DNA of 43,426 bases from assembly GCA_900314355.1 (NCBI GenBank), contig OMUY01000099.1, positions 1 to 43,426 on the forward strand. Reading direction: 5' to 3'. The DNA comes from an uncultured Eubacteriales bacterium. GTDB lineage: Bacteria; Bacillota; Clostridia; Oscillospirales; Acutalibacteraceae. Of the stretch, positions 1-43,426 are shown one piece after another. Below the pieces are notes generated by a model. The model was not told where the DNA came from, made no database searches, and worked only from the letters and a program-made list of their open reading frames with translations. The stretch's first letter is position 1. Every line of letters begins with the position of its first letter. Made by a program: the position numbers and the translations under genes.

Positions 1-84
1 TGGTGCGAGAGACGGGACTTGAACCCGTACGGGAAAACCACACGCCCCTCAAACGTGCGCGTCTGCCAATTCCGCCACTCTCGC
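1..84 (-). tRNA. tRNA-Leu (anticodon GAG)
   Basis: Read on the minus strand this folds as a class II tRNA: acceptor GCGAGAG pairs with CTCTCGC, the T arm carries GGTTCAAGTCC, and the long variable arm is typical of leucine tRNAs. The anticodon loop TTGAGGG places GAG at positions 34-36, decoding CUC/CUU. The 3' CCA is encoded and is the first three bases of the window, so the gene is complete but sits exactly at the edge. A consensus promoter lies just upstream at 97-125. Confidence 0.95.
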
Positions 85-96
85 TGAACAACATGT

Positions 97-125
97 ATTA
101 TAGCAAAATAAAACAGCCGTGTCAA
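97..125 (-). promoter_or_regulatory. Promoter of tRNA-Leu
   Basis: On the minus strand TTGACA (120-125) is followed by a 17-base spacer and TATAAT (97-102), a perfect sigma-A consensus. Transcription would begin a few bases before the tRNA-Leu acceptor stem. Confidence 0.9.
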
Positions 126-209
126 GAACTTTTATCAAAGAACAAGAACATTTTTTTAACAAAATTGATAAAAAATACGAAGTATTCATAACGGACTTGA
201 AGCGAAGGA

Positions 210-258
210 AAAAACCTAAAAAAAGAAGAACCTCAACCGCATGGATTGCGTGCCGAGG
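210..258 (-). terminator. Terminator after tRNA-Pro
   Basis: On the minus strand CCTCGG...CGCA pairs with TGCGG...GAGG around a five-base loop (hairpin 231-258), with one bulged region, and is followed by a T-rich run (TTCTTCTTTTTTT, about 214-230). It separates the tRNA-Pro transcript from tRNA-Leu, which has its own promoter. Confidence 0.7.
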
Positions 259-266
259 CTCTCGAC

Positions 267-343
267 TGGTCGGAGTGACGGGACTTGAACCCATGGCCTC
301 TTGGTCCCGAACCAAGCGCGATACCAAACTTCGCCACACCCCG
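267..343 (-). tRNA. tRNA-Pro (anticodon CGG)
   Basis: The minus strand reads CGGGGTG...CACTCCG for the acceptor, with anticodon stem CTTGG/CCAAG around loop TTCGGGA, so the anticodon is CGG (proline, codon CCG). The T arm has GGTTCAAGTCC and the CCA end is encoded (TGG at 267-269 on the plus strand). Immediately 5' of the mature end lies a 10-bp inverted repeat (343-352 with 366-375) that would put a stable hairpin in the precursor leader. Confidence 0.95.
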
Positions 344-392
344 AAATTCAGGAAATTACAGTCCGCCTGAATTTCCCACATAATACTTAATT

Positions 393-420
393 ATTATATC
401 AGTATTTTAAATTTTGTCAA
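393..420 (-). promoter_or_regulatory. Promoter of tRNA-Pro
   Basis: On the minus strand TTGACA (415-420), a 16-base spacer and TATAAT (393-398) preceded by TGA, giving an extended -10. It lies between the glycosyltransferase stop at 496 and the tRNA. Confidence 0.88.
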
Positions 421-495
421 TCTTTATTTGTCTTTCAAGCCATGATTTTCCAAGGTAAAATTACATTCAAAAAAGGCAATATTAAATAATAGAAA

Positions 496-1866
496 TCAGC
501 TGCCGTCCCTGTCCGCCATAATTAAGCCTTTGTCCTTTAAATCTTTTCTCATAGAAAGTGATGTTCTTTTTTGAGAGAATACGGCTTTTACGAGAAACGA
601 CGGCACGGACGAAAGGCAAGTTTCCTTCAAAACTCTCTTATCGAGCGGCGCGCCGTTTTTGATGTCGAGACGGTATTTTGACAAAGCCGTTCTATTCGCG
701 TCAAAATGGAAAGTTCTGTCCGGCAGAACTCTGATGTTTGCCATATTTTTGAACTCATCCGGGAAATTTTCGTACCTTGATTCGTTTACGAGAAGTTCAA
801 AAAACGGGTACTGCCCTCTGTAAAGCGAACGAAGAAACGGAAGATATTGATTTTCGTCGGTGATATCAAAAATTATCGAAAAAAGCGGTTCTTTGGCGGC
901 GTCCTCTTTAGACGCGTAGAGGACCGGCATTCTAAGCTCCCTGTACTTTTCGCAGAATCTTTTTATCATTGATTTGTCGGCATTTTCGGAAAATTTTTTA
1001 AACTCTTCGGCGGTTTTCATAACGAGTTCGTCATTTTCGTACCAGATAAAAAGATAAAAATCTTTTACAAGCGTTTCGAGGGAAGCGAACAAAATCTCCT
1101 GAAGAAATTCCTCGTCGCCCTCTACCTGCCCTGTCTCGAGAAAAATTTCTTCCCTCGCGAGTTTCCTTATTTCATCGGATACATATTCAAGTGAAGAAAG
1201 TTTTTCTAATGTAGGTTCGTCTTTTGATGACAGAGGCTCCGAAACGGGAAAGTTTCTCTTTTCACATATAAAATCGGGGCAGCCGGAAATTATTTTTGAT
1301 TTCATAACGGACGCCATAAAGAAAAGCCGAGCGGAATAATCAGGCAGTTTTTCAAATCTGAGATTATTCAAATCGACGGTTTTTTTTCTGACCGCAAAAC
1401 AGCCGGCGTCTCTCATTTTTAAAAGAAACGGCTCAAGCCTTGATATTTTCTTCATTATCGCGAGCCTGTCATAATCGGTATCGTACTCGTACTCAATATC
1501 GCCGTAATTGAATTTTCTGCCCGTGATCAAATCGGAATCGAGCTCTTTCGCGGTTTTCAAAATGTTTTCGACAGACTCGTCCGACAGTCTGTCTCCCGAT
1601 TCGAGAAATATCAGATATTCACCTTTGGCGGAACTTATCGGCTTATTCCATAACGTGCAGATGTCGCCGCCGGGGACCTCGGTTTTATAAAAGCCGACGT
1701 ATTTTTCAATGTACTCATCGGCAGTCTTTTCCGCATCCTTGTCTCTGCCAGACAGCGAAATTATAACTTCAAAATTTTCATCCGTCTGTTCCACAAGACT
1801 CTCAAGGGTGTCATTGAGGTTTATTCCGGAGTTTTCGACTCCTACAATTATCGTAGCTCCTGTCAT
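496..1866 (-). CDS. GT2-like glycosyltransferase with a second, degenerate GT-A start
   Basis: A 456-residue protein whose first ~200 residues look like a family 2 GT-A glycosyltransferase: a TIIVGVENS beta-alpha start, ESLVEQT...FEVIIS, and YLIFLESGDRLS at 84-95 where most relatives have a DxD-type LDSDD. The aspartate that usually opens this motif is glutamate here (ESGD, 89-92), so metal and sugar-nucleotide binding may be altered. From about residue 327 (FSIIFDITDENQ, SLYRGQYPFFELLVNE) the same beta-alpha-beta opening recurs and then stops, suggesting a truncated second GT2 domain. No signal peptide or membrane span is visible, so it is probably cytosolic or peripheral. It starts at ATG with an AGGTG site, 23 bases after the cytidylyltransferase, and closes the five-gene unit. 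The acceptor is unknown; envelope glycan or teichoic-acid-like polymer is an inference from the neighbour. Confidence 0.65.
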   Translation of the reverse strand: MTGATIIVGVENSGINLNDTLESLVEQTDENFEVIISLSGRDKDAEKTADEYIEKYVGFYKTEVPGGDICTLWNKPISSAKGEYLIFLESGDRLSDESVENILKTAKELDSDLITGRKFNYGDIEYEYDTDYDRLAIMKKISRLEPFLLKMRDAGCFAVRKKTVDLNNLRFEKLPDYSARLFFMASVMKSKIISGCPDFICEKRNFPVSEPLSSKDEPTLEKLSSLEYVSDEIRKLAREEIFLETGQVEGDEEFLQEILFASLETLVKDFYLFIWYENDELVMKTAEEFKKFSENADKSMIKRFCEKYRELRMPVLYASKEDAAKEPLFSIIFDITDENQYLPFLRSLYRGQYPFFELLVNESRYENFPDEFKNMANIRVLPDRTFHFDANRTALSKYRLDIKNGAPLDKRVLKETCLSSVPSFLVKAVFSQKRTSLSMRKDLKDKGLIMADRDGS

Positions 1867-1889
1867 TAATAATCACCTTTGAAATATTT

Positions 1890-2588
1890 TTACTTCCCGC
1901 CGTTCAAAATAAGCTCCGCTTTTTTCAAATCCTCAGGATATGTTATCTTAAATAAATTTTCGCTTCCTTCGCAAAGCGCGATTTTCTTTCCCCTGTCAAA
2001 ATATACTGTGCAGGCGTCCGTATAATAAGAACATTCCTCATCGGAAAGAGAGAGGTATGTTTCATAAAGCTCTTTCAGTTTAAACGTCTGCGGCGTCTGA
2101 CATGAAAACATCTTTTTTCTGTCTGTCTTTCCTGTCATAAATTCGCCGTCATCAGACATAATAACCGTATCTACAGACTTAATTACAGTGCCGCACGCTC
2201 CGAACTTTTTCGCTTTCTCTATATTTTCGGTTATTATCCTGCCGTCAACAAACGGCCGCACCGCGTCATGCGTCAAAATTATGTCGTCTTCGCACACGTC
2301 GAAGTTTTCAACTGTGAACTTCAGACCGTTTAAAAGAGATTTGTTCCTGTTCTCTCCGCCCACGACAACATTTACATCATCGAGCGAAAAATTTTTCACA
2401 ATATTTTCTGTGTAATTTTTGTAATCTTCCGATACGACTGCAAAAACGGCGTCAACTTTTCCGCTGTTTTTAAAAGCCTCCAATGTCCTGACGATAACGG
2501 GCTTTCCCGCTATTTCAAGAAATTGTTTGGGAATTTGGGAGCCGAACCTTTTTCCTGAGCCGGACGCCAGAATACATGCGAAATTCAC
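1890..2588 (-). CDS. ispD: IspD/TarI-type cytidylyltransferase
   Basis: This 232-residue enzyme belongs to the IspD family, which transfers CMP from CTP to a sugar-alcohol phosphate. Seen directly: the nucleotide loop ASGSGKRFG (8-16) with Arg14, PKQF with Lys21, THDAVRP with Asp108, CQTPQTF, TDA and a C-terminal KITYPEDL. These fit 2-C-methyl-D-erythritol 4-phosphate cytidylyltransferase (isoprenoid MEP pathway), but also ribitol-5-phosphate cytidylyltransferase TarI; the TDAC stretch and the glycosyltransferase neighbour lean slightly to TarI. Substrate cannot be settled by eye. The start is GTG at 2588 (AAGGG seven to eight bases upstream) and overlaps the preceding phosphopantetheinyl transferase stop in a GTGA, implying translational coupling. 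Confidence 0.75.
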   Translation of the reverse strand: MNFACILASGSGKRFGSQIPKQFLEIAGKPVIVRTLEAFKNSGKVDAVFAVVSEDYKNYTENIVKNFSLDDVNVVVGGENRNKSLLNGLKFTVENFDVCEDDIILTHDAVRPFVDGRIITENIEKAKKFGACGTVIKSVDTVIMSDDGEFMTGKTDRKKMFSCQTPQTFKLKELYETYLSLSDEECSYYTDACTVYFDRGKKIALCEGSENLFKITYPEDLKKAELILNGGK

Positions 2589-3211
2589 AATATCACCCTT
2601 TCGATGTCAACAGTAAGATCGTCAGACTTTTCGCATACGGAAATTTCATAATTGTCGAAGAAAAAATTGACAAGCGAAAACCGGCATTCGAAATCATTTT
2701 GAGATACGGAAAATATTTTATTTCCGTCCTCGCGTTCTTCTTCAAATTTAACGGAAAAACCGTTGAGAGGCTTGTGAAATCCCGTTCCGATACATTTAAG
2801 ATATGACTCTTTCAGAGTCCATATTTCAAAAAATCTTTCACGCGCGAAGTCTATATATTCGTTTTCGCTTTCGGTAAAAAATCTTTCTGAAATCCTGCCG
2901 AAATTTACATTTTCGTCTGTTTTTTCAATATCGCATCCGCATTCTTTATCGGATACAGCGACGATTACATATTTTCCGGAATGGGAGATATTGAAAAAAC
3001 ATCTGTCCGACTTTGGTTTTCCGTTTTCGTCAACGATTATATTTCCGCCCGCGTATTTTTCGGCGAGACAACCGGCGGCGGCGCTTCTGTACCTGTCCTC
3101 GAAAATTTTATACGAAAGAGTTTTTTTTCTTCTTTCATCTGATACGGAATTTAAAATTTCACGGTATTTATCTTTGTCTTGAAATGAAATTTCAGCAATA
3201 TACAGCTTCAT
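2585..3211 (-). CDS. Sfp-type 4'-phosphopantetheinyl transferase
   Basis: A 208-residue member of the Sfp/AcpT family, which moves 4'-phosphopantetheine from CoA onto a serine of carrier proteins. The family signature is intact: ENGKP (62-66), FNISHSG (73-79), GCDIE (92-96) supplying the Mg-binding Asp94 and Glu96, and WTLKESYLK (131-139) with the catalytic Glu and Lys. Length is typical of the compact Sfp class. It sits two bases after the amylase gene with no clear ribosome binding site, so it is probably coupled to it, and overlaps the cytidylyltransferase by four bases. No carrier protein or NRPS/PKS gene lies in the window, so its target is unknown; primary-metabolism acyl carrier protein is the simplest guess. 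Confidence 0.88.
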   Translation of the reverse strand: MKLYIAEISFQDKDKYREILNSVSDERRKKTLSYKIFEDRYRSAAAGCLAEKYAGGNIIVDENGKPKSDRCFFNISHSGKYVIVAVSDKECGCDIEKTDENVNFGRISERFFTESENEYIDFARERFFEIWTLKESYLKCIGTGFHKPLNGFSVKFEEEREDGNKIFSVSQNDFECRFSLVNFFFDNYEISVCEKSDDLTVDIERVIL

Positions 3212-3213
3212 AT

Positions 3214-5070
3214 TTATTTAAAAAGAACGGTGCCGGAATATCCCGGAATTTCAACGGCTTTCTCGTAAGTAATCTCGCCTGTGACGGAATAGCATCCGTA
3301 CCAGTCGGGCGGCAGGTCGTAAGTTATATTGTCGGGATTTGCGTTGACAATAACCATTATAGAGTCATCGCCTGACACTCTCTCGTAGCATACGCAGCCG
3401 AGCATCGCCGAACGGCAAATGAAGACGCCGTCTTTCAGGCAGTTTCTGTTGCTTCTTATCCAGCCCAAAAGTCTGAGAAGCTCTGATAAATCCGTATCTT
3501 CCTTTCCCCAAGGGAAAAAACGTCTGTTGAAAGGGTCTGTCATTCCCTCCATATAAGTTTCATCGCCGTAGTAAACGCATGGAAATCCGGGCAAAGTATA
3601 AATCAGAACGTATGCCGCTTTCAAAAGTTTTTCCGCTTTCCGTCTCTGTTCGTCGGATAATTTCTGCTTGGACTGCCAAAATCTGTCCCTGCCGTTTACC
3701 GTTATTCCTCCGAGAACCGAAAGTATTCTTTCCGTGTCGTGAGTAGAAAGAATATTCATAGCGGAATTTAAATTGTCGGGCGGATAGTTTTCGCATATAG
3801 TCATGACTGATTCCGCAAACTGTTCGGCAGTTCCGCCCGCAAGAAAATTAATAACGGCGTTTCTGAACGGATAGTTCATAGTGGAATCAAGCTCGCTGCC
3901 CTCGAAATATTTTCTTCTTTTACCGTAGCTTATCTTATTGGATGCGTCTTCCCACACCTCGCCTATTATTATTCCGTCCGGGTCTTCCCTTTTTATGGCT
4001 TTTCTTATTTTCTCGATGAAAAAATCCGGCAGTTCGTCTGCGACATCAAGCCTGAAACCAGACGCGCCGAGACTCATCCATTTGTGTATTACGCCGTTTT
4101 CGCCGGTGATAAAATCAACGTAGCTTTCATTTTCCTCATTGACCTCCGGCAGATCCTTTATCCCCCACCAAGAAGAGTATTCATCAGGCCAATTCTTAAA
4201 ATTGTACCAGCCGAAATATTCGGAATCCTTCGACTGATAAGCGCCCACGTCTTTATACCTGCCGAATTTGTTGAAATAAACGGAATCATCGCCCGTATGG
4301 TTGAAAACTCCGTCAAGGACTACGGAAATTCCGATTTTTTTCGCATCGCGGCAAAGCTTTATAAAATCTTCTTCTGTTCCGAGTGCGGGGTCTATTTTCA
4401 TATAGTTGCCGGTATTGTAGCGATGATTTGAGTTGGATTCAAATATCGGATTCAAATACAATACGTTTACGCCGAATTTAGATATATATCCGAGTTTTTC
4501 TCTTATTCCCTCAAGATCACCGCCGAAGAAATCGGCGTTCCACCTGTGGTATGTCTCGTTTTCGGTAAATTCAGGCACATCGGAAATATTCTCGTGAAAA
4601 ACTCTGTCTTTCGGGACGTTTTTATGTTTTATCCCGGAGCGGCGGAATCTGTCGGGGAAAATCTGATACATTACAGCGCCCTTGAGTTTTGAGGACACTT
4701 TCGATTCAGGGTCGTATACAGTCTGCTGCCACTTGGCTCCGTCAGGGGCAAATCCGCCCATAGAGGAGTCAACCTTGAAAATTTTTCCGTTGCCGAAAGG
4801 CGTTTCATATTCAAAATAATAAAAATATACATCCGGCTCGGAAAATTTAAACTCAATAGACCACCATTCGGTGCTGCCGTCGGTTGATTTCCAAGTGAGG
4901 TCGTGATATTCGTACGGTCTGTCGTCCGAACCCTCTACAAGCCAGACGTGGCTGACTCCCATTATTCTCGGCATAACCACAGAAAGCCACAGGTATTGAC
5001 CTGCGGCTGTGGCTCCGAAAAGAGATTTGTGTCGTTTGTCCCTTGAATTAAAAGGGCAGAAATCATTCAT
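3214..5070 (-). CDS. GH13 alpha-amylase family enzyme (neopullulanase/maltogenic type)
   Basis: A 618-residue cytosolic glycoside hydrolase family 13 protein, without signal peptide. Residues 20-120 form an N-terminal beta-domain resembling CBM34 or an E-set module; the (beta/alpha)8 barrel begins at GAVMYQIFPDRF (131-142). All conserved regions are visible: DGVFNHTG (253-260), FRLDVADE with nucleophile Asp342, GEVWED with acid/base Glu371, and STHDTE with Asp445. Domain order and MYQIFPDRF are typical of the cyclomaltodextrinase/neopullulanase subfamily, which trims maltodextrins and alpha-1,6 branched oligosaccharides. It follows glgP by six bases, so it probably supplies or removes oligosaccharides around phosphorylase in glycogen or starch breakdown. 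Exact specificity is uncertain. Confidence 0.88.
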   Translation of the reverse strand: MNDFCPFNSRDKRHKSLFGATAAGQYLWLSVVMPRIMGVSHVWLVEGSDDRPYEYHDLTWKSTDGSTEWWSIEFKFSEPDVYFYYFEYETPFGNGKIFKVDSSMGGFAPDGAKWQQTVYDPESKVSSKLKGAVMYQIFPDRFRRSGIKHKNVPKDRVFHENISDVPEFTENETYHRWNADFFGGDLEGIREKLGYISKFGVNVLYLNPIFESNSNHRYNTGNYMKIDPALGTEEDFIKLCRDAKKIGISVVLDGVFNHTGDDSVYFNKFGRYKDVGAYQSKDSEYFGWYNFKNWPDEYSSWWGIKDLPEVNEENESYVDFITGENGVIHKWMSLGASGFRLDVADELPDFFIEKIRKAIKREDPDGIIIGEVWEDASNKISYGKRRKYFEGSELDSTMNYPFRNAVINFLAGGTAEQFAESVMTICENYPPDNLNSAMNILSTHDTERILSVLGGITVNGRDRFWQSKQKLSDEQRRKAEKLLKAAYVLIYTLPGFPCVYYGDETYMEGMTDPFNRRFFPWGKEDTDLSELLRLLGWIRSNRNCLKDGVFICRSAMLGCVCYERVSGDDSIMVIVNANPDNITYDLPPDWYGCYSVTGEITYEKAVEIPGYSGTVLFK

Positions 5071-5076
5071 TTTTTA

Positions 5077-7521
5077 TTATTTGTCAGTCTTTCCTTTTTT
5101 TGAAGGCTCAGACGCTGTTTTAGCCGATTTTGTGTGCCAGATGTTCTGAGCGTATTCGTTGATGGCTCTGTCGGCGGAGAATCTGCCGGACTCCGCGATA
5201 TTCACAAGCGACATTCTGTCAAATTTCGCCTTGTCAAGCCAAATCTTTTCCGCTTTTTCCTGGGCGAGTTTGTAATCCTCAAAATCCGCAAGAGTCATAT
5301 ACGGGTCTAAATGAACCACATTTGATATGTCGGGAAATTTCTTTCCGTTTAGTCCGTAGTTGTTTATATAGTCGATTACCTTTCTTATATAAATGTTGTT
5401 CATATAGAAATTCATCGGGTCGTAGCCTTTTCTTTTAAGCTCGTCGACTTCATTTGTGTTCATTCCGAAAATAATAATATTGTCATCGCCGACAGCTTCG
5501 TGAATTTCAACGTTTGCTCCGTCCTCCGTTCCGAGAGTGACGGCTCCGTTGAGCATAAGTTTCATATTTGACGTTCCGCTCGCCTCTGTTCCTGCAAGGG
5601 AAATCTGTTCGCTTATCTCCGCAGCCGGCATAAGCCTTTCGGCCATAGTCACGTTGTAATCTTCGACAAATGCGACTTTAAGGTACTTGCTCGCAACGGG
5701 GTCTGAATTTACTGTCCGTGCAAGCTCGCAAATAAAGTTTATTATCTTTTTCGCCATATAATATCCGGGCGCAGCCTTCGCGCCGAAAATATATGTGTGG
5801 GGAACGTAATCGCCGTTCGGGTTTTCCTTAATCATTATGTATTTATACAATATATTAAGGGCGTTCATAAGCTGCCTTTTGTACTCATGAAGTCTTTTAA
5901 CCTGAACGTCGAAAAGAGAATCGGGGTCAAGTGAAATTCCCTGAGCTTTTTCAAGCTGATTTGAGAACCTCGCTTTATTTTCTCTCTTTATCTTTTCAAG
6001 CTCCGAAAGAACGGAAGGATCGTTTTCGTATTTTCTTAAAAGCTTGAGTTCATCGTTGTTGAGAATAAATCCGGGTCCGATAAGGCTTTCGACGAAACTT
6101 GAAAGCTTAGGATTGGACTGGCAGAGCCAGCGGCGGAAAGCTATTCCGTTTGTAACGTTTGTGAATTTCGTGGGAGCGAGCCTGTAGAAATCGTTGAATA
6201 CCGTATTTTTAAGTATCTCCGAATGAAGCGCCGACACGCCGTTTACGGAATGGCAAGACGCGACGTCGAGATTTGCCATTCTGACAATTCCGTTTGAAAT
6301 TATCGCTGTTCTCTCAACGTAATCCGCATCCTTCGTCGCGTTCCATACGTATGACCTGAATCTGTTGTCTATCTCCTTTATTATTTCGTATATTCTCGGG
6401 ATTAGTCTCTTTACAAGATCCTCGGACCAGCATTCGAGAGCCTCTTTCATGACGGTATGGTTTGTGTATGCGATTGTGCCAGAAACTATTTTCCACGCGT
6501 CGTCCCAACCGTAGCCGCACTCGTCAAGGAGTATTCTCATAAGCTCCGGAATTGAGAGAGAAGGATGCGTGTCGTTTATGTGAATAGCCTCCGTCTCGGC
6601 GAAATCGTCAAGAGTGCCGTGCTGTCTGAGATGACGGCGGACTATATCCTGAATCGAGGCTGATACAAGAAAATACTGCTGTTTAAGTCTTAACGATTTT
6701 CCCTCTGGATGATTGTCCGCGGGGTAAAGGACTTTTGAAATAACCTCCGCCATAGCGTTTCTCTCGACGGCTCTCATGTAGTCGCCCTGATTGAACGCCG
6801 CCATATCGAGACCGGGCGCCTTCGCGGACCATAGTCTTAAAACGCTTATTCCTTTGCCGTCCTTGCCGGATACGAACATATCGTACGGAACGGCTTTTAT
6901 AGGCGTGTAATCAACTATTTCGACGTGATGAAAATGATTGTCCCACGACTCTATGACTTTTCCGTTGAATTTAACCTCGACGGAGCTTTCCTCCCTCGGC
7001 ACGAGCCAAACGTCACCGCCCGGAAGCCAGTTGTCCGGAAGCTCTTCCTGCCAGCTGTCTATTATCTTCTGGCGGAAAATACCATACTCGTAGAGGATAG
7101 AATATCCTCTTGCAGGATATTCGTCTGTAGCGAGACCGTCAAGATAGCATGCCGCAAGTCGTCCGAGACCGCCGTTGCCAAGACCGGCGTCCGGTTCGCA
7201 GTCGTAGATTAATTCGGGATCTACGCCGTATTCCTTTAATATTTTTTCAAACGTATCCTGTAAACCGAGATTGTATAAGTTGTTTTTTAGAGATCTTCCC
7301 ATTAAAAATTCCATGGAAAGGTAGGATATTCTTTTCGCTCCGGCTTTTTCCGCCCTGCGGGTAAATTCGGATCTGCCCTGCTCCATCATTTCAGTCAGAA
7401 GCATGGCGATGGAACGATAAAACTGCTCATAAGAAGCGTCCTCCGCGTTGACGCCGAAGAAATGAAGAAGCTTGTTTTCAAGCAATTCCTTCGCTTTAGC
7501 CTGAGTTAATGAGTAATTCAT
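5077..7521 (-). CDS. glgP: Glycogen/maltodextrin phosphorylase
   Basis: An 814-residue GT35 phosphorylase, the normal length, which releases glucose 1-phosphate from alpha-1,4 glucans with pyridoxal phosphate as cofactor. Signature stretches include EFLMGRSLKNNL near residue 52, the DAGLGNGGLGRLAAC loop, VKRLHEYKRQ and SGTSNMKLMLNG, in which Lys654 is the PLP-binding lysine. The C-terminus ends in a short Lys-rich tail. Start is ATG with GGAGG upstream. It is the first gene of the five-gene unit ending at the glycosyltransferase, and a good promoter lies at 7640-7668. The 12-mer palindromic motif at 7754-7765 further upstream is a possible operator. Confidence 0.95.
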   Translation of the reverse strand: MNYSLTQAKAKELLENKLLHFFGVNAEDASYEQFYRSIAMLLTEMMEQGRSEFTRRAEKAGAKRISYLSMEFLMGRSLKNNLYNLGLQDTFEKILKEYGVDPELIYDCEPDAGLGNGGLGRLAACYLDGLATDEYPARGYSILYEYGIFRQKIIDSWQEELPDNWLPGGDVWLVPREESSVEVKFNGKVIESWDNHFHHVEIVDYTPIKAVPYDMFVSGKDGKGISVLRLWSAKAPGLDMAAFNQGDYMRAVERNAMAEVISKVLYPADNHPEGKSLRLKQQYFLVSASIQDIVRRHLRQHGTLDDFAETEAIHINDTHPSLSIPELMRILLDECGYGWDDAWKIVSGTIAYTNHTVMKEALECWSEDLVKRLIPRIYEIIKEIDNRFRSYVWNATKDADYVERTAIISNGIVRMANLDVASCHSVNGVSALHSEILKNTVFNDFYRLAPTKFTNVTNGIAFRRWLCQSNPKLSSFVESLIGPGFILNNDELKLLRKYENDPSVLSELEKIKRENKARFSNQLEKAQGISLDPDSLFDVQVKRLHEYKRQLMNALNILYKYIMIKENPNGDYVPHTYIFGAKAAPGYYMAKKIINFICELARTVNSDPVASKYLKVAFVEDYNVTMAERLMPAAEISEQISLAGTEASGTSNMKLMLNGAVTLGTEDGANVEIHEAVGDDNIIIFGMNTNEVDELKRKGYDPMNFYMNNIYIRKVIDYINNYGLNGKKFPDISNVVHLDPYMTLADFEDYKLAQEKAEKIWLDKAKFDRMSLVNIAESGRFSADRAINEYAQNIWHTKSAKTASEPSKKGKTDK

Positions 7522-7639
7522 ATTTTCTGTCCTCCGAAACTTAAGGTAAAAGTCTTTTAACCTAATTATTTTCTGAAAAAAGGCCGATTCGCAGATATAA
7601 AAAACGCCTGCGCCGCGAACCGTTTATACATTTTTAGTT

Positions 7640-7668
7640 ATTTTACTATAAAATAAATCGTTAGTCAA
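7640..7668 (-). promoter_or_regulatory. Promoter of the glgP unit
   Basis: Minus strand TTGACT (7663-7668), 17-base spacer, TAAAAT (7640-7645). It gives a leader of roughly 110 bases before glgP, containing an inverted repeat near 7540-7563 (TTAAGGT...ACCTAA). Confidence 0.75.
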
Positions 7669-7740
7669 GAGATGGTAATTACGGAGAAAATCCGTATTCA
7701 AGGCAAAAAAGCGGCTTTTTGCCCTCTGACGGCCTTTTTT

Positions 7741-7767
7741 CGGGAACGTTTGCGGTAACGTTTCCGA
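7741..7767. promoter_or_regulatory. Paired AACGTT palindromic sites (LacI-family-operator-like)
   Basis: Two AACGTT cores lie 12 bases apart (GGAACGTTTGCG and GGTAACGTTTCC). The second differs by one base from the core of the 26-bp palindrome at 30809-30834, and a similar 12-mer is found upstream of lgt. Central CG with flanking A/T arms is typical of LacI/CcpA family operators; the regulator is not in this window. Confidence 0.4.
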
Positions 7768-7804
7768 AGAATCCGGAAATAAAGAGCGGAATTTTCCGAA
7801 ATTT

Positions 7805-7831
7805 TTAGCACTTTATTTGGTAGAGTGCTAA
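7805..7831 (+). promoter_or_regulatory. CIRCE operator (HrcA site)
   Basis: TTAGCACTT, nine bases, GAGTGCTAA: only the last base of the left arm departs from the canonical CIRCE inverted repeat. HrcA binds CIRCE in DNA and represses heat-shock genes. It lies about 50 bases upstream of the -10 of the hsp20 gene, so HrcA control of this small heat-shock gene is likely. Confidence 0.93.
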
Positions 7832-7880
7832 AATTTACAATTTATTCATAAAATTATCATAAATCTGTAACATAATAGTG

Positions 7881-7886
7881 TATAAT
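7881..7886 (+). promoter_or_regulatory. -10 box of the hsp20 promoter
   Basis: TATAAT in an AT-rich stretch downstream of CIRCE. No good -35 is visible at 17 bases (CATAAA), so the promoter may be intrinsically weak. Start near 7893 would give a leader of about 280 bases. Confidence 0.6.
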
Positions 7887-7892
7887 TATAAT

Positions 7893-8171
7893 TGCAGAAG
7901 GGAGAAAGAGAGATAAGAAAAGAAAAGAAAAAAAATTTGAGAATCAAATTAAAAATTTAAAAAATCAGAATTTCCCAAAAGTTTTCCGACCGGTCTTACT
8001 ACCGCGGAAGCAATGAAATGAAAAGTCGGGCGGCCGACGAAAAGCGTACGGAAAAAAATTGATTTTGAAAATCGAATAATAAATTCTCAGACAGTTTTTC
8101 TTCTCTTTGAATTTTTCCTTTTCTTCTTACCGCGAATAATTATTTTAAAATCATAAAAGGAGATAATAATT
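7893..8171 (+). promoter_or_regulatory. Long structured 5' leader of hsp20, candidate RNA thermometer
   Basis: Several hairpins are visible: GTCGG/CCGAC around 8024-8037 and GATTT/AAATC near 8061-8073. At the 3' end bases 8114-8122 (TTTCCTTTT) can pair with 8155-8163 (AAAAGGAGA), burying the whole Shine-Dalgarno in a nine-pair helix dominated by A-U pairs with one G-U. The purine tract at 7915-7922 (AAGAAAAG) is complementary to 8118-8125, overlapping the same pyrimidine tract, so two alternative folds are possible. U-rich pairing over the ribosome site resembles FourU-type thermometers. Function is inferred only. Confidence 0.45.
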
Positions 8172-8621
8172 ATGTTTGAAATGAGACCTTACAGAAGAAA
8201 TGATAATAATATTTACGACCCGTTTGACGACTTTGACAGATTTGAGAGAAACTTCTGGTCATCACCTTTTGATATGTTAGATCATTCACTTGTCACAATG
8301 AGTGCCGATATCAAGGACGAGGGCGACAAATATTCACTCGCAGTCGATATGCCCGGATTTGACAAGAAGGACATCAAGATTGACATTAAAAACGACGTTA
8401 TGACAATATCCGCCGAGAGACATTCCGACAAGGAGAAAAAGGACGAAAAAGGTAAATTCATCAGATCGGAGAGATCATACGGCAGCTACTCAAGACAGTT
8501 TGACGTAAGCGAAGTTGATACGGACAAGATTTCCGCCAAATACGAAAACGGCGTCCTTACTCTCGACATGCCCAAGAAAGACACCGGAATAGATTCCGCC
8601 AAACATCTTGAAATCGAATGA
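8172..8621 (+). CDS. Small heat-shock protein, Hsp20/alpha-crystallin family
   Basis: A 149-residue ATP-independent chaperone that holds unfolding proteins. The N-terminus is rich in Phe and Asp (DPFDDFDRFERNFW), followed by an alpha-crystallin domain from about residue 44 to 140: DIKDEGDKYSLAVDMPGF, KKDIKIDIKND, and the signature near SAKYENGVLTLDMPKK. The length is usual for bacterial Hsp20. Start is ATG with AAAGGAG eight bases upstream. It stands alone, divergent from glgP, with CIRCE, a long leader and its own terminator, giving both transcriptional and possibly RNA-level heat control. Confidence 0.95.
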   Translation: MFEMRPYRRNDNNIYDPFDDFDRFERNFWSSPFDMLDHSLVTMSADIKDEGDKYSLAVDMPGFDKKDIKIDIKNDVMTISAERHSDKEKKDEKGKFIRSERSYGSYSRQFDVSEVDTDKISAKYENGVLTLDMPKKDTGIDSAKHLEIE

Positions 8622-8672
8622 TTCAAAGGCTGTTTATAATGACAATCCCCCTTAAATAAAAATAATACGAAA

Positions 8673-8702
8673 GGCGCGCTCTTAAAAAGCGCGTCTTTTT
8701 TT
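8673..8702 (+). terminator. Terminator of hsp20
   Basis: Stem GGCGCGCT / AGCGCGTC (8673-8680 with 8688-8695, one G-U pair) followed by seven T. It overlaps the stop codon of the convergent MATE gene. Confidence 0.88.
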
Positions 8703-10074
8703 ATGCTGTTTTTTCATCGGGATTTTTTTGTTTTTCCTTTTTGCATACAATATAAAAGCAGACGAGACACATCACGACCTGAAGAGCCGATGCGCACGGC
8801 GTCGCAAGTCCTATTTTAAAAAGCGAAACAGGTTTTTGGAGACTCATTATGTATGAAACGGGGACTCTCACTCCGAACGCGGAGATAAGTCCCTGCGCCA
8901 TTACAAATTTAGTCTTGCCTATGCCGTTGAAAAATCCTATCATGCAGAAAAATACCGGAGTCAGGACGCAGTCAAACCCGTACGCCTTCAAATAATCGTA
9001 TCCTGCGGCGATGACGTCCTTGTCGTCCGAGAAAACAGACGCGAGCAAATCACCTTTAAAAAACGTCAGAAGAGATAAGAATACGCCTATTGATAATGAC
9101 AAAATTATAGCATATAGGATGGATTTTTTCGCCCTGTCAAATTTACCCGCTCCGTAATTCTGAGCGACGAACGCCGACATGGACTGCATAAACGCAGACG
9201 GCACGAGCATAAGAAAGTTGCAGACTTTTTCCGCTATTCCCGTGCCTGCGGACGCGTTTACGCCAAGTCTGTTTACTATCGCAAGAATTATCAGGAAAGA
9301 AAGTCCTACGAGAAAATCCTGTATGGCGATAGGTATGCCTACGCCGAATATTTTCTTATTTACAGATGAATCGAATTTAATATATTTTCTGTCAAATTCA
9401 AAAGGAAGGGTCTGTTTTCTTATTATCAATATTGAAAGTATCACGCTTACAGCCTGAGATGCGACTGTCGCGACAGCAGCTCCGGCTGCGCCCAAATCGA
9501 GGACTATTACATTGAAAAGGTCGCCGAAAATATTTATTACACAAGCTATCATTACGGTAATCAGCGGCGTCCTCGAATCGCCTATTCCCCTGAAAACGGA
9601 ACCTATCAGATTGTACGCAACTATGACTACTGTGCCGCCTCCGCATATTCTGATATAGCTTACCGTCATATCAAAAGCTTTTTCGGGAGCGTTCATAATT
9701 TTAGCGAGCCACGGCGCGAAAATTATAAGAACCGCGGACAGTGCTACGCCTATTATTAAAAACAAAACCACAGCGGCTCCTATTGTTTTACCGCCATCTT
9801 TCGCTTTTCCCGCGCCGAGCTGTTGACCGAGAATGACAGTCGCTCCCATTGCGAATGCGGCGACTATGTTTGTGACGGTCTGCATGAGCTGAGAACCGGT
9901 TGAAACGCCCGAAAGATCGGCCGACGACGCGAACCTTCCTACGACTAAAAGGTCAACGGCTCCGTAAAGAGCCTGAAGAAGAAGGGCGAAAAGAACAGGA
10001 AACGCAAATTTCACGAGCTTGGGAAGAATACTGCCATCTGTAAAATCCGTTGAATAATTTTTAGCCTTTGCCAT
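8701..10074 (-). CDS. MATE family multidrug/metabolite exporter
   Basis: A 457-residue polytopic membrane protein with about twelve hydrophobic spans arranged as two similar halves, typical of MatE/NorM-DinF transporters that expel cationic compounds using Na+ or H+ gradients. Visible features are the N-terminal LPKLVKFAFPVLFALLLQALYGAVD, GATVILGQQLGAGK in the first half and SAFVAQNYGAGKFDRAKK in the matching place of the second half. Substrate cannot be inferred. The ATG directly abuts the mnmG stop with no gap, so it is co-transcribed with and probably coupled to mnmG. Confidence 0.9.
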   Translation of the reverse strand: MAKAKNYSTDFTDGSILPKLVKFAFPVLFALLLQALYGAVDLLVVGRFASSADLSGVSTGSQLMQTVTNIVAAFAMGATVILGQQLGAGKAKDGGKTIGAAVVLFLIIGVALSAVLIIFAPWLAKIMNAPEKAFDMTVSYIRICGGGTVVIVAYNLIGSVFRGIGDSRTPLITVMIACVINIFGDLFNVIVLDLGAAGAAVATVASQAVSVILSILIIRKQTLPFEFDRKYIKFDSSVNKKIFGVGIPIAIQDFLVGLSFLIILAIVNRLGVNASAGTGIAEKVCNFLMLVPSAFMQSMSAFVAQNYGAGKFDRAKKSILYAIILSLSIGVFLSLLTFFKGDLLASVFSDDKDVIAAGYDYLKAYGFDCVLTPVFFCMIGFFNGIGKTKFVMAQGLISAFGVRVPVSYIMSLQKPVSLFKIGLATPCASALQVVMCLVCFYIVCKKEKQKNPDEKTA

Positions 10075-11946
10075 TTACTTCCCTTTCCTTGAAAGATATA
10101 CCGCGAGAACGCTGATATCCGCCGGCGATACTCCCGATATTCTCGACGCCTGTCCCAATGTCTCCGGTCTTATCTTTGAAAGCTTCTCCCTCGCTTCCTT
10201 CCTGAGACTGCCGATATCCGAATAATCAGTGTTTTCCGGAATAATCTTGTTTTCAAGGCGGCGCATCTCTTTAATCTCGGCAAGCTGCATTTTTATATAC
10301 CCCTCGTATTTAAGGGTTATTTCGACCTGTTCAGCCACATCTCTCGGAACATCGGGAGCCTCGTTGTCGAATTTCATAACGTCTGAATATTTGAGCTGAG
10401 GTCTTTTTATAAGCTCCGCCTCCTTTATCCCCGTCGATAGCGGAGCGGTTCCCTTTTGCACAAGGTATTCGTTTATCCCTTTTTCGGGGGCGATGGTTTT
10501 GCGCCTGACCCTTTCTGTCTCGTTTTCTATCATTTCCTTTTTCTTCAGGAATTTTTCATACCTCTCGTCTGATATCAGTCCTATTTCGCGGCCTATCGGC
10601 GTGAGGCGGAGGTCGGCGTTGTCCTGCCTGAGATAAAGTCTGTACTCCGAGCGGGATGTCATCATTCTGTAAGGCTCATTGCACCCTTTTGTCACGAGGT
10701 CGTCAATAAGCGTACCGATATAAGACGACGCCCTGTCAAGTATCATCGGCTTTTCGCCTTTTATTTTCAGCGCGGCGTTTATACCGGCGACAAGTCCCTG
10801 GCATGCGGCCTCTTCGTATCCCGAAGAGCCGTTGAACTGACCGGCTCCGTAAAGATATTCCACGTCCTTAAATTCCAACGTCCTCTTCATCGCCGTCGGG
10901 TCAACGCACCAATACTCTATTGCGTAGGCGTTTCTCATAACCTCAACATTTTCAAGGCCTTTTATTGTTCTGAGAAATCCGAGCTGAACATCTACGGGCA
11001 TTGAGGACGACATTCCCGAAAGATACATCTCTTCGGTGCCTTTGCCGCACGGTTCGATAAAAAGCTGATGGCGTTTTTTATCGGGAAAGCGCATTACCTT
11101 GTCTTCGAAACTCGGGCAGTATCTGGGGCCTATACCCTTAATCACGCCGGAATAAAGCGGAGAGCGGTCAATATTGTCCAATATGACTTTTTTCGTTTTT
11201 TCGTTAGTGTACGATATATAGCAGACTGCCGAATTTTTTATGTCATCGGGATTTGTTTCAAAAGAAAAAGGTGTCGGAATCTCATCGCCCGACTGCGGCT
11301 CCATCACAGAAAAATCAAGAGACCGAGCGTTGACTCTCGACGGCGTTCCGGTTTTGAATCTTCTGAGAGGAATGTTCATTTTTTTGAGAGAATCCGCGAG
11401 ACCTACAGAAGGAAACATTCCGTCGGGGCCGCCCGAATAGCATTTGTCGCCGACGTAAATTTTTCCGTCTAAAAAAGTGCCTGTCGCGAGTATGACCGCT
11501 TTGGCCTCGTATACTTCGTCAAGCTTTGTCGTAAGTCTGAAAATGCCGTCGGATTTTTCAAGCCTCACAATCTCCGCCTGTCTCAGGTGAAGATTTTCCT
11601 GTTTTTCAAGCACATATTTCATAGTTTTCGCGTAGCCGCGTCTGTCTATCTGCGCCCTAAGAGAATGAACGGCAGGTCCTTTCCCGAGATTCAGCATTCT
11701 TGACTGAATTGTATTTTTGTCAGCGGCTTTTCCCATCTCGCCGCCGAGAGCGTCAATTTCTCTGACAAGATGACCTTTGCTTGTTCCGCCTATTGACGGA
11801 TTGCAAGGCATATTGCCGATGAAATCAAGGCTTATTGTAAATACTGCGACGCTCGCGCCGAGCCTTGCCGCGGCAAGAGACGCCTCTATTCCGGCATGAC
11901 CTGCTCCTATTACAGCTATATCATATTGTCCTGATAAAAATTCCAT
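10075..11946 (-). CDS. mnmG: tRNA uridine-5-carboxymethylaminomethyl modification enzyme MnmG (GidA)
   Basis: A 623-residue FAD protein which, with MnmE, adds the (carboxymethyl)aminomethyl group to the wobble uridine of several tRNAs. Seen: the FAD-binding VIGAGHAGIEAS (11-22), GNMPCNPSIGGTSKGHLVREIDA, the GTFLDGKIYVGD segment, DDLVTKGCNEPYRMMTSRSEYRL and a C-terminal helical domain ending in SGVSPADISVL. Length and motifs are normal. Start is ATG with AGGCGGA upstream. In many Firmicutes mnmG sits beside mnmE near the origin; here mnmE is absent and it lies between a MATE exporter and a C_GCAxxG_C_C gene. Confidence 0.96.
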   Translation of the reverse strand: MEFLSGQYDIAVIGAGHAGIEASLAAARLGASVAVFTISLDFIGNMPCNPSIGGTSKGHLVREIDALGGEMGKAADKNTIQSRMLNLGKGPAVHSLRAQIDRRGYAKTMKYVLEKQENLHLRQAEIVRLEKSDGIFRLTTKLDEVYEAKAVILATGTFLDGKIYVGDKCYSGGPDGMFPSVGLADSLKKMNIPLRRFKTGTPSRVNARSLDFSVMEPQSGDEIPTPFSFETNPDDIKNSAVCYISYTNEKTKKVILDNIDRSPLYSGVIKGIGPRYCPSFEDKVMRFPDKKRHQLFIEPCGKGTEEMYLSGMSSSMPVDVQLGFLRTIKGLENVEVMRNAYAIEYWCVDPTAMKRTLEFKDVEYLYGAGQFNGSSGYEEAACQGLVAGINAALKIKGEKPMILDRASSYIGTLIDDLVTKGCNEPYRMMTSRSEYRLYLRQDNADLRLTPIGREIGLISDERYEKFLKKKEMIENETERVRRKTIAPEKGINEYLVQKGTAPLSTGIKEAELIKRPQLKYSDVMKFDNEAPDVPRDVAEQVEITLKYEGYIKMQLAEIKEMRRLENKIIPENTDYSDIGSLRKEAREKLSKIRPETLGQASRISGVSPADISVLAVYLSRKGK

Positions 11947-11982
11947 TTTATCGTCCGCCTGTTATAATCCGCTTTTAAAATT

Positions 11983-12016
11983 AAAGGCACAAAATTTTTC
12001 ATTTTTTTGTGCCTTT
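11983..12016 (-). terminator. Strong hairpin between the C_GCAxxG_C_C gene and mnmG
   Basis: A 12-bp perfect stem (AAAGGCACAAAA, 11983-11994, with 12005-12016) around a ten-base loop. On the minus strand it is followed by AATTTTAAAAG, only moderately T-rich, so it may be a leaky terminator or processing site. Confidence 0.6.
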
Positions 12017-12037
12017 GAAAATATAGATTTTTTCGAC

Positions 12038-12508
12038 TTATTTGGGATGAGACTCCAAAAATTTATCGAGCATATCCGCCGCGCCGAATACGATTTCAGC
12101 ACACGGTCTTTTTTTGTAATAGTCGTCTGTCCTTTTTTCCGGAGAAGGAGATGAAAACCGGCCGCGCTCAAGTCCGAGAATATCGGCGCATACTACAGAG
12201 CCGTTTATTTTTTTAAACTGAGAGGCAAGTTCCTGTATATAGGAATATATTTTTTTCTTTGTCTCCGTATTTCCGCTTTCGCTGTCGCCGTAATATGCGC
12301 TCACGATAAACGCCATACCGCTGACTGCGCCGCATATTTCTCTCATTCTGCCTACTCCCGCTCCGAAGCCCAAAGTAAGTCTCAAAACGGTGCTTTCGTC
12401 AAGTCCCGTCTTGTCGTAAAATGCTGCCGATAGAGATTGACAGCATGTATAACCGGAAAGAAAATAATCCTTTGCCTTCTGCGCTCTTGATAAATTTTCT
12501 TTTTCCAT
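12038..12508 (-). CDS. C_GCAxxG_C_C family (putative redox) protein
   Basis: A small cysteine-rich protein (156 residues from the ATG) of the C_GCAxxG_C_C family, found mainly in anaerobes and suspected to act in redox chemistry; function is not established. Visible cysteine motifs: SGYTCCQSLSAAF, REICGAVSGMAF (the GCAxxG-like core), VCADILG and PCAEIVFGAADML. I chose ATG 12508, four bases after the Mrp stop; an in-frame TTG at 12526 would add six residues (MKKSEY) and overlap mrp by 14 bases, and neither has a strong ribosome site. Being right behind mrp, an Fe-S carrier, suggests a shared cofactor or redox role (inference). Confidence 0.8.
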   Translation of the reverse strand: MEKENLSRAQKAKDYFLSGYTCCQSLSAAFYDKTGLDESTVLRLTLGFGAGVGRMREICGAVSGMAFIVSAYYGDSESGNTETKKKIYSYIQELASQFKKINGSVVCADILGLERGRFSSPSPEKRTDDYYKKRPCAEIVFGAADMLDKFLESHPK

Positions 12509-12512
12509 ATAT

Positions 12513-13337
12513 TCAGATTTTTTCAACCGCGTCGGCCATGTCGTCGAGATAATCGCCGTTGAAAAGCTCTATAAGTCCCGAATCGCACTCCCTCGCAAGG
12601 TCGGGATTAATAGGTATTCTCGATACGTTTTTGATTCCGAAATCCTTTGCGGTCTCTTCTACGCTGCTTTTGCCGAAAATATAATTTTTGGCTCCGCATT
12701 CGGGACATACATAATATGACATATTCTCTACTATTCCTATTACGGGAACATTCATAAGCTTTGCCATATTTATAGCTTTTGCGACTATCATAGAGACGAG
12801 ATCCTGAGGCGTCGTGACGACTATTATTCCGTCAACCGGTATTGACTGAAATACCGTAAGTGGAACGTCGCCTGTTCCCGGAGGCATATCGACGAACATA
12901 TAGTCTATGTCTTTCCAAATAACGTCTGTCCAGAACTGTCTTATCACTCCGGAAATAACCGGGCCTCTCCATACTACAGGGTCGGTCTCGTTTTCCATTA
13001 GAAGGTTAAGGGACATTACGTCTATTCCCGTCTTTGTAGTAACAGGGAAAAGAGCGTTTTCGGTTCCCTGAGCTCTTTCCTTTAATCCGAACATCTTGGG
13101 AATTGACGGACCGGTGACGTCGGCGTCAAGAATGGCGACTCTCGCGTCACGTCTTCTCATTGTTACTGACATTAACGACGTCACAAGGCTTTTTCCGACG
13201 CCGCCCTTTCCGGATACGACGCCTATTACCTTCTTTACAGATGAAAGTTCGTTTAACTTATCTTTCTGCGGAGCCCTCGATTCACAGTTTTCCTCGCAGT
13301 TTTCACAATTATGATCACAGTTTTCTTCTACTGCCAT
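12513..13337 (-). CDS. Mrp/NBP35 family Fe-S cluster carrier ATPase
   Basis: A 274-residue P-loop ATPase of the Mrp/ApbC group, which carry and insert [4Fe-4S] clusters. Seen: a Cys-rich N-terminus with Cys7, Cys11, Cys14 and Cys18, the deviant Walker A SGKGGVGKS (42-50), DADVTGPSIP, the FVDMPPGTGD Walker B segment near 148-157, and the C-terminal CPEC pair (Cys211, Cys214) that bridges a cluster across the dimer. The length is typical for the short bacterial form lacking the MIP18-like domain. Start is ATG with AAGGGC. It lies 39 bases after the serine hydrolase gene. Confidence 0.93.
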   Translation of the reverse strand: MAVEENCDHNCENCEENCESRAPQKDKLNELSSVKKVIGVVSGKGGVGKSLVTSLMSVTMRRRDARVAILDADVTGPSIPKMFGLKERAQGTENALFPVTTKTGIDVMSLNLLMENETDPVVWRGPVISGVIRQFWTDVIWKDIDYMFVDMPPGTGDVPLTVFQSIPVDGIIVVTTPQDLVSMIVAKAINMAKLMNVPVIGIVENMSYYVCPECGAKNYIFGKSSVEETAKDFGIKNVSRIPINPDLARECDSGLIELFNGDYLDDMADAVEKI

Positions 13338-13376
13338 AATATTGCCCTTCTTTAAAAATTATTCTTTTTTATCGAT

Positions 13377-14990
13377 TTATATGTTCTTGATTTTAACTAT
13401 TCTTCCGATGAGATCCGGGTCAACTATCGGTTCGACAATTCCTGCCGCGCCTTTTGCGGCGATTTTAATCGGATCTGTCTTTTTTATTCCCTCGAAATCG
13501 AGCCCGAAAACAGCCATATGATATACGGTTCTCTCCGACCAGTTGTCGAGTCTGAAATACTTGCCGTTAAATCTAAACCTGAGTTTTTTCACCTGCGTGT
13601 TTTCAAGCGCTCTTATCCATATTTCAAGAGAACCGTCTTTCTGCCACGCGTATGATGACGCCATAGTGTACGGATAATCGCATATCTCGACTTTTGAAAG
13701 AATTTCTTCGCCGAAACCCGCGACTATTCTGATGTCGTCATATTTTTCGGTGCATGTCATTACAAGTCTGCCGTCGTCGAATTTAAGACAGATGTTGTTT
13801 AAATAACCTGACTTTTTGTCCCTCATAAAGTTGCAGACAAACGGAAGAATTGTCGCCTTTTTTGAATCGGGCAGTTTAAGCAGCTTGCCTTTGAGCATTT
13901 CTTCCGCCGCGGGATTGCTTTTTTCTCCCGTAATCTCAGGCAGTCTCATATCGGGAAGTTTTTTTTGAATCTCATCTGACGCCGATTCGTCTTCGGCGCT
14001 CGGTACGTAATTTTTTTCGTCGATAAAACCTTCGGGAAAATATTTCCACATGGTTTCAAGGACATATCTCTCCATTGTTTCGCCGCCGGTAGTTACAAGG
14101 CATGCGTCGTAATCGGGAAGACCGCAAGCGAGCTGAGCGAAAACTCCGTCCGCTCTGAAAGAATTGTCAACGGAATTTCTCCAGAACTGGTAGCCGTAGC
14201 CTGAATTTCTGTCCGCTCCCGTGCCTGTCGTCTTAGTTACATGGACTCTTGTCGCTTCCCGAGCCCACCCAGCGGGCAGGATCTGAACGCCGTTCCATCT
14301 GCCGTCTGAGGTATAGCACATAATTACCTTTGCGAGATCTTCCGTCGTAAGCCTCGCGCCCCATCCGCCGGCGTCAATTCCTCTCGGGTCTTTTTCCCAA
14401 AAAGGCTTTTCAATTCCGAGAGGTTTGAAAAATCTCGGATAAAGATATTCCGCGACGTTCTGACCGGTAACCTTATGAATAATAGCGGAGAGCATATAAG
14501 TATTGTCGGACGAGTAGTTGAATACTTCTCCCGGTTTTGTAACAAACGCCCCGTTCAGATATATTTTCACCCAGTTGGGTTTATCGAACTGAAGAGCAAG
14601 ACCTGTAATCTTACCGGATGTCATTGTGAGAAGATTTTCAACAGTCAGTATCCTCGCGAAAGGTCCCTGCATTCTCGGAGCGTATTCGGGGAAAAAATCA
14701 TAAACTTTGTCGTCAAGATTTAACAGCCCTTCGCTTATCGCGAATCCGACTGCCGTAGATACGAGAGATTTTGATACGGAGAACATTGTATGAGGCGTCT
14801 CCTCATTATAAGGCGCCCACCAATGACTGAACGCCACCTTGCCATGACGGACTATCATAAAAGAATGAAGTTCAATATCTTTTTCTTTTATCTCGTCAAG
14901 AAAGCCCAGGATTGCCTTTGAACTGACTCCTACGTCCTCGGGTTTGTCCGCTCTCGGAAGAGAAAATAAATTCGGTTTATCTTTATCCAT
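13377..14990 (-). CDS. Serine hydrolase of the beta-lactamase/class C (PBP4*-like) family
   Basis: A 537-residue protein with a class C beta-lactamase fold in its first ~340 residues: nucleophile motif SVSK (71-74), and NYSSDNTYML, where the usual second-box Asn of YxN is replaced by Ser. The third KTG-like box is not evident. A further ~200-residue C-terminal beta-rich domain follows. There is no signal peptide, so it is predicted to be cytosolic, unlike true penicillin-binding enzymes; esterase or peptidase action is more likely than antibiotic resistance. Start is ATG with a weak ribosome site 29 bases after the aminotransferase stop. Confidence 0.8.
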   Translation of the reverse strand: MDKDKPNLFSLPRADKPEDVGVSSKAILGFLDEIKEKDIELHSFMIVRHGKVAFSHWWAPYNEETPHTMFSVSKSLVSTAVGFAISEGLLNLDDKVYDFFPEYAPRMQGPFARILTVENLLTMTSGKITGLALQFDKPNWVKIYLNGAFVTKPGEVFNYSSDNTYMLSAIIHKVTGQNVAEYLYPRFFKPLGIEKPFWEKDPRGIDAGGWGARLTTEDLAKVIMCYTSDGRWNGVQILPAGWAREATRVHVTKTTGTGADRNSGYGYQFWRNSVDNSFRADGVFAQLACGLPDYDACLVTTGGETMERYVLETMWKYFPEGFIDEKNYVPSAEDESASDEIQKKLPDMRLPEITGEKSNPAAEEMLKGKLLKLPDSKKATILPFVCNFMRDKKSGYLNNICLKFDDGRLVMTCTEKYDDIRIVAGFGEEILSKVEICDYPYTMASSYAWQKDGSLEIWIRALENTQVKKLRFRFNGKYFRLDNWSERTVYHMAVFGLDFEGIKKTDPIKIAAKGAAGIVEPIVDPDLIGRIVKIKNI

Positions 14991-15019
14991 ATTGTTTATA
15001 GCTACCGTTTATAGGAATA

Positions 15020-16207
15020 TCAGATGAATTGTTTCTTGACTTCGCCCATAATCTCCATTCCTCTGACTATCATATCGTCCGTGGGCGTGGAGAAATTGAG
15101 CCTTATGCATTGAGTTTTGTCCTCGGGATACATCATAAACGCCGTGCCGGGTACTACCGCTACGCCGTTGTCCGCACATGTCTTGACAAAATTAAGCATA
15201 TCTACTGAATCGGGAAGCTTTACCCAGATGAAAAGTCCGCCCTCGGGTTTTACATATGTCACGAAATCGCCGAGCTCGGAATCGATAAGTCCGCACATGA
15301 GGTCAAGCTTTTTTCTGTAAATAGATCTGATAGTACGGATGTGCGCGCGGAAATCGGTCTGCGTCATCCATCTGTAGACAAGCATCTGCGTGAGCATAGG
15401 CGTATGAACGTCAGTCGCCTGCTTTCCGACAGTCATCTTCGCTATTACCGGTTTAGGAGCTATGGTGAAAGCCACTCTTATGCCGGGGGAAAGTATCTTT
15501 GAAAACGAGCCGGAATAAATTACTATGCCGTCTTTATCGAGCGTCTTAATGCAAGGAACGTCCTCGCCGTGAACTCTGAGTTCGCCGTAAGGGTTGTCCT
15601 CAAGAATCATTACGCCGTATTTTTTCGCGAGATTATAAAGTTTTACCCTCTTTTCCCACGACATCGTTACTCCTGCCGGATTCTGGAAATTGGGAATAGT
15701 ATAGATGAGTTTCGCTTTAGGCTCCGATTTGAGTTTTTCTTCGAGCTCTTCGATGTTCATGCCGTCGGAATCTACGCTGACGCCGACAAGTCTCGCATTA
15801 TAAGACCTGAATGTGTTTAAAGCGCCGATAAAAGACGGAGCCTCGGAAATTACGACGTCGCCTTCATTGCACAAAACTTTAGTCGAAAGATCCACAACCT
15901 GCTGAGCACCCGATGTGATGATTATATCATCGTCCTCTCCGCCTACGTTGTATGTTTTTCTCATATAATTTTTGATTTCCTGTCTCAGAGGAGTATATCC
16001 CTCCGAAATTCCGTACTGAAGAGCCTGAATTGGCTGTTCCGCAAGAATCTGGGCGGTGATTTTCTGCACATCCTCCACAGGGAATGCCTCGGGAGCGGGA
16101 TTTCCCGCCGCAAAAGGTATCGTATTTCCTGTTGACGTCGCCTTCAGTATTTCTCTTATTGCGGAAGGCTTTAAATTAGATATTCTGTCGGAAAACTTGT
16201 ATTCCAT
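15020..16207 (-). CDS. PLP-dependent aminotransferase, class I/II (2-aminoadipate aminotransferase-like)
   Basis: A 395-residue fold-type I aminotransferase. Seen: the N-terminal PFAAGNPAPEAFP substrate loop, TSGAQQVVDL (98-107), PNFQNPAGVTM (172-182), LEDNPYGELR with Asp204 and Tyr207, SGSFSKILSPGIR with PLP Lys237, and the C-terminal GGLFIWVKLP and CIRLNFSTP with the carboxylate-binding Arg. The sequence resembles the LysN/ARO8-type subgroup related to MocR regulators, acting on 2-aminoadipate, aromatic or branched-chain amino acids; the true substrate is unknown. ATG with AGGGAG eight bases upstream. Confidence 0.9.
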   Translation of the reverse strand: MEYKFSDRISNLKPSAIREILKATSTGNTIPFAAGNPAPEAFPVEDVQKITAQILAEQPIQALQYGISEGYTPLRQEIKNYMRKTYNVGGEDDDIIITSGAQQVVDLSTKVLCNEGDVVISEAPSFIGALNTFRSYNARLVGVSVDSDGMNIEELEEKLKSEPKAKLIYTIPNFQNPAGVTMSWEKRVKLYNLAKKYGVMILEDNPYGELRVHGEDVPCIKTLDKDGIVIYSGSFSKILSPGIRVAFTIAPKPVIAKMTVGKQATDVHTPMLTQMLVYRWMTQTDFRAHIRTIRSIYRKKLDLMCGLIDSELGDFVTYVKPEGGLFIWVKLPDSVDMLNFVKTCADNGVAVVPGTAFMMYPEDKTQCIRLNFSTPTDDMIVRGMEIMGEVKKQFI

Positions 16208-16270
16208 TTTTCTCCCTTACCTACCTATTTAGTTATAATTAATTTTTTTCCTCTGCCCGTCAAATTACGT

Positions 16271-16861
16271 TCAGTCAGAGTCATTGTAAGCGGCTATTAT
16301 CAGATTCGCAACGTTCGTCTTGGAAATTCTCATATCCATAGCCTGCTTTTCAATGTAGCGGTGAGCCTGCGGCTCCGACATATGCAGGTTTGTTATAAGA
16401 ATGTTTTTCGCTCTCGCGACAAGTCTCATTTCATTGAGCTTATTTCTGAGTTCTCTGTTGTCCTGTTCAATTCGTTTGATTTTGTCGTTTATGCCGACGA
16501 GAAAATACAAACCGGAAATTATCGAATCTTTGTCAAGCGGTTTCTTTTCCGTAATAATCCCTTTCGGGGAAAGTCTGAGCGATACGCCGGAAAAAATGTC
16601 ATACCTCGCTATGACCATAACCTGAGAAAGGTTTTTCTCCGAAACGGAAACGGAAAAGTCAAACCCGGCCTCGTCGGAAAGCGGACAGTCCACCACAACT
16701 ATATCGTACTTCGCGGTCATAAGAGCCTGTCTCGCCTTTTCCGCGGTTTTTACGGCTGTGATTTCCGCGCAGACGCCGCTTTCGATAATATTTGACAATG
16801 CGGCTGTACCCTTTGCGGATGATGACGCGAGCAGTACGGAATATTTTTTTCCGTTCCCCAT
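16271..16861 (-). CDS. ANTAR-domain response regulator with degenerate receiver
   Basis: A 196-residue protein with an N-terminal receiver-like domain (about 6-125), a short coiled coil and a C-terminal ANTAR domain (137-192; ARAKNILITNLHMSEPQAHRYIEKQAMD). ANTAR proteins bind paired RNA stem-loops to prevent premature transcription termination. The receiver keeps the phospho-acceptor-like Asp58 (VVVDCPLSD) and Lys107-Pro108, but the acidic pair expected after strand 1 is replaced by Ser (LLASSSAKG), so phosphorylation may not be the input. It lies between purA and an aminotransferase gene and no histidine kinase is near. ANTAR regulators in this group often control nitrogen or ethanolamine use; target here unknown. 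Confidence 0.88.
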   Translation of the reverse strand: MGNGKKYSVLLASSSAKGTAALSNIIESGVCAEITAVKTAEKARQALMTAKYDIVVVDCPLSDEAGFDFSVSVSEKNLSQVMVIARYDIFSGVSLRLSPKGIITEKKPLDKDSIISGLYFLVGINDKIKRIEQDNRELRNKLNEMRLVARAKNILITNLHMSEPQAHRYIEKQAMDMRISKTNVANLIIAAYNDSD

Positions 16862-16931
16862 ATATTATTTTCTCTTTAAATTATGTTTTTTGTCTGAATA
16901 TTAACCGGCTGTCAATTTGAAATCAGTCCGA

Positions 16932-18206
16932 TTAAAACATTTTTACGTATTCGTCTCTCTCTGCGCCGACAGATACATACTGAACGGGAACTCCCGCATA
17001 ATCTTCAAGAAGTTTAATGTAATCGAGAGCAGCTTTCGGAAGATCCTCTTTTTTCCTTGCGCCCGTGATGTCGGATTTCCATCCTTCGACATATTCGTAA
17101 ACGGGTTTAGCCCTGTCAAGTCTCGGACCAGTCGGAAATGACGTTGTCTTTTTGCCGTCTATTTCATAAGCTACGCAGACGGGAATTTTCTCGTAATCGT
17201 CTAAAACGTCAAGTTTGGTGACCGCAAGAGACGTAGCCCCCTGAACTGTGCATCCGTACCTCGAAGCGACAGCGTCAAATCCGCCTACTCTTCTCGGTCT
17301 GCCTGTCGCCGCTCCGTATTCTCCGCCGGCTTCTCTCAGCTTGTCCGCTTCCTCTCCGAAAAATTCACAAGTGAACGGTCCTGCGCCGACGCAGGTAGAA
17401 TAAGCTTTCATTATGCCTAAGACATTGTCAAGCTTGAGATTCGGAACGCCCGCTCCGATGGGAGCGTATGCCGCTATAGTGTTTGACGACGACGTAAACG
17501 GGTAAATGCCGTAGTCTATGTCTCTCATCGCGCCGAGCTGAGCCTCAAAAAGCATAGATTTCCCCTCACCGTAAGCTTTATTGAGATAAACTGTAGTGTC
17601 AACTATATTTTTTGCGAAAGGCTCGCCGTATTTCATAAGCCAATCATACATTTCATCCGCGGATATCGGTTCATGACCGTAGCCGCCCGAGACTGTGAGA
17701 TTTTTCCACTCTACTATTCCCTTTAATTTTTCCTTTAAGGCGTCCTTGTCAAGAAGGTCGCCCATTCTGACGGCTTTTTTGAAGTATTTGTCGGCATATA
17801 CGGGAGCTATTCCTCTTCTTGTAGAACCGTAAGCGTTCTTGCCGAGTCTGTCCTCTTCAAGGCAGTCCATCAATTTGTCGTAAGGCATACAGATTACCGC
17901 TTTGTCGCTTATCTTGAGATTGTTCTCGTCGATTTTAACGCCCTTCGATCTGAGATTGTTAACCTCGTTTGTGAGATGCTCAAGATCGATAACCATTCCG
18001 AGACCCATGACATTTATGGTTTTTTCAGAGAGTATTCCCGACGGGAGAAGGTTCAATATAAACTTTCCCTTATCGTTTACCACCGTGTGACCGGCGTTGT
18101 TGCCGCCCTGATAACGCATTACTATGTCGTATTTTGAAGCGAAAAGGTCAACCATTCTTCCTTTTCCTTCGTCGCCCCAGTTGATTCCGACGATTGATGT
18201 CAGCAT
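16932..18206 (-). CDS. purA: Adenylosuccinate synthetase
   Basis: A 424-residue enzyme making adenylosuccinate from IMP, aspartate and GTP, the first committed step to AMP. Seen: GINWGDEGKGRMVD near the N-terminus, GGNNAGHTVV, STRRGIAPVYADK, GAGPFTCEFFGEEADKLRE, TGRPRRVGGFD and TKLDVLDDYEKIPVC. I place the start at ATG 18206, giving MLTSIVGINWGDEGKGR, because GGAGG (18215-18219) then sits eight bases away; two upstream in-frame codons (TTG 18221 and ATG 18212) are too close to or before that site. It is the first gene of a same-strand run that continues with the ANTAR regulator. Confidence 0.96.
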   Translation of the reverse strand: MLTSIVGINWGDEGKGRMVDLFASKYDIVMRYQGGNNAGHTVVNDKGKFILNLLPSGILSEKTINVMGLGMVIDLEHLTNEVNNLRSKGVKIDENNLKISDKAVICMPYDKLMDCLEEDRLGKNAYGSTRRGIAPVYADKYFKKAVRMGDLLDKDALKEKLKGIVEWKNLTVSGGYGHEPISADEMYDWLMKYGEPFAKNIVDTTVYLNKAYGEGKSMLFEAQLGAMRDIDYGIYPFTSSSNTIAAYAPIGAGVPNLKLDNVLGIMKAYSTCVGAGPFTCEFFGEEADKLREAGGEYGAATGRPRRVGGFDAVASRYGCTVQGATSLAVTKLDVLDDYEKIPVCVAYEIDGKKTTSFPTGPRLDRAKPVYEYVEGWKSDITGARKKEDLPKAALDYIKLLEDYAGVPVQYVSVGAERDEYVKMF

Positions 18207-18420
18207 AATCATTTCCTCCAAATGCTTTATGATTCAAAAATTATGAACAAACGGCTTTTTTAAAATTAATTCAAAAACGCCATAAGATAACAACTTATTC
18301 TACTACACATTTTCAAATAAATATTGCTTATTATGAAAATACAATTATATTTTATCCGCTTTTTATTTCTTCGCCGAAAAAAATTTTTTGAATTTTTTTA
18401 TAAGTCGAAAAGACATGCTT

Positions 18421-18455
18421 AATAAAATAAAACGGCTCCGCGCGAAGCGGAACCG
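18421..18455 (-). terminator. Terminator after the dockerin gene
   Basis: On the minus strand CGGTTCCGC (18447-18455) pairs with GCGGAGCCG (18433-18441) around a UUCG-containing loop, followed by TTTTATTTTATT. It isolates purA from the surface-protein genes; 18222-18420 holds no gene and only AT-rich sequence in which I could not fix a purA promoter. Confidence 0.9.
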
Positions 18456-18471
18456 CCTGAAATGATATTTT

Positions 18472-19362
18472 TTAAAGCTCTGTGACTTCGACTCCGTTTA
18501 AATATTCGGTTCCGTTTTTCTTTGTCAGACTGAAAATGCCGGTGTCAAAATCGCCGGGATATATTCCCTCAATAGAGTTGTCGGATCCGTTTGTGTCGTA
18601 GAAAGAAAACGATATCAAATTGCCGTACGTGTCGATGACGAAGCTTTTCTGAGTGCCGTCGTAAGTCTCATAGTATGTGTAAGCGTCTTTTCCGTTTGTC
18701 TTCGTCTTTTTTACCGACGTGACAGAATTGATTTCGCATGTCGGAAATACAGAGGAAAGCTCGTCTTCGATATTCATGTCAAGCGCCTTTATCGCAAATT
18801 CGCGCGAGATTTTCAATACGCTCGCCGCGCCGCTTTCCAATTCGCAGTTGAAATAATAGTCGCCGCCGATTATTACGAGGGATTTGAATTTGATATTCAA
18901 ATCATCGGTATTCATAATACTCATTCCGCTGCCCTCGATATAAACAGACGTGCCGTTTTTAAACATTGTGACTGACTCTTTTTCGTTTCCGTCTGATAAA
19001 TAGGCGTGAAGCTCATACCTGTCGGGCGGAAAATCGGCTAATACGCATGGATTGCCGTCTAAATCGTAGCCGGTTGTGAAATTTTGAAGCTTAGCGGATT
19101 TTCTAAGAATAATCCTTGCGTCAGTAGCGTTTATCTTTGAATCGCCGTTGGCGTCGGCGCTGAGCCTTGACAGATTGTCATTTTGAAGTTTGGCGGAATT
19201 TCTCAAAACTATTCTGGCGTCGGAAGCGGAAATTCTTCCGTCAAAATTCGTGTCGCCCATAACTGTTTTTGATTCCACAGGCTTGTCGTACGCCGATACG
19301 GAGACATAAAAACACGATGATATCAGTATCGCCGATAAAATCAATGCCGTAATTTTTTTCAT
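18472..19362 (-). CDS. Secreted protein with N-terminal dockerin type I module
   Basis: About 296 residues. A signal peptide covers roughly the first 24 residues; ILISSC within it could alternatively be a lipobox, making this a lipoprotein. Next come two dockerin-type calcium loops, GDTNFDGRISASDARIVLR and DANGDSKINATDARIILR, in the usual duplicated arrangement (about 35-94). Dockerins bind cohesins on scaffoldins. The remaining ~200 residues resemble an outer-membrane-LolA-like or DUF beta domain of unknown role; no hydrolase motif is visible. The dockerin lies at the N-terminus, not the usual C-terminus. The start codon is ATG 19362; a GTG directly before it is a poorer choice. Confidence 0.8.
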   Translation of the reverse strand: MKKITALILSAILISSCFYVSVSAYDKPVESKTVMGDTNFDGRISASDARIVLRNSAKLQNDNLSRLSADANGDSKINATDARIILRKSAKLQNFTTGYDLDGNPCVLADFPPDRYELHAYLSDGNEKESVTMFKNGTSVYIEGSGMSIMNTDDLNIKFKSLVIIGGDYYFNCELESGAASVLKISREFAIKALDMNIEDELSSVFPTCEINSVTSVKKTKTNGKDAYTYYETYDGTQKSFVIDTYGNLISFSFYDTNGSDNSIEGIYPGDFDTGIFSLTKKNGTEYLNGVEVTEL

Positions 19363-19575
19363 CACTTGCCACTTTCTTTCTTCGGTTTTTTTGACGTCAG
19401 AATTTGTTTTCGCCTGATTTGCGCCGCTTTAATTAATATCGCACATATATTAACAGTGAAAAAAATATTGTCTTTTAATAAATCGGCGTTTATAAATAAG
19501 ATTATTTTTTCTTTTCGGATATTTAAAATCAGAAGCGCATTTTCCGGTAAAAATTTATCCCTTCGGTAATTAAGG

Positions 19576-20805
19576 TTATTTTTTATTTTTCTTTTCTTCT
19601 CTTTCCTTTTTTATTTCTTCTCTGATTTTCCTGTCATGTTCTTCCATTCGGATTTTTTCTTCCTCGGCTCTCTTTTTCTCTGCCGCCTTGTCTTTGGCTT
19701 TCTTTTCCTTGCGCTGTTCTTTCGTAAGTCTTGCCGGATGGTCGTCGGGATGAGCTTTGTCGTACTCTTCTATGGCTTTGGCTCTTCTCTTTTTTGATAT
19801 TTTAACATATATTATCCATGCTACTATGCACACGACTATGGCCAATATGATAAAGATTAAACCGCCGTTGTTTTTCTCATCGCTCTGGGGAGCTGTTTTC
19901 GCGTCGTCCTTGGTGATTATTCTTCCGCATTCGGAGCATACGCCCAAATCAAGTCCCGTGTATGTGTCCGTTGCTTTTCTGACCTGGGTAAAATCTACGT
20001 TATGACCGCCGTCATCGCATTCACTCACCATGCCTACAGCTCCGAAATCGGCAACGCCTGTCTCGGGCTCTTTGCCGGATTCGTCCTCCGACAGAATAAC
20101 CGCTGTTTTTTCGGAGACATATTTGTCGAGGGCGGCATTTTCGCCGTAAGATTTAAATGAGAAACCGTTGATAATCATAGGAAGGTCGCCCGCTTCGGTA
20201 TATCCGAACGCGTATTTTCCTATTTCTGTTACAGACGTCGGGATATATACCGTTTTCAGATTTTCGCATCCGTAAAAAGCTCCGTCGCCTACGACTTTGA
20301 CAGAACCCAAGTCAAGATATTTTATGTTGTTGTCGCCTCTGAACGCGAGATCTCCTATCTCTGTTTCACCTTTGAAAACGACGTATTCAAGGGAAGAACA
20401 TCCCTCGAAAGCAGAATAGCCCAATGTCTTTACAGTGGAAGGAATTATGACAAATTTGAGATTGACGCAGTTTTTAAATGCGGAATTGCCTATTGTCTCA
20501 ACGCCCTCGGGAATGATTACATCCTCGACGGTGTCGCAGGCCTTGAATGCGTCGGAATCAATTTCTGTTACTTTGTTGTCATCGATTTCCGCGGGAATAT
20601 TTACGACAGTCTCACTTGACGACGAGTCTCTCGAATAATGCTGTATTTCAATATAAGGCACGAAAGTCTCGTCGTTCTCAGGCTCATTGAGTTTATAAGA
20701 AATATCTCCGTAATCGTCCGCGAACGACGTCACGGCGCAGAACGATGCGAAGATTAAAGCGAAAACGAGGCAGAAAGATATTTTCTTAAGAAAACTTTTT
20801 TTCAT
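19576..20805 (-). CDS. BspA-type leucine-rich repeat surface protein with membrane anchor
   Basis: A 409-residue protein: signal peptide (1-29, ending TSFA-DDYGD), then five or so BspA/LRR_5 repeats between about 65 and 200 (repeating pattern of IPEGVETIGNSAFKNC type), a Cys-containing linker with CSECGRI near residue 290, one transmembrane helix (about 315-335, FIILAIVVCIVAWIIYV) and a ~75-residue highly charged Lys/Glu-rich tail that would be cytosolic and probably coiled coil. BspA repeats are used for binding host or microbial surfaces. The TM plus long charged tail suggests anchoring rather than release. ATG with GGAG ten bases upstream; consensus promoter at 20846-20874. Confidence 0.82.
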   Translation of the reverse strand: MKKSFLKKISFCLVFALIFASFCAVTSFADDYGDISYKLNEPENDETFVPYIEIQHYSRDSSSSETVVNIPAEIDDNKVTEIDSDAFKACDTVEDVIIPEGVETIGNSAFKNCVNLKFVIIPSTVKTLGYSAFEGCSSLEYVVFKGETEIGDLAFRGDNNIKYLDLGSVKVVGDGAFYGCENLKTVYIPTSVTEIGKYAFGYTEAGDLPMIINGFSFKSYGENAALDKYVSEKTAVILSEDESGKEPETGVADFGAVGMVSECDDGGHNVDFTQVRKATDTYTGLDLGVCSECGRIITKDDAKTAPQSDEKNNGGLIFIILAIVVCIVAWIIYVKISKKRRAKAIEEYDKAHPDDHPARLTKEQRKEKKAKDKAAEKKRAEEEKIRMEEHDRKIREEIKKEREEKKNKK

Positions 20806-20845
20806 TTTTTGCTGACTCCAATACAGGATTTGTATTTTTGAATTT

Positions 20846-20874
20846 ATTATATGTTAATTTAAGCCGGATGTCAA
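20846..20874 (-). promoter_or_regulatory. Promoter of the LRR protein gene
   Basis: Minus strand TTGACA (20869-20874), 17-base spacer, TATAAT (20846-20851): perfect sigma-A consensus, implying strong constitutive transcription of the surface protein. Confidence 0.9.
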
Positions 20875-20906
20875 TTAATTTGGTATAATTTGCACATTTT
20901 AACAGA

Positions 20907-20943
20907 CAAAAAGAACCGCCGTCATTTTGATTGTACAGCGGTT
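20907..20943 (-). terminator. Terminator of the V-type ATPase operon
   Basis: On the minus strand AACCGCTGT (20935-20943) pairs with ACGGCGGTT (20914-20922, one G-U pair), followed by CTTTTTG. It lies 70 bases after the subunit D stop and just before the LRR gene promoter. Confidence 0.88.
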
Positions 20944-21012
20944 TATATTATTTATGAAATTATACCGATTTTAGTATCAAAGCATAATGCGAAAAATCGT
21001 CAGACATAAAAA

Positions 21013-21618
21013 TTATTTACTTACCTTGATAACTTTAAGTCTTGAAAAATCTTCCCTTTCCTTCTCTTCAAGGGCGCCGGAAATAAATTTCTCGTCCTTT
21101 TCAAGTTTGGGAATCATTATATTTCCGAGGGCGTTAGTTCTCTTTTTAGTCTTGTTTATTGCGTCCGCCAACCTGCAGGCGGTGTTTTCGACGACGGCGA
21201 GTCTTATTGTGAGCTGCTTTAATTCATTGAATTTCTCTGCCGCCTCGTCAAGATTTTCGCATGTGTCCGGGATAGAATAAAATATCCTGTTTTCCCTGTT
21301 TCCGCCGCTTGCCATAGGTATTTCTACGCCCATGAACGACCTCGATGATATTTCAAGAGTGTCGTCTGCCGGAACAGACTCCGCCGCGCTGCTGCAGTCG
21401 CCCATTTTGACTGTCGCAAGCATCATGGCGTCGTAAGCTTCCTTGTATTTTTCCGCTATTTGGGACTGTATGCTTCTCGCCTCGTCCATAGACTCCATTA
21501 CTTCCTTGACAAGAATTTTTCTTTTCCTGTCCATAAGGTCGTATCCGGTGCGGGCAAGCTTTAAAGTCCTGCGCGTATTCATCAAATTGTTTTTGGTTGG
21601 AAATACTGTCTGAGCCAT
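21013..21618 (-). CDS. atpD: V-type ATP synthase subunit D
   Basis: The 201-residue central-stalk subunit, equivalent to gamma in F-type enzymes, that turns inside the A3B3 hexamer. Family features: N-terminal FPTKNNLMNTRRTLKLARTGYDLMDRKRKILV, then a long helix, and the C-terminal RRTNALGNIMIPKL-like segment (KKRTNALGNIMIPKLEKD) that completes the coiled coil. Length normal. It is the last gene of the operon, 37 bases after subunit B. ATG start. Confidence 0.95.
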   Translation of the reverse strand: MAQTVFPTKNNLMNTRRTLKLARTGYDLMDRKRKILVKEVMESMDEARSIQSQIAEKYKEAYDAMMLATVKMGDCSSAAESVPADDTLEISSRSFMGVEIPMASGGNRENRIFYSIPDTCENLDEAAEKFNELKQLTIRLAVVENTACRLADAINKTKKRTNALGNIMIPKLEKDEKFISGALEEKEREDFSRLKVIKVSK

Positions 21619-21655
21619 TTTTACTTAATATAATTAAATTTAACCGGTAAGCCGT

Positions 21656-23029
21656 TTATTTCTTATCGTAATATTTCACAAGGTACTCTTCCTTTACCCT
21701 GTCAAGAGAATTTCTCGGAAGAAGTCTCAAAAGAGACCAGCCGAGATCCAAAGTCTCGTCGATTGATCTCGATTCGTTCTCGCCCTGCGTTAAAAATTCC
21801 GATTCAAATTTTTTGCCGAATTCAAGGTACTCCTTGTCCTCGTCGGAAAGCTCGTCCTCACCTATAACCGACGCGAGAGATCTTACATCCTGAACGTTCG
21901 AATAGCAGGAGAAGAGCTGATCGGCAAGCTGCTTGTGATCTTCTCTCGTATAGCCTTTTCCTATGCCGTCTTTCATAAGTCTTGAAAGTGATGTCAGAAC
22001 GTTCACCGGAGGATAAACGCCTTTCATCTCAAGGTTTCTGTCAAGAACTATCTGACCTTCTGTGATAAATCCCGTGAGGTCGGGAATGGGATGCGTGATA
22101 TCGTCGTTAGGCATGGTGAGTATAGGTATCTGAGTTACGGAGCCGTCCGCGCCGTCTATTATTCCTGCTCTCTCATAGATAGACGCAAGGTCGGAATAAA
22201 GGTAGCCCGGGAAACCTTTTCTCGCGGGAATTTCGCCTTTTGTCGACGAAAATTCTCTCAGCGCCTCGCAGTAAGACGTCATATCGGTCAAAATTACAAG
22301 CACATTCATATTAAGCTCGAACGCAAGATATTCCGCCGCCGTAAGAGCGCACTTTGGAGTTATAAGTCTTTCGACGATAGGGTCGTTTGAAAGATTTAAA
22401 AACATCGTGACTCTGTCCATTACGTTTGCCTCTTCAAACGAGCGTCTGAAATAATCGGCAACATCGTTTTTGACTCCCATCGCGGCGAAAACTATTCCGA
22501 ATTTTGAGTTGTCCGCGACTGACGCCTGTCTTACAATCTGAACGGCAAGTTCGTTGTGCTTCATGCCGGAGCCCGAGAATATGGGCAGTTTCTGACCTCT
22601 GATAAGAGTTGAAAGCGCGTCTATGGATGATATGCCCGTATGAATGTAGTTTCTGGGATAAACTCTTTTTACGGGATTGATAGGCGAACCGTTTATATCC
22701 GCTTTCTTCACCGGATAAACATCTCCGAGACCGTCTTTAGGTCTGCCCATTCCGTCGAAAACCCTGCCTACTATTTCGGGAGAAAGCGCAAGCTCCATAG
22801 GTCTGCCCTTCAGTTCGGTCATCGCGTTTGAGACTGATATTTCCTTAGTGCCTTCAAATACCTGTATGAATGCTTTGTCTCCTTCGATTTTGACTATTCT
22901 TCCGACTCTTTTCTCGCCGGACGAAAGTCTTAATTCAACAAGCTCCTCGTTGAAACAGTCGCTGACGCCCTCGAGCGCCACAAGAGAACCGTTAACCTCG
23001 GAAAGTCCTATATATTGTTTAATCATCAT
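21656..23029 (-). CDS. atpB: V-type ATP synthase subunit B
   Basis: The 457-residue non-catalytic nucleotide-binding subunit of the A3B3 head. Seen: [58 protein letters not shown] in place of a canonical P-loop, [47 protein letters not shown], and [18 protein letters not shown]. All are typical of the B family. It lies 21 bases after subunit A. The ATG at 23029 is preceded by AAGGGTGCA; an adjacent ATG at 23026 is equally possible. Confidence 0.96.
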
Positions 23030-23050
23030 TGCACCCTTGAAAAAAGGAAA

Positions 23051-24805
23051 TTATTTGAGCGAAGAGAAAATTTCATTCTGTTCGGAGATTATATCGTCTA
23101 TTTTGTCGACGTCTGAATCAGCAATCTCCGTTTTCATTTTAATAAGCCTGTCAAAACAACCTGTCGCCTTTATCCTCGACATCGGTATATGTTGTTTGAC
23201 TTTTTCCGACGCCAGATAATTCAGGTTTAATATCGCCTTCATCATCTTGTACGATTTCTTGACAGGGCAGTAAGTGTCAACCGGGTCGAGAGCGTCCTGC
23301 TGTAAAAATCCGAGCCTTATAACTCTCGCGGTTTCAAGCGTGAGTTTCTGGTCGTCCGGAAGAACGTCGGATCCCATAAGCTTTACTATCTCGTTCAATT
23401 TGCTCTCGTCGGCGAGTATAGCGGCAATTTCCGATCTGCATTTTATGAAATCCTCTGCCGCGTTTTTTCCGTACCATGGGGTAAGTTCCGCAAGGTATTC
23501 GGAATACGAATCAGTCCAGTTGATAGTGGGATAATGTCTCGCGTAGGCGAGTGATTTGTCAAGAGCCCAGAACGTTCTCGTAAATCTTTTTGTATTCTGC
23601 GTTACAGGCTCGGAAAAATCGGCTCCCTGAGGCGATACCGCGCCGATAATGGATACGGAGCTCTTTTTTCCGGAAAGCGACTCGAAATATCCCGCTCTTT
23701 CATAGAAAGCCGAAAGTCTTGAAGGAAGGTAAGCGGGATATCCTTCGTCCGCCGGCATTTCTTCAAGTCTGCCGGATATTTCACGAAGAGCCTCCGCCCA
23801 CCTTGAAGTGGAGTCCGCCATCATGGCGGCGTTGTAGCCCATATCCCTGTAATATTCCGCCAAAGTTACGGCGGTGTAGATAGACGCCTCTCTTGCGGCG
23901 ACAGGCATATTAGACGTGTTCGCTATAAGTATTGTTCTTTCAAGAAGAGGTCTGCCTGTTCTCGGATCTTTCAACTCGGAAAATTCCTGAAGAGCCTGAG
24001 TCATTTCATTTCCTCTTTCGCCGCATCCTACGTAGACTATTATATCTGCGTCGGCATATTTTGCGAGCTGATGCTGAACTACAGTCTTTCCCGTGCCGAA
24101 TCCGCCGGGAATAGCCGCAGCGCCGCCCTTCGCTATCGGGAACATCGTGTCAATTACTCTGTATCCCGTCAACAGAGGCTCTGTAATCGGAAGACGTGCT
24201 TTAACCGGTCTCGGAGTTTTGATTGGCCATTTTTGAGAAAGTGATATTTCTTTAATAGCACCGTCGTCAGTCCTGACCTTTAAAACAGGCTCGACCGCGT
24301 TGTATTTTCCGTCGGGCTTCGCATCGACAACTTCGCCCGAAATATCGGGAGGTATCATTGATCTGTGCTTGATAACGGGAGTTTCGTCACATTCCGCAAA
24401 AATCTCGCCCGGAAATACCTTGTCGCCTTTTTTGACAAGAATTTTCTCGTCCCAGAGTTTTTCCTCGTCGATTGAAGGCGTGTCAACGCCCTTGGTGAGG
24501 AAAGCTCCCGATTTAGAGGCGATCGCGGCAAGAGGCTTTTGTATTCCGTCATAGATATTGCCTAGAAGTCCGGGACCGAGTGTTACCGCCATGGAATGAC
24601 CCGTGCCGATGACCTTTTCGCCGGCGCTTAGTCCGGTCGTCTCCTCATATACCTGTATTACAGTAAGCTCCGGATCTATCCTGATGACCTCGCCGACGAG
24701 ATTGTTGCCGCCGACATAGACCATTTCGGACATCTGAAGGTCCGTTCTTCCTTTTACTCCTATTACCGGTCCGTTTATAGAATATATTTCGTAACTGTTA
24801 TCCAT
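23051..24805 (-). CDS. atpA: V-type ATP synthase catalytic subunit A
   Basis: The 584-residue catalytic subunit. The P-loop GGFGTGKTV is at 234-242, with the A-family insertion (about 110-190; VFPGEIFAECDETPVIKHRSMIPP) upstream, YVGCGERGNEMTQAL with the catalytic Glu, MMADSTSRWAEALREISGRLEEMPADEGYPAYL, and RFTRTFWALDKSLAYARHYPTINW. Together these place it firmly in V/A-type A subunits. It follows subunit E by 44 bases. ATG start. Confidence 0.97.
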   Translation of the reverse strand: MDNSYEIYSINGPVIGVKGRTDLQMSEMVYVGGNNLVGEVIRIDPELTVIQVYEETTGLSAGEKVIGTGHSMAVTLGPGLLGNIYDGIQKPLAAIASKSGAFLTKGVDTPSIDEEKLWDEKILVKKGDKVFPGEIFAECDETPVIKHRSMIPPDISGEVVDAKPDGKYNAVEPVLKVRTDDGAIKEISLSQKWPIKTPRPVKARLPITEPLLTGYRVIDTMFPIAKGGAAAIPGGFGTGKTVVQHQLAKYADADIIVYVGCGERGNEMTQALQEFSELKDPRTGRPLLERTILIANTSNMPVAAREASIYTAVTLAEYYRDMGYNAAMMADSTSRWAEALREISGRLEEMPADEGYPAYLPSRLSAFYERAGYFESLSGKKSSVSIIGAVSPQGADFSEPVTQNTKRFTRTFWALDKSLAYARHYPTINWTDSYSEYLAELTPWYGKNAAEDFIKCRSEIAAILADESKLNEIVKLMGSDVLPDDQKLTLETARVIRLGFLQQDALDPVDTYCPVKKSYKMMKAILNLNYLASEKVKQHIPMSRIKATGCFDRLIKMKTEIADSDVDKIDDIISEQNEIFSSLK

Positions 24806-24849
24806 TATAATTTCTCATTTTCACCGCAAAAAAACGGCGGATAATATAA

Positions 24850-25431
24850 TCAATACGTGAGACCTGAATTTTCAATAAAGTTTTCCCTCTCCGATAAAAG
24901 AGAAGAATCGAACGTCTTGTCAAGTCTGAGATGCTTTTCATCGGAAATGCCGTAAACTCCGCCGAATTTGATTTTTCCGTCAGTCTCCGCCGAAATTACC
25001 GAGGGACTCAAAGAAAGCAATTTGTCGGAATATTTTTCATCTTCGGGGCTTAAATAAATTATAACGTCGGCTCCGTCGATTTCCTTTAAAATATTTTTTA
25101 CCGACGAAACGAGATAATTTTCGTAATCGGGAGTTTTTTTGAATTCGGCAAGTTTCTTTTCGACGTCGGAGAAAACAGATTCGAGAACAGACTGCCTGAG
25201 TCCGCAAAGTTCTGTCTTCGCCTTAATTTTGTCTTTTCCGAGGCCGCCGGCAGCCTGCTTTTCTATTTCCTTTTCACCCTCGGCTATAATCTCGCCGTAT
25301 CTCGAGCCGGCTTCCGCTTTAGCTTTCTCAAGTTCCGAAGTTCTGTATTTTTCAAGCTCCTCGTTTATCTTTTTCCGTTTGACCTCCGACTCCTCGTTGA
25401 TTGCGGAAAAGAAAAATTCGTTATCTGTCAA
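24850..25431 (-). CDS. atpE: V-type ATP synthase subunit E
   Basis: A 193-residue peripheral-stalk subunit pairing with the G/H coiled-coil subunit: N-terminal long charged helix (ESEVKRKKINEELEKYRTSELEKAKAEAG), then a mixed C-terminal domain. I prefer the TTG at 25431 because GAGGTG stands seven bases ahead of it and just after the subunit F stop; a GTG three codons earlier (25440) lies inside that site. Family assignment is from the coiled-coil layout, size and operon position, since E subunits are poorly conserved. Confidence 0.85.
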   Translation of the reverse strand: MTDNEFFFSAINEESEVKRKKINEELEKYRTSELEKAKAEAGSRYGEIIAEGEKEIEKQAAGGLGKDKIKAKTELCGLRQSVLESVFSDVEKKLAEFKKTPDYENYLVSSVKNILKEIDGADVIIYLSPEDEKYSDKLLSLSPSVISAETDGKIKFGGVYGISDEKHLRLDKTFDSSLLSERENFIENSGLTY

Positions 25432-25448
25432 TTTGCACACCTCGTAAA

Positions 25449-25751
25449 TCAGCCTATTCCGACTGCCTGAGAAACATATCTCGTGATAGCGTCGGATTTA
25501 AAATCGCCGCCGCTGTCGGGAATTTCGGAAATAAGCGGAACAGAATATCTTCTCTTGTAATCGTCGACAATTCCGGCGCGCCTTTCGTAAAGTCCCATTG
25601 TGACGAGGATAATTCCGACGTCTTTGTCGTTTACGGCTTTTTCAAAAGCCGCTATTGTCTCCTCTTTTTTAGTCACAAGCGTATACTCTATTCCAGCGAG
25701 TCTTAGTCCCACGCAGGCGTCCGCATTGTCTGAAATAAGATGAATTTTCAT
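25449..25751 (-). CDS. atpF: V-type ATP synthase subunit F
   Basis: A 100-residue Rossmann-like subunit that sits on the central stalk with D and regulates rotation. Seen: KIHLISDNADACVGLRLAGIEY, a mid-domain DVGIILVTMGLYER, and YSVPLISEIPDS near the end, all typical of the F family. ATG start with GAGGA; eight bases downstream of its stop the next ribosome site begins. Confidence 0.93.
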   Translation of the reverse strand: MKIHLISDNADACVGLRLAGIEYTLVTKKEETIAAFEKAVNDKDVGIILVTMGLYERRAGIVDDYKRRYSVPLISEIPDSGGDFKSDAITRYVSQAVGIG

Positions 25752-25781
25752 ATAAATTCCTCTTAAATTCGCCGGATAAAA

Positions 25782-26267
25782 TTAAATCTTGTTCAGTATA
25801 AGTATTGAAATAACTACGCCGTAAAGAGCTATTGACTCACCCAATGCGACGAAGATAAGCGAACGTCCGAATGATGAAGGATTTTCGCTTGCCGCGGCTA
25901 TTGCTGCGGGAGCGCCGGCCGCAACTGCAATACCGCCGCCTATGCCCGATACGGATGTAACGAGAGCCGCCGCGAGAAGTCCGAGACCTTTTGAATTATC
26001 AGTCTGAGAAGAGGAATCTTCCGAAGTGTCGGCAGTCTGAGAAGAAGAAGCCGCGGTATCCGATGAGTCGGCCTTTGTGTCGAGAGCGGAAACCGAAAAC
26101 GCCATAGTGCATGTGACGGCCATAACGAGCGCGAACGTTACAAGATTTCTCGCGATTACCTTCTTTGCGGATACGCCTTTCCGCGAATCCTTGGAACCTT
26201 TGTAGAACGTTATTCCCATTACAACGGCGGGAAGAAGAACAATAAGAGCGTAAATTACGTATTTCAT
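25782..26267 (-). CDS. atpK: V-type ATP synthase subunit K (membrane rotor), atypical N-terminus
   Basis: A 161-residue rotor-ring subunit. The C-terminal 95-161 is a standard c-type hairpin: GLGLLAAALVTSVSGIGGGIAVAAGAP, polar loop ENPSSFG, and ALGESIALYG with ion-carrying Glu144. The first 94 residues are odd: a hydrophobic helix (3-22), a second one (42-62) ending AFSVSALD like a signal-peptidase site, and a Ser/Asp/Thr/Gln-rich linker (63-94). Helix 1 of the hairpin has no Gln at the place used for Na+ binding in Na+-type rings, which favours H+ coupling (inference). ATG with GGAGG. Confidence 0.9.
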   Translation of the reverse strand: MKYVIYALIVLLPAVVMGITFYKGSKDSRKGVSAKKVIARNLVTFALVMAVTCTMAFSVSALDTKADSSDTAASSSQTADTSEDSSSQTDNSKGLGLLAAALVTSVSGIGGGIAVAAGAPAAIAAASENPSSFGRSLIFVALGESIALYGVVISILILNKI

Positions 26268-26325
26268 TTTTAAAAACCTCCGGGTTTTATATATGTATTT
26301 AAAAAATTTATTTCTTTTTCAGCCG

Positions 26326-29166
26326 TCAGTTTTTCGCCGCGGCAAGTTCGGAAGCGGGTACGAATTTCTTTCCGTTTCCGCTGTAACATCTTGAGAACAT
26401 TTCATAATATTCAAGTCTGAGAGCCTGTATTCCGGAAAGAAGACCTTCAAGGAATATTACGAGTATGTTTCCGAGAATAATCACTATTATATTTTCGCTT
26501 GCTCCGGCGAGTGAAAAGACAACCATCATCATGCCGGCGTGCACAAGAACGAAAGCTCCTACTCGCAGGAAAGAAACGGTATTTGAGAAATATGACAATA
26601 TAACTTCAAACAGCTCGAAAAACGCCTGCATGAAATAATTGCCCCAGCTGTCCGGTTTCCAGTTCGGAACCTTGTCCACTATGCCGATAAGTATCTCCTG
26701 AATATACAATATTACGGCAGTCACAGCCATTACGGGAGCCACGACAGACGTCGGGAGAAGTTTTGTTCCGGACATAAATCCGTATACGAGTTCAACGCCG
26801 CAGAGGTAAAGAATAACGCCTGCCACACCGTTTGTCGAAAAAAGCGCCGCGCCTATTTTTTTCTCTTTTAAATTCGCGTAGATATTTACGAGCATCGACA
26901 CTATCATAAGCGCAACTCCCGTGAATATGGCGAATATCAAAACTCCGTTAATCGAATCCATTACGGAAACAGGCTTGCCGCTCATTCCGATGGCTTTGTA
27001 CACGGGGTCAAGCATATGCTCGTAACCGAATACCGAACCGAAGACAAATCCCGCAACCATTGACGCGCATCCGCAAGGAATCAATATATGCCCGAGTCCC
27101 GATCTCTTCTTTTTCCAAAGGTAAAGTCCGGCAATAAGAAGGACGAGACCCTGACCGAGATCTCCGAACATTATTCCGAAAAGCACGGTATAAGATATCG
27201 CCATAAAAGACGTGATGTCTATGGAGCCGTATGACGGTACACCGTACATATTGACGAAATACTCATAAGGTCTCGTCAAAGGATTGTTTCTGAGCTTAGT
27301 CGGCGTGACAAGGCTTCCCTTTTTTGTATGGTCTCCCGACTCCATGCCCTCAAATCCGCCGAACGCCTTGAGAAGCACCTCCGTCTCGGCCTTTTCTCTT
27401 TTCGACATTCTCTTTTTAGTCATGAGTTTTCCGTTAACGAGATTTACCTCATGCCTTTCACTCCACAGCGTTCTGAGATCTGTAAGTATGGAATAGGACA
27501 GTAGAATATCTCTTTCGTTCGATTTCCAGAAACTTACTATATCGTTTTTCTCGGCGGCGATTTTCTCAAGTTCCCTGCTGTCTTTTTCAATGACCTCTTT
27601 TACAGTGCCGCTCTGGGCGTCGAAATGATATTTTTTGAAATAATGATCTTCAAAATAGAGGTCTGCCTGCAGGGCGTAGACATTGGGAGCCGCATATACA
27701 ACCCATGCGTTTCTGTCGTCGGAGTCGCACACGCTGAAAGCTATATGCTCTTTATCAAGCGTCTGATTTACATCTTCAAGCGTCTTTTTCGGAAGTCTGC
27801 CGAACCTTACCTCGACAAATTCCATTGAAAGAAGTTCGCCGAGATCCGTATCGAGACTTTCAAAATGCTTAAGCCTTCTGATTGTCTTTTTCAGATTCGC
27901 TTCTTTGAGCTTCAAGTCTTTTCTGAATCTTGATTCGTCGGCTATTTTCTGTCTAAGACCGGACGGAACGCCGTTGGGGACGTCATCGCCCGAAAGATAA
28001 GCCGAAAGGAAGTCGAGATACTGTTTAGTGGGTTTTCTTGATGTTCCCAAAATATTGAAAAGCTTGTCGGACGAAAGTTCAACATCTGCCTGATGTGAAA
28101 GGTGTTCTATGTCTCTTACGGACGATTCATAGGGGAATGGGTCTGATGCCGTATTCACGGTCATGGATTTTTCGGGATCTTTTATTGTAAACTCGATTAG
28201 CTGAACTTTTCCGAGGAGAGATTTCGCATCATCCGAATTTTTCTTCGGTACCCAGCCTATCAGGTTGAAACTGTCATTTTTGACGGCGGCGTAAGATCTG
28301 AAAGACCATATCTTGTCAAGGTCGAGGAGGATGGAACAATCAGACTTGAGTATCTCGGAATTTTTAGCCCAGAATGAATTCAGCTCGTTTATTTTACCGT
28401 TGAGACGGTCAAGCTCAGTTTGCGTATCGGCTATATTTTTCTTAATGTTGTTTATATCGCCGTCGATATCGAGCTCCTCGAAAAACAGAGTTTCAAATAC
28501 TTTTTTCGTATTTTCCTCTGTATCGGTAGAAGCGAAAATACCCCAGTAATTATCCTCGTCTGATGACAGCGTGCGGAAAATGTAATTATTCTCTTTATTA
28601 AAATAATAAAGTTTTACCATCGAGGATTTGGGAAGATAGCCGAAATGAAGGCCGGTGCGTCCGTTCGCTGACATTTCTTTCATCGACGCCGCAATCGAAT
28701 TTACGTTGACATCGAGGTTGTCGAAATGATTCAGATTGTCAAGTCTGTGTTTCAGATACCTCTGCCTGTCGGAATACTTTGCCGATTTTTCGATAAAATC
28801 GTCTATTTTGGGTTTAAGCCCGGAGATAAACAGATTGATGTCGGAATTGTCGAAATCGGTTTCCTGAAGGTATTTCATCAAAGTCTGGCAGTAAGTTTCC
28901 GTCGCCTTTTTTCCGGTGCCGAAAACATTTGTAAGCTTTGCGCCGTCAATCGGATCGCCGGCGGACTTAGCAGTTTCCTCAATGCTGTTTATAACCGCCG
29001 TAAAAGGCGAAGGAGACGACGCCTGATTATATCCCTCGTCGCGCGTCAGAATGTCGATTGTGTTTTCTATCGCAATGTAGTCAACGCTGAGAATACGCAT
29101 CAACGTCTCGTTCAATTTCTGAACGGGACCCGTTATTCTGACGACTTTCATTTTTTCTATTGCCAA
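26326..29166 (-). CDS. atpI: V-type ATP synthase subunit I (a-type stator), with duplicated cytoplasmic arm
   Basis: A 946-residue stator subunit carrying the proton half-channels; relatives are about 650. The membrane half (648-946) is normal: FGIMFGDLGQGL, and SFLRVGAFVLVHAG with the essential Arg. The cytoplasmic half is doubled: 78-290 and 368-571 align (LTNVFGT/LFNILGT, LNHFDNLD/LKHFESLD, FGYLPK/FGRLPK, SFWAKN/SFWKSN, SILLDLDKIWSFR/SILTDLRTLWSER). The normal join from GWVPKK (304-309) to PTKLRNN (622-628) is split by the second copy. TTG start with GGTGA eight bases upstream gives the usual MAIEKMK opening. Confidence 0.93.
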   Translation of the reverse strand: MAIEKMKVVRITGPVQKLNETLMRILSVDYIAIENTIDILTRDEGYNQASSPSPFTAVINSIEETAKSAGDPIDGAKLTNVFGTGKKATETYCQTLMKYLQETDFDNSDINLFISGLKPKIDDFIEKSAKYSDRQRYLKHRLDNLNHFDNLDVNVNSIAASMKEMSANGRTGLHFGYLPKSSMVKLYYFNKENNYIFRTLSSDEDNYWGIFASTDTEENTKKVFETLFFEELDIDGDINNIKKNIADTQTELDRLNGKINELNSFWAKNSEILKSDCSILLDLDKIWSFRSYAAVKNDSFNLIGWVPKKNSDDAKSLLGKVQLIEFTIKDPEKSMTVNTASDPFPYESSVRDIEHLSHQADVELSSDKLFNILGTSRKPTKQYLDFLSAYLSGDDVPNGVPSGLRQKIADESRFRKDLKLKEANLKKTIRRLKHFESLDTDLGELLSMEFVEVRFGRLPKKTLEDVNQTLDKEHIAFSVCDSDDRNAWVVYAAPNVYALQADLYFEDHYFKKYHFDAQSGTVKEVIEKDSRELEKIAAEKNDIVSFWKSNERDILLSYSILTDLRTLWSERHEVNLVNGKLMTKKRMSKREKAETEVLLKAFGGFEGMESGDHTKKGSLVTPTKLRNNPLTRPYEYFVNMYGVPSYGSIDITSFMAISYTVLFGIMFGDLGQGLVLLIAGLYLWKKKRSGLGHILIPCGCASMVAGFVFGSVFGYEHMLDPVYKAIGMSGKPVSVMDSINGVLIFAIFTGVALMIVSMLVNIYANLKEKKIGAALFSTNGVAGVILYLCGVELVYGFMSGTKLLPTSVVAPVMAVTAVILYIQEILIGIVDKVPNWKPDSWGNYFMQAFFELFEVILSYFSNTVSFLRVGAFVLVHAGMMMVVFSLAGASENIIVIILGNILVIFLEGLLSGIQALRLEYYEMFSRCYSGNGKKFVPASELAAAKN

Positions 29167-29238
29167 ATTATTTTCACCGGCTTTTTTAAAAAATTTATAT
29201 AAATAAAAGATAATTTCAATTTTTAGACGAATGTTTTA

Positions 29239-30276
29239 TTACGAATAAACACCCGTGAGCAGCTTTTCCGCCTGTTCGCGCGGAAGATTATATCTTACCG
29301 ATTCTATCGCCCTGATGATATTTTTAATCTCTATTCCGCTCAGTCCGACATATGCGAAAACAACCATATCGGGGTCTGTGGAATAAGTCATGGCGTCGCG
29401 GAGTATTCGATAAAGGTAATTTTCCGACGCCGACTCGTAAGATTCTCCGTCTTTGTCCGCCAAATCTTTGTAGACCGTAGCGGAAAGAATGCCGTCAAGC
29501 TCGGATATATCGCCCGCGTTAGCCATTTTCGCTATTGTCTCGGGCTTAAGCCTCGACAGCCTTTCCGGACTTATATCAAAAGTGTACGTGCTTGAACCGG
29601 AAATTCTCTTAAGACGCTTGAAAATGCCGATTAGCTCTATATCGTTTTCCGTTTTGTACAGGTTCAAAAATTTTTTGTTCTTTCCGAAACGCTTTTTCGT
29701 GAGAGACAAATATTCTTTGTCAAGAAAATCGGAAAACACGGAATATACAGCCGTCATGCTCTCGGTTGCGATATATTTATCAACGGCGTCTTCGACTGAA
29801 TCTTTATAAGGAGTTTTTGATGTAAGTTCAATAAGCTGTTCGGGATTTTTAATCTCGGCGAGCTTGTAGAGGTCAAGCCGCGATGTTCCGGCGAAATAGA
29901 CGGGAAGAGAAGCTATATACGATTCGGATTTTGTCTTGAGCGAACTCAGAGCCGTTCTGATCTGAGCAAGGTCGTTTTCGGTGACGAAATACTCGTAAAA
30001 TCTGTCGCCGGCAGGCTCCATATATCTTTTTATTTTCACCATATCCGTATAAAGCTTAAGCTGAAGCTGATTTTCAAGCCTGCGCCTTGAAATGTTAAGC
30101 TCCATGACAGGCTTTAAAACATCCGAATATGCCTCTGTATTTTCGAGCTTTTCGGCGGCGAGCGATACGGACGGGCAGGAAAGAAGTTCATCGAAATCCT
30201 TGTTTTCAAGACGTTTTGAGTACATTATCCTGCACAGCGCGTATACGGAATTTGCCGCAAATAATGCTTTAGCCAT
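29239..30276 (-). CDS. atpC: V-type ATP synthase subunit C
   Basis: A 345-residue subunit of the d/AC39 family, the socket joining the central stalk to the rotor ring. It is mostly helical with the threefold repeated pattern of the family; the ending LSGIEIKNIIRAIESVRYNLPREQAEKLL closely fits the conserved C-terminus. Its ATG overlaps the end of the H/G subunit gene by eight bases. In Enterococcus-type operons this gene lies after E; here it precedes I. Confidence 0.92.
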   Translation of the reverse strand: MAKALFAANSVYALCRIMYSKRLENKDFDELLSCPSVSLAAEKLENTEAYSDVLKPVMELNISRRRLENQLQLKLYTDMVKIKRYMEPAGDRFYEYFVTENDLAQIRTALSSLKTKSESYIASLPVYFAGTSRLDLYKLAEIKNPEQLIELTSKTPYKDSVEDAVDKYIATESMTAVYSVFSDFLDKEYLSLTKKRFGKNKKFLNLYKTENDIELIGIFKRLKRISGSSTYTFDISPERLSRLKPETIAKMANAGDISELDGILSATVYKDLADKDGESYESASENYLYRILRDAMTYSTDPDMVVFAYVGLSGIEIKNIIRAIESVRYNLPREQAEKLLTGVYS

Positions 30277-30589
30277 CGGCGTCTACTGTCCTTTTAAAAA
30301 TCGTTTCAACCCATTTTTCATGGTTTGTCTTGTCCAAACGTTCAAATTTTTCTTTTAAATTCTGAACTGTTTTTTCTTGCTGCTCGATTTCCCGACGCTC
30401 AATATCCTGTCTCTCTTTTTTCCTTTTTGCTATTTCATCTCTCGCGTCGGAATCGGCCTTTCTGATTATGCTTTCCTTTTCGGAATTTACTTTTTCGACT
30501 GCCGACTGTTTAAGCTCTTCGACTTCTTTAATCTGTTTTTGAGCATTTTTGTCGGCGTCGACTATCTGTTTGAGAAAATCGTTTGTCAT
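30269..30589 (-). CDS. V-type ATP synthase subunit H/G (peripheral stalk coiled coil)
   Basis: A 106-residue almost entirely charged, alpha-helical protein (AQKQIKEVEELKQSAVEKVNSEKESIIRKADSDA) that would form a coiled coil with subunit E in the peripheral stalk. Assignment rests on composition, size and place as first gene of the operon. ATG start with a modest AGGCGG site. The leader and promoter lie at 30590-30712. Confidence 0.82.
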   Translation of the reverse strand: MTNDFLKQIVDADKNAQKQIKEVEELKQSAVEKVNSEKESIIRKADSDARDEIAKRKKERQDIERREIEQQEKTVQNLKEKFERLDKTNHEKWVETIFKRTVDADG

Positions 30590-30684
30590 AAATTATTAAG
30601 CCGCCTTTTTTATACGGAAAATAGATAACCGGAAAATAAATAACATAAAAACGGATAAAATGATCCTATATTGAATGATAAATA

Positions 30685-30712
30685 ATTATATCTATTTTTC
30701 GTCTGTTTTCAA
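30685..30712 (-). promoter_or_regulatory. Promoter of the V-type ATPase operon
   Basis: Minus strand TTGAAA (30707-30712), 16-base spacer, TATAAT (30685-30690), giving a leader of about 90 bases before the first gene. The interval 30713-30808 is AT-rich with no gene visible. Confidence 0.75.
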
Positions 30713-30808
30713 GATTTATAGTAACACAAAATAATTAGGTTTAAAAAAAAAATTTGTTTATATTTTTATGGTAATATCATTTATATTTTTATTTTAAAAT
30801 TAAAACGC

Positions 30809-30834
30809 TTGTTTCGGAAACGTTTCCGAAACAA
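30809..30834. promoter_or_regulatory. 26-bp perfect palindrome, probable operator
   Basis: Left arm TTGTTTCGGAAAC is the exact reverse complement of right arm GTTTCCGAAACAA, with no spacer. It lies between the rplL terminator and the V-ATPase promoter, about 100 bases upstream of the -35. Lack of a loop argues for a protein-binding site over an RNA hairpin; the CG-centred core resembles LacI-family operators. Confidence 0.55.
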
Positions 30835-30840
30835 TATTTA

Positions 30841-30870
30841 CAAAAACTCCGGCGGAAAAGACCGTCGGAG
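30841..30870 (-). terminator. Terminator of rplJ-rplL
   Basis: On the minus strand CTCCGACGG (30862-30870) pairs with CCGCCGGAG (30847-30855, one G-U pair), followed by TTTTTG. It stops the ribosomal transcript before the V-ATPase operon. Confidence 0.88.
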
Positions 30871-30900
30871 AAATATTTTTTTAAATCCGAGAAGTAAAGA

Positions 30901-31293
30901 TTACTTAAGCTCGACCTTGCCGCCTGCTTCTTCGATCTTCTTCTTGAGATCTTCTGCCTCGTCCTTGGCAACAGCCTCTTTAACTGTCTTGGGCTCGGAA
31001 GCGGAAGCCTCAACGAATGCCTTGGACTCGCCGAGTCCTAAGCCGGAAATCTCACGGATAACCTTGATAACTTTGATCTTAGCCGCAGCGTCAAATCCTG
31101 TAAGAACTACGTCAAACTCTGTCTTCTCTTCAGCTGCGGGAGCTGCTCCGCCTGCGCCTGCGCCTGCTACCGCTACGGGAGCCGCAGCCGATACGCCGAA
31201 TCTGTCTTCTACTTCTTTAACAAGCTCGGAGAGCTCGAGAACGCTGAGCTCAGCGACTTCATCAACAATTTTTGTGACTTTTTCTGATGCCAT
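30901..31293 (-). CDS. rplL: Ribosomal protein L7/L12
   Basis: A 130-residue stalk protein recruiting translation factors. The N-terminal dimerisation helix pair ([24 protein letters not shown]), the Ala/Gly hinge (about 38-55) and C-terminal domain ([40 protein letters not shown]) are all typical. ATG with TTGGAGG. It ends the rplJ-rplL transcript; rpoB, its usual neighbour, does not follow. Confidence 0.97.
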
Positions 31294-31377
31294 TGTAAAT
31301 TTCCTCCAATGAAAAAAAACGGTAAATAATTTTAATTTAGCGAGCCGGATATAATCCCGGCTGATTCGGGAATAATA

Positions 31378-31935
31378 TTATTCCTGAGCGGGAGCCGCTG
31401 TCTCTTCTGCCGGAGCTGCCGCATCCGATGCGTCTCCGCCTTCTTCTTTCTTGTCCAGAACAGCCTTTGCAGCTCTTGCGAACGCAGCCATCGGCGCCTG
31501 GAATACTGCCGCAACCGTAGCAAGAAGTTCTTCCTTTGAAGGAAGCTTTGAGAGTTCTTCAATCTTTTCGAGAGAAATAACTTCTCCGTCAAGGAAACCG
31601 CCCTTTAAAGCAAACTTCTCGTGGCTTTCCGCGAACTTGGAAAGAATCTTAGCCGCCGCGACATAATCGGATTCGCTTATAGCGATAGCAGTAGTGCCCT
31701 CGAGCGTATCCGAAAGAGGAGCGAGGTCGGTGCCCTCGAACGCTCTTCTCAATATAGTGTTCTTGACTACCGAGTAATAAACTCCGCTTTTTCTGAGGTC
31801 CGCTCTGAGTGATGTATCGTCGGAAACGCTCGTTCCCGCGAAAGATACAAGCACGCCCGCTACGGATGAATCAAGCTTTGACTTGATGTCCGCCACCTGC
31901 TGTTTTTTCTGCTCTAATACCTGTGCGCTTGGCAA
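31378..31935 (-). CDS. rplJ: Ribosomal protein L10
   Basis: A 185-residue stalk base protein that carries L7/L12 dimers. Seen: KKQQVADIKSKLDSSVAGVLVSFAGTSVSDDTSLRADLRKSGVYYSVVKNTILRRAFEGT and the C-terminal L12-binding helix. The acidic Ala-rich end (about 160-185) is somewhat longer than usual. The start is TTG 31935 with AGGTG seven bases ahead. Its own product is expected to bind the leader at 32020-32121 for autogenous control. Confidence 0.96.
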   Translation of the reverse strand: MPSAQVLEQKKQQVADIKSKLDSSVAGVLVSFAGTSVSDDTSLRADLRKSGVYYSVVKNTILRRAFEGTDLAPLSDTLEGTTAIAISESDYVAAAKILSKFAESHEKFALKGGFLDGEVISLEKIEELSKLPSKEELLATVAAVFQAPMAAFARAAKAVLDKKEEGGDASDAAAPAEETAAPAQE

Positions 31936-31980
31936 ATTTTTTCACCTGCCTAAAAAATAATTTAATTGTGACTGTTCCGA

Positions 31981-32019
31981 AAAAATAAATCCCCTGTTTT
32001 CCGCAAAGAAGACAGGGGA
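31981..32019 (-). terminator. Attenuator terminator of the rplJ leader
   Basis: On the minus strand CCCCTGT (32013-32019) pairs with ACAGGGG (31992-31998), followed by ATTTATTTTTT. It lies between the L10 leader fold and the rplJ start at 31935, as expected for premature termination control. Confidence 0.9.
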
Positions 32020-32121
32020 AATGAATACAAATTTAAATTTTATATTCGCTCCTCGGCAGGCGGTGACAAATGACACCATTAAGCTTGACAATTCAAGCGC
32101 CGGCTGTCTTCAGAACAGCTT
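32020..32121 (-). ncRNA. Ribosomal protein L10 leader
   Basis: The minus strand carries the hallmarks of the Firmicutes L10 leader: a 5' AGCTGTTCTGAAGACAGC hairpin followed by CGGCGC, then CGCCTGCCGAGGAGCG further on, mimicking the L10-L12 site in 23S rRNA. When L10 is in excess it binds here and the attenuator just downstream halts transcription. The transcript starts right at the leader, from the promoter at 32126-32154. Confidence 0.88.
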
Positions 32122-32125
32122 ATTT

Positions 32126-32154
32126 ATATTAACACAAAGTAAATGATGTGTCAA
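32126..32154 (-). promoter_or_regulatory. Promoter of rplJ-rplL
   Basis: Minus strand TTGACA (32149-32154), 17-base spacer, TAATAT (32126-32131), 37 bases after the rplA stop. Confidence 0.88.
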
Positions 32155-32190
32155 TACTGTAAATTTGAGAATTTAAAGAAAACCTTTTTA

Positions 32191-32904
32191 TCAGCCTTCC
32201 GCTGCGGGAGCCGCCGCGGTGACCTTTGTCGGATTGACCTTTACGCCGGGACCCATAGTCGTCGCAACTGTGCATGACTTGATATACTGACCTTTAGCCG
32301 CCGCCGGTTTAGCCTTAACTATAGCGTCAAGAAGAGTAGAGAAGTTTTCATAGAGCTTGTCGGCTCCGAATGAAGCTTTTCCGATAACGCAGTGAATTAT
32401 GTTTGACTTGTCAAGTCTGTACTCTATTTTACCTGCTTTGGCATCCTGAACAGCCTTTGCCACGTCAGGAGTAACCGTTCCTGCCTTCGGCGAGGGCATA
32501 AGTCCTCTGGGTCCTAAGATTTTACCTAAACGTCCTACAAGTCCCATCGTGTTGGGAGCGGCTATAGCTACATCGAAATCAAGCATACCGCCCTGAACCT
32601 GAGCTACGAGATCTTCGGCGCCAACTATCTCCGCGCCGGCCTCTTTAGCCTTGTCGGCATCGGCGCCCTTCGCGAATACCGCAACTCTGACCTTTTTGCC
32701 TGTTCCGTTGGGAAGAACTACCGAACCTCTGACCTGCTGATCGGCGTGACGAGAATCAACGCCGAGCTTTACATGAACCTCTACGGTCTCGTCGAATTTA
32801 GCTTTAGCGGTAGAACAAGTTACCGTAAGAGCCTCCTTCGGGTCGTAAAGCTGAGAAAGATCGTTATTTTTTACACTGTCTGTATATTTCTTGCCGTGTT
32901 TCAT
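32191..32904 (-). CDS. rplA: Ribosomal protein L1
   Basis: A 237-residue protein of the L1 stalk, moving deacylated tRNA out of the E site. Seen: [60 protein letters not shown], and the C-terminal [10 protein letters not shown] motif. Normal length. ATG with GGGGAGGA; 18 bases after rplK, so the two form one unit. Confidence 0.98.
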
Positions 32905-32922
32905 CTTTTAATCCTCCCCTTA

Positions 32923-33348
32923 TCAGTCAGAAATTGTAACGCCCATGCTGCGGGCTGTGCCTTCGACCATACTCATGGCGGTCTCAACCGAAGACGCGTT
33001 GAGGTCGGGCATTTTCTGTTCGGCTATTTTTCTGACCTGCTCTTTTGTGATGCTTGCGACCTTTGTCTTGTTGGGGACTCCGGACGCCTTCTCTATTCCT
33101 GCCGCTTTCTTGATAAGAACAGCCGCGGGAGGAGTCTTTGTGATGAATGAAAATGTTCTGTCGGCGTAAACCGTGATGACAACGGGAATAATAAGACCGA
33201 TGTCATTTTTTGTACGCTCGTTGAACTGCTTTGTGAACTGCATGATGTTAACGCCGTGCTGTCCCAAAGCCGGTCCTACAGGGGGAGCCGGTGTGGCTTT
33301 TCCTGCGGGAATTTGAAGCTTGATGTAACCTACAACCTTCTGTGCCAT
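32923..33348 (-). CDS. rplK: Ribosomal protein L11
   Basis: A 141-residue protein of the GTPase centre. Seen: [62 protein letters not shown] and the C-terminal GTARSMGV. Normal length. ATG with GGAGG. A structured 150-base leader separates it from nusG. Confidence 0.98.
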
Positions 33349-33368
33349 TTAAAATTGCCTCCAAATAA

Positions 33369-33473
33369 TGTGGTAGTGGCGAACGCAGTTTTGAATTGCG
33401 TCCTCCCACAAGACCGGTGATATGCCCGCGGTCTTATGAAAAGCGGAAATTATCCGCCGATCACCTAAATTGT
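33369..33473 (-). promoter_or_regulatory. Structured leader upstream of rplK
   Basis: On the minus strand several nested inverted repeats appear: GGTGAT with ATCACC, GCGGA with TCCGC, AAGACC with GGTCTT, then GTGG...CCAC enclosing ACGCA/TGCGT. The order of paired elements resembles a protein-binding mRNA leader expected before rplK-rplA (L1 or L11 feedback). No poly-T follows, so translation-level control is more likely than termination. Assignment is inference. Confidence 0.45.
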
Positions 33474-33545
33474 TTTTTTGTTCCGCGCTTTAATTTTCAG
33501 TATTCGGAACATTTAAAATAAATTATCCGGTTTAAAAGTCAAAAA

Positions 33546-34169
33546 TCAGTCTTCGACCTTTTTTACCTTGTCGAGAGGAAGCTCTGTCTGAGTATCCTGT
33601 CCCATCATCGAAATCTTCACGGTAACCGTGTTTGCCGGAATGTCGACGCTTACGACCGTACCTATTGAACCGGAGAAAAGCTCGTCGAGTATTTCTACCG
33701 AGTCTCCCGCTTCGTAAGATACCTCAACTTCTTTTCTTTCGACGTTCAGCGATCTCGCCTCTTCATCCGAAAGATACCTCGGTTTGCTCTCCGGACCGAC
33801 GAAACCCGTTACGCCTCTCGTGTTTCTCACGACGTACCACGCATCGTCTGTCATCTTGTAAACGCTGTATTTTTTGCCAAGCTTTTCATTTTCCTCTTCG
33901 GTGTAATATACGCCCATCTTGACAAAAACATAACCCGGGTAAATTTTTCTCGTTATTGTTTTTTTGCCGCCTTTTCCGTCGTTTGTCTGAACTGTCTCGG
34001 TGGGAACTACCGCATCGAGAATTTTTCTCTGTTTGTCCATCTCGCGGTTCACGGCGACTTTTTTGATGTTTTCTGCCACCTTGTTTTCATAACCGGAGTA
34101 TGTATGAACGACAAACCACTTTTCATCCTCTATTACAGGGTTCTTGTCTACTCTGTTATCTTCTTCCAT
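33546..34169 (-). CDS. nusG: Transcription termination/antitermination factor NusG
   Basis: A 207-residue factor binding RNA polymerase. N-terminal NGN domain (WFVVHTYSGYENKVAENIK, KIYPGYVFVKM, WYVVRNTRGVTGFVG) and C-terminal KOW domain (GDSVEILDELFSGSIGTVVSVD). A modest insert in the NGN domain around 60-100 (KGGKKT, YTEEENEKLGKKYSVYKM) makes it a little longer than the usual ~180. ATG with GGGAG upstream; the 143-base gap to secE holds no gene. Confidence 0.96.
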   Translation of the reverse strand: MEEDNRVDKNPVIEDEKWFVVHTYSGYENKVAENIKKVAVNREMDKQRKILDAVVPTETVQTNDGKGGKKTITRKIYPGYVFVKMGVYYTEEENEKLGKKYSVYKMTDDAWYVVRNTRGVTGFVGPESKPRYLSDEEARSLNVERKEVEVSYEAGDSVEILDELFSGSIGTVVSVDIPANTVTVKISMMGQDTQTELPLDKVKKVED

Positions 34170-34312
34170 TATATCGTAAACTCCCGCTGAAATTAATCAT
34201 TTCGAAAATGATTGATTTTATTGCCAATCAAATCAGTTCAAACATTCATAAATGCGGGCAGAAATCAAATTCCGCCGGCATCCGTAGAAAAAAACGAACC
34301 TGAAAAACCTTG

Positions 34313-34807
34313 TCAGCTTACCTGTTCGGCTGTCGTACTTTCGGCTGCCAGAGCATTGGTCAGCTCCGCGCTTTCGGCGTTGGAATTAGACTCCGCCTCG
34401 GCGAGAGATATTGACTCCTCCTCCTGAACCTGTTCGGCATGATTTTCAACGGCGTCCTGAAGTCCTCTTACGCCTCTCTGGAAACCAAAGTCAATCAGCC
34501 ATATGAAAGCTCCGACAACGATTATCGTAACCAAAACCACGGCGGAATTTTTCCAAACCGTCTTTGCGTCTGGCCAAACGATTTTCTTGTTTGTGCCGGC
34601 TATATCCTTGAAAAACTTCTTGATAGCGCGCCACATTCTCTGAAAAATGTTGCCCTCTTTTTTCTTTTTCGGCTTCGAATCCTTGATTCTCTGCTGTTTG
34701 GCCTTCAAAGCCTCTTTCTCAGCCTGTTTCTGAGCCTTTTTAGCGTCTTTTTCCGATAAATCGGCGCTCTTGTCAGGCTTTGTGTTCTTATTTTTGTCGT
34801 CAGCCAC
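34313..34807 (-). CDS. secE: Preprotein translocase subunit SecE, extended at both ends
   Basis: A 164-residue version of a protein usually ~60-70 residues in Gram-positives. The core (54-112) is standard: amphipathic helix RMWRAIKKFFKDIAG, WPDAKTVWKNS, and one membrane span (VVLVTIIVVGAFIWLIDFGF). Added are a ~50-residue Lys/Ala-rich N-terminus and a ~45-residue Glu/Ser/Ala-rich acidic C-terminal tail (120-164), which would lie outside the membrane. The start is GTG 34807 with GAGGT ten bases ahead. Confidence 0.9.
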   Translation of the reverse strand: MADDKNKNTKPDKSADLSEKDAKKAQKQAEKEALKAKQQRIKDSKPKKKKEGNIFQRMWRAIKKFFKDIAGTNKKIVWPDAKTVWKNSAVVLVTIIVVGAFIWLIDFGFQRGVRGLQDAVENHAEQVQEEESISLAEAESNSNAESAELTNALAAESTTAEQVS

Positions 34808-34852
34808 TTGAAGAACTACCTCACTTTCGCAGCATCAATGAGAAATTTAACC

Positions 34853-35002
34853 TTACTTGGTTTCTCTGTGAACCGTGTGTTTCTTGCAGAACGGGCAGTA
34901 TTTTTTCATTTCAAGTCTGTCCGGCGTGTTCTTTTTGTTCTTCATCGTGTTGTAATTGCGCTGTTTGCACTCAGTGCAGGCAAGAACTACTTTTGTTCTC
35001 AT
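34853..35002 (-). CDS. rpmG: Ribosomal protein L33, zinc-ribbon type
   Basis: A 49-residue protein with Cys9-x2-Cys12 and Cys36-x2-Cys39 ([18 protein letters not shown]), the C+ zinc-binding form. The correct start is ATG 35002, with GGAGGTG nine bases ahead; upstream in-frame extension adds unrelated residues. First gene of the rpmG-secE-nusG-rplK-rplA unit. Confidence 0.96.
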
Positions 35003-35144
35003 TTTTCGGCACCTCCATTTAAAGTATAAGCCTCCCTCTTTTTCAGCCGAGGGTCGGTATATTCCGTAAATTGACCGCGAATTTTTCATGCGGCTGTCGG
35101 AAAAATTTTTCCAACATAAAAAAGACCCTCAAAGAGGTGTAACA

Positions 35145-35173
35145 AATATATCACAAAAATAAAATTATGTCAA
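35145..35173 (-). promoter_or_regulatory. Promoter of the rpmG-secE-nusG unit
   Basis: Minus strand TTGACA (35168-35173), 17-base spacer, TATATT (35145-35150) preceded by TGA (extended -10). A small CCTC/GAGG hairpin followed by TTTTTT lies right at the transcription start (about 35110-35138) and could act as an early attenuator. Confidence 0.82.
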
Positions 35174-35224
35174 TAGTTTTAAATAATTTATTTGGAAATT
35201 GAAAAATATTTTTCCGAAGCATAT

Positions 35225-35255
35225 AAGCCCCGGCTTTATAGGTAAGCCGGGACTT
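35225..35255 (-). terminator. Terminator-like hairpin after the M18 aminopeptidase gene
   Basis: AAGCCCCGGCTT (35225-35236) pairs with AAGCCGGGACTT (35244-35255) with one G-U pair, ten bases from the stop codon. The T-rich run on the minus strand is displaced by some 12 bases, so efficiency is uncertain. Confidence 0.6.
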
Positions 35256-35264
35256 TGCGGACAA

Positions 35265-36659
35265 TTATTTAAAAAAGACCTCGAACGCTCTGTACGCCTG
35301 CCAGAGATCCGTTTTTGAAATAACCTCAAACGGCGCGTGCATTGACAGCACAGCGACTCCTACATCTACGACGTCTACGTCTAAATCCGCGACGAACTGA
35401 GCGACGGTTCCGCCGCCCCCGACGTCAACCTTGCCGAGAGCTCCAAGCTGCCATACCACATTGTTGTCGTCGAGCATGTTTCTGACTTTTCCGAAAAATT
35501 CCGCCGAACAGTCGGAAGTGCCGCTTTTGCCTCTCGCGCCGGTATATTTCATGACGGCTACGCCTTTATTTAAATAAGCGCAGTTGTTTTTGTCCATGAC
35601 CTCGGGATATGTGGGATCATACGCGGCTGTCACGTCTGCGGAAAGACATTCTGATTTTCTCAGAACCTGCCAGCCCTCAAGTCCCTCGGACTTTGCGAGG
35701 TCGTTTATGAAATATTTCATATATGAAGATCTAAGACCCGTGTTGCCCATGGAGCCTATCTCCTCTTTGTCGGTCAGCACCGACATAACAGTATATTCGG
35801 GGTTTTCGGCGTTAATACATGCCTGCGCCGCCGGATACGCGTCTACATTGTCATCGTGACCGTACGCGCCTATCATGGAACGGTCAAAACCTATATCCAC
35901 GGCCTTGAAAGCCGGAACAGCCTCGAGCTCGGACGAGAGAAAATCCTCCTCTGTCACGCCGTATTTTTCAAATAAGAGATTTAAAATATTGAGCTTTATA
36001 TTTTCGCTCGAATCATCGCCCTTGAAAGGTCTTGAACCCACAAGAAGATTGAGATCTTCGCCTTTTACTCCCGACGCGAGGCTCTTTTTCTCCTGCTCCT
36101 GTGCAAGGTGCGGAAGAAGGTCGGTTACGACGAATTCAGGATCGCCGTCGTCTTCGCCTATATTGACATTTACCTTTGTTCCGTCTCTTTTTACCATAAC
36201 GCCGTGGAGAGACATCGGAACAGTCGTCCACTGGTATTTTTTAATTCCGCCGTAATAGTGTGTTTTAAATAAAGCGAGACCGCCGTCCTGGTAAAGAGGA
36301 TTCTGCTTTAAGTCAAGCCTTGGGGAATCTATGTGGGCTGCGCATATTTTAACGCCTTCCGAAAGGCTCTTTTTTCCTATTACACAAAGAATAACGGCCT
36401 TTTCCCTGTTTACAAAATATACTTTGTCGCCGCTTGAATATTTTTTGCCGAACTCGTACTCCTTGAATCCTTTTTCACGTGCTTCGGAAACTATTTGGCG
36501 CACTCCTTCCCTTTCGGTCTTGGCGTTGTTCATAAACGTCTTGTATTTTTCGGCGAAATCGTAAGCTTTTTTTATTTCCCCGTCGCTCATTATTTCATAA
36601 GTATTCTTTTGCTTGAACATAAGCTTTTCTTCAAGGCTTTTTATTTCATCTTCTGTCAT
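35265..36659 (-). CDS. M18 family zinc aminopeptidase (aspartyl aminopeptidase-like)
   Basis: A 464-residue cytosolic metallopeptidase removing N-terminal residues, often acidic ones. Metal-site motifs are visible: AAHIDSPRLDLK (His109, Asp111), GAYGHDDNVDAYPA, LTDKEEIGSMG with the catalytic and metal-binding Glu pair, and a late MHAPFEV His. The substrate-loop stretch YYGGIKKYQW is typical of the family, where most relatives have the Tyr-Gly-Gly. Start ATG with GGGAG. It ends the prfA-tsaC/coaE-aminopeptidase run, 28 bases after the fusion gene. Confidence 0.92.
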   Translation of the reverse strand: MTEDEIKSLEEKLMFKQKNTYEIMSDGEIKKAYDFAEKYKTFMNNAKTEREGVRQIVSEAREKGFKEYEFGKKYSSGDKVYFVNREKAVILCVIGKKSLSEGVKICAAHIDSPRLDLKQNPLYQDGGLALFKTHYYGGIKKYQWTTVPMSLHGVMVKRDGTKVNVNIGEDDGDPEFVVTDLLPHLAQEQEKKSLASGVKGEDLNLLVGSRPFKGDDSSENIKLNILNLLFEKYGVTEEDFLSSELEAVPAFKAVDIGFDRSMIGAYGHDDNVDAYPAAQACINAENPEYTVMSVLTDKEEIGSMGNTGLRSSYMKYFINDLAKSEGLEGWQVLRKSECLSADVTAAYDPTYPEVMDKNNCAYLNKGVAVMKYTGARGKSGTSDCSAEFFGKVRNMLDDNNVVWQLGALGKVDVGGGGTVAQFVADLDVDVVDVGVAVLSMHAPFEVISKTDLWQAYRAFEVFFK

Positions 36660-36687
36660 TTTTTCTCTCCCTTTCCTGAAATAATAT

Positions 36688-38310
36688 TTATGTAAGACCG
36701 TATTTGTCGGTAAAATCTTTCAGCTCTTCCTTTATATCGTAAGGAGCGTAAGATTTCACGATATAGTCGGATTTATCAATAAAGAATTTTTCATCGAGCT
36801 GGGCGCTCATTCTTCTTTTTGCCTGCTCCTCGGTGACAGAATCCCTGTCCATTATCCTTTTAAGCCTTATTTCTTCCGGACATAAAACCGAAATTACAAC
36901 ATCGCATTTTTTGTCTGCTCCGCTTTCAAAAAGCTGTGACGCATCCATTACGGCGGCTTTCGCGCCTTCATTCAATGCGTCGTCAATCTCGTCAAAAGAG
37001 ATTTTAAGTATCGCCGGGTGCATAATTTCATCGAGTTTTTCAGTCTTAAGTTTATCCGAAAAAGCTCTGTAGGCGAGCAGTTTTCTGTCAAGCGTACCGT
37101 CATTTTTTATTATGTCTTTTCCGAATACCGCTGAAAGTTTATCTAAAACTGGAGATCCCGGCTCGACGACTTGTCTGGCTATTTTATCGGTATCGGAAAC
37201 AAAGCATCCCAAACTTTTAAGGTATTTCGCAACGTACCCTTTTCCGGCTCCGGTAAGACCTGTAAGACCGATGACGGGTCTTTTGTATGCGGAAACTATT
37301 TTGAACGCCGCCGCTCTGTAAAGTCTGTTGCATACGGCGAGACCTACGCCTCTTTTTGAAGGAGACCTGACAAAAGCTTTTTTTACATTTAGTTCGTCAA
37401 GCTCTCTCAAAGCGTCATAAAGTCTTTCGGCTGTCGTGAGAGGATCTTCTTTTTTCCCGAACGATACGGTTTTTTCTCCGGAAAAATATTTTTCCTCTCC
37501 GTCAAAGCATATTATTCCGTCGTGGGTATGATTTTGGGCGTAATCGATAAATTCGTCAAGATTTCCTTTTACAACCGTGACATCGGCCTTTGGCGAATAA
37601 TGTTTGTATTTCATACCCGGGCTTTCGGCTTTTTCACCGCTTTTTAAAGGATTTAAAGCGGCGCCGGATATTTTGACCGAACCGCATACATCTTTTATTT
37701 CACCAGGCGTTATCTTTCCGGGTCTTAAGATAACCGGGACCGAGCCTTCAAAAGAGACAACTGTAGACTCAACGCCTATTTCGCAGTCGCCTCCGTCGCA
37801 GATTGCGTCAACGCGTCCGTACATATCGTCTTTTACATATTTAAAAGAAGTGGGCGACGGCAGTCCGGAAATATTTGCGCTCGGAGCCGCAAGCGGGCAT
37901 GAATTTCTGATTATTTCCCTCGCTATCGGATTTGACGGCATTCTGACTGCCACGGTGTCCAATCCGCCCGATGTCCTGTTCGGAATTTTTTTTGATTTTT
38001 TTAATATTATTGTGAGAGGCCCAGGCCAGAATTTTTCGGCGAGCTTTTTCGCATTTTCAGGAATATCTTCGACGAGGTCAGCCCATTGCGATATATCGGA
38101 TATATGGACAATCAGCGGATTGTCCGAAGGTCTGCCCTTTGCCTCGTATATTTTTTTGACCGCGTCCTCGTTTTCCGCGTCGGCAGCGAGACCGTACACA
38201 GTCTCTGTCGGTATTACGCACAGACCGCCGTTTTTAAGTATGCTTGAGGCCTTTAAAATATCGTCTCTGTCTTTTTCTGCGTCTTTGGTCGTAAGGATAG
38301 CTGTTTTCAA
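36688..38310 (-). CDS. Fusion of threonylcarbamoyl-AMP synthase (Sua5/TsaC) and dephospho-CoA kinase (CoaE)
   Basis: A 540-residue two-enzyme protein. Residues 1-205 are the YrdC/Sua5 domain making threonylcarbamoyl-AMP for the t6A base of tRNA (GLCVIPTETVYGLAADA, KGRPSDNPLIVHI, PSANISGLPSPT, GVESTVVSF, LRPGKIT); 206-342 is the Sua5 C-terminal domain. From about 343 a complete dephospho-CoA kinase follows (IGLTGLTGAGKG, SDTDKIARQVVEPGSP, LDEIMHPAI, DASQLFESG, RRMSAQLDEK), the last CoA step. The Walker A ends GAGKG where kinases have Ser/Thr after Lys. The junction is near 37284. TTG start with AGGA somewhat far off (12 bases). No frameshift is seen at the join. Confidence 0.92.
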   Translation of the reverse strand: MKTAILTTKDAEKDRDDILKASSILKNGGLCVIPTETVYGLAADAENEDAVKKIYEAKGRPSDNPLIVHISDISQWADLVEDIPENAKKLAEKFWPGPLTIILKKSKKIPNRTSGGLDTVAVRMPSNPIAREIIRNSCPLAAPSANISGLPSPTSFKYVKDDMYGRVDAICDGGDCEIGVESTVVSFEGSVPVILRPGKITPGEIKDVCGSVKISGAALNPLKSGEKAESPGMKYKHYSPKADVTVVKGNLDEFIDYAQNHTHDGIICFDGEEKYFSGEKTVSFGKKEDPLTTAERLYDALRELDELNVKKAFVRSPSKRGVGLAVCNRLYRAAAFKIVSAYKRPVIGLTGLTGAGKGYVAKYLKSLGCFVSDTDKIARQVVEPGSPVLDKLSAVFGKDIIKNDGTLDRKLLAYRAFSDKLKTEKLDEIMHPAILKISFDEIDDALNEGAKAAVMDASQLFESGADKKCDVVISVLCPEEIRLKRIMDRDSVTEEQAKRRMSAQLDEKFFIDKSDYIVKSYAPYDIKEELKDFTDKYGLT

Positions 38311-38348
38311 TTTATCATTTCTTCCTAAAATATCACGGCGGAAAATAA

Positions 38349-39431
38349 TCAGACGTCCTGTCCGCCGTTTTCAAGTTTTTTCGCAGTGTCGAAGGAAATA
38401 AGCGCGTCGATAACAGAGTCGAGGTTGCCGTTCAGAATATTCTGAACTCCGTATACCGTAAGACCGATTCTGTGGTCGGTTACCCTGTCCTGAGGAAAAT
38501 TGTACGTTCTGATTTTTTCGGACCTGTCGCCTGTTCCGACCTGGCTGTGGCGCTCGCTGTCTCGTTCGGCTCGTTTTTTCTCCTGTTCGATATTGTAAAG
38601 CCTGGTTCTCAGAAGTTCAACGGCTCTGTCTTTATTCTGGTACTGGCTTCTTTCCACCTGACACTCGACAACCATACCTGTCGGTATGTGAATGACTCTG
38701 ACTGCAGACGACGTTTTGTTTACCTTCTGTCCGCCTGCACCCGACGAGCGGAAAACTTCGAATTTGAGATCTGCCGGGTCAAGTTCAAAATCCACCTTCT
38801 CCGCCTCCGGCAAAACGGAAACAGTCGCCGTGGACGTGTGTATTCTTCCGCCTGATTCCGTCTGCGGAACTCTCTGAACTCTGTGGACGCCGGACTCGAA
38901 TTTATACCTTGAGTAAGCGTCCGCTCCGCTTATCATCACCGACGCTTCTTTTACTCCGCCGAGTTCCGTTTCGTTCAGATTCAGAATTTCCGTTTTAAAA
39001 CCGCACTTGTCGTTGTACATAAGATACATTCTCAACAGGTCGGAAGCGAAAAGCGCGCTCTCTTCGCCGCCCGCGCCGCATCTTATCTCAAGAATGATAT
39101 TTTTGCCGTCGTTTGGATCTTTCGGAATAAGAAGAATCTTAAGCTCGTTTTCAAGCTTCTCGATTTTTTCTTCGAGGCTTCTGAGCTCTTCCTTCGCGAG
39201 CTCCTTCATCTCCTGATCGTTTTCGCTGCCGATGATTTCAAGGCAGTCTTTTTTTTCGTCCGTCGTTTTCCTGTATTCCCGGTATTTTGAAACAATAGGC
39301 TCAATTCCCTTCTGTTCCTTCAGAAGAGACGACATTTTTTCGGAATCGGAAGATATTTCGGGCGAGCATAAAAGCGCGTTTATCTCGTCGTACCTTCTCG
39401 ATACCTTTTCAAGCTGTGAATCAATATCCAT
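38349..39431 (-). CDS. prfA: Peptide chain release factor 1
   Basis: A 360-residue RF1 reading UAA and UAG. Seen: the stop-codon PxT motif in RVPQTESGGRIHTS (about 187-200), the catalytic GGQ in RSSGAGGQKVNKTSSAVR (Gln at about 235), and IPTGMVVECQVERSQYQNK. PxT instead of SPF rules out RF2. ATG 39431 is chosen over the adjacent TTG 39434; no strong ribosome site is present. prmC, its usual methylase partner, is not adjacent; the Sua5-CoaE fusion follows after 38 bases. Confidence 0.96.
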   Translation of the reverse strand: MDIDSQLEKVSRRYDEINALLCSPEISSDSEKMSSLLKEQKGIEPIVSKYREYRKTTDEKKDCLEIIGSENDQEMKELAKEELRSLEEKIEKLENELKILLIPKDPNDGKNIILEIRCGAGGEESALFASDLLRMYLMYNDKCGFKTEILNLNETELGGVKEASVMISGADAYSRYKFESGVHRVQRVPQTESGGRIHTSTATVSVLPEAEKVDFELDPADLKFEVFRSSGAGGQKVNKTSSAVRVIHIPTGMVVECQVERSQYQNKDRAVELLRTRLYNIEQEKKRAERDSERHSQVGTGDRSEKIRTYNFPQDRVTDHRIGLTVYGVQNILNGNLDSVIDALISFDTAKKLENGGQDV

Positions 39432-39517
39432 CAATCAAAAACCGAAAACCGCGCGAAAAAAAATTTCATGCGGCACAAAAAAAACGAAAATAAAAACCGA
39501 CGGGCAGAACGGAAAAA

Positions 39518-39751
39518 TCAGTCGTCGTCGCCGTCTAAATCGAGTTTATCGAGAATATCTCTGAGAACTCTTACCTGCTCCTTTGTCAAAGTTATTCCCT
39601 TTCCCATGCTCTTGTGGTCCGGACCCCAGTCTCTAATATCGTATTTTGGAGGTCTGTCGGACCATGATACCAAATTAAGTTCTCTCTGCCATGTGCCGGA
39701 CTGAGAGATTACTCCGAGCTCTTCAACTATTTCGTGTTTAAATTCAGGCAT
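39518..39751 (-). CDS. YdbC/PC4-like single-stranded nucleic acid binding protein
   Basis: A 77-residue protein resembling the bacterial YdbC family (PC4 fold), which binds single-stranded DNA. Seen: ISQSGTWQRELNLVSWSDRPPKYDIRDWGPDHKSMGKGITLTKEQVRVLRDIL, the conserved beta-sheet then helix, and an acidic tail. The role in the cell is not well defined. ATG with GGAGG eight bases ahead; its own promoter lies at 39802-39830. Gap to prfA is 86 bases. Confidence 0.88.
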   Translation of the reverse strand: MPEFKHEIVEELGVISQSGTWQRELNLVSWSDRPPKYDIRDWGPDHKSMGKGITLTKEQVRVLRDILDKLDLDGDDD

Positions 39752-39801
39752 AATATTATCCTCCTGTAATTATATTTATATAGTTATATTATTTAATATT
39801 T

Positions 39802-39830
39802 ATTATATTAAATAATATAATAAATTTCAA
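39802..39830 (-). promoter_or_regulatory. Promoter of ydbC with overlapping inverted repeat
   Basis: Minus strand TTGAAA (39825-39830), 17-base spacer, TATAAT (39802-39807). An 11-bp inverted repeat (ATTATTTAATA 39788-39798 with 39806-39816) overlaps the -10 and could be an operator, though the region is very AT-rich. Confidence 0.72.
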
Positions 39831-39872
39831 TAGCAGTTATACAAAAAATTGCAAATCTTTGATTTTTTTATT

Positions 39873-39916
39873 AAAAAGAAGAGTCCGGCGGTATTTCACG
39901 TCGGACTTTTCTTTTT
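39873..39916. terminator. Bidirectional terminator-like hairpin
   Basis: AGTCCG (39882-39887) pairs with CGGACT (39902-39907), extended by A-rich/T-rich arms so that either strand ends in a T-rich run. No annotated plus-strand gene lies upstream, so on the minus strand it would end any transcript coming from the 39917-40474 region. Confidence 0.6.
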
Positions 39917-39964
39917 GTCGGATCATATTTTTGAAAGGAATGGTATATATAAAAAGGAGGTCTG

Positions 39965-40009
39965 TTAAATTAATAAAAGTTGTGGTTTATGTTTTTGTCT
40001 CTCTGTCAT
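39965..40009 (-). other. Short ORF, second copy of a duplicated gene start
   Basis: Minus strand ATG at 40009 reads MTERQKHKPQLLLI then stop. It is a diverged copy of the start at 40106 and lacks a good ribosome binding site. Translation is unproven. Confidence 0.25.
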
Positions 40010-40108
40010 TTTTTTAGTCCCGGACTTCAATCTGAAATTTCATTTTCAAAAAGAAGTCCGTATTCAAAGCCTCGGATCGGGTTTATGGTTTTTGTCTCTC
40101 TGCCATTT
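39984..40108. repeat. Imperfect direct repeat pair (about 29 bases each)
   Basis: Copies at 39984-40011 and 40079-40108 share TTTTTGTCTCTCTG and flanks, differing by one substitution and one inserted base. Between them lies an 8-bp perfect stem (CGGACTTC 40021-40028 with GAAGTCCG 40053-40060). The rest of 39917-40413 contains no convincing long gene. Confidence 0.7.
40083..40106 (-). other. Short leader-like ORF with good ribosome binding site
   Basis: Minus strand ATG at 40106 with GAGGAG a suitable distance upstream reads MAERQKP then stop. It might be a leader peptide or the remnant start of a lost gene. No direct evidence of translation. Confidence 0.3.
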
Positions 40109-40337
40109 ATCTCTCCTCGGTTTACGGCTAAAATATACTCCCGGTTAATTAAAATAAACTTGAGCGGAATTTTAATCAACCTTAAAATCGAAAATTTTTT
40201 AAATTTTACGGTTTTAAGATAAATTTAACTGTTCTATAAGCTTTATTTAAGCTTTTACTTGGGATTTTGAGCCATTTCCGCCTCAAATACCGTAATTTTT
40301 GAAAAAACGAAAACGTTTCCGCAGCAAAAAAACAGTA

Positions 40338-40351
40338 AAAAACGCGTTTTT
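40338..40351. promoter_or_regulatory. 14-bp palindrome and AACGTTTCC site upstream of lgt
   Basis: AAAAACGCGTTTTT is a perfect palindrome. About 25 bases upstream (about 40308-40320) lies GAAAACGTTTCCG, one base off the core of the 26-bp palindrome at 30809-30834. Both precede the lgt promoter by 60-100 bases; operator function is inference. Confidence 0.35.
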
Positions 40352-40413
40352 AATGTTAAAATACAACCTGCACCGCGAAATTTATTGAAAATATTTTATT
40401 AATTTTATAATTG

Positions 40414-40442
40414 TTGAATAAAGAGTTTTATTATGATATAAT
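40414..40442 (+). promoter_or_regulatory. Promoter of lgt-folD
   Basis: TTGAAT (40414-40419), 17-base spacer, TATAAT (40437-40442) preceded by TGA, an extended -10. Leader of about 25 bases. Confidence 0.85.
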
Positions 40443-40474
40443 TTTTTAAATATAATATCAGGAGGATTTTTCAT

Positions 40475-41512
40475 TTGAAATTTTTTCAGGACGCCGTAGA
40501 AGTCGCGTTCACGGGTCTTAAACATACATTCACGGTATCGTCCGTTTTCTGTGAATTCAGTATAGGCGGCCGCGATTACTCAATAAAATGGTACGGGGTA
40601 ATAATAGCTTTCGGCTTCATACTCGCCGCTCTGTACGGCGGGAGGCGCGCGTACACATGGCACATGGACATAGGCAAAATGCTGGATATACTTTTTTTCG
40701 GCACGATTGGCGGAGTACTTGGAGCAAGGATTTACTATGTGATTTTCCGCTGGGAATATTATTCCGTTCATCTATCGGAAATTTTTAAAGTATGGCACGG
40801 AGGTCTCGCAATTTACGGTGGAGTAATCGGCGGACTTATAGCGGCTTTTATCACAAGCAAAGTTATAAAATTGAATTTCATGAATCTTCTCGATTTAGCC
40901 GGTATGAGTTTTCTTATCGGTCAGGGAATAGGCAGATGGGGAAATTACGCGAACCAGGAGGCGTTCGGAGTGAATACGGACTCGCCGTTCGGAATGATTT
41001 CCGCAAAAACGACGAGATACATTTTGGAACATCAGTCCGAACTGCCGGGAGTTGATCCGTTCAAACCGGTTCATCCGACTTTTTTGTACGAATCGGTGTG
41101 GTGTCTGTTGGGATTTCTTGTGCTCTACCTTATATTTAAAAAGGGAAGAAGATTTTCGGGAGAAATATTTTTATCATACTTGATCTGGTACGGAGCCGAA
41201 AGAGCAGTAGTCGAGGGATTGAGAACAGACAGTCTTTATTTCGCGGGAACCGATATCAGAGTTTCTCAGGCGCTCGCCGCCGTCGGAGCTGTCGCCGCAT
41301 TTGCCGCGCTGATTATTCTTGAAATAAAATTCAGAAAAAATCCCAAACCCGTCGAAGGTCAGGACTACTATATAGAGCCGGAGCCGTTTTTTAAATTCGA
41401 GAAAAAGAGAGCTAAAGGCGCGCCGGGCGAAAAAATACCGATTACAGACAAATTCAAAGACGAAACAGAAAAACCTGATGGAAACGACAGCGGCAGAATT
41501 TCGGATAAATAA
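40475..41512 (+). CDS. lgt: Prolipoprotein diacylglyceryl transferase
   Basis: A 345-residue membrane enzyme moving diacylglycerol from phosphatidylglycerol to the lipobox cysteine of lipoproteins. Seen: IKWYGVIIAFGF, VWHGGLAIYGGVIGG, the signature GIGRWGNYANQEAFG with catalytic-region Arg154, HPTFLYES and a late IRVSQ segment; seven membrane spans are visible. A ~30-residue N-terminal extension and a ~55-residue charged C-terminal tail (about 288-345) are longer than usual. TTG start with GGAGG nine bases ahead. folD follows after 21 bases. Confidence 0.96.
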   Translation: MKFFQDAVEVAFTGLKHTFTVSSVFCEFSIGGRDYSIKWYGVIIAFGFILAALYGGRRAYTWHMDIGKMLDILFFGTIGGVLGARIYYVIFRWEYYSVHLSEIFKVWHGGLAIYGGVIGGLIAAFITSKVIKLNFMNLLDLAGMSFLIGQGIGRWGNYANQEAFGVNTDSPFGMISAKTTRYILEHQSELPGVDPFKPVHPTFLYESVWCLLGFLVLYLIFKKGRRFSGEIFLSYLIWYGAERAVVEGLRTDSLYFAGTDIRVSQALAAVGAVAAFAALIILEIKFRKNPKPVEGQDYYIEPEPFFKFEKKRAKGAPGEKIPITDKFKDETEKPDGNDSGRISDK

Positions 41513-41533
41513 AAAATTTAAGGAGAAAATATT

Positions 41534-42388
41534 ATGTATACAAAAATTGACGGAAAAGCCGTAGCTGCGAAAATAAAAGACGAGTGCGCTCTGAAAGCCG
41601 AAGAACTGAAAGCCAGAGGAAAAGAACCGGGACTCGCAGTGATAATAGTCGGTAATAATCCCGCTTCGAGAGTTTACGTTAATTCAAAGGAAAGAGACTG
41701 CAAAGAAGTCGGAATAAATTCCTACGAATACGCCCTGCCGGAAACTACTACGACCGATGAGCTTCTTGAACTTATAGAAAAACTCAATAACGACGTCAGA
41801 GCGGACGGAATCTTATGCCAGCTTCCCGCGCCGAAACAGATAGACGAAAAGAAAGTTTTGAATTTAATTTCCCCCGAAAAAGACGTTGACGGATTTCATC
41901 CGGTAAACGTGGGACGTCTTGTCACAGGCGAAAAGGGATTCGTTCCATGCACTCCCGCCGGAATAATTGAAATGCTTAAATATTACTCGATTGACGCCGA
42001 CGGCAAGAACTCAGTCATAATAGGAAGGTCAAATATTGTCGGAAAACCCATGGCGGCGTTGATGCTCAAAGAGAACGCTACTGTCACGGTATGCCACTCC
42101 CACACGAAAAATCTCGCGGATATTACGAGAAACGCCGATATTCTCATTGCCGCTGTCGGCAAGACGAAATTTGTCAAGGCCGATATGATAAAAGACGGCG
42201 CAGTCGTCATTGATGTCGGAATGGACAGAGACGAAAACGGAAAGCTCTGCGGAGACGTTGATTTTGAAAACGTCGCGCCGAAGTGCTCTTATATAACGCC
42301 TGTTCCGGGAGGAGTGGGACCGATGACGAGGGCGATGCTTTTAAAAAACACTCTGACCGCCGCCAAAAATTTTATGTCGGTAAAATAA
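41534..42388 (+). CDS. folD: Bifunctional methylenetetrahydrofolate dehydrogenase/cyclohydrolase
   Basis: A 284-residue NADP enzyme interconverting methylene-, methenyl- and formyl-tetrahydrofolate. Seen: PGLAVIIVGNNPASRVYVNSKERDC with catalytic Lys near 56, DGILCQLPAPKQI, PEKDVDGFHPVNVGRL, CTPAGIIEML, VIIGRSNIVGKPMAALM (Rossmann loop) and ITPVPGGVGPMTRAML. Normal length. ATG with AAGGAG. Co-transcribed with lgt; a terminator lies 170 bases downstream. Confidence 0.97.
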   Translation: MYTKIDGKAVAAKIKDECALKAEELKARGKEPGLAVIIVGNNPASRVYVNSKERDCKEVGINSYEYALPETTTTDELLELIEKLNNDVRADGILCQLPAPKQIDEKKVLNLISPEKDVDGFHPVNVGRLVTGEKGFVPCTPAGIIEMLKYYSIDADGKNSVIIGRSNIVGKPMAALMLKENATVTVCHSHTKNLADITRNADILIAAVGKTKFVKADMIKDGAVVIDVGMDRDENGKLCGDVDFENVAPKCSYITPVPGGVGPMTRAMLLKNTLTAAKNFMSVK

Positions 42389-42556
42389 ATTATTTTTAAG
42401 TTAAATTTATTTAAAATTAATTTTCTCTCAAGCTGACAACGCTATATTATATTCAATTCCAAAAGAAAGAAGACGATTCCGATGTGGCAATACAGCGGAG
42501 AAATGAAAAACAGCAGGAGAAATTAATATAGATTTTTTCATATGGTTCCTACCTAC

Positions 42557-42592
42557 AAAAAAGCCGAGGTCTGATTTTTCCACGGCTTTTTT
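42557..42592. terminator. Bidirectional terminator downstream of folD
   Basis: AAAAAAGCCG (42557-42566) pairs perfectly with CGGCTTTTTT (42583-42592) around a 16-base loop. The 42389-42556 stretch holds no gene that I can support. Confidence 0.85.
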
Positions 42593-42684
42593 CATATATT
42601 GAAAGATGATGATTATCAATATTTAGATTAGCTCTCTATTGGAAAATTGCGAAAAACAATATATATTGATTTTCGCGTAAGCTA

Positions 42685-42712
42685 TTGACAACTTAAAAAA
42701 AACTGATATAAT
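42685..42712 (+). promoter_or_regulatory. Strong promoter of a candidate small RNA
   Basis: TTGACA (42685-42690), 16-base spacer, TATAAT (42707-42712) preceded by TGA (extended -10). No gene start with a ribosome site follows within the next 90 bases before a terminator. Confidence 0.85.
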
Positions 42713-42718
42713 TATTTT

Positions 42719-42813
42719 AGTATTCAATGTTGTCGACATTTTTTGTTGCTGATAGTGAAGACCTCCTTTTATATTTTTTTAACAGACTGTTTGGAAAACG
42801 GTCTGTTTTTTTT
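42719..42813 (+). ncRNA. Candidate small RNA with anti-Shine-Dalgarno-like seed
   Basis: About 95 bases from a strong extended -10 promoter to a terminator (AACAGAC 42781-42787 with GTCTGTT 42801-42807, then eight T). A small 5' hairpin is possible (AATGT/ACATT, 42726-42740, overlapping the palindrome TGTCGACA). The middle is unpaired and contains GACCTCCTTTTA (about 42762-42773), nearly the 3' tail of 16S rRNA, so it could mask ribosome binding sites by base pairing. An open reading frame from 42727 crosses the terminator and has no ribosome site, so coding is unlikely. Confidence 0.5.
42781..42813 (+). terminator. Terminator of the candidate small RNA
   Basis: Stem AACAGAC/GTCTGTT with further partial pairing inside, followed by TTTTTTTTG. 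Confidence 0.85.
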
Positions 42814-42867
42814 GCCCTTTTTTATCTGCCGCGAAGCGAACCGCAGTTGATTTTTAAACGGCATATA

Positions 42868-42907
42868 CAAAAAAAGAAATTTTCCCCGGTCAAATCAGCC
42901 GGGGAAA
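42868..42907 (-). terminator. Terminator of the small peptide gene
   Basis: On the minus strand TTTCCCCGG (42899-42907) pairs with CCGGGGAAA (42881-42889), nine perfect pairs, followed by ATTTCTTTTTTT. It lies about 57 bases after the stop of the peptide at 42964-43104 and supports that gene being expressed. Confidence 0.85.
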
Positions 42908-42963
42908 TCTCTTGTTGAAGGAATCTTAATTTATGAAATAAAACAAAAAAGACAAAATTGAAA

Positions 42964-43104
42964 TTATTCGGAACTTTTTGAATCAGTCGTTTTGTTGTTT
43001 TTAATGACGGAAAAAATTATCGAAACAATATTTACAAGCGTCGCAAATATGGCGTTAAGAAAATGGGAAAGTTCATCAAGCGGGTTATTGAGTTTGCTGT
43101 TCAT
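42964..43104 (-). CDS. Small hydrophobic/amphipathic peptide of 46 residues
   Basis: The minus strand encodes a 46-residue peptide starting MNSKLNNPLDELSHFLNAIF. Residues 10-35 form one hydrophobic helix that could span or lie on the membrane; the tail (36-46) is hydrophilic with Lys, Asp, Ser and Glu. AGGAAG is about ten bases ahead of the ATG, TATAAT stands at 43140-43145 on the same strand, and a strong terminator follows. Family unknown; membrane peptide, small toxin or peptide signal are all possible. It converges with the candidate small RNA but the two transcripts do not overlap. Confidence 0.5.
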   Translation of the reverse strand: MNSKLNNPLDELSHFLNAIFATLVNIVSIIFSVIKNNKTTDSKSSE

Positions 43105-43245
43105 AAAATTGCGCTTCCTAAATAATTAATTTTTTTATTATTATATCTCACAAACAAGATTACAAAATTATTATTTGGAAAAACAAAAAATAAATCCGTC
43201 TCTTTATTTTCAATATTTTATAAAATAATCTGCATTTTTAACATA

Positions 43246-43274
43246 TTGACTTTTATGCAACATATTGATATAAT
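43246..43274 (+). promoter_or_regulatory. Promoter of the terminal partial gene
   Basis: TTGACT (43246-43251), 17-base spacer, TATAAT (43269-43274) preceded by TGA. Divergent from the small peptide gene. Confidence 0.82.
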
Positions 43275-43298
43275 GGATTCGCGACAGGAGGAATAATT

Positions 43299-43426
43299 AT
43301 GGACAATAACGATACTTTCAACAATGATAACACTCAACAGGGATACGGTCAGCAGCCGCCTAAAGATAACGCTCAGCAGGGGTGCGGACAGCAGCCGTTT
43401 AACGAAAATTCTCAGCAGTATTACGG
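43299..43426 (+). CDS. Gln/Asn/Gly-rich protein, N-terminal fragment
   Basis: ATG at 43299 with AGGAGG eight bases ahead opens a frame that runs off the window after 42 codons: MDNNDTFNNDNTQQGYGQQ followed by two more imperfect repeats of an xQQGxGQQP type. Such flexible Gln/Asn/Pro-rich N-termini are common in Clostridia ahead of small membrane domains (DUF4190-like or zinc-ribbon types), but the body is outside the window so the family cannot be told. Confidence 0.7.
   Translation, partial: MDNNDTFNNDNTQQGYGQQPPKDNAQQGCGQQPFNENSQQYY

What the first reader, a model, noticed from the sequence alone, without database searches (positions are those of the whole stretch)
26326..29166. V-ATPase I subunit with a tandem duplicated cytoplasmic arm
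The protein is 946 residues, about 300 more than usual. Residues 78-290 and 368-571 align with each other over their full length with several matching anchors (LNHFDNLD/LKHFESLD, FGYLPK/FGRLPK, SFWAKN/SFWKSN, SILLDLDKIWSFR/SILTDLRTLWSER) at an offset of about 280 residues. The single-copy order GWVP then PTKLRNN is split by the second copy. A stator arm with two coiled-coil/lobe units could touch additional peripheral stalks or change the geometry of the motor. Copies are well diverged, so the duplication is old.
Basis: partly seen in the sequence, partly recalled or inferred. Interest (0 to 1): 0.75.

Follow-up and report, generated by a model that had tools for sequence, protein, structure and literature searches.

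The report
Rotary ATPase with second stator arm
The stator subunit of a bacterial rotary ATPase carries a second copy of the arm that holds the outer stalks, and related bacteria have gained spare arms or arm tips several times, which suggests that a three-stalk motor, as in our own cells, evolved separately in bacteria.

Summary
The minus-strand gene 26326-29166 encodes a 946-aa V/A-ATPase subunit I with two tandem arms (coiled coil plus distal lobe) before one membrane domain; the arm profiles match at E 7e-60. Of 11 genomes of the genus, 7 have the gene, all double-armed. Trees place one duplication at the base of the genus, after the split from a single-arm sister. Eleven loci carry an arm-only gene (311-347 aa) between C and I in the same operon; one origin of these is rejected. 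Other I subunits carry an extra distal lobe, in one group inside the membrane domain. The copies compared look selected. One arm-only protein models as a complete arm; its best hits are Thermus subunit I, then eukaryotic subunit a, with subunit C lower. Best explanation, partly inferred: the extra lobe docks a third E/G stalk, as subunit C does in eukaryotes. Stalk binding could not be tested. Known enzyme, new stator architecture.

The parts
26326..29166 (-). V/A-ATPase subunit I gene, 946 aa, two N-terminal arms plus one membrane domain
   Evidence: (PF01496, 78.6 bits, cut-off 30.7)
29032..29166 (-). residues 1-45: first half of the membrane-proximal lobe (present once)
   Evidence: secondary structure; profile matches of the 7 second arms start at positions 43-50
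28291..29013 (-). residues 52-292: arm A (coiled coil, distal lobe, coiled coil)
28471..28650 (-). residues 173-232: distal lobe A
28180..28287 (-). residues 294-329: second half of proximal lobe A with the GWVP motif
27454..28140 (-). residues 343-571: arm B, the second copy
27628..27816 (-). residues 451-513: distal lobe B
27352..27447 (-). residues 574-605: degenerate second half-lobe of arm B (GW[IV]P lost)
27307..27351 (-). residues 606-620: linker, with pLDDT under 50 at 610-616
26353..27306 (-). residues 621-938: membrane domain, conserved, with SFLRVGAF and ALRLEYYE
30269..30589 (-). subunit G/H (106 aa)
   Evidence: weak, NF006256 E 5.5e-4; by position and profile
29239..30276 (-). 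subunit C/d (AC39 type, 345 aa)
   Evidence: PF01992
25782..26267 (-). proteolipid subunit K, 161 aa with a long N-terminal extension
25449..25751 (-). subunit F
   Evidence: PF01990
24850..25440 (-). subunit E (stalk), single copy in the operon
   Evidence: PF01991
23051..24805 (-). subunit A (catalytic)
21656..23029 (-). subunit B
21013..21618 (-). subunit D (rotor)

Best explanation
SHOWN: this is subunit I of a complete bacterial V/A-type rotary ATPase operon, whose cytoplasmic stator arm was duplicated in tandem once, at the base of its genus, and both copies have been kept. INFERRED: the second arm is an extra collar element. In Thermus the single arm has two alpha/beta lobes, one holding the proximal and one the distal E/G stalk. 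Here arm A keeps both lobes and arm B keeps only a complete distal lobe, giving three complete docking lobes on one membrane subunit. I propose that distal lobe B anchors a third E/G stalk to the third B-subunit site of V1 (identical in sequence, as the operon has one B gene), giving a three-stalk stator that counters the distortion caused by two stalks on a three-fold head. Related bacteria would reach the same end with a separate arm protein, or with an extra distal lobe built into subunit I. Functionally this parallels eukaryotic subunit C, a soluble protein of similar fold that holds the third stalk, but it evolved separately, by copying the bacterium's own arm.
For: (1) Duplication. (2) All 7 genomes of the genus in which the gene was found (of 11 searched) have two arms, at 46-50% identity. 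(3) Selection: pN/pS 0.23-0.37 for arm A and 0.25-0.36 for arm B in 6 of 6 pairs among 4 of the 7 fused genes, with dS saturated in 11 of 12 comparisons; dN/dS 0.16-0.26 in the 5 pairs tried among 6 of the 11 arm-only genes. (4) Separate gains: the 14 fused arms form one clade (100/97) with a single-arm sister (100/99); arm-only genes elsewhere need at least 3 further changes, and one origin is rejected, p-AU 1e-62 (the group was named by architecture, but after an earlier tree had been seen). (5) Convergence on the distal lobe: arm-only genes in 11 loci; extra distal lobe in L027, L021, L120, L199 and L193-L196. (6) Lobe count: the window model has one complete proximal and two distal lobes; by profile matches the lobe-duplicated forms have the same number, L021's extra one being partial; the arm-only form modelled has both lobes, so with its I subunit two plus two, like aN plus C. 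(7) Fold: the arm-only protein matches Thermus subunit I (TM 0.73), then eukaryotic a, with subunit C lower (1u7l E 1.4e-6); the window model matches subunit a/I chains best and reaches three subunit C chains. (8) Literature, passages read: two lobes bind proximal and distal EG (PMC7367684); two stalks distort the three-fold V1 (PMC5758568); EG3 is held by C (PMC6131620); C and aN have similar folds (PMC3899036); V/A-ATPases have two stalks and lack extra collar subunits (PMC9244403).
Against: No direct evidence for a third stalk. No operon examined shows a second E or G gene, which fits either two or three stalks. Distal lobe B keeps fewer family-conserved residues than A (0.42 against 0.62 of cells) and has the longer stem (0.70 against 0.18), so its partner may differ. 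The match to subunit C is modest (TM 0.30-0.47, 8-11% identity; from rank 33). The model gives no confidence for the relative placement of the two arms, and no complex could be modelled. Most single-arm relatives evidently manage without the extra part. The gene was not found in 4 of 11 genomes of the genus.
Confidence: 0.5

Rival explanations
1. Brace without a third stalk: arm B packs against arm A or against the two existing stalks and stiffens or re-angles the collar, leaving two E/G stalks.
For: No second E or G gene in the operons, as in single-arm relatives; arm B has lost half of its proximal lobe and the GW[IV]P motif while its returning helix is its best kept part (0.86 of conserved cells), which would suit a coiled-coil brace.
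Against: In other lineages the extra piece is a distal lobe without a second coiled coil (L193-L196 in the membrane domain, L199, partial in L021), which could not brace in this way.
Confidence: 0.22
2. Brake or regulator: the extra lobe clamps the rotor socket (subunit C/d) or binds a cytosolic partner, silencing the pump when V1 detaches.
For: In Thermus the distal lobe of the single arm contacts subunit d in isolated Vo and blocks rotation (PMC7367684, passages), so a lobe copy could specialise in this. The longer stem of arm B would fit a new partner.
Against: Repeated separate gains in several architectures, all keeping the lobe, fit reuse of an existing docking function more simply; PMC9244403 (passage) says V/A-ATPases do not appear to use reversible dissociation.
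Confidence: 0.15
3. Neutral or redundant duplication with no function of its own.
For: Rare: in the family sample (398 genomes, 214 with a match) the listed hits show one arm-only gene, G166; only genus g1 gave full-length double-arm matches (both lists were cut off).
Against: Ratios; two arms in all 7 genomes that have the gene; invariant stretches in arm B such as R21-L26 of the A5 numbering; repeated gains.
Confidence: 0.07
4. Assembly or gene-calling artefact.
For: The genomes are fragmented assemblies.
Against: Same architecture in 7 different genomes at 46-50% identity, with the two arms forming separate clades.
Confidence: 0.005

Closest known systems
Subunit I/a of Thermus thermophilus V/A-ATPase (6r0z, 6qum chain N) and the crystal structure of a subunit I arm, 3rrk
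   Same: Arm fold (two alpha/beta lobes joined by a coiled coil), membrane domain
   Different: One arm only, two E/G stalks; the window has a second coiled coil and distal lobe
Eukaryotic V-ATPase subunit C (Vma5, 1u7l)
   Same: A second, arm-like collar element besides aN; similar fold (PMC3899036, passage)
   Different: No sequence family match found; C is a separate soluble protein, whereas the window's copy is fused; stalk binding is known for C and untested here
Single-arm subunit I of L081 (664 aa; same BLAST figures as L046/G140, so probably the same protein), sister of the double-arm genus in the trees
   Same: Same operon order G-C-I-K-F-E-A-B-D
   Different: One arm
Enterococcus hirae V-ATPase subunit I (8wci chain P)
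   Same: Best PDB sequence match, over the membrane domain (E 9e-20)
   Different: Two stalks (PMC6199243, passages); that it has a single arm is recalled

Membership tests
V/A-ATPase subunit I (PF01496) | Match to the family model over the curated cut-off | tested here: met
   78.6 bits, cut-off 30.7; nine NCBIfam subunit I models match, each below its equivalog cut-off
V/A-ATPase subunit I (PF01496) | Membrane domain with the two arginine motifs (their role in proton transfer is recalled) | tested here: met
   R868 and R917 align with the eukaryotic subunit a motifs; invariant in 7 of 7
V/A-ATPase subunit I (PF01496) | One N-terminal arm with a proximal and a distal lobe | tested here: not met
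   Two arms. I treat this as an architectural variant: the model match, membrane motifs and operon place it in the family
V/A-ATPase subunit I (PF01496) | Gene lies in a complete V/A-ATPase operon | tested here: met
Eukaryotic V-ATPase subunit C | Sequence membership of a subunit C family | tested here: not met
   No subunit C family of Pfam among the hits of the window protein or of three arm-only proteins
Eukaryotic V-ATPase subunit C | Two globular domains joined by a coiled coil, no membrane domain | tested here: inconclusive
   Met by the arm-only protein modelled, and no membrane-domain match in the 11 arm-only genes; in the window the second arm is fused to a membrane domain and lacks half of its proximal lobe
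Eukaryotic V-ATPase subunit C | Binds the third E/G stalk | not testable with these tools
   No complex prediction on hand

The most novel reading that the evidence does not exclude
Bacteria of this order have built three-stalk rotary ATPases several times over, each time by copying their own E/G-docking arm or its distal lobe: fused as a second arm, released as a separate arm subunit, inserted within the arm, or inserted into the membrane domain. This would be a convergent re-invention of the eukaryotic aN plus C collar, and would break the rule that stalk number (one, two, three) separates F, A and V types.
Probability: 0.45. Interest if true: 0.88.

Novelty: new variant of a known kind. Interest (0 to 1): 0.77.

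Why it matters
Stalk number is used to classify rotary ATPases, and V/A-ATPases are described as having two stalks and no extra collar subunits (PMC6131620 and PMC9244403, passages). Here several lineages carry the gene for an extra collar element, in separately gained architectures. That offers a natural experiment on what a third stalk does to coupling and symmetry, and a model for how eukaryotic subunit C, which is said to have a fold like the arm but not its sequence (PMC3899036, passage), could have arisen. The three arm-only proteins scanned have no Pfam subunit I match, and the five scanned match NCBIfam subunit I models only far below cut-off, so they are likely to be overlooked in annotation.

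Tried and rejected
Rejected: an artefact (same architecture in 7 genomes); the idea that single-arm relatives correspond to copy B alone (one search matched them to the second half, probably because that copy is contiguous with the membrane domain; the tree puts both copies in one clade with single-arm sisters outside); a single ancient origin of all arm-only genes (AU test). In one search the arm-only group counted as one change only because the single arms were left unlabelled; labels them. Gene conversion between an arm-only gene and its own I gene could mimic a recent origin and is not excluded.

Not duplications although long: G222 (689 aa), and G740, G588, G648, G684, G606, G609 and G779 (upstream extensions or ordinary lengths); G910, G722, G240, G168 and G179 are I genes cut by contig ends. 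For G166, one search printed an open frame of 1033 aa that I could not reproduce: searches show a 347-aa arm gene and a 657-aa I gene separated by stops. G447 (769-aa frame) was not examined. The lobe tree has few columns, so whether L027, L199 and L193-L196 are one gain or up to three is left open, and L120's extra lobe is a long branch beside the double-arm clade. L148 and L187 are near-identical and may be one species.

Limits: the second structure job went to an arm-only protein, so no single-arm control was folded; the library with aligned ranges (pdb_via) was not available; the relative placement of the arms could not be judged. The first ORF script took the wrong strand for some loci and is superseded. 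An earlier count gave the second BLASTP range as about 400-571; one search shows 346-571. Literature: searches in the held library listed no paper that I could recognise, by titles and starts of abstracts, as describing a duplicated I arm or a three-stalk bacterial V-ATPase; subscription papers are mostly missing from that library.

Full report
OBSERVATION. The gene is on the minus strand (26326-29166; 946 aa; TTG start). Arms A and B match each other by BLASTP (E 1e-21, 27% identity), by a single-arm profile (domain E 1.2e-51 and 2.7e-34) and by profile-profile comparison (269 columns, E 7.1e-60). The membrane domain is an ordinary subunit I domain (PF01496; best PDB sequence match E. hirae subunit I over residues 621-939).

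CONTEXT. The operon reads G-C-I-K-F-E-A-B-D and is complete. It lies beside ORFs that read as ribosomal proteins L11, L1, L10 and L7/L12 (30901-33348, same strand; recognised by eye, not tested). The genome (2.2 Mb, 86% complete) holds a second V-type operon with a 665-aa I on another contig; no F-type a subunit was found in it (PF00119). In the genus, 7 of 11 genomes have the gene, all 7 with two arms; 4 show no match at E 0.001.

WHEN. Trees of 58 arms (quick; careful) and of 56 arms (careful) agree: the seven A arms form one clade, the seven B arms another, and the two together form a clade (100/97) whose sister is the single arm of L046 (664 aa; probably the same protein as L081; 100/99). 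One duplication at the base of the genus explains this. B has the longer stem (0.70 against 0.18).

WHAT CHANGED. On 63 columns conserved in at least 75% of 52 single arms (52 of the 79 loci passed my length and boundary filters), arm A keeps 0.98 of the second half of the proximal lobe and 0.62 of the distal lobe; arm B keeps none of the first proximal half (absent), 0.27 of the second half, 0.42 of the distal lobe and 0.86 of the returning helix. The AlphaFold2 model (64 aligned rows, pLDDT 82.3, pTM 0.63) shows two arms, both halves of a proximal lobe A, distal lobes A and B, a reduced half-lobe B and a poorly predicted linker (610-616) before the membrane domain.

WIDER PATTERN. A scan of genome contigs with the double-arm alignment found 185 relatives and kept the best, 79 loci (two peptide patterns, so a sample biased to near relatives). 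With L059 (G166) and three more genomes of the order sample (L187-L189) that makes 11 arm-only loci, each with order C-arm-I. In the order sample (394 genomes, 89 with a hit at 1e-15 or better) 4 genomes show an arm-only gene: G166, G877, G842, G878; among its long I frames, G762, G898, G661, G708 and G804 have an extra lobe, as has G050 (L021). In the family sample (398 genomes, 214 with a hit) the listed hits include one arm-only gene, G166 (list cut off). Extra distal lobes in all: L027 (773 aa), L021 (754 aa, partial lobe), L120, L199 (730 aa) and L193-L196 (769-770 aa; lobe at residues about 562-644 within the membrane domain). That the loop holding it faces the cytoplasm is recalled topology, not a result. 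In a phylum sample (159 genomes at least 90% complete apart from the window's, 58 with a match) the matches listed as over the Pfam cut-off had frames of 594-705 aa, apart from the window (969, stop to stop), one unexamined 769-aa frame (G447) and fragments of 123-259 aa.

INDEPENDENCE. With 11 arm-only genes labelled, well-supported branches force at least 3 changes, and the tree holding them as one clade is rejected (133 log units, p-AU 1e-62; the group was defined by architecture but tested after an earlier tree). Together with the fused duplication, separate from these in the same tree, this is at least four gains of a second arm, if changes are read as gains and gene conversion is set aside. 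The lobe duplications would add three to five more, which cannot resolve.

SELECTION. Arm-only genes: dN/dS 0.16-0.26 in the 5 pairs tried (6 of 11 genes), higher than their own I arm (0.05-0.16). Fused arms: pN/pS 0.23-0.37 (A) and 0.25-0.36 (B) in 6 of 6 pairs among 4 of 7 genes, with dS saturated in 11 of 12 comparisons. The copies compared do not look like decaying pseudogenes.

STRUCTURE. The arm-only protein of L091 models as a complete arm (pLDDT 90.3, pTM 0.76). Foldseek ranks Thermus subunit I first (TM 0.73), then eukaryotic subunit a and 3rrk, with eukaryotic subunit C from rank 33 (7uzf_G E 1.1e-6; 1u7l E 1.4e-6; TM 0.30-0.47). I identify chains G, O and C of the V-ATPase entries as subunit C from recall; 1u7l is named so in the output. 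The window model matches subunit a and I chains best (9brd_a, 9brb_a, 6r0z_N) and reaches chain G of three V-ATPase entries at ranks 47-50.

MECHANISM. In Thermus the two lobes of the single arm hold the proximal and distal E/G stalks (PMC7367684, passages), and two stalks on a three-fold head are said to distort the enzyme (PMC5758568, passages). In yeast the third stalk is held by subunit C (PMC6131620, section 11 and passages), whose fold resembles aN (PMC3899036, passages). V1 has three B subunits, so in Thermus-like enzymes one stalk site is unused (inference). The window's model has one complete proximal and two distal lobes; by profile matches so do the lobe-duplicated forms (L021's extra lobe only partial); arm-only forms have two plus two, like a plus C (one modelled). 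The simplest common denominator is an extra distal, stalk-docking lobe, hence a third stalk. This last step is inference and untested. Rivals are a brace or a brake.

VERDICT. Real, conserved within the genus and paralleled elsewhere; a member of a known family with a new stator architecture. Third-stalk reading about even odds.

Noticed in passing
window 25782-26267 (minus): The proteolipid K has about 90 extra N-terminal residues (two predicted hydrophobic segments and an acidic Ser/Thr-rich stretch) before the usual two-helix hairpin; 79 proteins of the collected operons (itself included) match it, and 9 of the 10 rows printed show four hydrophobic segments.
   Followed up: partly
L061 (G000:C75:20000-38000): A second V-type ATPase operon of the same genome with order G-I-K-E-C-F-A-B-D (read from ORFs by eye), 162-aa K and 665-aa I; no F-type a subunit found in the genome.
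   Followed up: partly
L193-L196 (769-770-aa I genes, residues about 562-644): A copy of the distal lobe sits inside the membrane domain of subunit I in four genomes of one genus of another family.
   Followed up: partly
L120:4744-7119: 791-aa I in which an extra lobe appears nested inside the original distal lobe, so one lobe interrupts the other.
   Followed up: no
G004, G007, G008, G010 (same genus): Four of 11 genomes of the genus show no match to this subunit at E 0.001, nor a match of it to a second subunit I; two of the four are over 90% complete.
   Followed up: no
L074 (G003): The second-type subunit I of one species has a 721-aa frame; its arm match begins at residue 60, perhaps a misplaced start.
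   Followed up: no
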